A stretch of DNA of 42,288 bases from an uncultured Planctomycetota bacterium (lineage in GTDB: Bacteria; Planctomycetota; Phycisphaerae; Sedimentisphaerales; UBA12454), in NCBI GenBank assembly GCA_903847315.1, contig CAINDG010000010.1:1-42288 (forward strand), read 5' to 3'. Positions 1 to 42,288 of this stretch are shown here, one piece after another (the first letter of the stretch is position 1; each line of letters begins with the position of its first letter). The notes under the pieces are model-generated. The model was not told where the DNA came from. It did no database searches and saw only the letters and a list, made by a program, of their open reading frames with translations. A program made the translations under genes and the position numbers.

Positions 1-519
1 CCGCACCATTAGGCCAGCCGCCGCTGCTGCCGCCAAATGGAACTGGTACTAAATAATCACCGTAAGAGGGGCCGCCGGAGAATATACCATAGTAGTAGCC
101 TCGACCGCTTTCGCCGCCGGTGCCGCCATATCCGCCGCCGCTGCCAGTTTTATACGGAGCAACTATGCCAATATCAGGACCGAATACACGATACGCCTTG
201 GCTGTTGCAACATAGTATTCCTTCGAAGAAGCATTGCTGATACGTATATCCCACCAGTTGAATTTCTGAATAGCGTATCCTGCGCCGATAGGTCTGGTTG
301 TATCTGCCAGACAGACTTTCGGACCGCAATAACCGCCCCAGCATGAGGTTGGCCAATTAACTATAAGATTGGCATCGTCGCCAGAAATATCCCGTTCAAA
401 GCACGGCTGTAAACACGTATTTCATCAAGCCTGTCATCGTAAGGTGACGGGTTAGTTGCCTGACCTGTTTCAGTAGTATTTACACGCCAATAATAGGTTT
501 TGCTCTTGGTCGGCCGATT
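1..519 (-). pseudogene. Broken fragment of a secreted LamG-type protein, partial at window edge
   Basis: No intact gene covers this stretch, but the minus strand reads as protein in two overlapping frames. From 519 to 361 one frame contains YYWRVNTTETGQ and DDRLDEIRVYSRALN; the latter is the typical last strand of a LamG/concanavalin-like domain. The reading then continues in another frame, open from 421 to the window edge, with DISGDDANLIVNWP, a Trp/Cys-rich stretch, and a Gly-Ser-Tyr-rich tail. The switch happens just after ALN, so a single-base frameshift explains it. There is no start codon or RBS upstream of 519, where a TGA precedes the fragment, so the 5' part is also missing. It is probably a decayed carbohydrate-binding or surface protein; a sequencing error is possible for the frameshift but would not explain the missing 5' end. 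Confidence 0.5.
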
Positions 520-529
520 TCACAGAACC

Positions 530-557
530 TTGACAAGTTCGGCATAAGTGATAAAAT
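530..557 (+). promoter_or_regulatory. Sigma70-like promoter of the XylR-like regulator gene
   Basis: TTGACA at 530-535 and TAAAAT at 552-557 are separated by 16 bp, close to consensus. The gene start is at 636, which leaves a leader of about 70 bases. The -35 box lies next to the broken end of the minus-strand fragment. Confidence 0.55.
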
Positions 558-635
558 TTTTGTTTCGGCAGCTTTTTTGGTTTGTGTATGCTTATGAAAA
601 AGCTGAAAAAAAAGTAACCACACTGGCAAGATAGG

Positions 636-1826
636 ATGAAAGAAAAAATCAAAATAGCCTTCGCACACAGCAATATCAATCACAACACTGAAGGTCTAAT
701 GGAGGGGATTTCCAACTATATGCATACCAAGGGAGACTGGCAGTTAATAGTCTGGCCCGACAGCTCGCAAAAATCGCTGCTCCACCTGAAAAAAAGAGGC
801 TGTAAAGGAGCCTTCGTGAGCATACAAACAACCGCTAAAGCAAAAGAGCTGCTTCCCGTCGGCATACCTATGATAGCGGTATCCACCCTGCAAGACACAG
901 CCAGTATTCCATTTATCAGCGCCAATCCGGAAGAAATCGCACAGATGGCCAGCGAATATTTTCTGAAAAGGAAATTCAAAAATTTCGCTTTCTTCGGCCT
1001 GACACAGGCAAAATGGTCGCGGGAAAGAATGGACCATTTCTTCAACTATCTGGCCAAAACAGGCTATAACGCTGATATATTCAAGGAAAAACAGATACCT
1101 GTTACAAACGATTCAATTCCTTTTGCCAAATTATGGGTTAACACGGCTTTCGATACAGGGCAGGAAGAACTGACAAAATGGCTCAGGCGATTACCCAAGC
1201 CAACGGCTATATTGGCCAGCTGCGATATATTCGCCTGCCATTTAATCAATGTGGCAAAAGAAGCGGGTCTTAACGTCCCGGACGAAATCGCAATCCTCGG
1301 CGTCAACAACGACCAGGCTATCTGCAACACCTGCGACCCGCCGTTGTCGAGCATCGCCTTTAATTTCAAAAGGGTCGGCTACGACGCGGCTAAACTGCTC
1401 GACAAACTAATCGCAGGACGGGAAACTATGCAGGGACAGCGAATAGACATTCAGCCGACTCATATTGAAAACCGCGGCTCAACCGATGTTTTCGCAATCG
1501 ATGATGTCGATATCGTCCAGGCACTCAAATACATCAGGCAAAACAGCAACAAATCTCTGCAGGTAAACGAAATTGCCAACCAGGTCTATACGAGCAAACG
1601 TTCGCTGCAGCTGAAATTCCATAAGGCAGTCGGAAGGTCCATACACGAAGAAATCATACGAGCGCATTTCGAAAACGCCAAGACTATGCTTATTGAAACA
1701 GACCTTCCAATCGATGAAATTGCCGGCAGGTCAGGCTTTCTTTACACGTCCAATATGCGGCGAGCCTTCAAACAATTCGCCGGTATGCTGCCGCAAAAAT
1801 ACCGCAGGATGTACCGTACTCAGTAG
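636..1826 (+). CDS. XylR-like transcriptional regulator (sugar-binding domain plus AraC HTH)
   Basis: The 396-residue protein has a periplasmic-binding-protein-like (LacI/GalR sensor type) domain in residues 1-275 and an AraC-type double helix-turn-helix at about 290-396 (SLQVNEIANQVYTSKRSLQ, then PIDEIAGRSGFLYTSNM and a C-terminal F-K-Q-F segment). There is no N-terminal LacI HTH; this order, sensor then AraC domain, is that of E. coli XylR. It is cytoplasmic and presumably binds a sugar or sugar acid and controls the pectinase genes directly downstream. The start at 636 has only a weak AGG close to it, but the sensor domain begins here and no better start is visible. It is followed after 61 bp by a GH28 lipoprotein gene with its own strong RBS. 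The ligand cannot be read from the sequence; the neighbourhood suggests galacturonate or oligogalacturonides. Confidence 0.85.
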   Translation: MKEKIKIAFAHSNINHNTEGLMEGISNYMHTKGDWQLIVWPDSSQKSLLHLKKRGCKGAFVSIQTTAKAKELLPVGIPMIAVSTLQDTASIPFISANPEEIAQMASEYFLKRKFKNFAFFGLTQAKWSRERMDHFFNYLAKTGYNADIFKEKQIPVTNDSIPFAKLWVNTAFDTGQEELTKWLRRLPKPTAILASCDIFACHLINVAKEAGLNVPDEIAILGVNNDQAICNTCDPPLSSIAFNFKRVGYDAAKLLDKLIAGRETMQGQRIDIQPTHIENRGSTDVFAIDDVDIVQALKYIRQNSNKSLQVNEIANQVYTSKRSLQLKFHKAVGRSIHEEIIRAHFENAKTMLIETDLPIDEIAGRSGFLYTSNMRRAFKQFAGMLPQKYRRMYRTQ

Positions 1827-1838
1827 ATAAATATAAAT

Positions 1839-1867
1839 TTGACATAGGAATGTAACATTAAAATAAA
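1839..1867 (+). promoter_or_regulatory. Possible promoter in front of the GH28 lipoprotein
   Basis: TTGACA at 1839-1844 is followed by the AT-rich run TAAAATAAA. The best spaced -10 (AATAAA, 1862-1867, 17 bp spacer) is poor, and the better box TAAAAT (1859-1864) is only 14 bp away. An activator such as the upstream XylR-like protein could be needed. Confidence 0.3.
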
Positions 1868-1887
1868 TTTTTTTAGGAGGTCTAAAC

Positions 1888-3543
1888 GTGAAAAAAGGAA
1901 TTAGTTTAAGTGTTATCGCTCTATTTATATGGCTCGGCTGCACAGCTTCCCAAAAACAGGACCAGAATGCAATTCCATCTGATTCTAACGCACCAAAAGC
2001 TAATGCCGTTAAAAACGCACCAGTCGCCCCGCCTCAGCAAACAATGGTTCCGCCTATGGCCTACGATGATTCAAGTATTATAGTGATATGGAACAAACCC
2101 GCCGATTATTCAAATGTCGTCAGTTATAAGGTTTATCAAAACGGGTCTTTGGCCGGAACTACAAAAAATCTGTTTTACAATATTACCGACTTAGAGGCCA
2201 ATTCTCCATATTCGCTTACCGTAAAAGCCGTAGATGCCTGCGGAATAGAATCAGACCCGGGCAATAAAGTTATACAATCAACGGCTCCCGCGATGAAAGT
2301 GTTTGATGTTACCAAATACGGCGCGGTCGGCGACGGTAACACATTAAATACCGCTGCGATTCAAAAAGCTATTGATGAATGCACAAAAGGCGGAAAGGTT
2401 TTGATTCCCGCCGGTACATTTTTAAGCGGCGCTCTTTTCCTGAAAAGCGATATGACACTTCAACTCAATGGAACCTTGAGAGGCAGCGACGATGCCAATC
2501 AGTATCCGATGACAAGCAAAAGACTTTCGTATTATCTATCCGGCAACGGTTATATGGGCCTTATAAATGCATATACCGAAAAGTACGGCAGTATAACTAA
2601 TGTCAGGATATGCGGCTCAGGTATTATTAACGGAGGTTCCGATACAGTCGGCTCTTTAACAGGTCATAAAAATACAAAGCTCGGCGAGAGTCAGGCCGCT
2701 AAAAGCGGTAATGACAGCAGAAGAGGCGATATGATTACCGTAAAAGGCGTTAACGGCTTATATTTGGGAGGACTTAAACTCGTCAACCCGGCAATGCATG
2801 TTATTTATATCAGCTTTTCCAAAAATATTACAGTAAACGGAATCAATGCTGATACCTATGACATACATAACGCTGACGGCATCGACCTTGCGACAAGCGA
2901 TACAGCTTATATATTCAATTCAACTTTCGATACCGGCGATGACTGCATTAATTTCAATGCCGGCGTCGGCGCTGACGGCGTAAAAGAAAATTTCCCGGAT
3001 AATAACATCAGAGTTTTCAATTGCGTCGCTAAACGCGGGCATGGCGGCGTGGTTTTCGGCAGCTTTACCGGAGCATGGATCCAAAATGTTCTGGTTGAGG
3101 ATTGCGTTTTTGACGGAACGGATATCGGACTTCGTTTTAAAACCGGTGAAAAACAAGGCGGCGGTGCACGCAATGTATTAGCAAGGGATATTGTCATTAA
3201 GAATATCGCGAAAAATTCCGCGATATTTTTCGACAGCAGTTATTCCTGCGAATATCCTTCCGGCGGTCCGGGACAGTTTAAGGATATCACAGTGAAAAAT
3301 ATTACCTGCGAAAACCTTAAAAAGTATGGCATTTTTATTAGTGGATTGCCTGCCACTCCGCATACTAATATCAATATTAGTAATGTTTCTATTAACGGCG
3401 GTATGGTCGGCGGCGCTTACATCAAGTGCTGCACAAACAGCACCTTTGATACAATCAATATTAAGAATAGTACACCGGTATGGAAAATCGACCCAAATAC
3501 AACCTCCGGCCTTAAGTTTACAAACTGTAATCCGGCACCGTAA
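1888..3543 (+). CDS. GH28 polygalacturonase lipoprotein with FN3 domain
   Basis: It hydrolyses galacturonan, probably in exo fashion. The N-terminus is a lipoprotein signal (hydrophobic stretch ending in WLGC), so the enzyme is likely membrane-anchored. A Ser/Pro/Ala linker leads to an FN3 domain (about residues 48-132) and a GH28 beta-helix (about 139-551). All GH28 landmarks are present: NADGID near 328, the acid pair GDDC at D351/D352, GHGG at H385 and RFK at R416-K418. The version GDDCINF without the usual lysine is seen in exo-acting members. A strong TTAGGAGGT RBS sets the start. The FN3 and catalytic parts closely resemble the next gene, so the two are a tandem duplication. A terminator follows at 3570. 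Exo activity is inferred; endo activity cannot be excluded. Confidence 0.9.
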   Translation: MKKGISLSVIALFIWLGCTASQKQDQNAIPSDSNAPKANAVKNAPVAPPQQTMVPPMAYDDSSIIVIWNKPADYSNVVSYKVYQNGSLAGTTKNLFYNITDLEANSPYSLTVKAVDACGIESDPGNKVIQSTAPAMKVFDVTKYGAVGDGNTLNTAAIQKAIDECTKGGKVLIPAGTFLSGALFLKSDMTLQLNGTLRGSDDANQYPMTSKRLSYYLSGNGYMGLINAYTEKYGSITNVRICGSGIINGGSDTVGSLTGHKNTKLGESQAAKSGNDSRRGDMITVKGVNGLYLGGLKLVNPAMHVIYISFSKNITVNGINADTYDIHNADGIDLATSDTAYIFNSTFDTGDDCINFNAGVGADGVKENFPDNNIRVFNCVAKRGHGGVVFGSFTGAWIQNVLVEDCVFDGTDIGLRFKTGEKQGGGARNVLARDIVIKNIAKNSAIFFDSSYSCEYPSGGPGQFKDITVKNITCENLKKYGIFISGLPATPHTNINISNVSINGGMVGGAYIKCCTNSTFDTINIKNSTPVWKIDPNTTSGLKFTNCNPAP

Positions 3544-3569
3544 CATATTTAAAAATAACATCTTACAAG

Positions 3570-3598
3570 GGCTGCCTTTTAATGGCAGCCTTTTTTTT
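3570..3598 (+). terminator. Rho-independent terminator after GH28 lipoprotein gene
   Basis: A perfect 7-bp stem (GGCTGCC at 3570-3576 with GGCAGCC at 3584-3590), a 7-base loop, and a run of eight T at 3591-3598. Confidence 0.85.
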
Positions 3599-3626
3599 GA
3601 AAAAAAGCAAAGATTTCTGGTATAAT
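3597..3626 (+). promoter_or_regulatory. Promoter of the dockerin-GH28 gene, abutting the terminator
   Basis: TTGAAA at 3597-3602 and a perfect TATAAT at 3621-3626 with an 18-bp spacer. The -35 box begins inside the T-run of the preceding terminator, so termination and new initiation are packed into about 60 bp. The leader would be about 20 bases. Confidence 0.6.
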
Positions 3627-3652
3627 GGTTTTTTTGCTCTCGGAGGCATGGA

Positions 3653-5368
3653 ATGAAGAACGCATCTTTGCCGGCAGGACTTGCTGTAGTTTTGTTATTC
3701 TGTTTTGCGCCCGGCTTTCTTTTTGCGGATGGCCTATACGGCGATTTTACAGATGATAATACGGTAGATATCAACGATTTACCCTACTTTTTATCTTTCT
3801 GGCTGGTACATGACTGCAACCTGTCAGCCGAAATTGATTTAAACCACGATTGCACAGTAAATTTCTACGAATTTTCCGTGTTTGCAAATAACTGGATGCA
3901 AAAAGATACACCTAACCCGGCATCGCCTCAAAATCTGATGGTTCCGCCAGAAGCTTTCAATGATTCAAGTATTACTTTGATATGGAGCAAGCCATCCAAC
4001 TATTCAAATGTCGCCCGTTATAATGTTTACAAAGATGGATTATTACTCGGCAATACAACAAAACTTTTCTATAATGTTACAGGATTGACTGCCGCTACTT
4101 CATATTCATTTACAGTAAAATCTGTAAACTCTTCCGGAACTGAATTAGCCGTCAGCAACACTTGCACCAAAATAACAGCCAATACCCCCACCGTTTTCTA
4201 TCCGGAAGATTATGGCGCCAAGGCAAATGGCAGTGCCAACGATACCAACTCAATTCAGAAAGCGATTAATGCATGCACCGCCGGCGGCAAAGTCCATCTT
4301 CGCTCCGGAAAAACATTTCTGAGCGGAGCTATTTTCCTGAAAAGCAATATGACGCTTCAAATTGACGGAACATTAAAGGGAAGCACCATTGAAGCCAATT
4401 ATCCGAAAATGCCTATGCGTTTCGAAGGAACGGAAACAAACTGCTATTCGGCGTTGATTAATGTCGGCAAAACCCGCAATCATACTTATGGCGGGCAGAT
4501 AAGCCATGTTTCTATATGCGGTTCGGGAACCGTAAACGGCGGCGGCTCAACTTTAGCTTCAAACGAAGGTGGCGGTTCACAACGAGGCAGATTAATTTAC
4601 ATCGTTAACGCATCTTATGTAAATCTACAGGGTCTTACACTGACAAATCCGCCTGCATGGACCATACATCCGGTTTACAGCACGCAGATTACTATACAAG
4701 GTATAACCGCCAGTACTGTCGGCATTTCCAACGGCGACGGCTGCGACCCCGATTCCTCAACTTATGTTTATTTTTTCAACGACACTTTTAACACCGGCGA
4801 CGATTGCATCGCGATTAAATCCGGGAAAAATTTAGAAGGTTATAATATCAATATGCCTTCCAGCAATATTCGGGTTACGAATTGTATTTTTAATCAGGGA
4901 CACGGCGGCGTTACCATCGGCAGCGAATCTTCAGGCGGCGTCAATAATGTTTTTGCGCAGGATTGCGTCGTGAACGGCAACCAAATCGGCCTGAGAATGA
5001 AAACCTGTCCAGACCGCGGCGGTACTGTCGAATACATTACAATAAAAGACTGGACAATGACAGGCTGTACGAAAGCAGGAATCAATATTATAACTAATTA
5101 CAGCAGCAGCGGCGGTACTCCGGCGCCGACATTACCTATCTGTCGAAATATAACTATTGAAAATGTTACTGTAGATTCTACTTCCGTAATCGGATTTGAT
5201 ATAGAAGGACAATCCAGTATTCATATAACAGATATGTTATTTAAAAATTGCGCTTTTAACAAGAATACACCGAATAAACTTATTTATGTCGATAATGCGA
5301 CTTTCACCGGCTGTACAATTGTTGGCGGTATTAGCCTAAGTAACTGCACAAATATCATCCAAAACTAA
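3653..5368 (+). CDS. Secreted dockerin-FN3-GH28 polygalacturonase
   Basis: It hydrolyses polygalacturonan outside the cytoplasm. Residues 1-25 form a signal peptide ending in FLFA-D. A dockerin-like pair of calcium loops follows (about 28-82: GDFTDDNTVDINDL and DLNHDCTVNFYEF, ending NNWM), then FN3 (about 92-180) and the GH28 beta-helix (about 186-571). GH28 landmarks: NGDGCD at 360-365, GDDC at D383/D384, GHGG at H417 and RMK at 448-450. The start at 3653 is set by GGAGG at 3641-3645; the ATG five bases earlier meets a stop after two codons. It is a paralogue of the lipoprotein GH28 upstream, but with a signal-peptidase-I-type leader and an N-terminal dockerin instead of a lipid anchor. Dockerin-like modules are common in Phycisphaerae without classical cellulosomes, so the partner is unknown. 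Confidence 0.9.
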   Translation: MKNASLPAGLAVVLLFCFAPGFLFADGLYGDFTDDNTVDINDLPYFLSFWLVHDCNLSAEIDLNHDCTVNFYEFSVFANNWMQKDTPNPASPQNLMVPPEAFNDSSITLIWSKPSNYSNVARYNVYKDGLLLGNTTKLFYNVTGLTAATSYSFTVKSVNSSGTELAVSNTCTKITANTPTVFYPEDYGAKANGSANDTNSIQKAINACTAGGKVHLRSGKTFLSGAIFLKSNMTLQIDGTLKGSTIEANYPKMPMRFEGTETNCYSALINVGKTRNHTYGGQISHVSICGSGTVNGGGSTLASNEGGGSQRGRLIYIVNASYVNLQGLTLTNPPAWTIHPVYSTQITIQGITASTVGISNGDGCDPDSSTYVYFFNDTFNTGDDCIAIKSGKNLEGYNINMPSSNIRVTNCIFNQGHGGVTIGSESSGGVNNVFAQDCVVNGNQIGLRMKTCPDRGGTVEYITIKDWTMTGCTKAGINIITNYSSSGGTPAPTLPICRNITIENVTVDSTSVIGFDIEGQSSIHITDMLFKNCAFNKNTPNKLIYVDNATFTGCTIVGGISLSNCTNIIQN

Positions 5369-5383
5369 GTAAAAGGTAAATTT

Positions 5384-5412
5384 TTGACAAAACACAAATC
5401 TCAAAGTATAAC
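5384..5412 (+). promoter_or_regulatory. Strong sigma70-like promoter of the third GH28 gene
   Basis: TTGACA at 5384-5389 and TATAAC at 5407-5412 with the optimal 17-bp spacer. The gene starts at 5448 behind GGAGA at about 5435. Confidence 0.65.
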
Positions 5413-5447
5413 AATGGCGTTCGATTTATTTATTTGGAGATATTGAT

Positions 5448-6863
5448 ATGAAAAGAACGCTTCTTATCACAGGACTCGCTACAATTTCATTATTATTTTA
5501 TGCCGTTTCAGCAATGGCGGTTGAAAACGCAACCCCCGGACCGAACTCCATTAACACTCAGGCTAAAATTCTGGATGTCCGTCAGCTCGGTGCCAAAGGC
5601 GACGGCAAAACGATAGACACCGATATAATTCAAAAGGCTCTCGATGAATGCGGCAGCAGCGCCGGCGGTGGAACCGTTCGGCTCCCGGCAGGCATATATC
5701 TGAGCAAACCGATTAACCTTCGCAGCAATACTACACTGCAGCTCGACGAAGGCGCAAAGCTAAAGGCTACCGATGAGCCGGCCGATTTCCTCAAGCCGGG
5801 CAGGTCTTTGGATACCCTTAAGGGCAGCGGCGATTTTATGTCGTTTATTAACGGCAAGAAACTTACCAATATCGCCATTACAGGAAAAGGCACTATTGAC
5901 GGCTCGGGCGTACGATGGTGGATACCTGCCGAGGAAGCTCGAAAAAATAAACCGGGTTTTACCTCGCCGCGCCCCCGCCTGATTGGGCTGGAAAACTGCA
6001 TAAATGTAAAAATTATCGGCGTTACACTGGCTAATTCGCCGAGCTTTCACCTTGTTCCCAAAAGCTGCGAGAACGTGCTTATCGAAGGCGTGACTATACG
6101 TGCGCCATCTCTTGCGCCAAATACCGATGCTATCGACCCAAGTGTCTGCCGCAATGTCCGCATTTCCAAATGTCTCATCGATGTAGGCGATGACGATGTC
6201 GCTATAAAATCCGGCGGTCCTGACCCTGCACGTCCGGGCGAACCAGCCGCTGAAAATATTACTGTCACCGACTGCACGTTCCTTCACGGCCATGGTATGT
6301 CCATCGGCAGTGAAACTAATGGCGGCGTACGAAATATCGTTGTCCGGCGGTGCATATTCAAAAATATGGCCAGCGGTATTCGAATTAAATCTGCCCGCGG
6401 CAGAGGCGGCGTGGTCGAAAATCTCTCTTACAGCGATATCACAATGGAAAATGTGAGAGTCCCGATTGATATTGCTTCCTATTACCAAAACTCCAAAGAC
6501 AATACACCTCAGCCCGTCGATGCTTTAACACCTATCTTTCGCAATATCCGCATCAAGAATGTTACGGCTGCCGGTCAGTCCGATGCCGCTGAGATTGTTG
6601 ACCGCATTATCGATTTTGTCTATTATTATTACGCTCAGCATGCTTTTCTTGAGCCTTATGCTGCCGGCCTTATCATAGGCCTTCCGGAATGCGGCGTATC
6701 AGATGTCGTAATGGAAAATGTCCACATCTCTGCCTTTAAAGGTATGACCATTCAGAACGCTAAAGGCGTCAAGCTCAGTAACGTGAAAATCGAAACGCAG
6801 CAGGGTCCGCCGTTCATACTGGATAATGCTCAGGTCGAAGGATTGGAGCAAACAAACAAGTAA
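5448..6863 (+). CDS. Secreted GH28 polygalacturonase-type glycosidase
   Basis: This 471-residue enzyme is a signal peptide (cleavage likely after SAMA) followed directly by a GH28 beta-helix starting at about residue 40 (DVRQLGAKGDG). Landmarks are the full GH28 set: NTDAID at 225-230, GDDD at D248/D249, GHGMSIGSE at H282 and RIK at 312-314 followed by RGRGG. It has neither FN3 nor dockerin and is distant from the two GH28 paralogues upstream, so it is not part of that duplication. It is probably periplasmic, acting on oligogalacturonides or another rhamnogalacturonan-type linkage. It has its own promoter at 5384 and a GGAGA RBS. The precise linkage attacked cannot be told from the sequence. 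Confidence 0.88.
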   Translation: MKRTLLITGLATISLLFYAVSAMAVENATPGPNSINTQAKILDVRQLGAKGDGKTIDTDIIQKALDECGSSAGGGTVRLPAGIYLSKPINLRSNTTLQLDEGAKLKATDEPADFLKPGRSLDTLKGSGDFMSFINGKKLTNIAITGKGTIDGSGVRWWIPAEEARKNKPGFTSPRPRLIGLENCINVKIIGVTLANSPSFHLVPKSCENVLIEGVTIRAPSLAPNTDAIDPSVCRNVRISKCLIDVGDDDVAIKSGGPDPARPGEPAAENITVTDCTFLHGHGMSIGSETNGGVRNIVVRRCIFKNMASGIRIKSARGRGGVVENLSYSDITMENVRVPIDIASYYQNSKDNTPQPVDALTPIFRNIRIKNVTAAGQSDAAEIVDRIIDFVYYYYAQHAFLEPYAAGLIIGLPECGVSDVVMENVHISAFKGMTIQNAKGVKLSNVKIETQQGPPFILDNAQVEGLEQTNK

Positions 6864-7041
6864 ATTCCAATATTTTTAAAAAATTCAGGATTTTTAAGCG
6901 GATTTTTCGCGAAAATTCCGATTTTCCGTGTGAAAAAGGCGAAATTGCGCAAAAGGGGTAAGCTTCCCATATTTACTGCTTTAATTTAGATAAGATTTTT
7001 GATATTATTATAGGATATCCAATCTAAATGGAGGCATTGGT

Positions 7042-8937
7042 ATGAAAAGAGTACTTTTCGCAGTTGGACTTATTTCAATTTTCCTGGTCTATTGTGCATC
7101 TCCTGTTTTTGCAGTAGACGGCTGGGCTGGAAATACTGCAGGTGGAGCAGGCGGACCGACTGTAACTGTAACTGATGAACCAAATCTCATTAAGTACGCC
7201 TCAAAAGTTACACCGGGTCCATACATCGTTCAGGTCTCAGGCAATATCACTGTCACTAACTCGGATGGTATTCGCCTCAGTGCGAAAAAAACCCTCAGAG
7301 GCATAGGTGTCCATCCAACGATCACAGGAAACCTCAATTTTAATAACCGCGATAGTAATATGGTTATTGAGAGACTGAACTTCACCAATCCTCACAAAGG
7401 AAGCGCGTACGATGGCATCAGCTTAAAGACGGATATAAATAACGTTTTTGTTACCAAGTGCTCTTTCTATGATTGTGGCGACGGCGATTTTGACATATCC
7501 GGCCGATCTAACCACGTTACCGTATCATGGTGCAAGTTCTACTATACCCCTTCTGCTCCGGATCCCGGCCATACCTTTGCATGTCTCGTCGGAAGCAGTG
7601 ACTCTCAAACCGAAGACAGGGGCAAGCTAAAAGTAACCTATCACCACAACTGGTGGACGACTGGTGTCAAAGAAAGAATGCCTCGCGTCCGTTTCGGCCA
7701 GGTCCACGTCTATAACAATTATTACAGCAATCTTGTGGCCGGCGGATATTGTGTTGGCGTAGGCGTTGAATCCAATATTCGGGTTGAGAACAACTACTTC
7801 AATGCCGTACCCAATCCATGGGCAGATTACTATACCGGAAACGGGGCTGCGGGAGCAATCGGCTGGAACACCGGCAATGTGTTTCATGACTGCAATATTC
7901 CAACCTGGGCAACAAACAACTACGCTACTATCTTTACGCCGCCGTATTCCTATACGCTTGACAATGCCGCCGATATTCCGCTCATTGTGCAAAACGGAGC
8001 AGGCGCCGATGGCAACGACACTACTTTGCCACACTGGGTTTTCACCTATTACGGCGATTTTGACCGCAACGGCATAGTAGATTTGAATGACCTTGCAAAA
8101 TTTGCCGATTACTGGCTGGTTCCTGATTGCAACCAGCTTTGGAATGCTGATTACAACGGCGATTGCAAAGTCAACTTCTACGAATTTTCTCTTCTTGCTA
8201 AAAACTGGCTGTATATACCGCCTGATACTACCCCTCCGGCGGCACCAACGGGGCTTGGAACGGTAGACGGCAATGGAACTGTTTCTCTTGATTGGAGCAA
8301 TAATAGCGAGAGCGACCTGGCTGGATACAATATATATCGTTCGACAACTTTTGGCGGCAGCTATACCAAGCTGAATACATCGCTTTTGAGCGATTCGAAT
8401 TATATCGATAATACCGTTTCAAACGACACTATTTATTACTATGTCGTTACGGCGGAAGATACATCTTCGAATGAGTCCGCATATTCCAGCCAAGTATCTG
8501 CTATACCGCTCGGTGCAGGTAATATTATCATACAGGAAAGTACTACCGGCTTCTGCGATGTGAACGGTATTATTGAACATGAGTGGGCAGGTTACACCGG
8601 TGCAGGTTATGCAAATACAACCAATGCACTGGGGAACGGCATTAACTGGAAAATAAGTGTTCCTTCCGACGGTACATATAGTTTTGTATGGAGATATTCC
8701 GTTCTTACAGGCAACAGAACCGCAAAGCTAATTGTAAATGGGACTACAGTCGACCCGAACATTAGTTTTCCAGCCAGCGGCGCCAATACAACCTATATCT
8801 TAACAACACCAGTCGATGCAAACTTAACTGCAGGAACAAATACTATACGCCTTGAAGCAACAACTGCCGATGGACTGGGTAATATCGATTATATGAGGGT
8901 AACCGGCGTTACTCCACAAGCAGTAAGTTGTCAATAG
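7042..8937 (+). CDS. Secreted PL1 pectate lyase with dockerin, FN3 and CBM35-like domains
   Basis: It cleaves polygalacturonate by beta-elimination, giving 4,5-unsaturated oligogalacturonides. Order: signal peptide (1-24, PVFA-V); PL1 beta-helix (about 27-330); dockerin-like pair (about 336-395: GDFDRNGIVDLNDL and DYNGDCKVNFYEF, ending KNWL); FN3 (about 397-487); and a CBM35/CBM6-like carbohydrate-binding domain (about 493-625, ending in the motif GLGNIDYMRV). The PL1 calcium site DGDFD (D147, D149, D151) and the catalytic Arg segment RMPRVR (212-217) are intact. The second dockerin loop is nearly identical to that of the dockerin-GH28 gene, so modules have been shuffled between neighbours. 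A GGAGG RBS fixes the start. The end lies 7 bp from the convergent hydrolase gene, with no hairpin terminator between them. Confidence 0.92.
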   Translation: MKRVLFAVGLISIFLVYCASPVFAVDGWAGNTAGGAGGPTVTVTDEPNLIKYASKVTPGPYIVQVSGNITVTNSDGIRLSAKKTLRGIGVHPTITGNLNFNNRDSNMVIERLNFTNPHKGSAYDGISLKTDINNVFVTKCSFYDCGDGDFDISGRSNHVTVSWCKFYYTPSAPDPGHTFACLVGSSDSQTEDRGKLKVTYHHNWWTTGVKERMPRVRFGQVHVYNNYYSNLVAGGYCVGVGVESNIRVENNYFNAVPNPWADYYTGNGAAGAIGWNTGNVFHDCNIPTWATNNYATIFTPPYSYTLDNAADIPLIVQNGAGADGNDTTLPHWVFTYYGDFDRNGIVDLNDLAKFADYWLVPDCNQLWNADYNGDCKVNFYEFSLLAKNWLYIPPDTTPPAAPTGLGTVDGNGTVSLDWSNNSESDLAGYNIYRSTTFGGSYTKLNTSLLSDSNYIDNTVSNDTIYYYVVTAEDTSSNESAYSSQVSAIPLGAGNIIIQESTTGFCDVNGIIEHEWAGYTGAGYANTTNALGNGINWKISVPSDGTYSFVWRYSVLTGNRTAKLIVNGTTVDPNISFPASGANTTYILTTPVDANLTAGTNTIRLEATTADGLGNIDYMRVTGVTPQAVSCQ

Positions 8938-8944
8938 CGGTAGT

Positions 8945-9874
8945 TTATTTTTTGGCTTTTACCGACGCCAAAAAATCCAGAAGGGCCTTGTTGAATTCGG
9001 CCGGCGTTTCCATATTGGAAAAATGGCCGGCATCGGGCAGATACTGCTTGTGAGCCGTGGGCAGAATTTCCAAAACAGCCTCTCCGGCACGAATGCTTCC
9101 CTCTGAATCATATTTGCCTATCAATACAAGTACCGGCACGTTTGGTTTTTTAGCCTTAAGCTGCTTTGCAGCAGGCGGATTAAACTGCCCAAATGATTCT
9201 GAGTGCAAAACCTGCCAGGCAGACCAGTCATTCATCATCTGCTGCAATTGAGGCTGAATTTCATTTTTGTGCGGACCGCAGATATTCAAAACACGCTCAA
9301 GCCATTGTCTTTTATACGCCTCAACCCCCTGCTTTTTTATAAACTCAGCACCGTTAGGGTCTATAGGCCCGGATAAATTCCAAATGCCGCCGGAGACGAT
9401 GGTTGCCGACAGAACTTTTTGGGGATACAACGCAAGGAAATCAACGGCAACCGCAGCGCCCATCGACAGACCAACGATATGTGCTTTTTGGATGCCGAGA
9501 AAATACATTAATTTATTCAGGTCCTGGGCGTGAGAATAACGCTGCCCTTCAATCGGCCTGTCCGTATTGCCGTAGCCGCGAAGGTCATACCGAATTACCT
9601 TATAATGTTTTGCAAGCTCGGCAAACTGCGGGTTCCACATCCTGCTATCGACCGAATAGGCGTGAATCAGAATCACCGGCTCACCCTGGCCGGCTATTTC
9701 GTAGTACATATAGGCATTGCCGATATCGATGTATTTTTTGGCGGCGCCTGAATTGCTGTCCGATACGGTAACATTGACATTCTTATTCGTCTGCTGCGGC
9801 TGTTCGGCACCGAATACCACCGGCAGCATTACGACACAAAGACAAAAACTAAATATTATAGATTTTCGTTTCAT
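8945..9874 (-). CDS. Secreted alpha/beta hydrolase
   Basis: An alpha/beta-hydrolase-fold protein of the enol-lactonase/epoxide-hydrolase-like group with a signal peptide (hydrophobic stretch ending VVFGA), so it acts in the periplasm or outside. The oxyanion-region motif VILIHAYS, nucleophile elbow GLSMG (Ser about 137 from the ATG), acid in LIGKYDSEG and catalytic His in DAGHFSN form a complete triad. I take the ATG at 9874. A TTG at 9880 is in frame and closer to the AGAAGG at 9886-9891, giving two extra residues, so either start is possible. Its place between pectinases and a transporter suggests removal of ester groups or opening of lactones from pectin fragments. That role is inferred from position only; the family is very broad. 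Confidence 0.8.
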   Translation of the reverse strand: MKRKSIIFSFCLCVVMLPVVFGAEQPQQTNKNVNVTVSDSNSGAAKKYIDIGNAYMYYEIAGQGEPVILIHAYSVDSRMWNPQFAELAKHYKVIRYDLRGYGNTDRPIEGQRYSHAQDLNKLMYFLGIQKAHIVGLSMGAAVAVDFLALYPQKVLSATIVSGGIWNLSGPIDPNGAEFIKKQGVEAYKRQWLERVLNICGPHKNEIQPQLQQMMNDWSAWQVLHSESFGQFNPPAAKQLKAKKPNVPVLVLIGKYDSEGSIRAGEAVLEILPTAHKQYLPDAGHFSNMETPAEFNKALLDFLASVKAKK

Positions 9875-10017
9875 ACTCAATCAAACCTTCTGAAAATAGA
9901 CTTCCAATGTCGTTATTTTTAGGTAATTTCAGTGGACATATAATGCCGTTCCTGATATATTTTCGCCACTAACCGGAATACGCCATACTGTAAACCATAA
10001 AAGAAAGGAATAACAGG

Positions 10018-12129
10018 ATGAATATTTTAGGTTTCCACCCCTTCGACATATTGGTAATTGTAGCTTATCTGGGAGCTATCACCTGGGTTGGCAAAAGAAC
10101 CTCCGGCAAAGTAAAAAGTCAGGAAGATTTCTTTATGGCCGGCCGTTCGGTAGGCAAACTTCTTCAGTATTTTATGAATATGGCTACTATCGTCGATGCA
10201 AGCAACGCTGTGAATACCGCCAGTTTCGCTTTCAGCAAAGGACTCGGCGGCGTATGGCTTATGCTGGCTCCTATCTTTTCAGGGCCTTATTACTGGTTTA
10301 TAGCAGGCTGGTTCAGACGCGTTAGATTAATTACTATGGCTGAACTTTTCGATGAACGTTTCAAAAGTAAATTCCTGTCCGTTTTTTATGCCCTTGTGGG
10401 AATCTGGCTGACTATCATTCTCGCCGGTATGAGCTACATAATCACGCTGCGTACCTTTCAGGCAATGACAGTCAAACCCGTAGCAGAATGCTCCGCCGCA
10501 GAAATACAAAAAATGAATTTGTACAAGGAATACCACGAGCTTGATAAACAATACAGGGTAAAACAATTACCGGAAGAAAAAGCTGAGAGATACAAAACCC
10601 TCAGCAGTATGTATAATAAGGAAGAAATCAGTTCTTATATATCTTACACAAGCACCGGATGGTTTTACGCGGTTTATACAATCTTTATAGGTGCTTATGT
10701 GATAATGGGAGGACTCAAGGCAACGGTCTGGAACAACGTGATACAGGGACTTCTGGTATTTGCGTTTTCAATAATGATGATACCGCTTGCACTGGTGAGA
10801 TTGGGAGGCTGGAGCGTATTTTCCGCAAGGGTGCCCGCCAATATGCTGTCCTTTTTCGGCTCTGGAACGGATGAATTCTCTATCTGGTCAATCGCCGCGT
10901 TTTTAGTGGCCAATTATATCATCGGCATTACCGGCCATCAGGGCAATATGGCCCATAACGGCGCTGCTAAAGATGAAATTACCGCAAGAATCGGCGGTCT
11001 GGGCGGCAACTATACAAAACGAATCCTTACGATTATGTGGGCGATGTGCGGCCTGCTCGCTTATGCACTCTACCAACCCTTAATCTCCGACCCGGATACC
11101 GCATGGGGCGTAATGAGCAACAATCTGCTGGGAACAGGCCTGCGAGGCATTATGTTAGCCGGCATTCTGGCGGCAAATATGGCTGCAATGGCCTGTAACT
11201 GCATTTATCTGTCGGCTCTATTCGTTCGAAATTTGTATAAACCTTTTGTCAAAAATAAGAGCGACCATCATTATATTAGCGTATCGCGAATAGCTATTGC
11301 CGCCGTTCTGCTGCTCGCTATTTACATCGCAATACACTACAAAAACCTGATTGATATAATTAAGATGCAGCCTTTGCTGAATATTATCTTTGGCGCACCG
11401 GTAATGCTCCTGCTGTTCTGGAAGCGGCTGAGTCTCAAATCCGTTTATACACAGGTAATAGTCTGCACATTGCTGTTCGCGATTCTGCCGGAAATACTGC
11501 CGATGTTCAGTTCGGTTACGCATTCAAAATGGCTCACTCAACAAACCCGTGAACAAACAACTATACGCAATATATCGGCTTCACAGCAGGACGTCGACAA
11601 AGGACTTGCTTCTGCTGTAGGAAAAAAAATAAGAAAAGAATTTGTAGTTCCTCCCACAAGCATATTCTTCAGTTCAGTGGCAAGGAGCAATCCCCAGGAC
11701 GCCAACTCGTCAATGGTCGGTATAGGACGATTGAATACCGAACTGGCGATTGCTAAAGCAATAGGATTGGACATGCAAAATATGAAACCATCCACGCTGC
11801 TGACATTACGATACATGATAGCTTCGATTTTGCCGTTTATTCTTCTTATTCCGATAAGCTTATTCACCAAGGATAAAGGTCTGGAAGAAAATATTGCTCG
11901 ATTCTATGTTAAAATGAAAACGAAAGTCATTCCGGACCGTGAACTGGATAAGGCAGAACTTGAGAAAAGTTATGCTAACCCGACACGGTTTGACCATACA
12001 AAACTGTTCCCGAACTCCAGTTGGGAATTCTGCAAATGGGACAAGGACGACACCTGGGGCGTCATCGCAAGCGGCATTCTTACTATTGTTGTCTTAGGAG
12101 CTTTCTGGGGACTTATTAAGATGCTATGA
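10018..12129 (+). CDS. Sodium:solute symporter (SSS family), enlarged
   Basis: An inner-membrane transporter that would couple sodium entry to uptake of a sugar acid or similar solute. The N-terminus (FDILVIVAYLGAITWVGK, then EDFFMAGR and WLMLAPIFSGPYYW) is typical of SSS proteins, and many hydrophobic helices follow. At 703 residues it is longer than the usual 480-600. One charged helical insertion (about residues 148-207) lies between membrane helices. A second long polar region (about 500-590, after LPMFSSVTHSKW) precedes the last helices. The RBS AAAGGA precedes the ATG at 10018. It is divergent from the hydrolase gene and ends with a strong terminator at 12157. The position between pectinases and the KDG pathway suggests uptake of galacturonate or unsaturated galacturonides. 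The substrate is an inference. Confidence 0.85.
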   Translation: MNILGFHPFDILVIVAYLGAITWVGKRTSGKVKSQEDFFMAGRSVGKLLQYFMNMATIVDASNAVNTASFAFSKGLGGVWLMLAPIFSGPYYWFIAGWFRRVRLITMAELFDERFKSKFLSVFYALVGIWLTIILAGMSYIITLRTFQAMTVKPVAECSAAEIQKMNLYKEYHELDKQYRVKQLPEEKAERYKTLSSMYNKEEISSYISYTSTGWFYAVYTIFIGAYVIMGGLKATVWNNVIQGLLVFAFSIMMIPLALVRLGGWSVFSARVPANMLSFFGSGTDEFSIWSIAAFLVANYIIGITGHQGNMAHNGAAKDEITARIGGLGGNYTKRILTIMWAMCGLLAYALYQPLISDPDTAWGVMSNNLLGTGLRGIMLAGILAANMAAMACNCIYLSALFVRNLYKPFVKNKSDHHYISVSRIAIAAVLLLAIYIAIHYKNLIDIIKMQPLLNIIFGAPVMLLLFWKRLSLKSVYTQVIVCTLLFAILPEILPMFSSVTHSKWLTQQTREQTTIRNISASQQDVDKGLASAVGKKIRKEFVVPPTSIFFSSVARSNPQDANSSMVGIGRLNTELAIAKAIGLDMQNMKPSTLLTLRYMIASILPFILLIPISLFTKDKGLEENIARFYVKMKTKVIPDRELDKAELEKSYANPTRFDHTKLFPNSSWEFCKWDKDDTWGVIASGILTIVVLGAFWGLIKML

Positions 12130-12156
12130 TTGCTGACTAACATTACTCGCTAATTC

Positions 12157-12192
12157 AAACCGGCCGTTTCGTATGAAGCGGCCGGTTTTTTT
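12157..12192 (+). terminator. Rho-independent terminator after the symporter
   Basis: AAACCGGCCG (12157-12166) pairs with CGGCCGGTTT (12179-12188). The stem extends inwards by TTTC/GAAG with one G-U pair, leaving a 4-base loop, and a run of T follows to 12192. Confidence 0.9.
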
Positions 12193-12248
12193 ATGGCCGT
12201 TAGATATGTCGATTAACGCATAAAAATTATTTAAAAAAGGACAAAACC

Positions 12249-12280
12249 GTAACAAATCGGTAACAAGCTCCTGTTATAAA
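12249..12280 (+). promoter_or_regulatory. Direct-repeat response-regulator-type box and -10 of the two-component operon
   Basis: GTAACAA occurs at 12249-12255 and again at 12260-12266, exactly 11 bp apart, followed after 8 bp by TATAAA at 12275-12280. A weaker AGGACAA lies another 11 bp upstream (12238-12244). No TTGACA-like -35 is present. Heptamer repeats with 11-bp period replacing the -35 are the arrangement used by PhoB/OmpR-type activators, and the operon ends in such a regulator. Autoregulation is therefore likely but not proven. Confidence 0.5.
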
Positions 12281-12335
12281 TTCTACTGTTGAAAATCAAA
12301 TTTTTATGTTAACTTATTATTTAAGGAGCTTAAAA

Positions 12336-14441
12336 ATGAAAACGTTAAATGTGATTTTGCTCTTCCTGTTGGCTGCCTGCTCTGTTGCTGTCGCAGCAGA
12401 AGTCAAATCGCCGGCTGTTTTGCTGCAGGAAGGCATCTACGCCGAACAGACCGAAGGCAATCTTGACAAGGCTATGGGAATCTACGGCCAGATACGCGAA
12501 AAATACAACGATGTCGAACGCGTTTCCGCAAGAGCGACCTATCAGCTCGGCTTGTGCAATTTCAAAAAAGGCGATAATAAAAAAGCTGCCGAACTATTTC
12601 AGGAAGTCGTCAGCTATTACCCCGAGCAGACAGAAGTAGTCAAAATGGCGCAGCAGCAGCTTGATAAAATGGGAATAAAAAAAGCTGACCAAGATAGTTT
12701 GTTCCAAATTTTAGGACGAACCAGCTCATACATCGGCTCCAAATACGGCGAGATATGTGCAGAGGCCGGGGTGAAAAAACTAATTTCAAACTGCCATATC
12801 TATCTTGTGGATAAAGATTTTGTCCTGCGCAGAGGCGGTATGGGATACGTCTATAACTGGACTAATGAAACCATAACAAAACATTATCGTATTTCCGGCA
12901 CAACTTATCCTACTCAGAAGCTCTATGATATTATGGGCAATCCTATGGACATTGAAATAGTGCCGGATGCCAATCACAACGGTTTTTATGGTATTTACTG
13001 GAATCCCAAAGAACCCGTTCAGCCGGGCGGATTTTTCAATTATGGCTGGGCATTGGACGGCAGCACACAACTTGCGTCAGATGGCGGAGCATATTCATTA
13101 AAAATGCAGAATAAACTCGGTACTCATGGTTATGAAACTTTCTTTCTGGCAGTTCCAGAGGGAACAGCAATAGTCAACCAAAGTGAAAATTACACTAACA
13201 AAGGCAACGTTAACGGCTGGGATATTTACTGGTGGAAAAAGGAAGTGCCGGAAAATACAAATCACTTAGTTAATGTGACATTGACCACGAAAAAAGCCGA
13301 ACCGATGAAGCTGGCGCCTGCTCCGTGGGTCGACGGCGAAGTAATGGACCTCAGGCTTAAACGTCCTGCCGGCAATGAGTATGGAACAATAATTTATTCA
13401 GCTGGGAAAAATGATAACGATTGGCAGATTATTTCACATACGTATATAAGCCAGGGGTCGATGTCTCAGTACACTTTTGTCGAGGCGGATGCTAATAGTT
13501 TTGCTCCAGTATATGGACAGACGACAAACTGGATAGGAGATTTTGTGGCTGAGTACGGCAAAGGAAATGTCAAACTTACCCTTGATACCGGCGATAACAA
13601 AAGCACGCGGGATATTTCTGTCAGCGGCGTTGCGTTTGACAATGAACAGGCTATTTTTCTCATCAGGCGAATGCCTCTTGCCGAAGGCTACGAAGGCAGT
13701 TTTCCGATTTTCACCGTACAGGCCGGCATTACGGTAGATTGCATTATTAAAGTTCTGGCGGTCGAAGAAGTTACGGTCCAAGCTGGAACTTTCAAATGTT
13801 ACAAGACAGAGCTTTCCATAAATTCCCAGGGAGTAAAAACTCTGCAGCATACTCTGTGGTTTTCTGCAGATGAACACAAATATCTCGTTAAGTACGATGC
13901 CGGCGGAGCCACTACGATGGAACTGACAAAAGTCTGGCTGAAAGATAAAAATAAACCTGTTATCTATGAAAACGCAGACCCGGCTTTTTCGGTTTCCATA
14001 CCTGCCGATTGGCGATTCTATAAATATGACTCCGAACAGCAGTTAAAACTCCAGTTAATGCCGCCTGAGAATAAAGCCTGGGCACTACTTATCTGGCAAA
14101 AACGCGGCTCAGACCCCGACTCGGCATCTGCTCTGACTATTGCGAAAGCCGATTGCCAAATACTTAAGGGAGTTTTTGAAAATTATGTTGCTGACCAGAA
14201 TAACTTTATGGAATTCAAAATCAATTCCCTCCAGGCTGTTCAATATCTTGCCAATTACCAGGAAAGCGGCAACAGTTTGAAAAAATACGGCAAACCTAAA
14301 GATATGGTAGAATATCGAACATATATTGTCGATGCGTCCAATGTTTACTGGTTTGTTTTCAGAGCCGAAAAGGACAAGTTCGAGAAAAACAAAGCTGAAT
14401 TTGATTCGATAGTGAAAAGTTTCAAGATAAATGCAAAGTAA
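12336..14441 (+). CDS. Exported TPR protein of unknown function, first gene of a two-component operon
   Basis: I do not recognise the whole protein. The start is at 12336: the AAGGAG RBS at 12323-12328 lies between this ATG and an upstream in-frame ATG at 12306. The N-terminus is a signal sequence; LLAAC could be a lipobox and AVAA-E a signal-peptidase-I site, so anchoring is uncertain. Residues about 22-115 hold two TPR-like units (PAVLLQEGIYAEQTEGNLDK; YQLGLCNFKKGDNKKAAELF), as in YbgF/CpoB-like proteins. Residues about 120-540 are a large beta-rich region of unknown type. About 550-700 resemble a PsbP/DcrB-like fold (FSVSIPADWRFYKY; the C-terminus has EFDSIVKSFKI). It overlaps the kinase gene by 11 bp, so translation is coupled. 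It may sense or bind a periplasmic signal for the kinase. Confidence 0.7.
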   Translation: MKTLNVILLFLLAACSVAVAAEVKSPAVLLQEGIYAEQTEGNLDKAMGIYGQIREKYNDVERVSARATYQLGLCNFKKGDNKKAAELFQEVVSYYPEQTEVVKMAQQQLDKMGIKKADQDSLFQILGRTSSYIGSKYGEICAEAGVKKLISNCHIYLVDKDFVLRRGGMGYVYNWTNETITKHYRISGTTYPTQKLYDIMGNPMDIEIVPDANHNGFYGIYWNPKEPVQPGGFFNYGWALDGSTQLASDGGAYSLKMQNKLGTHGYETFFLAVPEGTAIVNQSENYTNKGNVNGWDIYWWKKEVPENTNHLVNVTLTTKKAEPMKLAPAPWVDGEVMDLRLKRPAGNEYGTIIYSAGKNDNDWQIISHTYISQGSMSQYTFVEADANSFAPVYGQTTNWIGDFVAEYGKGNVKLTLDTGDNKSTRDISVSGVAFDNEQAIFLIRRMPLAEGYEGSFPIFTVQAGITVDCIIKVLAVEEVTVQAGTFKCYKTELSINSQGVKTLQHTLWFSADEHKYLVKYDAGGATTMELTKVWLKDKNKPVIYENADPAFSVSIPADWRFYKYDSEQQLKLQLMPPENKAWALLIWQKRGSDPDSASALTIAKADCQILKGVFENYVADQNNFMEFKINSLQAVQYLANYQESGNSLKKYGKPKDMVEYRTYIVDASNVYWFVFRAEKDKFEKNKAEFDSIVKSFKINAK

Positions 14442-16365
14442 AGTTAATAACCAGACGAATCAATTACGGTGGGTAATATTGCTGCTGGCAATAGCGGTAA
14501 TACTGCCCACCGTTTGCTTGCTCTGGTTTATGACACAGGCCGTTAAAAACGAGAGTCTTGCTATAAGACAAAAACTAATTGACAGTTATGCCGGCCGAGC
14601 ACAGGAAATATTCTTCAAATATCCGGATGGTTTCATAAACGACCAGAATAATTTTTCAGCATCGGTAATTTATGACCAAAACGACAAAATTATATATCCT
14701 GTTCATTCTATTCAAAATACAACCGTTCTTTCAGATGCTCTCCAAAAAGTCTGGAAACTTGAATACTCTGACAAAAACTTCGATGAAGCAATCAAACAAT
14801 ACAAATCAATCGCTGATACTTCCTCTACTGTCGAGGTCATTTACGAATGTCAAACAGCGATAGCCCGATGCTTCGTTAAACAAAACAAAATCACTGAAGC
14901 AATAGAAGAATACCGCAAACTTGCGTATCCAGATTCAAATACAATAAATAAAAATTTACCTCCTGCACAAATAGCCCCAGCAGGATTAATGCTCGCCGAG
15001 ATGTATAGCAAAGTAAACCATAAGGACTTGCCAAAGGAACTGCAAAAACAGCTCTCAGATTCCACGGGGCTTATAATCCCCACAGAAACAAGAATATTTG
15101 TGTTGAGCCGGCTTATAGATTTGGCAAAAACAAACGGTCTTGCCGAAACATTAAAAACAGAAATTCAAACCGCTCAGAAAATTATCGATTCCGACTCTAT
15201 ATCTCTTATGGCCACGGATTATTTAGAGAAACATTCGGATTTAAAACCGTTTCCACAAGGTGTTTTTCGGAAAATCGAAGGCCGCCAATCCGTATACGGC
15301 ATTCATTTCAAAAGCAGCGGCAGAAATAGATTGGAACTGCTGACGCCTGAAAAAATGTCGCAATTCTGGCAAAAAAACGCTGACGATTTTACTGACAAAC
15401 TGGTTTTTTGCAGAATATATGACGATAAAGGCCTGCAAATAGCCGGCGACCGGACTGTTGAGGGTGAATTATTCTCAACGCTAAACCTTAAAAATCATTT
15501 CGCAGGCTTCAAAGCCGAACTTTGTCTGCAGGCAGGCGTTTTTAAGGAAGCCGCCAATCGCCAAATGCTAATTTATATCTGGGTCGCTGCGATAGTAATC
15601 AGCCTTATGCTCATCAGCTCACTTCTGGCCGGCCGTGCGGTGCTAAGACAAGCCAAACTCAACAAACTCAAAAATGATTTTATCGCTACCGTCACCCATG
15701 AATTAAAAACCCCCCTCTCGTCTATGCGGGTTCTTGTAGATACGCTATTGGAAGGCAGATGCCAAACCAAACAGCAGGAAACCGAATACCTTCAGCTTAT
15801 CTCAAAGGAAAATATCAGGCTCAGTAAGCTTATTGATAATTTCCTGACCTTCTCTCGAATGGAGCGAAACAAGCAGGCCTTTGATATCGCTCCGGCAAGT
15901 CCCGTTGAAATAGCGAACAATGCCGCCGAGGCTGTGCAGACTAAATTTGAAAAGGCTAATGTCCGCTTTAGTTTGAATATCCTCAAGCCGCTGCCGATGA
16001 TAAATGCCGACAAAGACGCTATGGTAACAGTGCTTGTTAATCTGCTGGACAATGCCTGTAAATACTCAAATGACAACAAGCACATTGAACTTAATGTTTT
16101 TGCTGAAAACAATTCGGTCTGCTTTGCAGTTAAGGACAATGGCATAGGATTGACCCGCAGGCAGACCAAAAAAATATTCGACAGGTTTTATCAGGTCGAT
16201 ACAAGCCTTTCACGGCAGGCGGAAGGTGCCGGTTTGGGCCTGTCAATTGTAAAATTTATCGTCGATGCACACAAAGGGAAAATTGATGTCGAAAGCAAAC
16301 CGGATAAAGGAAGCATCTTCAAAATAACTCTTCCTATTATAAAATCTCAGGCAGGAGAAATGTAA
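14431..16365 (+). CDS. Membrane histidine kinase with TPR-like periplasmic sensor
   Basis: The sensor kinase of a two-component system. TM1 is at about residues 10-33 and TM2 at about 378-404, enclosing a large periplasmic domain with helical TPR-like repeats (YSDKNFDEAIKQYKSIAD; QNKITEAIEEYRKLAYPD). The cytoplasmic part has HisKA with phospho-acceptor His423 in THELKTPLSSMR, then HATPase_c with N box NLLDNACKYS (about 535), DNGIGL (about 568) and GAGLGLSIVKF (about 600). It starts within the end of the TPR protein gene and ends 1 bp before the alkyltransferase-like gene, with the cognate regulator after that. The TPR-like ectodomain echoes the TPR segment of the preceding exported protein, which suggests they share or compete for a ligand. 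The signal is unknown. Confidence 0.9.
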   Translation: MQSKVNNQTNQLRWVILLLAIAVILPTVCLLWFMTQAVKNESLAIRQKLIDSYAGRAQEIFFKYPDGFINDQNNFSASVIYDQNDKIIYPVHSIQNTTVLSDALQKVWKLEYSDKNFDEAIKQYKSIADTSSTVEVIYECQTAIARCFVKQNKITEAIEEYRKLAYPDSNTINKNLPPAQIAPAGLMLAEMYSKVNHKDLPKELQKQLSDSTGLIIPTETRIFVLSRLIDLAKTNGLAETLKTEIQTAQKIIDSDSISLMATDYLEKHSDLKPFPQGVFRKIEGRQSVYGIHFKSSGRNRLELLTPEKMSQFWQKNADDFTDKLVFCRIYDDKGLQIAGDRTVEGELFSTLNLKNHFAGFKAELCLQAGVFKEAANRQMLIYIWVAAIVISLMLISSLLAGRAVLRQAKLNKLKNDFIATVTHELKTPLSSMRVLVDTLLEGRCQTKQQETEYLQLISKENIRLSKLIDNFLTFSRMERNKQAFDIAPASPVEIANNAAEAVQTKFEKANVRFSLNILKPLPMINADKDAMVTVLVNLLDNACKYSNDNKHIELNVFAENNSVCFAVKDNGIGLTRRQTKKIFDRFYQVDTSLSRQAEGAGLGLSIVKFIVDAHKGKIDVESKPDKGSIFKITLPIIKSQAGEM

Positions 16366-16366
16366 A

Positions 16367-16843
16367 ATGAAAAAGAAAACTTCCTGGCAGGAAAAACTTG
16401 CCGATAGCAAAGATTTGCCGCGAGTTGAAAAAATCGATGAGAAAAAATCAAAAAGATGGGGCACGGGAACTTTCGTAATACCGGCTCCGATTGAAGTTGA
16501 CGAAATTATGCGCAAAGTGCCGAAAGGAAAACTTATAACAATAAATGAAATCAGGCAAATTCTGGCAAAAAAACACAATGCCACAATAGGCTGTCCCATT
16601 ACCACTGGCATATTTTCCTGGATCGCCGCTAATGCTGCTGATGAAATGGAAAAAGAAGGCAAAAAAAACATTACCCCATACTGGCGAACACTCAAAACCG
16701 GTGGAATCCTTAACGAAAAATATCCCGGCGGACTTGAGAACCTCAAAAAAAGATTAGAGGCCGAAGGTCATACAATAATTCGAAAAGGTAAAAGCAAATA
16801 CTTTATGGTCAAAGATTTTGAAAAAGTGATTGTTAAAATATAA
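16367..16843 (+). CDS. Alkyltransferase-like (MGMT fold) protein without active-site Cys
   Basis: A 158-residue protein of the MGMT/ATL winged-helix type. Residues 50-135 match the DNA-binding domain of O6-alkylguanine alkyltransferases: VPKGKLITINEIRQILA, CPITTG (Cys76), then TPYWRTLKTGG and LNEKYPGGLENLKKRL. In MGMT the active-site motif is PCHR; here it is P104-Y105-W106-R107, so both the acceptor Cys and the His are replaced. Alkyl transfer at that site is therefore not expected, and lesion or plain DNA binding is more likely, as in ATL proteins. The N-terminal 35 residues are basic and polar. It sits between kinase and regulator (gaps of 1 and 5 bp), an unusual place that implies co-regulation with the two-component system. 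Function in the pathway is unknown. Confidence 0.75.
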   Translation: MKKKTSWQEKLADSKDLPRVEKIDEKKSKRWGTGTFVIPAPIEVDEIMRKVPKGKLITINEIRQILAKKHNATIGCPITTGIFSWIAANAADEMEKEGKKNITPYWRTLKTGGILNEKYPGGLENLKKRLEAEGHTIIRKGKSKYFMVKDFEKVIVKI

Positions 16844-16848
16844 ACAAA

Positions 16849-17526
16849 ATGGAAACAATTTTAATAATAGAAGATGATTCGTCGATGCTGCGGGGCCTGA
16901 CGGATAACTTTGCCTATGCGGGATATAATGTTTTGACTGCCTCGGACGGCGAAAAAGGATTGAATGCTGCACTCGATGCGAAACCGGATTTAATCTTACT
17001 TGATATTATGCTGCCGAAAATCAACGGCTACGAAATTTGCCGGCTCATCAGAAAAGAAAAACTCGATATGCCGATTATTATGCTTACTGCCAAAGGTGAA
17101 GAGTCTGATATTATTCTGGGCCTTAATCTCGGAGCAGATGATTATGTTACAAAGCCATTCAGCATAAAAGAATTGCTTGCCAGAGCAGCAGCATTCCTGC
17201 GGAGAAGAAAACAGAAAGAAAAAGACAGCTACAAGTTCGGCGATTTTGTCCTCGACATATCGGCAAGAAAACTTACCAAAAAAAACGAGGAAATTGAGCT
17301 TTCACCAAAGGAATTTAAACTGCTCGAATTTTTCCTGAAAAAACAGGGGAAGGCCTTAACGCGTGATGAAATATTAAATGCCGTCTGGGGATACAACAGT
17401 TTCACCGGCCATCGCAGCATTGACAGGTTCGTGACCACCCTGAGAAATAAAATCGAATCAGGCCCGCATAGCCCGGTTTTTATTCATACATTACGCGAAA
17501 TCGGCTATAAATTTGAGTCAATTTAA
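16849..17526 (+). CDS. OmpR/PhoB-family response regulator
   Basis: A 225-residue DNA-binding regulator. The receiver domain (1-118) has the acidic pocket IIEDD (8-10), phospho-acceptor Asp52 in LLDIMLP, Thr in IIMLTAKG and Lys in VTKPF. The C-terminal winged helix (about 128-225) has the usual ELSPKEFKLLEFF, LTRDEILNAVWG and the REIGYKFE ending. It is the cognate partner of the kinase two genes upstream, and the spacing of 5 bp behind the alkyltransferase-like gene indicates one transcript. No clear SD sequence precedes the ATG, so translation is probably coupled. The 11-bp direct repeats at 12249 are a fitting target. Its relation to pectin use is only by neighbourhood. Confidence 0.92.
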   Translation: METILIIEDDSSMLRGLTDNFAYAGYNVLTASDGEKGLNAALDAKPDLILLDIMLPKINGYEICRLIRKEKLDMPIIMLTAKGEESDIILGLNLGADDYVTKPFSIKELLARAAAFLRRRKQKEKDSYKFGDFVLDISARKLTKKNEEIELSPKEFKLLEFFLKKQGKALTRDEILNAVWGYNSFTGHRSIDRFVTTLRNKIESGPHSPVFIHTLREIGYKFESI

Positions 17527-17531
17527 GATCG

Positions 17532-17702
17532 GGAGCAACCTGGGCATGGCTTGACAATATAAAAGTTGAAAAAGTACTTTCGTGTCCGTCATCTGCATCC
17601 GACCTCAACGCAGATTGCGATGTTGATATGGAGGATATGGCGGTAATGGCTGCGAACTGGCTCTCGTGTCATCGCAGCCCAACGGATGAATGCTGGCTGT
17701 AA
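17532..17702 (+). pseudogene. Remnant of a secreted dockerin-bearing protein (C-terminus only)
   Basis: A 57-codon open stretch without start codon or RBS begins 5 bp after the response regulator stop. It reads ATWAWLDNIKVEKV, typical of the last strand of a carbohydrate-binding or LamG-like domain. A Cys/Ser linker leads to one dockerin-like loop, DLNADCDVDMEDMAVMAANW, and a tail ending in DECWL and a TAA stop. The sequence is clearly the end of a Phycisphaerae-style secreted protein whose 5' part has been lost. A stop in the same frame lies within the end of the response regulator gene, so it is not a readthrough extension. Confidence 0.65.
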
Positions 17703-17729
17703 GAAAATAATATATACGAATTTTACAGG

Positions 17730-18830
17730 CTATCTGTCCACGCGGGCAGTGCCGCCGGCCATTATCTTTTCCACATCAGATAGACTAACTGTAGTAGTAT
17801 CGCCCGGCGTCGTCATCGCCAGTGCTCCGTGCGCAGCGCCGTATTCAACAGCCTGCTGAGGAGTTTTGCCTTCCATCAGGCCGTAAATCAAACCGGAAGC
17901 GAAGCTGTCGCCGCCGCCGACGCGGTCGTAAATCTCAAGATTTTCACGCAGCGTCGCCTCGTAAAATTTGCCGCCTGTGTAGAGTATCGCACCCCAGTCG
18001 TTTATGCTTGCTGTCTTTGCGTTTCTTAATGTTGTCGCAACCGCCTTAAAATTAGGAAATTGCTTTACCGCCTCAAGTATCATCTTCTTGAAATTCGATG
18101 GGTCAAGTTTGGAAAGATGTTTATCGATGCCCGGCACTTCAAGGCCCAGACAAGCGGTAAAATCCTCTTCATTGCCCATCATAACATCGATATACGGAGC
18201 AAGTTTACGGTTAATCTCCTGCGCCTTTTTCTGGCCGCCGATGGATTTCCACAAACTTGCGCGGTAATTAAGGTCGTAAGAAACAATTGTGCCGTATTTC
18301 TTCGCGGTTGTTACCGCTTCGATAATTACATCCGCGGTCGTCTCGGACAGAGCCGCAAATATTCCGCCGGTATGAAACCATTGAACACCTGCCCTGCCGA
18401 AAATATCTTCCCAGTCTATATCGCCCTTCTTTAACTGCGATGCCGCCGTATGGCCTCTGTCGGAGCAGCCCTTGGCCGCTCTTATGCCAAAACCTCTTTC
18501 CGTAAAATTCAGGCCGACGCGAACCTGTCTGCCTATGCCGTCAAACGGCACCCACTTTACATATTCAAGATTTACGCCGCCCTGCAGCATCAAATCCTCG
18601 AGCAGTCTGCCGACAGGATTATCCGCGATAGCGGTTACGGCTGCGGCGCGTTTGCCGAAACAGCGATGCAAACCTCTGGCGACATTATATTCTCCGCCGC
18701 CTTCCCAGACTTTGAAATGACGCGTAGTATGGATTCTGTCGTCGCCGGGGTCGAGGCGAATCATCACCTCGCCAAGCGAAAGAATATCATATCTGCAGCT
18801 TACAGCGGGTTTAAGGTCGAGCGTTGCCAT
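17730..18830 (-). CDS. kdgK: 2-keto-3-deoxygluconate kinase (PfkB family)
   Basis: It phosphorylates 2-keto-3-deoxygluconate (KDG) to KDPG with ATP, in the cytoplasm. The PfkB signatures are present: N-terminal ILSLGEVMIRLDPG, the Gly-rich WEGGGEYNVARGL, and the anion-hole/catalytic motif DRVGGGDSFASG with the base Asp308. Length is 366 residues, somewhat longer than the usual 310-345. It is the last gene of a five-gene operon: its ATG is 1 bp after the stop of the aldolase gene, and its GAGGGAG RBS lies inside that gene. Together with the aldolase it completes the lower part of uronate degradation. PfkB kinases vary in substrate; the aldolase next door makes KDG the best choice. Confidence 0.88.
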   Translation of the reverse strand: MATLDLKPAVSCRYDILSLGEVMIRLDPGDDRIHTTRHFKVWEGGGEYNVARGLHRCFGKRAAAVTAIADNPVGRLLEDLMLQGGVNLEYVKWVPFDGIGRQVRVGLNFTERGFGIRAAKGCSDRGHTAASQLKKGDIDWEDIFGRAGVQWFHTGGIFAALSETTADVIIEAVTTAKKYGTIVSYDLNYRASLWKSIGGQKKAQEINRKLAPYIDVMMGNEEDFTACLGLEVPGIDKHLSKLDPSNFKKMILEAVKQFPNFKAVATTLRNAKTASINDWGAILYTGGKFYEATLRENLEIYDRVGGGDSFASGLIYGLMEGKTPQQAVEYGAAHGALAMTTPGDTTTVSLSDVEKIMAGGTARVDR

Positions 18831-18831
18831 T

Positions 18832-19509
18832 TTATTTGCTCCCTCTGATTTGTTTTATTAACTGGATTGTTTCTTTGACCTTTTTAGTTATGCCGGCCCA
18901 GTCTTTGGCGGCGACAAGTTCTTTGGTAATAAGTTTTGCGCCCATACCCGCACAGACAATTCCTGCTCCGAACCATTCCGTCAGGCTTTCTTTCGTAGGC
19001 GAAACGCCGCCTGTAGGCATAATCTCCGTCCACGGGCAGGGTCCTTTGACTGCTTTTACAAACGCAGGCCCGCCGACGCTGTCGCCGGGAAAAACTTTTA
19101 CAATTTCAACGCCGAAAGTATGAGCCTTTTGAATTTCGGTAACCGTGCCGCAGCCGGGCGAATACGGAATTTTTCTGCCGTTGCAAAGTCTTGCGGTCTC
19201 TTCATCGAGCATCGGGCCGACGATAAAATCCGTCCCTGCTGAAATATACATCGCCGCGGTAGGAGCGTCGCAAATCGAACCGACGCCTAAAATAACGTCA
19301 GGCCTTTGGCTGTCCCTGTATTCGGCAAGTTTTGTAAATATATTTATCGCCCTGTCGCCGCGATTGGTAAATTCGACGCACTGGGCGCCGCCGTCGGCAC
19401 AGGCCGCTACGATATTTTTGGCGGTTTCAAAATCAGAATTGTAAAAAACAGGGATAAGGCCCGTTTTTTTCATCGCGGTCAAAACTTCAAGTCTCGAATG
19501 TTTAGCCAT
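18832..19509 (-). CDS. eda: KDPG aldolase (2-keto-3-deoxy-6-phosphogluconate aldolase)
   Basis: It splits KDPG into pyruvate and glyceraldehyde 3-phosphate. The 225-residue class I TIM barrel shows the family residues: Glu46 in VEFTNR, the Schiff-base Lys138 in EIVKVFPG, the phosphate-binding PTGGVSP, and GVGSI for the glycine strand. Length and motifs fit Eda; some members of this group also act on KHG or KDPGal. The RBS AAAGGG lies upstream of the ATG. It is 12 bp downstream of the flavoprotein gene and 1 bp upstream of the kinase gene, so the two final steps are translated side by side. Confidence 0.9.
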   Translation of the reverse strand: MAKHSRLEVLTAMKKTGLIPVFYNSDFETAKNIVAACADGGAQCVEFTNRGDRAINIFTKLAEYRDSQRPDVILGVGSICDAPTAAMYISAGTDFIVGPMLDEETARLCNGRKIPYSPGCGTVTEIQKAHTFGVEIVKVFPGDSVGGPAFVKAVKGPCPWTEIMPTGGVSPTKESLTEWFGAGIVCAGMGAKLITKELVAAKDWAGITKKVKETIQLIKQIRGSK

Positions 19510-19521
19510 TGAATCGCCCTT

Positions 19522-21546
19522 TCAATTATAAATCTTGCCTTGTCTGTAATCGGTCCAGGCCGGCTCAAACGCTTTTCTGTCTTTGACAGCCGTCCTTACA
19601 GGGATGTTTTTGCAATCAAATAGTTGAGCGGAGTTTTCGTTAAATTGTATTCTAATTACCGTATTTCTCAAGTCTTTGTTTTCAGGCTTAAATTTTAACG
19701 GTTTGCCTGTGTCGGGGTCCTTAACATCGGGATGAATCTGGCCGCCGTCCTCGCTCAAGACAAGATGCGAGCCTCGCGAGCCGCTGCCGGCCTTTAAAAG
19801 CTCCAAAATCGCCTTAAGATAAGCGATACTCGACAATGCCAGGTGCTCAGCCTGTATCGCAGACATAATATCTTTCGGTTCTTTTACTTTCAGGCCGTTC
19901 TTTTGTATCCGCTCGTAAAGTACAATCGCCTCGGTGACGGCCTTTTCGGCATTTTCTTTCTTTCTTATATGGCCGCCGTAAGTCGTCATCCGGTGCTGTA
20001 TCTGAGAAATTACCTGCTGCGGGGTTAAATCGCTTTTTGAACCGTTCAGTTTTGTAATTCTGTCTATCGCATTTTTAATCTGCGACTCGTCCGCAGAAAC
20101 ATCCGAAACTTTATCGCCATAAACATTGGCGATATACTCAGCCGCTCTCGAAGCGCCGACCTGGCCTGCGTTGAGCGCCGAACCGCCGGGCCGCTTGATG
20201 CCGTGAGAGCCCGCCATTTCGCCGATAACGAATGTGTGCCTTACGCTCGATTCCCACCAGCGATTTATCGCAAGGCCGCCGTTATTATGCTGCGAACAAA
20301 CCGAAATCTCCAGAGGTTCCGAATACAAATCAATATCGTGTTCTTTGTAGATATCTATCGCAGGTCGATTCATATGCTCAAGCCGCTCTATCGGCAGTTT
20401 CTGCATCGCACCGGTTGCCTTTAAGTAATTCATCGCCTCAGGTTCGAGGTCTTCAATCTTAAATTCAGACATATTTTTGCTGCCAATCGGATTGTGCAGG
20501 AAATCCATAAATACGCGTCTGCCTTTTTGATTCTCATTAAAGACGATAATATCAACCAGCGACGACTGAAGTCCTTCGATTCTCTGCGGGTCAAAAGGCC
20601 ACTGGTAACCTTTCAAAAATATATCCGTCGCCATTTTGCTCATCGTCGGGAAAAACGGCGTCAGAAATTCGCGCTCGTCGCCGCCGCTTGCGTCGGTGCT
20701 GAATATCCTCGGTATAACCTGCATATATGTGCCGGAAACATTCCATCGGAACTTCGTGCTGGCAAGACCGAATTGCGATTCGGTAAGGTTTTCGCCTGCG
20801 AGCCCTGCCTTAAAAGCCAAACCGTGAATACCGACCTGCCCGCGGGGATATACGCTTGTCTCGTATAATTCACCTGGGCCGCCTGCAGCCAAAACCAGAT
20901 TTTCACAATAAAATATATTAATTCCCAAGTCATCTTTGGAAACAGATTTGCCGTCTACCGTAACAACGCCGGTTATCCGTCTTTTTTCGCCATCGCCTGC
21001 CGTAAGAAATTCCGCAACTTCTTTGTTGTCGAATATCTCGATACCATATCTGCGAATAATTTTTTCGAGACATTCGCTCATAAATTTGCTGGTCTTGGGA
21101 CCTGCCGAGGTTGCCCTTTCATACGGGTCATGGTCGGTTTTATATCCTATATATGTTCCCATAGGGTCGTGCGGAAATGGAACGCCGGCCTCGACAAGAT
21201 TATAAAAGCCGCGAAGCGAACCGATTGCTTCAGCCAAAGCCAAATCGCCGTGGCAGCAGCCGGCCGCTGTAAGAGACGATGCGAAACTTTCCGCGATGTC
21301 CGCCACATCGGGGCTTGTGCCCATTTTGTAATACGTCTGCTTATCGGAGCCGCTCATACGTGAAGCGCCCAGAGGCAGACCGCGGGTAACAACCGCAATC
21401 TTTGACGCGGCATCTTTAATGCCTTTGGTATCAAGAAACTCATACAATTTCTTGGCACAATTCATACCTGCAGCACCGGAGCCGATTATTATTGTGCTGT
21501 ACCGGTGTATTTTTACTTTTTGATTTGCGACTTTTATCTGTTCCAT
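19522..21546 (-). CDS. FAD-dependent oxidoreductase of the fumarate reductase/succinate dehydrogenase flavoprotein type
   Basis: A 674-residue flavoprotein without signal peptide. The N-terminal FAD-binding motif IIIGSGAAGMNCA (about 19-31) and the second FAD segment EMAGSHGIKRPGGSALNAGQ place it in the Sdh/Frd/aspartate oxidase superfamily. The C-terminal part (about 520-674) is helical, as in SdhA-type subunits. The region NNGGLAINRWWESSV occupies the place of the covalent-FAD/substrate loop but differs from classical SdhA. No iron-sulfur or membrane-anchor subunit is encoded nearby, so it is not ordinary succinate dehydrogenase. It lies in the KDG operon, 10 bp after the SDR gene, with an AAGAGG RBS. 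It may oxidise or reduce a uronate-derived keto acid; the substrate is unknown. Confidence 0.8.
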   Translation of the reverse strand: MEQIKVANQKVKIHRYSTIIIGSGAAGMNCAKKLYEFLDTKGIKDAASKIAVVTRGLPLGASRMSGSDKQTYYKMGTSPDVADIAESFASSLTAAGCCHGDLALAEAIGSLRGFYNLVEAGVPFPHDPMGTYIGYKTDHDPYERATSAGPKTSKFMSECLEKIIRRYGIEIFDNKEVAEFLTAGDGEKRRITGVVTVDGKSVSKDDLGINIFYCENLVLAAGGPGELYETSVYPRGQVGIHGLAFKAGLAGENLTESQFGLASTKFRWNVSGTYMQVIPRIFSTDASGGDEREFLTPFFPTMSKMATDIFLKGYQWPFDPQRIEGLQSSLVDIIVFNENQKGRRVFMDFLHNPIGSKNMSEFKIEDLEPEAMNYLKATGAMQKLPIERLEHMNRPAIDIYKEHDIDLYSEPLEISVCSQHNNGGLAINRWWESSVRHTFVIGEMAGSHGIKRPGGSALNAGQVGASRAAEYIANVYGDKVSDVSADESQIKNAIDRITKLNGSKSDLTPQQVISQIQHRMTTYGGHIRKKENAEKAVTEAIVLYERIQKNGLKVKEPKDIMSAIQAEHLALSSIAYLKAILELLKAGSGSRGSHLVLSEDGGQIHPDVKDPDTGKPLKFKPENKDLRNTVIRIQFNENSAQLFDCKNIPVRTAVKDRKAFEPAWTDYRQGKIYN

Positions 21547-21556
21547 TTTTTGCCTC

Positions 21557-22354
21557 TTATAATCTTCTTAAATGAAAACCGCCGTCAACGTTTATTACCT
21601 GCCCGGTCGAATAATCCAATCGCCCTTGTGCGATAGCGCCAACTACCTTTGCGATATCTTCAGGATAACCCCAGCGTTTTGTCGGCAGAAGACCTTCAGC
21701 TATCAATTTGTCGTATTTTTCCTTAACGACACTGGTCATATCCGTCATTATTATGCCCGGCCGAATTTCAAAAACGCCGATACCGAATTCCGATAACCTG
21801 TCGGCATAAAGTTTTGTCATCATACTGATTCCCGCTTTGCTGATGCAATATTCGCCACGGGCAGTACTTGAAGTATAAGCCGACATACTGCTCGTATTGC
21901 AAATTCTGTAATTCCTGTCCGGAAATTTTTTCTTTTGCTCTATCATCCAGTTGGCAACAAGCTGAGTAAGAAAATACGGCCCGCGAAGATTTATATTCAT
22001 AACGCGGTCATAACTTTCCTGGGTGGCTTCGAGTATATCCATTCTCTTTGATGGGGCAACACCGGCATTATTGCAGAGCATATCGCACCTGCCGAATTTT
22101 GCCTTTGCCAAATCCACTAATTTTTTTCTCTCATCAGGATTTGAAATATCGACGCGGATAACTTCGCATTCAGCGCCTAACGCCTTGATTTCCTTCTGGG
22201 TCTTCTTTCCTGTGGCTTCGTCAGGTTTGCCCTGCGAGTCGAAGTCAAAATGACCTATCGCAAGATTAAAACCGAGATTGGCCAGCTCGATTGCAATGCC
22301 TTTTCCTATACCCCGGCTTGCTCCGGTAACTATTGCTAATGGTCTATCAGCCAT
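21557..22354 (-). CDS. Short-chain dehydrogenase/reductase, candidate uronate-pathway enzyme
   Basis: A 265-residue classical SDR, cytoplasmic, using NAD(P)H. It has TGASRGIGKG (10-19), NNAG (95-98), the catalytic Ser156, Tyr169 and Lys173 (YCISK), and PG after strand 6. It resembles the FabG-like group, but the operon (KDG kinase, KDPG aldolase) suggests it reduces 2,5-diketo-3-deoxygluconate to KDG as KduD does, or another keto intermediate. It has a 37-residue segment between strand 2 and helix 3 that is longer than in KduD. RBS AAAGGTG is present, and the gene lies 20 bp after the fusion enzyme. It is not called kduD because the length and loops differ; function is inferred from context. 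Confidence 0.85.
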   Translation of the reverse strand: MADRPLAIVTGASRGIGKGIAIELANLGFNLAIGHFDFDSQGKPDEATGKKTQKEIKALGAECEVIRVDISNPDERKKLVDLAKAKFGRCDMLCNNAGVAPSKRMDILEATQESYDRVMNINLRGPYFLTQLVANWMIEQKKKFPDRNYRICNTSSMSAYTSSTARGEYCISKAGISMMTKLYADRLSEFGIGVFEIRPGIIMTDMTSVVKEKYDKLIAEGLLPTKRWGYPEDIAKVVGAIAQGRLDYSTGQVINVDGGFHLRRL

Positions 22355-22374
22355 AATTCACCTTTCTTTAAAAA

Positions 22375-25059
22375 TTAACCTTTAAGAAACTGATTTATCT
22401 GTTCAGCAGCTTTTGTGCCGTCAGCTACCGCTGTAACAACCATTTTTCCGCCGTTGATTATATCGCCGCCGGCAAAAACACCTTTTCGACTCGTTGCCAA
22501 ACCGCCGTTTTTAACCGCCACAAGATTATTAGCGGTAAACTCAACGCCGGGCAGTAAAACCTTTAAATCTTTAGAAGCTTTTTGTCCCAGCGCCTCAATA
22601 ATCACATCGACATCAAGCGTAAGCTGTGCTCCGGGAACTTCAATCGGTGCACGGAACCCTTTTTCGTCAGGCTCGGCAAGATTAACATGATTAATTCTAA
22701 CGCCTTTTACCTTACCGCTGCCGTTTAAGTATTCCTTGGGCATAAATTGATTCATAAACGATACATCTTCCGTCAGAGTATGCTGCCGTTCGCTCAGCCA
22801 TGCCGGCATTGTCACGAAAGACTCGAAGCAAATCATATATACACTGCTCGCCCCCGCTTGTTTGGCTGCGACGCAAACATCCATTCCTGTATTTCCGCCG
22901 CCGATTACAGCGACACGTTTGCCGGCAAGGTCAACCTTTTCGCCGGCCTTCATCGCACCCAAAAATTCCAAAGCGCCCCACAGGCCGTCAAGTTTTCCGC
23001 CTTTGTGCAGCGTCTTCGATTCCCATAATCCCATTCCTGTAAAGACAGCATCAAATCCTTCTGCCATTACCTTATCAAGGTTGTAATTAGAGGTAAGACC
23101 TTTACCGAAACGAAATTCAAGATTTTTTGCGGGTGCCGATTCAAATATCGCTTTGAGTTCATTTTCAAGACTCATCCCCTGCTTTTCGCGTGCGACAACT
23201 CCTTTCACCATACCGCCTATTTCATTTCTCGCTTCAAAGACGGTTACTTTATGACCTGATTCAACAAGTCTCGCTGCACAGGCAAGACCCGCCGGGCCGG
23301 CGCCAATTACAGCAACTTTTTTGCCGGTTTGTTTAGCAGGTATCCGCAGTTTCGACCAGCCGTTTCTATTGGCCTGAACAGCCAAATACCGCTGAATATC
23401 AGATATCGACATCGCCATATCGCCAAGGAAGTTCTGCATACAACTGCCTTCGCACAGGTCCTGTGTCGGGCACAGCCAGGCACAGATTTCAGGCAATATG
23501 TTTGCCTGTCTTATAACTTCGTAAGCGCCTTTATCGTCGCCGTCGAGGAACAGTTTAATAAACTTCGGAATATCGATTCCTGCCGGACAGGCTTTCTTGC
23601 AGGTAGCGTCGCCGCATTCTCGGCAGGCATCCGCAAGCCGAACAAGATTTGTCCTGTCGCCCATTCTGCCCCGCTCGAATATCGGGCCGTAAACTTTATT
23701 GTCGCGAACGACGCAACCGGCCATTCCGCCGTCACGCATAATCTGCGTACATGCGCTGCAGCCGATGCAGCATTTTTCCGGGTCCATTTTCCCTTTCTTA
23801 ATGATGTCATAAGGGAAGTCCGGATAAGCAAAACTCATTCTGCCTGCGCCGACAACTGTAACCCTGCCGTTCTTCTTGCTCGCTGCGCCGACATAAGGCA
23901 AAAGCGACCTCAGCCAGCTATAGCCGGTGCCGACTACAATCAGATTCGGAGCGGCTTTTTGAATTTCTCCTGTAATATTCAAAATTCTTGTCAGAGCAAT
24001 CAGCGGATGCTCTGGTGATTCATACGCGCCGAGAATCGGCTCGTTGTAAGGTCTGCCCATATGCGGACTGTAATAAGGATTGCCGACCGTTGTGTTGATA
24101 AACTTTACGCCGTTATCCTGCAGAAGTTTGAGCAGTTTTTTCGGCTCTGTAAAATCAGGTTTTGTATAATCGTCCTTATCAACTCCCCAGCCGTACGGAT
24201 ACGGTATCGCATCATACATCGGGAAGCGAGTGGTAACTAATTTGTCTTTGCCGAGTTTTTTGTGAATCTTGTCAATTGTCTCAAGCAAAATTCTCGTGCG
24301 ATTCTCAAAACTGCCGCCGTATTTGCCGGGGCGGTTAAAGCAGGCGAAGATTTCGTTTATCAGATAGCCGTGACAGGATTTTACGTCAACAGCGTCAAAA
24401 CCCGCTTCAAACGCTATTTGCGCAGCTTCGACAAAACGTTCCTGAAGCTGGTCAAGATATTCGTCAGTCGCAACCGGCCAGTCAGGTGCCAGATTCTTTT
24501 TAGCGTTCGCGTTTGGCGGGAACTGGGGAACCATTACATCTCTGTACGGGTCGTGCTGTGGAATTATCGGCTCAGATACGCCCTTCGGTTTCGAATATCT
24601 TCCGCTGTGAGTAAGCTGCGCGACAATAATCGGATTATGATTTTTGCCGAATCGTTTCCACGCTGCCTCACGAGCCAGTCGTATCACATCTTTAAATGTT
24701 TCTTTACTGTCCTGGTTTAACCAGAGCTGACGAGGATTGGCTCTTCCTTCAGGAACAACCGCTATCGCTTCCGACCAGATAATGCCTGCGCCGCCGGCGG
24801 TAAAACGCTTGTATCGCCGAAAAGTCAAAGGCCCGGGTCTGCCCTGCGAGTCGCCATCACAGCCTTCCATCGCCTGTGTCGCGAAGGAATTCGGTGCGGT
24901 AAGCTTGCCGACTTTGACGGGCTGAGCCAGAATTGAAATGTCATCGCTTGTTTCGATTTTGACCGAAAGCGCTTTGGCAAGTTTGTGCAATTGCTCAACA
25001 TTGCTTAAATCAAAATCCCATATGTTCTGTTTCTTCGGTCTGATTCTTAATGGTTCCAT
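22375..25059 (-). CDS. Old yellow enzyme fused to GltD-like Fe-S/NAD(P)H flavin reductase
   Basis: An 894-residue multidomain flavoprotein, first gene of the operon. Residues about 40-420 are an OYE/2,4-dienoyl-CoA reductase TIM barrel with FMN-site motifs such as the catalytic-type QLTHSGRYS and FDAVDVKSCHGYL. A 4Fe-4S motif follows (CCIGCSAC...C, about 427-447). Residues about 470-575 are a GltD/DPYD-type helical Fe-S domain (CRECGDATCKKACP; CAWLCP...CEGSC). Then come FAD (GAGPAGLACAARL, about 583) and NAD(P)H (GGGNTGMD, about 721) Rossmann domains, with GDIINGGKMVVTA at the end. The layout is like dienoyl-CoA reductase but with an inserted GltD Fe-S domain. It likely reduces an activated C=C or C=O of an uronate-derived intermediate. 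It is divergent from an AraC regulator. The substrate is unknown. Confidence 0.85.
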   Translation of the reverse strand: MEPLRIRPKKQNIWDFDLSNVEQLHKLAKALSVKIETSDDISILAQPVKVGKLTAPNSFATQAMEGCDGDSQGRPGPLTFRRYKRFTAGGAGIIWSEAIAVVPEGRANPRQLWLNQDSKETFKDVIRLAREAAWKRFGKNHNPIIVAQLTHSGRYSKPKGVSEPIIPQHDPYRDVMVPQFPPNANAKKNLAPDWPVATDEYLDQLQERFVEAAQIAFEAGFDAVDVKSCHGYLINEIFACFNRPGKYGGSFENRTRILLETIDKIHKKLGKDKLVTTRFPMYDAIPYPYGWGVDKDDYTKPDFTEPKKLLKLLQDNGVKFINTTVGNPYYSPHMGRPYNEPILGAYESPEHPLIALTRILNITGEIQKAAPNLIVVGTGYSWLRSLLPYVGAASKKNGRVTVVGAGRMSFAYPDFPYDIIKKGKMDPEKCCIGCSACTQIMRDGGMAGCVVRDNKVYGPIFERGRMGDRTNLVRLADACRECGDATCKKACPAGIDIPKFIKLFLDGDDKGAYEVIRQANILPEICAWLCPTQDLCEGSCMQNFLGDMAMSISDIQRYLAVQANRNGWSKLRIPAKQTGKKVAVIGAGPAGLACAARLVESGHKVTVFEARNEIGGMVKGVVAREKQGMSLENELKAIFESAPAKNLEFRFGKGLTSNYNLDKVMAEGFDAVFTGMGLWESKTLHKGGKLDGLWGALEFLGAMKAGEKVDLAGKRVAVIGGGNTGMDVCVAAKQAGASSVYMICFESFVTMPAWLSERQHTLTEDVSFMNQFMPKEYLNGSGKVKGVRINHVNLAEPDEKGFRAPIEVPGAQLTLDVDVIIEALGQKASKDLKVLLPGVEFTANNLVAVKNGGLATSRKGVFAGGDIINGGKMVVTAVADGTKAAEQINQFLKG

Positions 25060-25172
25060 AATTCCTGTCTTTTAATAAAAAAGGTTAATAAAGAAGGGAA
25101 ATTCTAATACAAATCCTGCATTTTGTCTTTGTGAAAGCGGAAATTATTTATTTGCGTTTTAGGCAATTTTTC

Positions 25173-25200
25173 TTGAATTTTTCCGAACCAATGATATAAT
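25173..25200 (+). promoter_or_regulatory. Promoter of AraC-type regulator, giving a near-leaderless mRNA
   Basis: TTGAAT at 25173-25178 and perfect TATAAT at 25195-25200, 16-bp spacer. Expected initiation at about 25207 is 2 bases before the ATG at 25209, and there is no SD sequence. The 149-bp divergent region 25060-25208 must also hold the operon promoter. Confidence 0.55.
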
Positions 25201-25208
25201 AACCAGTT

Positions 25209-26066
25209 ATGGAAAGTGAAAATAGACAAAAATGGCGTATTTTCGACCCTGATATAACTTTGCCGGATTATGGGGCGATTGTCGAGAGCAGACTTGAAAG
25301 GCCGGCATCTGCAAATATCGCGCATAGGCATAATCATTTGAGTATCCTCTATGTAGTATCAGGACAGGGAATTATTGAGTTTGATAACAAAAAATTTCCG
25401 GTCAATGCCGATTCAGTCATTACGCTTGAAAAAGAAAAAACCCATAAACTCTCGGACAACCCCCGAAAGGCTATGACTGTATTTTCCATTTACTTCGATA
25501 CAACCGCTTCCGGCTTAAATAAATACATAATTGATTATCTGTTCGCCTCAACGGAACCCTTCGCATTGCCGTTGTATTACTCTGAAAACATTAAAAGGTA
25601 TTTAAGACAGATTCTATATGAACAGAACACAAAACCCCCTGGGTATAAATTGTCGATAAAACAAAATCTGAGCCTGGCCATACTGCAAACCTACAGGGCC
25701 AGACTACAGCAAGCCAGGCAAAAAACCCCTGAAAATCCGCCTGCAAGCCGTGAAAGAGCAAGAGCAGTCCTGGATTTTATCGCGCAAAACTGTCACGAGC
25801 AATACGGCCTTGCCGACGCGGCAAGATTGGCAAAGGTATCTCAGAGACAATTTACGAACCTGTGCAGGAACCTGACAGGAGAGAGTTTTATAAAATTTCT
25901 TAACTCAATAAGATGTAAAAATGCTGCCGAACTTCTCAAACAAACAAATAAGCCGGTAGCAGCTATTGCTTTCGAAGTTGGATACGAAGAATTGTCAACG
26001 TTTTACAGGGCATTCAAGAGAATCTACAAATCCTCTCCGATGCAATTCAAACTTTCTGAGAAATAA
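25209..26066 (+). CDS. AraC-family regulator with cupin sensor domain
   Basis: A 285-residue transcription factor. Residues about 20-150 form a cupin-like beta-barrel (AHRHNHLSILYVVSGQG, then FPVNADSVITLEK), which usually binds a small sugar-type ligand. Residues about 180-283 are the AraC double helix-turn-helix (YGLADAARLAKVSQRQFTNL; PVAAIAFEVGYEELSTFYR). It is divergently transcribed from the KDG operon, the normal arrangement for a local regulator, so it is the likely activator or repressor of genes 17730-25059. The start ATG has no RBS and falls at the expected transcription start, so translation may be leaderless. It ends 11 bp from the convergent oxidoreductase gene. Confidence 0.88.
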   Translation: MESENRQKWRIFDPDITLPDYGAIVESRLERPASANIAHRHNHLSILYVVSGQGIIEFDNKKFPVNADSVITLEKEKTHKLSDNPRKAMTVFSIYFDTTASGLNKYIIDYLFASTEPFALPLYYSENIKRYLRQILYEQNTKPPGYKLSIKQNLSLAILQTYRARLQQARQKTPENPPASRERARAVLDFIAQNCHEQYGLADAARLAKVSQRQFTNLCRNLTGESFIKFLNSIRCKNAAELLKQTNKPVAAIAFEVGYEELSTFYRAFKRIYKSSPMQFKLSEK

Positions 26067-26076
26067 ACCCGTGCAA

Positions 26077-27294
26077 TTAGAACTTTGCACTGGTCGGAAA
26101 CTTTTTATATCCCTTTAAGTCGAATTTCTTTCCCTTTTTCGCCCATTCCGCGCCTACTTCAGAAAACAGCTTACCTTTTTGGTGGGCTTCTTTCAAAATA
26201 CGGTCAATATCATTGATTACCGTCTTAACCGTATCGCCCGTCGGCTCGGTTTGTTTGGAATAGGTCAGATATTTCTTGTCAATTGGATGGGGATACCCGC
26301 CGCAGGATTCAAACGCCCCATTTACAACCAGCGTAAAAGGTCTGCAGGTCTCAAGACTCACAGGATAAGGCTTTTTGTTCTCATAGCACTCAGCCAGGTT
26401 CTTAAGCATATTAACTCGCTTCTCAACGGGGTCGTCTATTTTCTCAACTTCGCCGTTCGCAAGCGTTATCGTCGCCTTGCAGAAAGCAAGATACTCAATC
26501 TTCGCTTTTTCACACTCGATAATAACGGATGTATCTATTTTCGTGTCGGAACAAAGCGTAGTATTAAACAGCACCTCAATGCCTTTATCTGTTATAACCC
26601 TCAGACTGCTGGTATCCTCGCTCTCGATATTATGGGCATGATACAATTCCGCTTCCACACTTACAGGCTCAGCCATTGCACCTGGTTTGGCAGAAGCAAG
26701 ATATAGTTCGTCAGCCAGCATATGAGCAAGAGGATTATTAATCGTCCCGTCAAGAATCCAATCGCCATCTAAACGCAGTTTACCTGCCCAGTTACTGCGG
26801 CTGTAATATGTATCAAATCTCGGCCAGCCGGCCATGCCCATCACTCGTTTTACCTGACCGTAACGGCCCTGGACAATCCGATTTTTCAACTCCTGTACAA
26901 TCGTCGAATGAAGATATTGAAATGCGACAGGAATTTTTTTGCCATGCTTGGCCACATATTTTGTCAGCTCGTCCAGTTCTTGTATGATAGCCACAGGAGG
27001 CTTTTCGAGAAAAACATCAAAGCCGGCATCTATACATTTTTTTGTCAGCTCAAAATGGGTGTTAATCGGAGTCGGAATATATATTATATCCGCTACCCCT
27101 TTGACCTTTTCAATCAGTTGGTCGGCATCATCATATACCGGAATATTTTTCCCCTGACAGGCGGCTCTGCCGGACGATTTCCTGGCAGGATTGCTTGAAA
27201 CGGCTACGATTTCATACTTATCCGGGATTTCCCATAGCCACTTTATTAAATTAAACGCATATCCGCCCGCACCAATCATCGCTAATTTAATCAT
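26077..27294 (-). CDS. Gfo/Idh/MocA-family NAD(P)-dependent oxidoreductase
   Basis: A 405-residue dehydrogenase. The N-terminal Rossmann domain has IGAGGYAFNLIKW (7-19), and EKPP (about 98-101) carries the conserved family Lys. The remaining two thirds form the alpha/beta substrate domain with HSTIVQELKNRI and a NNPLAHMLAD segment supplying the usual His. The family oxidises or reduces sugars, inositols and uronates at a hydroxyl or keto group. The start at 27294 is preceded by CGGAG. It is alone on the minus strand between the AraC gene and the efflux operon, and a short palindrome lies upstream at 27369. A role in pectin sugar metabolism is plausible; no specific substrate can be named. Confidence 0.85.
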   Translation of the reverse strand: MIKLAMIGAGGYAFNLIKWLWEIPDKYEIVAVSSNPARKSSGRAACQGKNIPVYDDADQLIEKVKGVADIIYIPTPINTHFELTKKCIDAGFDVFLEKPPVAIIQELDELTKYVAKHGKKIPVAFQYLHSTIVQELKNRIVQGRYGQVKRVMGMAGWPRFDTYYSRSNWAGKLRLDGDWILDGTINNPLAHMLADELYLASAKPGAMAEPVSVEAELYHAHNIESEDTSSLRVITDKGIEVLFNTTLCSDTKIDTSVIIECEKAKIEYLAFCKATITLANGEVEKIDDPVEKRVNMLKNLAECYENKKPYPVSLETCRPFTLVVNGAFESCGGYPHPIDKKYLTYSKQTEPTGDTVKTVINDIDRILKEAHQKGKLFSEVGAEWAKKGKKFDLKGYKKFPTSAKF

Positions 27295-27368
27295 AATTTG
27301 CTCCGTTTAAAATTAATTCTAATCCCTTAATTCCAACAGGTAATGGTTTTTAAGTTGTCGCCTAATTT

Positions 27369-27381
27369 ACAATTAAATTGT
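27369..27381. promoter_or_regulatory. Palindrome upstream of the oxidoreductase gene
   Basis: ACAATT-A-AATTGT, a perfect 6-bp inverted repeat around one base, about 75 bp upstream of the start at 27294. It could be an operator for that gene, but its AT-rich content makes chance possible. The rest of 27295-27424 shows no clear promoter or terminator. Confidence 0.25.
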
Positions 27382-27424
27382 GGATATTGCAAGCAAATTA
27401 AAGGGAGCAAACACTATGAACAGG

Positions 27425-28960
27425 CTAATGCGCAAGCACGGGTTGATCTGTATGCTGAGGACGTTTAAGCAAAAATATGAGCGGCAAAATAGCAAATATT
27501 ATCACAGCCGAGATATAATATGCATCGACGAAAGAAAATAAGTTTGCCTCCTGCATTAACCTTTGATAAATAAAACCATTGGCGGCCATTTCGTTTGCGA
27601 CTCCGGTCTTTGCCTGCACAAGAGCTGTCGCGTTATGCAGAGCCATCTGATAACGGGGGTCGTAGGGATTGAGATGCTCGACAAAACGGTAATTATGGAA
27701 TTGCACTCTTTGAGCAAGAATGGTTGTCATAGTCGCAATACCAAAACTGCCGGCAATATTTCGCAGCAAGGCGAAGATGCTTGTGGCGTTTCCCATCTCT
27801 TCTTTTGGAATAGTGGCAAAGGCCATACTCATCAGCGGAACAAAAATCATCGACATACCAAAACCCATAACAATTCTGGGCATAGCGGCCATTTGGAAAT
27901 CGATGGAAAGGTTAAATCGCATCATCATTATCATCGAATAACCCACGAGGAGAAGGCCGAAAAACAAAATAAATTTGGGATTAATTTTGGTTGTGAGTTT
28001 TCCGACGATGGGCATCATAATGAGAGTCGCAACGCCGCCGGGGGCAAGAGCAAGGCCGGCAAGATAAGCGTCATATCCCATAAGCTGCTGGAGAAAAATA
28101 GGCAGCAGGATAATACTTGCGAAGAGCACAAAAAAAACAAAAAATTGAATAATATTGGCGGAAGCATAGGGTATATTTTTAAATTCTCTTAAATTTAATA
28201 TCGGCTCACGAATTTTAAGCTCAATAATAACAAACAGAACAAGAGAAACTGCCGCTATTATGGCAAGTCTTGTAATAAAAGCAGATGAGAACCAGTCTTC
28301 GCGCTGCCCTTTGTCGAGAACGATTTGGAGACATCCGATTCCGACAACGATAAGTCCAAGGCCCCAATAATCGATTTTTTCACGGATTTTTTTCACATAA
28401 GACGGGTCGTGTATGAAAATAGCAATCATAATGATGGAAATAATTCCGATGGGAATGTTGACATAGAAAACCCATGGCCATGACCAGTTATCTGTAATCC
28501 ATCCGCCCATCACCGGCCCGACAATGGGACCGAACATAATGCCGACTCCGAACATAGCCATCGCCATGCCGTACTCAGCGGGAGGAAAAGCCTCGAAAAG
28601 AATTGCCTGCGAAAGAGGCTGCAATGCACCGCCGCCGATGCCCTGGACGACTCTAAAAAAGACGAGCATCGCCAGACTTGTGGCGCTTCCGCACATAAAG
28701 GAGCTAACGGTAAAGAGCACAACGGAGAACATAAGATAATTCTTACGGCCGAAAATGCTGCAAAGCCAGCCGGTTAATGGAATAATTATGGCATTGGACA
28801 CAAGATAAGCAGTAACAGTCCAGGTTGCTTCATCTACTCCTGCTGAAAGAGAGCCGCGAATATGATTAAGAGCTACATTGACTACAGAAGTATCGACAAC
28901 TTCGAGAAGAGTCGGAAGAACAACTGCTAAAGCGACAATCCACTTGTTTACCTTGCCCAT
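27425..28960 (-). CDS. emrB: EmrB/QacA-type MFS drug exporter (DHA2 family)
   Basis: The inner-membrane pump of a tripartite efflux system, driven by proton motive force. The start is set at 28960 (MGKVNKWIVALAVVLPTLLE), 4 bp after the EmrA-like stop. A longer reading from 29047 would overlap that gene and adds a non-membrane leader. The 511 residues carry about 14 membrane helices, with the family motifs LLEVVDTSVVNVALNHI in helix 1 and the helix 5 motif FGVGIMFGPIVGPVMGG. It is the last gene of the operon TetR, TolC-like, EmrA-like, EmrB. Substrate drugs cannot be deduced. No hairpin terminator is visible after it. Confidence 0.9.
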   Translation of the reverse strand: MGKVNKWIVALAVVLPTLLEVVDTSVVNVALNHIRGSLSAGVDEATWTVTAYLVSNAIIIPLTGWLCSIFGRKNYLMFSVVLFTVSSFMCGSATSLAMLVFFRVVQGIGGGALQPLSQAILFEAFPPAEYGMAMAMFGVGIMFGPIVGPVMGGWITDNWSWPWVFYVNIPIGIISIIMIAIFIHDPSYVKKIREKIDYWGLGLIVVGIGCLQIVLDKGQREDWFSSAFITRLAIIAAVSLVLFVIIELKIREPILNLREFKNIPYASANIIQFFVFFVLFASIILLPIFLQQLMGYDAYLAGLALAPGGVATLIMMPIVGKLTTKINPKFILFFGLLLVGYSMIMMMRFNLSIDFQMAAMPRIVMGFGMSMIFVPLMSMAFATIPKEEMGNATSIFALLRNIAGSFGIATMTTILAQRVQFHNYRFVEHLNPYDPRYQMALHNATALVQAKTGVANEMAANGFIYQRLMQEANLFSFVDAYYISAVIIFAILPLIFLLKRPQHTDQPVLAH

Positions 28961-28964
28961 TTGT

Positions 28965-29981
28965 TTAATCTTTGGTAATGATGGTTGGGACACAGGACAT
29001 ACCAATCCGCAGCACGTCGGCGTTGTTGGGGTCCTTATCGAAAACAATTTTTACAGGGACTCGCTGGACGACTTTCACATAATTACCGAGGGCGTTTTCG
29101 GGCGGGAAAAGCGAAAAAACCGCGCCGGTTCCGGCCATAATGCTGTCGACTTTGCCGGTGAAAATTTTGCCGGGATAGGTATCTATTTTTATCTTCACAC
29201 TCTGGCCGGGCTTGACCTTCTTTAACTGTGTCTCTTTGTAATTGGCGACTAACCATATATCATCGAGAGCGACAATCGCCATAAGAGGCTGACTCGGCTG
29301 AATCTGATTACCCAGTTCGACGGATTTCTGAGTTACATAACCATTGGATGGCGCATATATTTTTGTGTAGCCCAGGTCACGCTGAGCGATTTCCAATGAT
29401 GCTTGTTTCTGTTTTATCAGGGCGTCCTCAAGATTTTTGAATGATTTGGCTTTTTCAAGCTGCTGGTTTGCGGCTTTTGCCTGTGCTGCGGCAATATTAT
29501 ACGCGGTGATAACTTTTTCATATTGTTCTTTGGGCATCGCGCTTTTCTGATAAAGCGCTTCGGCTCTGTTTTTGTCGAGAGTCGCCTGATTCAGCGAAGC
29601 CTGCTGAAGCTCAAGATTTGCCTCCATCGCTTTAATGCCCGCTTCGGCGTCGAGCAGCCGTGCGTTTTCCGCATCAACCTCTGCCTGTGCCTGACGCAAT
29701 TTAAGTTCGTAGTCGGCAGGGTCAATCTTCACAAGCACATCGCCGGCCTTAACATTCTGATTATCATTTATATTCACATCGCTGACCGTACCCATAATCC
29801 TGGCTGCGATAGTATGGGTTCTGCCGGTTATATATGCATCGTCGGTAGTAACGCGGCTGAAGCTTCGAATAATATAAATCGTCGAAAATATGCCGATTAC
29901 TATCGCTGCGGCAATAGCCAGATGAACTATTACTACTTTTCCATTCTTAATTTTTTGCAGGTTCATTTTTTTTCTCGTCAT
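28965..29981 (-). CDS. emrA: EmrA/HlyD-type membrane fusion protein
   Basis: The periplasmic adaptor that links the MFS pump with the outer-membrane channel. The 338 residues comprise a short cytoplasmic N-terminus, one membrane helix (about 17-40), the lipoyl half-motif (TDDAYITGRTHTIAARIMG, then GDVLVKIDPADY), a long coiled-coil hairpin (about 95-205, rich in Ala, Gln, Glu and Lys), and a beta-barrel part (GNQIQPSQPLMAIVAL; VPVKIVFD). The order matches EmrA. It overlaps the TolC-like gene by 35 bp from the first ATG; the internal ATG at 29966 is an alternative start with a shorter overlap. The pump gene starts 4 bp after it. Confidence 0.9.
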   Translation of the reverse strand: MTRKKMNLQKIKNGKVVIVHLAIAAAIVIGIFSTIYIIRSFSRVTTDDAYITGRTHTIAARIMGTVSDVNINDNQNVKAGDVLVKIDPADYELKLRQAQAEVDAENARLLDAEAGIKAMEANLELQQASLNQATLDKNRAEALYQKSAMPKEQYEKVITAYNIAAAQAKAANQQLEKAKSFKNLEDALIKQKQASLEIAQRDLGYTKIYAPSNGYVTQKSVELGNQIQPSQPLMAIVALDDIWLVANYKETQLKKVKPGQSVKIKIDTYPGKIFTGKVDSIMAGTGAVFSLFPPENALGNYVKVVQRVPVKIVFDKDPNNADVLRIGMSCVPTIITKD

Positions 29982-31359
29982 TTTTTTGTATATCAGTAGT
30001 TCCCATTACATTTTGAAGCGTCGCAATAGAAACCTGTAAACGGAAGTTGCTATTCATAAGTTCCATTTGCGCGTTGTCTTTTTCAGCCATCATATTGAGC
30101 ATTTCGGAGCTTTGGACCTGCCCCTGACTCCATTTTTCATATATTTCATCGGAGTGTTTAGAAATAACATCAAATGACTTGCGGGCAAAGTTCTGTTCGT
30201 CTTTGGCGTTTTCGAGGTTGAGATACGCCTTTAAAACCTGGAGCATCACGACCAGCGTTTGCTGCTCTCTATTGATAAATGAAACTTTTTTCCGTTCCTT
30301 GGCAGCTTTATACTCGTTTATATTCGCGAATCCGTTAAAGATAGCCATAGTTCCCAAAAAACCGTAAGCCGATAAGGTGTCATAGACCTGAAACGAATCT
30401 GAAGTTGTCGAGCGGTTGGCGAATATCGTCAGCCTCGGCAGAAACGCGGCCAAGGCAACTTTTACTTTTTCCTCTTCGATGGCAACCTGACGGTCTGCGA
30501 TATGAAGTTGCGGATTTTCAAGCATCGCTTTATAAACGAGATTCTCCAAAGATTCATTCGGCTCGTTCAACGGCTGTTCTATCTTGAGCTTGATATCCGC
30601 CAAAGGCGAGAGCCCCATTGAAGCAAGCAAATCCGCATAAGCCTGTTTTAAGGCATAATTTGTGCGATTCAAGTCGGTCTGACGAGCGAGCGCAGCAACC
30701 TGAACCTGCTGGTTCTGCCATTCCACAACCTGACCCTGGCTATAAAGCTGGCCGGTTTCTTTTTCAAGTTCTTTGGCCGCGTCGAGCTGACTATGCAAAG
30801 CCTGCAACTCCTGCTGCAATGTTAAACAATGATAATAATTGATAATGACATCGAGCACAGTCAGCTGCATTGTGTATTTAGTAACCAGTTGAGCGGTTTC
30901 TTCGCCTCGCTGGTGCATCGCGTACAAAAACCATGTAGACGGGTCAAATATGGACATCTGGAATTGCCAGGTGACTTCTCTTATTGCCTGGTCCTGCATG
31001 GCAACACCACCGCCTCCGAAGTTTATTTTCGGCTGTTTATTCCATCTTGTAGAAGTATAGTCGAGGTTAACAGCAGGCAGAAAGTTCGCGAAAGCGACTT
31101 TTCGCTCAAGTTTAGCTATCTTCTGCTGAATTTGGGCGGCTCTTGCCTGTAGATTATTTTTCAGCGCGATTTGTATGCAGTCATTGAGGCCGAAAGCCTC
31201 TTGTTTCGACAGCACATCATTTGTTTCCGCAGCCAGGCTTTGACTATAATCTTTTGCGTTCTTTTCCCTGACTTGCCTGTCGTTAAAACTGCTGCAGCCG
31301 GCAAGGAAAACTAAAGACAGCAACCCAATAAACAATATTTTATTCATTATTCTAACCAT
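29947..31359 (-). CDS. TolC-family outer-membrane efflux lipoprotein
   Basis: The outer-membrane channel of the efflux system. The N-terminus is a lipoprotein signal with lipobox FLAGC (Cys22), as in NodT/OprM-type factors. The two OEP repeats are present: first half around NDCIQIALKNNLQARAAQI and LDVIINYYHCLTLQQEL, second half around SLENLVYKAMLENPQLHIA and VVMLQVLKAYLNLENAKDE, with long alpha-helical hairpins. Length 470 is standard. The ATG at 31359 overlaps the end of the tetR gene by 8 bp and has GGAG about 9 bp upstream. A second in-frame ATG four codons later would also keep the signal. Confidence 0.9.
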   Translation of the reverse strand: MVRIMNKILFIGLLSLVFLAGCSSFNDRQVREKNAKDYSQSLAAETNDVLSKQEAFGLNDCIQIALKNNLQARAAQIQQKIAKLERKVAFANFLPAVNLDYTSTRWNKQPKINFGGGGVAMQDQAIREVTWQFQMSIFDPSTWFLYAMHQRGEETAQLVTKYTMQLTVLDVIINYYHCLTLQQELQALHSQLDAAKELEKETGQLYSQGQVVEWQNQQVQVAALARQTDLNRTNYALKQAYADLLASMGLSPLADIKLKIEQPLNEPNESLENLVYKAMLENPQLHIADRQVAIEEEKVKVALAAFLPRLTIFANRSTTSDSFQVYDTLSAYGFLGTMAIFNGFANINEYKAAKERKKVSFINREQQTLVVMLQVLKAYLNLENAKDEQNFARKSFDVISKHSDEIYEKWSQGQVQSSEMLNMMAEKDNAQMELMNSNFRLQVSIATLQNVMGTTDIQKNDEKKNEPAKN

Positions 31360-31984
31360 TGCCGCGATTCTCCGCCATCAGCAGTGAGTCGATGAATAAC
31401 TGCTCGATTTTTTTCAGACCTTGTTCAATCTTGTTCTTGTCAAAATCCCCCGAAGCTTCAAACACGAAAGACCTGATAGTAGATAAAAGGGCTATTGTTA
31501 TAATTTCAACATCTACGGGGCGGAAGATTTTATTTCTTATTCCAGATTTTATTATCTCTCTGATTTTAGTATCTATGAGTACTTTGATTTTCTCGGCCTG
31601 ACTTTTATGGGGCAGTATTAGCGATAAAGTGCCATATTCGGAAATATAGAGCCTGATAAATTCAATATTTTCTTCAGCTAATTTGGCGTAAGCCCGCACC
31701 AGGGTTCTGAGTATCTCATCCTCCTGCATTTTGCTTTCCAAAATAGGCCAAAGCGTTTGATAGATTTTTTGAGCGCAATTATTTAAAAGCTCGTCGAAAA
31801 GCTGCTCTTTGCTCTGGAAAAAATTATAAAGAGTACCGACCGCAAATTCTGATTCGACGGCAATATCCTGCACCGAAACATTATGAAAGCCCTTTTCTGA
31901 AAACAGTTTTAATGCCGCCTTCAGGATATCATCCCGATGCCTTACCTTTTCCCGTTCTTTTCTCGTAAGTGTCATATCATCCAT
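31352..31984 (-). CDS. TetR-family repressor of the efflux operon
   Basis: A 210-residue DNA-binding repressor, first gene of the efflux operon. The N-terminal TetR HTH is clear: DDILKAALKLFSEKGFHNVS, then VQDIAVESEFAVGTLYNFF. The C-terminal helical ligand domain is variable, as expected. I place the start at 31984 (MDDMTLTRK), where AAGGA lies 8 bp upstream. An in-frame ATG at 32017 has no RBS. The operator/promoter is at 32030-32072, so the gene is most likely autorepressed and induced by the drug that the pump exports. It shares an 8-bp overlap with the TolC-like gene. Confidence 0.9.
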   Translation of the reverse strand: MDDMTLTRKEREKVRHRDDILKAALKLFSEKGFHNVSVQDIAVESEFAVGTLYNFFQSKEQLFDELLNNCAQKIYQTLWPILESKMQEDEILRTLVRAYAKLAEENIEFIRLYISEYGTLSLILPHKSQAEKIKVLIDTKIREIIKSGIRNKIFRPVDVEIITIALLSTIRSFVFEASGDFDKNKIEQGLKKIEQLFIDSLLMAENRGNG

Positions 31985-32029
31985 ATTACGATTCCTTATT
32001 TTTCCTGTTTTAACCATATTAACATTTAA

Positions 32030-32072
32030 GAATATCTATTCATATTATGAATAATAATTCACTAAAAGTCAA
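32030..32072 (-). promoter_or_regulatory. Efflux operon promoter with overlapping TetR operator
   Basis: Read on the minus strand, TTGACT (32067-32072) and CATAAT (32044-32049) are 17 bp apart. The -10 lies inside a palindrome, ATTCATA-T-TATGAAT (32038-32052), flanked symmetrically 4 bp outside by GAAT (32030-32033) and ATTC (32057-32060). A TetR dimer bound here would cover the -10 and block all four genes. It is the only strong dyad in the divergent region. Confidence 0.6.
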
Positions 32073-32248
32073 GGCCATTTTTCCTTTTGAATTTATCGTC
32101 ATTATATTGCTATCAATTAACGCTAAAGCCCTATGGATTCAAATCTTGCGGACTTTTCTTGACGTTAGTCCTATAAAAAAAATTAAGGCTAAGTACCCCT
32201 TCTCAGATAGCCTGCAACTTAGGCTGATAAGCTCGTCGTGATTTACGC

Positions 32249-32278
32249 TTGTTGCATTTGTCTTAGCCGTGTTATAAT
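32249..32278 (+). promoter_or_regulatory. Promoter of the second MFS transporter
   Basis: TTGTTG (32249-32254) and perfect TATAAT (32273-32278), 18-bp spacer; leader of about 30 bases to the ATG at 32317. The stretch 32073-32248 between the divergent promoters holds nothing else I can support. Confidence 0.45.
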
Positions 32279-32316
32279 CCTTTGGGTTGCCAATTTACTT
32301 CGGATTAGGATTAAAA

Positions 32317-33651
32317 ATGACAATAAATAATGAGGCTTCGCATAACAATCATGGCTTAGGATTGATTTTGCGAGCCTTGAAACATAGAAATTACAGGCTA
32401 TTCTTTTTTGGCCAGGGAACATCACTCATCGGCACGTGGATGCAGCAGGTCGCAATAAGCTGGCTGGTTTATAATATGACCGGCTCAAAATTCTACCTGG
32501 GATTAGTTTCATTCTGCGGTCAAATACCTGTGCTTCTTGCTTCGGCGATAGCCGGAGTTTGCGCCGACCACTGGCCAAGACGGCGAATTGTTATTATTAC
32601 GCAAATTCTGGCTATGATTCAGGCCTTTGTGCTGACTGCACTGGTTTTTTATCAAACTATAAATCTAACATGGATAATTCTGCTCAGCATTTTAATGGGC
32701 TTTATTAACGCATTCGATATGCCTGCCAGACAAGCCTTTGTTTATGAAATGGTGGACAACAAAGAAGATTTGTCAAATGCCATCGCACTCAATTCGCTTA
32801 TCTTTAATATGGCCAGACTAATTGGTCCATCCATAGCAGGTTTTGTGATAGCCATGGCTGGCGAAACAGCCTGTTTCTTTATTAACGGCGTAAGTTTCCT
32901 TGCAGTTATTTATTCCCTTGCTGCTATGAGGCTGACACTCTTTGGCGGGCCGAAACACAACGGCACTATGGTGGCCGGAATAAAGGACGGTTTGGCTTAT
33001 GCGTTCGGTTTTGTGCCTATAAGGTCAATACTGATATACACAGCGATGACGAGTCTTGTCGCGATGCCGTATGTTTTGATGCCGGTTTTTGCGAAGGATA
33101 TTTTGCACGGCGATTCGAGAATTTTAGGTTTTCTTATGGGTTCAATCGGATTAGGGGCGTTTATCGGCGCGATTTATCTTGCCAGACGCAAAAGTGTGCA
33201 GGGCCTCGAAATGGTCGTGGTAGTGGCGGCGTGTGTGTTCGCGGTTGGAACTATTGGTTTTGCGCTTTCACGAAATCTTTGGCTCTCGCTTCTGTTGGCG
33301 GCTTTGCCGGGTTTTGGAATGATGGTTCAGATGGCCTCAATAAATACGATTCTACAATCTATAGTTGACGACGACAAACGCGGCCGGGTAATGAGTCTTC
33401 ACGTAACGGCATTTATAGGTATTGCGCCGCTGGGCAGTTTGCTGGCAGGAGTAATTGCCGAATATCTTGGCGCACCCGGTACTCTGCTGCTAAGCGGACT
33501 TTTAAGCATAGTTGTTGCGTCCTTTTTTGCGAGAAAACTGCCTCTTATCCGCCGGCTGATTCATCCCATATATGTTCGCAAAGGAATAATCCCGGAGGTT
33601 GCCGCCGGTCTGAACACAGCGACACAATTTTCCGCAGAGGCAAAGGATTGA
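32317..33651 (+). CDS. MFS transporter, EntS/MFS_3-type exporter
   Basis: A 444-residue inner-membrane carrier with about 12 helices. The N-terminus LKHRNYRLFFFGQGTSLIGT followed by WMQQVAISWLVYNMTGS is the standard opening of the MFS_3 (enterobactin exporter-like) family. The motif PRRRIVIITQ sits in the loop between helices 2 and 3, and PARQAFVYEMV follows. The start is taken at 32317 because AGGA lies 7 bp upstream; an in-frame TTG at 32287 is at the expected transcription start and has no RBS. It is divergent from the TetR efflux operon and ends with a bidirectional terminator. It probably exports a small molecule; whether TetR also controls it is open, as the operator lies about 190 bp from its promoter. 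Confidence 0.85.
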   Translation: MTINNEASHNNHGLGLILRALKHRNYRLFFFGQGTSLIGTWMQQVAISWLVYNMTGSKFYLGLVSFCGQIPVLLASAIAGVCADHWPRRRIVIITQILAMIQAFVLTALVFYQTINLTWIILLSILMGFINAFDMPARQAFVYEMVDNKEDLSNAIALNSLIFNMARLIGPSIAGFVIAMAGETACFFINGVSFLAVIYSLAAMRLTLFGGPKHNGTMVAGIKDGLAYAFGFVPIRSILIYTAMTSLVAMPYVLMPVFAKDILHGDSRILGFLMGSIGLGAFIGAIYLARRKSVQGLEMVVVVAACVFAVGTIGFALSRNLWLSLLLAALPGFGMMVQMASINTILQSIVDDDKRGRVMSLHVTAFIGIAPLGSLLAGVIAEYLGAPGTLLLSGLLSIVVASFFARKLPLIRRLIHPIYVRKGIIPEVAAGLNTATQFSAEAKD

Positions 33652-33678
33652 AAACTTCAAATATATTACCCAAACAAA

Positions 33679-33710
33679 AAAATGCTACGCCTGTAAAGGC
33701 GTAGCATTTT
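33679..33710. terminator. Bidirectional terminator between MFS gene and giant surface protein
   Basis: A perfect 13-bp stem (AAAATGCTACGCC at 33679-33691, complement at 33698-33710) with a 6-base loop. It has A-tract on the left and T-tract on the right, so it can stop both the plus-strand MFS transcript and the minus-strand giant gene. Confidence 0.88.
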
Positions 33711-33763
33711 AATTGTAAGTTCCTTATTACTGCTCGCTTCTTTAGCGGGCATCTAATATAAAA

Positions 33764-36700
33764 CTATTGCTCCAAATACATCCAGACAATTGTAGCAGTT
33801 CTCGGATTGTTTTCCATTAGCTTGGATGCATATTTGTGCATAGCAAATTCAATAGCTTTGTCTCTCGACCAGCCAAATTCCTTATTCAGGATATTTACAT
33901 AGGCGGACATAGCACCAAACCATTCCCTGGCAGCAGCGTAACGAGTACCATCATTGGTATGATCTGACAACACAGACACGATTAACACCATTTGAGCATA
34001 GGTCAGTTCTTCTTTCTTTGATGATGGTGCAAGTTCTTCAACTACGGCGTTTAATGCCGCAACCCGTGTCCCATTAGCGTCGCTTAGGGTCTTGGAAAGT
34101 TTACTAACTGCATCGCATACTTCACATAGCTGTCTATGCGTTGTGTCTGTCGACTGGGTAAGAGAGCTCTCTGCCAGATAAACCTGAGTCTCCTGAACAC
34201 TAAGTTCCTTAGCCGTCCATGTCTTCAGCTCTGTGCAATCTAACACTTCATTATGGTCTTTTGGCACATAGAACATCAGCGGCGGAACCGGCTCTATGCC
34301 AACATTCACATAGGTTATTACCGGCGGTAGCGGCGGTGGAATCGGAACTGGGTTGATAAAGTTAAGCACCCATGCCTCTGTCTCGCCGCCTCTCAGTATA
34401 TACTCATCGCCATGGAATCCTGGCGGTAACAGGCCGTCTGCATATTCATCAACATACGGCAGCGTACCGAGAATCCAGGCATCCTGAACCGTTTCAGTGA
34501 TTCTGGAGCTGGCCTCTAACACCTGTCCTTCCCCTGTGACGAATCCAGGCGAAGCATCAAATGCACTTCCAAACGTTACCGTATCGTATGCATCGATAAC
34601 CACCGCTGCATTTACTGCAAGAGTATAGACCGATGCATTCATCACTACATCATGGCCTGTTTGAGCCACTGGATTATAAAGACCCGTTGCATAGCCAGGT
34701 TTGTAACTGCCGAGATAAATTGCCACATCAAACAACTCGCCCGGCTGTTTAGAGCTAACGTACAGAATATCCTCGAAGTTGATGGCATCGCGGTCATCGA
34801 CTGGACCAGTGCTGTATGCTCCGTATGTTCCGCCGGCGTTCAGTTTGATATTCGCCGCATTCAAGCCAAGGTCTTCTAAACCTAATTTCAGGTCTTCTCT
34901 TTCGCTGACAAGCACAATAGCTGCTCTACCTGCGTACTCATCTATACCGTACTCAGAAGTACCATTAGGATTAGTAGTCCATGCTGCTGATAGAGTGGCA
35001 ACTCTCGTCGTACCATCATAATCGATTATGGTTCTTATCTGTCCTTTACCCGTGCCGTCTACAATTTTAATTTGTCGTCCATTATAAAAGTCATTCGTAG
35101 TGGAATCAATAGCCGCAAGAGTAATTGTGGTCGACGTGCCCGCTTGTGCGTACCCTAAATAAGCATAGTCATCAATATAAGGCAGAAGAACGCCGGTATG
35201 GAGCGAAAGATCGCTGCTCATCGTATCAGAGTAACCGGTTATCGTAACATAATCGAGCGTGTCATAACCAAATGTACGTATCGTACCATCAGTCGATTTC
35301 ACTACCGATACACCACCACCAGTAGAGGTCAGAACGCCAATTGCATTTATACCGTACTCGGAACCGGCAACAGGTTCAGTAGCCCAGGCTTCTGATACAG
35401 TGGCAACTTGTGTCGCACCGTTATAAGCGGTTATGGTTCTTATCTGTCCTTCACCCGTGCCGTCTAAAATTTCAATTACCCGTCCCTTATAGAAGTCATT
35501 CTCAGTGGAAGCACCAGCCGCAAGCTGGATTGTCGATGGGCCGCCCGCCAGTGCTGTTCCTGGGATGACATATCTGCCACCATCCAGAAGTGAATCGTTA
35601 CCAACCAGAAGTGTTCCGTCACCAAAGGTATGAGCTGCATCAAACGGATTGCCGCCTATATGAGTACCGATTACTATGTCTCTGACAGAACCGCCAGAGC
35701 TGCTGCCTTGCAGATAAATATTTCTCGTGGCTTTCGCCTGTATGGAAAGCCACTTGTCCGCAGCATTATCAGTGTTGCCGCCGGCATAATTTCTACCATC
35801 AATATAACTGCCATCAATCTCGGCACCATTCTTATATAGACCAGCGTGGTCAAGATCTACTGCCGTTATTGCACCTTCGCCTGAATCTAATCCTGAACCT
35901 GAAGCGGTTCCGGTGCTGGACAACATAAGATCTGTGTTTTCCTTGTTGTCAAACGCAAAGATTGACAGGTCTATTGACTCTGCCTGTATCATCGTCAGGG
36001 TGCTGCCGCCGGCGGTGATAACATAATCGCCTCCGTGCGCCTGCGTCATACCTCCATAAACACATTCCAGAACAATACTGCCATTGGTAGCTTCTATATT
36101 CCGCAGTTCAACATCGCTGCCTATATGGCCATACACAGAAGAACTATCAAGCGGAGTAATCCAGTCTTCCGATACAGTGGCAGTTCTCGTCGAACCAACA
36201 TAATTGGATATGGTTCTTGTCTGTCCTGCACCCGTGCCGCTCAAAATTACAATTTGCTGTCCGTTATACGCGTCATCAGCACTGGAAGCACCAGTTTCGA
36301 GAATGATTGTGTTCGACGCACCACCTTGCGTGAATCCTGTTGTTCCCCACTCAGTTACTATTATATCGCCGTTATCGGATTTGGCCGCCAGTACATCCAC
36401 ATCGGTGTCAAACCGACCCAGACCAGTACTATCGGCTTGTCCTATATCGCTGAGGGCATCCAGAGTCAACAGGGTTGTCGTAACATTCGAAGTGCCGTCT
36501 GTACCGTCTGTTATCGTACCAGCAGTATCATTATGACCAGTAGCAGTCAGCGTCACATACTCACTACCGCCTACCGGGGTAGTAATATCGCCATCCTGCA
36601 TAATTTGGCCGGCATGTACCGTTATGTAACTATCGACGCCGGTGGTCTCTATCGTTGCGCTCTCATGGTTACGCACCATACCATCATCAGCCGTTATCTT

Positions 36701-39700
36701 TATGTGACCGCCGGTAGCGTCGCCATTAGCTATTATTATCGCATCATCATTGTTAAACACTCCATCGTTGCCCGTTATCTCTATGTAGCTGTCATCGCCG
36801 TCAGTCTCTATCGTTGCACCAACATCGTTAAGCACCTGGCCGTCCGTAGATGTTATCTTTATGTTGCCGCCTTCATCGGCTTGAGAGATTATCGTCGCAT
36901 CGTCACTGTTAGTTACCCCGCCGATAGCTGTTATGTCTATATAACTGTCATCGCCGGTAGTCTTTATCATCGTATAGTTCGTGACCGTTCCTGTGGCTGT
37001 TATTGTTATATAATCAACAGCCTCAAGACCGTCATCATTTACCACCACATCTACAGGGTCTATGTCCAGCCAGCCGCCGGCATCTACCTTGCTGTGACCT
37101 GGTGGGTTGCCTTCACCTCCAGTAGTCGTTGCCGCCATCAGTACATCGCCGCCAATATCAAACTTGATATTGCCAACGCCGTCTTCTTCGGCCGTCGTTA
37201 TATAACCTTCTACATTAGCAGTAGCATTACCAATCAGCAAATCGCCGCCGGCTGTAATTTTGATATTGCCGTAATCCGCTTCTACCGTCGCATTAGCACT
37301 CTCGCCTATCAGGACATCATTAGTCGCACCCTGACCAGCCGTTATCGTTATATCGCAATCTCCGCCGAGGCCGGTAGTCCTTATCATCGAATCGTTCGTT
37401 ACGCTGCCGGCTGTCGTTATCTTTATGGGACTGTTATTACCCAAGGTCTCTATCGTCGCACCTTCTTCGTTAGTTACCGCGCTTTCAATACCAGTGGCCG
37501 CTATATCTATGCGACTGTCATACATCTGCGCCCTTATCGTACCGGAATTAGTTACCGTACCATCAGCACCAGTAACCGTTATCGCTATATTACCACGACG
37601 GCCTTCAGTCACTATCAGCCCATCATTCGTTACCTTCTTAGCAGCCTCTATGTCTATGTCACTGTAACTGCTGCCCAAAGTCTCTATCGTATCATAATTA
37701 AAGACCTTACCATCAGCGCTATTAGCCTTTATAGTTATGACACTGCCATAACTATTAGTCCTTATCATTTCATTGTTAGTTATCACACCATTAATACCAG
37801 TAACCTCCATTGCTATATGACTGCCAGTGCCGCTGGTATATATCGTATTATTGTTCGTAATTGCATCTTCGGCCGTTATCTCTATGTGATTGTCACTGCC
37901 GCCAGTAGTTATCGTCCCGTTATTTGTCACTGCGCCTGCGGCAGTTATTTCTATATCCCCGTCATTTGTCGCAACAGTTGTATCTACCCTCACATCACCC
38001 AAAATTGTGGTGTCTATCGAAATATTACCGGCATTACCGGCACCAACTGCCGTAACCGTCTTGGCTATGATATTTCCGGTGCCACTAACCCCATTTACGC
38101 CTTTAGAACTGATGGCTATATCACCGCTTACAGTAGTCACACTCGTTAATGTCAATTCTCCGCCATCAATCTGGCCAAACTTAATATCTGCATTAGTACC
38201 TGTTGTTGAAACGTCTACCAACTCCGTTGCCGTAGCCAGATAATTGATTAAATCTATATTAGCATTGCTACCGGTCGTATGGGCATATATCGTCGTCGCA
38301 GCCGTCTCAATTTCCTCGGTTGTTCCAATGCCCGTAACCGCATCAAGGTCAAGTACCCTGGCTATCAGGTCTTTGGTACCATCTGAACCTGACCCTGTTT
38401 CATCATCTTCTATTGCACTGACTGAATTACTGATTGTTATCGTATCGCCTAATGCTTTTACAACACCGACAAGAACATCACCGCCGCCATCCTGGTTAAA
38501 CGTGATATTCGAATTGGTGCCGCTCGCCTCGGCATTAAACAAAACATTTTCCGTCGAGGTGTTGTCAATGTGTATATCAGCATTATCGCCGGTTGTATTG
38601 GCCGTTATCGTAGAACCGGTCACATGAGTGTCAAGAGCGCCCGTAGCAACACTGCCAATAGTACCATTATTTCCATGGGTATTTAGCACAATATCACCGG
38701 CTATAATGTCTATAGTCGTGTCTTCGGGTCCAGTGTCCACTATCGTGCCGGCATTGGCAGTCAGTGAAACCCTGCCGCCATGCAGCTCATCCAGTCCGGC
38801 TGCATTAATGAGGCCAACAATAATGTTTGTCCCAGCCGTCAGGGTCACATCACCATCACCGGTAACAACATCCGTAGCCGTAATCATATTTCCGGTCACC
38901 GTCACCGTCACACTGCCATGAGATGTGTCAGATGTATCGATATCCGTCAGCGTCACCGCCTCTGTAGAAGTCATTACTATATTACCAGTACTCTGCGAAT
39001 TGGCCGTTACGTCAACTCCGCCTGTATGGAGGTCTTCTATATAAATACCATTACTACCGCTGGTCAAATCCAACGTCGGAGCGTCAACCTCAATCATAGC
39101 ATCGCTGCCGCCTATCGACAGACCAGCTGCTATTGTCAATGTGTTATCTGCCCTCACATCATATACACCATTATCCGCCGTGGTCGGCTCCGACACAGAA
39201 CCAGCCGCAATTATGCTTACATTGCCGGCACCTACACCAGAATTGACGCCATTAACATGTGTAACTTCAATATTACCGCTCGTATTGGTCGTCAGCGATA
39301 CCACCGTCTGAGCAACACCGCTGTTAATAGTGCCATCCACTGCAGTCGCTATAATATCAGCACTATTCACACTTACCATTATCGTGCCGTTGGCCGTATC
39401 AACATCGGTCAAAGTTACCTTCTCGGTACCGTAAATCTCTATATTGCCCGCCGTCTGGGCATGGGCCGTTATGCTGTCGCCGCCGGTGCCTATTGCGTTG
39501 AGGAATATGCCGCCCGAAGTCGTATTGGTCGCTGTAACAGTATCGGCATCCACCTCAATGGCTCGTCCGGTACCCGCGGTACCCACGGTTCCTATGCCGG
39601 TTACAGCATTCAAAACAATTGCTGCAGCCTTGATCTTCGTTGCCGTATCATTATCTGCATCGCTAATCGTCCTATATTCAGATGTCAGCGTAACTGTGCC

Positions 39701-42288
39701 TGCAAGTGCATCTACCGAATGCACTTTAATATCACCGTAGGTTGCGTTGTTCGCATAGACAGCAAAATTCTCGCCTGTCGCAAGGTCAACATCGACCTTG
39801 TCAGGCGCCGATCCAAGCTGAATACCATCATGACTAGTACTATCATTTTCCAGAACATATACACTGCCGCTAACTTTTTCGATGTTCAGTATCTTTACAT
39901 CCGTATCCAGCCAGCCATCATCGGGAGTCGCAGGACCACCACTGCTGGTGCCTACAGCAGTCGCTCCGGTAATATTCAACGTCGTCGTCGTAATATCCGT
40001 CGTGCCGCTGGTGGTGTCCGTTATCGTTCCAGTAGATACCCCTCCGGTAGGTATCAATCCAACAGTAGCTTTCAGCGTTACATAATCCGTAGGCGTACTG
40101 TCTATTGTAGTCGTAATATTGCCGTTCTGCACTATATCGCCGGCATCAATCTTTACGTGACCATCAGCAGTATCCACGAATATCGTAGAATTGTTCGTTA
40201 CTATGCCGGTTGCCTCTATCTCTATATAACTGCCGGCTATAAGCCCAACATCGGCTATCGTCACATTCACAGGATCTATCTTAATATATCCGCCGGAATC
40301 AATCTTCGTTATCGCCGTGGTATCTTTCAAAGTCACATTCCCTAGGTCAGTAGTAACCTCGATGCCGCCCGTACCGGTGGTTTGTACAACACCAGCCTTA
40401 TCACCTATACTGTTACCTACCGTTATATCCCCAACTGCCGTCACAGTAATATCGCCGTTTACCGCCGTTACTGTAGCAGCTGCCGTATCGGCTATTTGAA
40501 TATTCTCGCCGGCTGTCAATTTAATCGTGCCGAGGCCGCCTGTCTGTATCGTCGAATTGTCCATTATCGAACTTGCGGCATTTATCGCTATGGCACCAGT
40601 CGATGCCGTAACACCACTTCCGCCTCCTACCGTCACATTACCTGCAATCTTGGTGTCTATCGAAATAGCACCGGCACTACCTGCTGTAACCGTCTTGGCC
40701 GTAATATCTCCGCTGTCAATTATATCGTATACGGAAGTAGCATCTGGCGTAGTAGTCCAAGCCGATACAGTGGCAACTTTCGTCGTGCCGTCATAATCGG
40801 TTATGGTTCTTGTCTGTCCTACACCTGTGTGGTCTAAAATTTTAATTACCCGTCCATTATAGAAGTCATCATCACTGGAAGCACTCGCCGCAAGCTCGAT
40901 TGTGGTAGGCGTACTGCCCGCCGCTTGTGCTATTCCCGAGATAACACCAGCCTCAGAGCTAATATCTATATTACCACTGGCGGTAACCACGCTTTGTAAT
41001 GTCAATGTTCCGGTCGTTCCCGCGATACCGTATTGGTCAAATGTGATGCTTGCATTAGCACCAACCGTTGAAGCATTCAACGTCGTGCCACTATCCAGAT
41101 AATTGGCTATATTTATATTAGCAGGACCATCGCCGCTCGTATCTGCAGCTATAATCGTCGCAGATGTCTCAATCGCATTACCAGTCATTCCTGTACCCGT
41201 ACCTATACCCGTAACTGCATCAAGGTTAAGCTCGTAGGCATCCAAATCGACTGTATAATGTTCACCCGACCCTGTCTCATCATCATATATCCCACCTGCC
41301 GAATTGATTGTTATTGTATCGTCGGTAGTACTCGGTGTGCCGTCATCAGCCGCTGTCAATGTCCCGACAGTTATATCACCCGCACTTGTGGTATCTATCG
41401 TAATATTACCGGCACCGCCTGCCGTAACCAGAGTGGCTATGATATTTCCGCCCGCAGAACTAATGACTATATTACCAGTGTTGCCTGTAAGCTTGCCAGT
41501 AGTCACTTCTTCTAATGTCAATGTTCCAGTCGCTCCACCGACACCGAATTGGTTAAACGTAATATCCGCATTGGCGCCCTTAGTCCAGGCAGTCAACTCA
41601 GCATTAGCCGTCGAGGTATTGTTAATGTATATATCAGCATCATCGCCGCTTGTATATGCCTCTATCGTAGAACCGGTTACTGTAGTGTCAATCTCATTAT
41701 TGGTTCCGGCAGCACCAATGCCGGTTACAGCTTCTAAATAAATCGTACTGGCAGTAATGTCGATATCTGCATCACCATCTGTACTTATTGCACCCGTGCT
41801 GGCTACAAGTTTTACTGAGCCGTGCTTACCGGTAGCATTAAGGGTATCAAAAGTAATTGCCTGACCGGCAACATCAATTCCGCCACTTACGCCGTTAGCG
41901 CTTATGCTCGAACCTGCATCAAAGAGTGCATCACCGGTATTAATGCCATCCACATCAGCACGAATTACGACAGTACCTGATATTGATTCCAAGCTCGTCG
42001 CCCCAGCAGTTAGCGTCACACCCTCATTGGCATTAATAATGACATTGCCTTGAACTACAACTGCCACTCCAGCCGCCAGTGTCACATCATCGCCAGCATT
42101 AATAGTTAAATGCGTTAACGCCTCATCCGCTCCAATATTGCCATTGACCACTATCTGACCGCCGGCATCGGCATCAAGACCATAAAAACCGTCCACAACG
42201 TCAAGAAGTATATCGCCGCCGGCTAACATCGCTACATTCGAGCCAAGCTGAACATCCGTAGCCAAACTAAGATCTATATCAGTACCTA
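33764..42288 (-). CDS. Giant repetitive beta-helix surface protein, 5' end outside the window
   Basis: The frame is open from the right edge to a stop at 33764, more than 2,840 residues; the start lies beyond 42288. The sequence is poor in Cys, Lys, Arg and Trp, rich in Gly, Thr, Ala, Asp, Asn and Ile, and built of short strand-turn repeats (GNITIDTTSAGDITVG; SYIDITAIGGVTNSDDATI), as in filamentous-haemagglutinin-like and other beta-solenoid adhesins. Modules starting L-x-AVTGIG recur near 41730, 41215, 39600 and 38340. A ~65-residue cassette (YNGRVIKILDHTGVGQTRTI) occurs four times. The last ~250 residues differ: a Pro linker (IPPPLPPV) and a charged helical domain with CTELKTW, CEVCDAVSKLSK and a C-terminal WMYLEQ. 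No beta-barrel, LPXTG or PEP-CTERM signal is seen. It is probably an exported adhesin; the N-terminal secretion domain must be checked outside the window. Confidence 0.8.
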   Translation of the reverse strand, partial: GTDIDLSLATDVQLGSNVAMLAGGDILLDVVDGFYGLDADAGGQIVVNGNIGADEALTHLTINAGDDVTLAAGVAVVVQGNVIINANEGVTLTAGATSLESISGTVVIRADVDGINTGDALFDAGSSISANGVSGGIDVAGQAITFDTLNATGKHGSVKLVASTGAISTDGDADIDITASTIYLEAVTGIGAAGTNNEIDTTVTGSTIEAYTSGDDADIYINNTSTANAELTAWTKGANADITFNQFGVGGATGTLTLEEVTTGKLTGNTGNIVISSAGGNIIATLVTAGGAGNITIDTTSAGDITVGTLTAADDGTPSTTDDTITINSAGGIYDDETGSGEHYTVDLDAYELNLDAVTGIGTGTGMTGNAIETSATIIAADTSGDGPANINIANYLDSGTTLNASTVGANASITFDQYGIAGTTGTLTLQSVVTASGNIDISSEAGVISGIAQAAGSTPTTIELAASASSDDDFYNGRVIKILDHTGVGQTRTITDYDGTTKVATVSAWTTTPDATSVYDIIDSGDITAKTVTAGSAGAISIDTKIAGNVTVGGGSGVTASTGAIAINAASSIMDNSTIQTGGLGTIKLTAGENIQIADTAAATVTAVNGDITVTAVGDITVGNSIGDKAGVVQTTGTGGIEVTTDLGNVTLKDTTAITKIDSGGYIKIDPVNVTIADVGLIAGSYIEIEATGIVTNNSTIFVDTADGHVKIDAGDIVQNGNITTTIDSTPTDYVTLKATVGLIPTGGVSTGTITDTTSGTTDITTTTLNITGATAVGTSSGGPATPDDGWLDTDVKILNIEKVSGSVYVLENDSTSHDGIQLGSAPDKVDVDLATGENFAVYANNATYGDIKVHSVDALAGTVTLTSEYRTISDADNDTATKIKAAAIVLNAVTGIGTVGTAGTGRAIEVDADTVTATNTTSGGIFLNAIGTGGDSITAHAQTAGNIEIYGTEKVTLTDVDTANGTIMVSVNSADIIATAVDGTINSGVAQTVVSLTTNTSGNIEVTHVNGVNSGVGAGNVSIIAAGSVSEPTTADNGVYDVRADNTLTIAAGLSIGGSDAMIEVDAPTLDLTSGSNGIYIEDLHTGGVDVTANSQSTGNIVMTSTEAVTLTDIDTSDTSHGSVTVTVTGNMITATDVVTGDGDVTLTAGTNIIVGLINAAGLDELHGGRVSLTANAGTIVDTGPEDTTIDIIAGDIVLNTHGNNGTIGSVATGALDTHVTGSTITANTTGDNADIHIDNTSTENVLFNAEASGTNSNITFNQDGGGDVLVGVVKALGDTITISNSVSAIEDDETGSGSDGTKDLIARVLDLDAVTGIGTTEEIETAATTIYAHTTGSNANIDLINYLATATELVDVSTTGTNADIKFGQIDGGELTLTSVTTVSGDIAISSKGVNGVSGTGNIIAKTVTAVGAGNAGNISIDTTILGDVRVDTTVATNDGDIEITAAGAVTNNGTITTGGSDNHIEITAEDAITNNNTIYTSGTGSHIAMEVTGINGVITNNEMIRTNSYGSVITIKANSADGKVFNYDTIETLGSSYSDIDIEAAKKVTNDGLIVTEGRRGNIAITVTGADGTVTNSGTIRAQMYDSRIDIAATGIESAVTNEEGATIETLGNNSPIKITTAGSVTNDSMIRTTGLGGDCDITITAGQGATNDVLIGESANATVEADYGNIKITAGGDLLIGNATANVEGYITTAEEDGVGNIKFDIGGDVLMAATTTGGEGNPPGHSKVDAGGWLDIDPVDVVVNDDGLEAVDYITITATGTVTNYTMIKTTGDDSYIDITAIGGVTNSDDATIISQADEGGNIKITSTDGQVLNDVGATIETDGDDSYIEITGNDGVFNNDDAIIIANGDATGGHIKITADDGMVRNHESATIETTGVDSYITVHAGQIMQDGDITTPVGGSEYVTLTATGHNDTAGTITDGTDGTSNVTTTLLTLDALSDIGQADSTGLGRFDTDVDVLAAKSDNGDIIVTEWGTTGFTQGGASNTIILETGASSADDAYNGQQIVILSGTGAGQTRTISNYVGSTRTATVSEDWITPLDSSSVYGHIGSDVELRNIEATNGSIVLECVYGGMTQAHGGDYVITAGGSTLTMIQAESIDLSIFAFDNKENTDLMLSSTGTASGSGLDSGEGAITAVDLDHAGLYKNGAEIDGSYIDGRNYAGGNTDNAADKWLSIQAKATRNIYLQGSSSGGSVRDIVIGTHIGGNPFDAAHTFGDGTLLVGNDSLLDGGRYVIPGTALAGGPSTIQLAAGASTENDFYKGRVIEILDGTGEGQIRTITAYNGATQVATVSEAWATEPVAGSEYGINAIGVLTSTGGGVSVVKSTDGTIRTFGYDTLDYVTITGYSDTMSSDLSLHTGVLLPYIDDYAYLGYAQAGTSTTITLAAIDSTTNDFYNGRQIKIVDGTGKGQIRTIIDYDGTTRVATLSAAWTTNPNGTSEYGIDEYAGRAAIVLVSEREDLKLGLEDLGLNAANIKLNAGGTYGAYSTGPVDDRDAINFEDILYVSSKQPGELFDVAIYLGSYKPGYATGLYNPVAQTGHDVVMNASVYTLAVNAAVVIDAYDTVTFGSAFDASPGFVTGEGQVLEASSRITETVQDAWILGTLPYVDEYADGLLPPGFHGDEYILRGGETEAWVLNFINPVPIPPPLPPVITYVNVGIEPVPPLMFYVPKDHNEVLDCTELKTWTAKELSVQETQVYLAESSLTQSTDTTHRQLCEVCDAVSKLSKTLSDANGTRVAALNAVVEELAPSSKKEELTYAQMVLIVSVLSDHTNDGTRYAAAREWFGAMSAYVNILNKEFGWSRDKAIEFAMHKYASKLMENNPRTATIVWMYLEQ
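34941..35137 (-). repeat. Dispersed cassette copy D in the giant protein
   Basis: Encodes TTITLAAIDSTTNDFYNGRQ, then GTGKGQIRTIIDYDG and ATLSAAWTTNPNGTSEYGI. It is one of four copies that align over about 65 codons at protein and DNA level. Confidence 0.75.
35345..35539 (-). repeat. Dispersed cassette copy C in the giant protein
   Basis: Encodes STIQLAAGASTENDFYKGRV, then GTGEGQIRTITAYNG and ATVSEAWATEPVAGSEYGI. It lies about 400 bp from copy D. Confidence 0.75.
36124..36316 (-). repeat. Dispersed cassette copy B in the giant protein
   Basis: Encodes NTIILETGASSADDAYNGQQ, then GTGAGQTRTISNYVG and ATVSEDWITPLDSSSVYGHI. It is the most divergent of the four. Confidence 0.75.
36590..37970 (-). 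repeat. Tandem TN-type strand repeats in the giant protein
   Basis: Consecutive units of about 20-40 residues with the pattern V-T/F-N-x-x-x-I-x-T-x-G-x-x-S-x-I-x-I-x-A, e.g. VTNDGLIVTEGRRGNIAI and VTNDSMIRTTGLGGDCDI. The regular I-x-I pattern and Asn ladder fit a right-handed beta-helix. Confidence 0.65.
40719..40912 (-). repeat. Dispersed cassette copy A in the giant protein
   Basis: Encodes TTIELAASASSDDDFYNGRV, then GVGQTRTITDYDG and ATVSAWTTTPDATSVYDI. It sits about 4.4 kb from copy B and interrupts a module that begins AVTGIG. Confidence 0.75.

Follow-up and report, generated by a model that had tools for sequence, protein, structure and literature searches.

What is the short cassette that recurs four times within a giant beta-strand-repeat protein at one end of this contig, and how did it reach its present position and number? 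The window, by which we mean the whole stretch of DNA analysed here, is the entire contig C10 (42,288 b) of an assembly of 2.44 Mb in 54 contigs. We propose, with a probability of roughly 60%, that the cassette serves virion and cell-surface proteins as a promiscuous accessory domain offering an additional contact site, possibly one for glycans, and that it entered the giant protein and was amplified there to at least four copies.

Four copies of a cassette in one giant gene

The original prediction described four copies of the cassette in a single giant ORF, and all four were found within the predicted span on the minus strand (Table 1). A direct-repeat search returned a single family, 211 nt in length, whose members number exactly four (34939, 35344, 36121 and 40714). 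Pairs of window copies share 49-67% amino acid and 66-78% nucleotide identity, as against only 20-42% nucleotide identity in the 20-codon stretches flanking them on each side, and 26 of the 69 columns in the four-copy protein alignment are invariant. The unit comprises 71 residues, from G-T-A-Q-A-G to T-S-V-Y-x-I. Across 47 diverse copies, information content rises from ~0.4 to 1.3 bits at the G four residues ahead of AGTSTTITL (the N-terminal boundary) and drops to about zero a few residues past Y-x-I (the C-terminal boundary). No fifth copy or resident donor was found elsewhere in the whole assembly, in which the gene itself is cut by the contig end. Since this end truncates the host ORF, the complete protein is longer and could contain more copies of the cassette.

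Table 1. Features of the giant-protein gene and their positions in the window
Feature	Position	Strand	Residues (aa)	Remarks
Host ORF	33764-42286	minus		2840 aa C-terminal part of giant beta-strand-repeat protein; 5' end open, contig stops at 42288
C-terminal region of giant protein	33767..34669	minus		Relatives in 12 other same-order genomes, all without cassette
Cassette c4	34943..35155	minus	2378-2448	GYAQAGTSTTITL...FYNGRQIKIVDGTGKGQIRTIIDY...AWTTNPNGTSEYGI; AlphaFold2 model with flanks, pLDDT 96.7
Cassette c3	35348..35560	minus	2243-2313	
Cassette c2	36125..36337	minus	1984-2054	Most divergent copy
Module without cassette, second empty site for c1	37901..38254	minus	1345-1462	Joined c1 flanks align, 48% identity, E 6e-22
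Cassette c1	40721..40936	minus	451-522	One residue more near start, one fewer before AWTT
Module without cassette, empty site for c1	41273..41629	minus	220-338	Joined c1 flanks align, 45% identity, E 8e-24

The resemblance of the copies at the DNA level had been read as a sign of recent spread, and this reading holds for the window copies. Their dS values are 0.36-0.63, and because the synonymous sites are thus unsaturated, the copies arose recently inside the giant gene. Of 104 third bases compared at fourfold-degenerate sites in conserved residues, 84 agree, far more than chance would give: the gene's own codon usage predicts 30.4 ± 4.6, and none of 5000 simulations exceeded 47. Fourfold agreement between window copies and copies elsewhere is 25%, i.e. 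at saturation. A protein tree of 62 cassettes did not group the four window copies, as its 71-residue rows were too short to resolve it, and their common origin therefore rests on the synonymous sites instead. Most likely, to judge from the sequences, one ancestral cassette was amplified within the lineage of the giant gene and its protein sequence then drifted fast (dN/dS between window copies, 0.56-1.07).

We also examined the occurrence of the cassette in related genomes. It was found in none of 12 genomes of the same genus or family, in 5 of 97 sampled order-level relatives (E up to 1e-3) and in 7 of 391 other genomes of the phylum (E up to 1e-8). Its absence from near relatives and from the twelve genomes with a homologue of the C-terminal region of the giant protein fits acquisition in the source lineage. 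The giant protein would thus be a natural case of the acquisition of a module followed by its multiplication. An 8121-aa ORF of a same-order genome (L097 and L104 in G053) carries one typical and one divergent cassette.

Predicted fold and insertion into host domains

For copy c4 with its flanks, AlphaFold2 (input alignment of 58 sequences) returned a compact six-strand beta domain with a pTM of 0.85, in which the first and last strands lie at the extreme ends of the domain. This was the outcome of the structure prediction originally suggested as a check, which thus produced a compact beta domain and no regular coil; the suggestion that the cassette might be a loop-forming unit is contradicted by the same model, in which the domain is predicted to fold alone. 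The cassette is therefore predicted to be an independently folding, small beta-barrel-like domain. When copy c1 was modeled in a 256-residue host context, its core kept a pLDDT of ~95-97, and the beta-helix flanks were poor (~40-60) and unreliable. Since the flanking beta-helix is of such low model confidence, we infer rather than observe that the cassette projects to the side.

Direct evidence of insertion comes from c1. When joined, its flanks match both cassette-free modules of the same protein (Table 1) over the whole flank length, and they place the insertion site in the turn between a strand ending NIDISSEAG and the strand GDITAKTVT. The claim that the cassettes interrupt regular modules is thus borne out directly for c1 by two internal empty sites, but it is less clear for c2-c4, whose surroundings are less repetitive. 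Other hosts provide further cases. The gp8 protein of phage pf16 has no cassette at the site that is occupied in L008 and five relatives, and the Coleofasciculus patatin contains ~77 extra residues between an APTYFP stretch and the DGG motif, where patatin structures are nearly contiguous. In this patatin-like phospholipase (L087:1541-2740), the cassette lies just ahead of the DGG motif and adjoins the active site. With the internal empty sites for c1 and the independent compact fold, the prediction of a distinct inserted domain has held up, and we regard both insertion and independent folding of the cassette as well supported.

Comparison with solved structures gave the RcGTA hub (6tba_7A, residues 169-248) as the best match, with a Z score of 10.5 over all 76 residues at 1.9 Å, followed by R4C (Z 9.5), JBD30 (8.5), phage Chi (8.1) and LKA1 gp49 (4ru4, residues 286-369; 8.0). 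Lower matches included K1 lyase (7.8) and other barrels from phage and beta-helix proteins, such as GH110 (7.5) and T5 pb9; small barrels of unrelated proteins (UBA1, F1-ATPase, pre-ribosome factors) were matched as well. Since a Z score under 8 may reflect a mere common arrangement, the comparison rests on the top matches and on the fact that these, like the cassette, are inserted domains. No sequence kinship with these fold neighbours was detected, as profile searches of the PDB gave no significant match. Among predicted viral structures in BFVD, there were 19 matches below 1e-3, with up to 53% identity, including one in a pectate-lyase-like phage protein. Predicted proteins of Mimivirus-type giant viruses (BFVD A0A1X9VNT2, A0A1X9VNQ1 and A0A481Z1A5) have the same domain at 23-43% identity.

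The fold neighbours resemble the cassette to differing degrees. The RcGTA hub domain is likewise inserted within another domain; however, it is a fixed baseplate part that is not known as shuffled, and its identity to the cassette is 16%. In the LKA1 tailspike gp49 (PDB 4ru4, residues 283-370; 68 residues aligned), a small beta-barrel interrupts a beta-helix, as does the cassette, but it is present in single copy and forms part of the enzyme groove. The small barrels of the GH110 galactosidase PdGH110B are also attached to a beta-helix protein, although they share only 4% identity with the cassette and are involved in dimer contacts.

Distribution among virion and cellular proteins

Searches of Pfam, PHROG and PDB sequences with the cassette alone gave no significant family match. 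DUF3857 (PF12969) was considered as a possible family and rejected (15.7 bits vs. a gathering cut-off of 24.6). A first scan of viral contigs confirmed 449 relatives, and a second scan with a consensus query confirmed at least 563. The host comparison sample comprised 212 cassettes in 173 ORFs at 164 of the retrieved loci, some of which overlap. When the cassettes were masked, the 173 ORFs fell into 25 groups without mutual similarity. Identified virion hosts were the gp8 baseplate wedge, a tail protein (phrog_376), a tailspike beta-helix, Phage_tube_2, Baseplate_J, a tail fibre, a nozzle and an SU10 adaptor; other identified hosts were an FlgL-like flagellin, PilW and the patatin. A phage-type (prophage-type) tail sheath, found separately in the record of a Paenibacillus plasmid, also has the cassette. 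The original prediction had mentioned similar segments in phage structural proteins and other large surface proteins, and the viral scans and identified hosts support this.

Two further observations concern bacterial hosts. In a flagellin or FlgL-like protein of a Bacillota MAG (L093:4641-7406), five cassettes lie between the flagellin N- and C-terminal domains. A divergent branch with the pattern GxGxGQxRxI...W..xPD..S occurs in bacterial proteins (L099, L101, L104 and L128-L131), some with beta-helix or pectate-lyase matches, and its sequence pattern suggests a wider superfamily of such inserts.

Promiscuous accessory domains on virion proteins are already known. Ig-like domains occur on tailed-phage proteins (Fraser et al. 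2006, as cited in PMC10684548), and domain mosaicism in tail proteins has been documented (PMC10684548). Like the cassette, the Ig-like domains of tailed phages are small and have been added to many unrelated virion proteins. However, the cassette has another fold, is inserted within domains and is also found in cellular enzymes and appendages, and no Ig family was among the Pfam matches of 58 cassettes. What is new is a sequence family uncatalogued in the libraries searched, inserted within domains and present both in virions and in enzymes and appendages of cells. Because the versions of Pfam and PHROG that were searched have no entry for it, the family is unlabelled in genes for baseplate, tube, nozzle, adaptor, tailspike, flagellin-like, pilin and enzyme proteins, and with a cassette profile many proteins now called hypothetical would be annotated in one step.

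Possible role of the cassette and alternative explanations

How might such a domain have reached the giant protein, and what might it do there? As both of its ends lie in the first and last strands, the cassette could be inserted at a turn of a recipient domain and leave that domain intact. One copy would have entered the giant beta-helix-like protein, and duplication within the gene would then have raised the number to at least four. Projecting sideways from its host, the cassette would provide a contact. By analogy with fold neighbours described as oligosaccharide-binding, it may bind a ligand, perhaps glycans. The RcGTA hub domain was so named by similarity to LKA1 (PMC7296036), so its sugar binding is itself assigned by similarity. 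In LKA1 gp49 the six-stranded insertion domain lines and deepens the substrate groove of the beta-helix, but the authors call the role of this domain unclear (PMC5701251). If one module does bind one ligand in unrelated hosts, then it is a portable adhesion part common to phages and bacteria; if the ligand is not shared across hosts, the fold would have spread for its insertability alone.

The inserted barrel might instead be a structural spacer or clamp that stabilises subunit contacts, oligomers or the host fold and binds no ligand, which we consider possible though rather unlikely. Roles of this kind have been described or suggested for several fold neighbours: barrel domain VI of the JBD30 hub stabilises the baseplate (PMC11445458), the GH110 barrels contribute to dimerisation (PMC7939477), and the LKA1 insertion domain has been likened to a P22 coat domain for which stabilisation of subunit contacts has been proposed (PMC5701251). 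However, the same conserved core occurs in proteins of very different assembly states (a patatin enzyme, a minor pilin and a flagellin-like protein), which have no common partner to clamp. Taken together, the roles reported for RcGTA, LKA1, JBD30 and GH110 favour a contact or glycan role over that of a pure spacer by about two to one.

A broader proposal is that the plug-in domain serves as a general exchange unit of phages, giant viruses and cells that is still moved in frame between unrelated genes by specific recombination, its consensus being kept for one generic contact function. This we judge improbable. The best nucleotide identity between cassettes of unrelated hosts is 74%, and fourfold identity between them, at 29%, is no higher than chance, even for cassettes that are as much as 76% identical in protein. 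No current jump from gene to gene is visible in this comparison. Since fourfold sites are at chance despite such protein identity, the domain is old and widely shared and appears to be held by selection.

The same data bear on whether the cassette behaves selfishly, as an in-frame insertion element spreading at the DNA level through unrelated genes and tolerated since it folds by itself. A sharp-ended unit in 25 unrelated host families, its recent multiplication within the giant gene, and dN/dS values between window copies that suggest weak constraint would all agree with this idea, which we nevertheless find very unlikely. The cassette DNA has no palindromic ends or terminal inverted repeats apart from one 10-nt chance pair, and no near-identical DNA that could mark a viral donor was found in viral contigs or phages, nor was any copy found elsewhere in the genome. 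It therefore differs from elements of the Rickettsia palindromic type, which have both palindromic DNA and near-identical copies in unrelated genes. Moreover, cassettes of unrelated hosts can be up to 76% identical in protein although their synonymous sites are saturated, which implies that the fold is under purifying selection. That the four copies are ordinary beta-helix coils, alike by happenstance, might be supposed because the surrounding protein itself consists of strand repeats, some of them 60-77% alike at the DNA level, but the independent compact fold, the non-helical hosts and the empty sites make this reading extremely unlikely.

Finally, the surroundings of the giant gene bear on whether its cassettes reside in viral or cellular DNA. 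Nearby genes encode GH28-type enzymes, KDPG aldolase and a kinase, AraC regulators, and efflux components with a TolC-type protein. As these neighbours are ordinary bacterial genes, the giant-protein gene looks cellular and not part of a prophage. Three adjacent genes at 1888-6863 match polygalacturonase or rhamnogalacturonidase (GH28-type) families, a regulator of the AraC type and a gene for a sodium/solute symporter lie near this trio, and genes for KDPG aldolase and a PfkB kinase are found further along; it is likely that this is a pectin and uronate utilisation region. Elsewhere in the window (22375-25059), a single gene of 894 aa fuses an old-yellow-enzyme-like FMN domain to a glutamate-synthase-small-subunit-like domain with a 4Fe-4S part.
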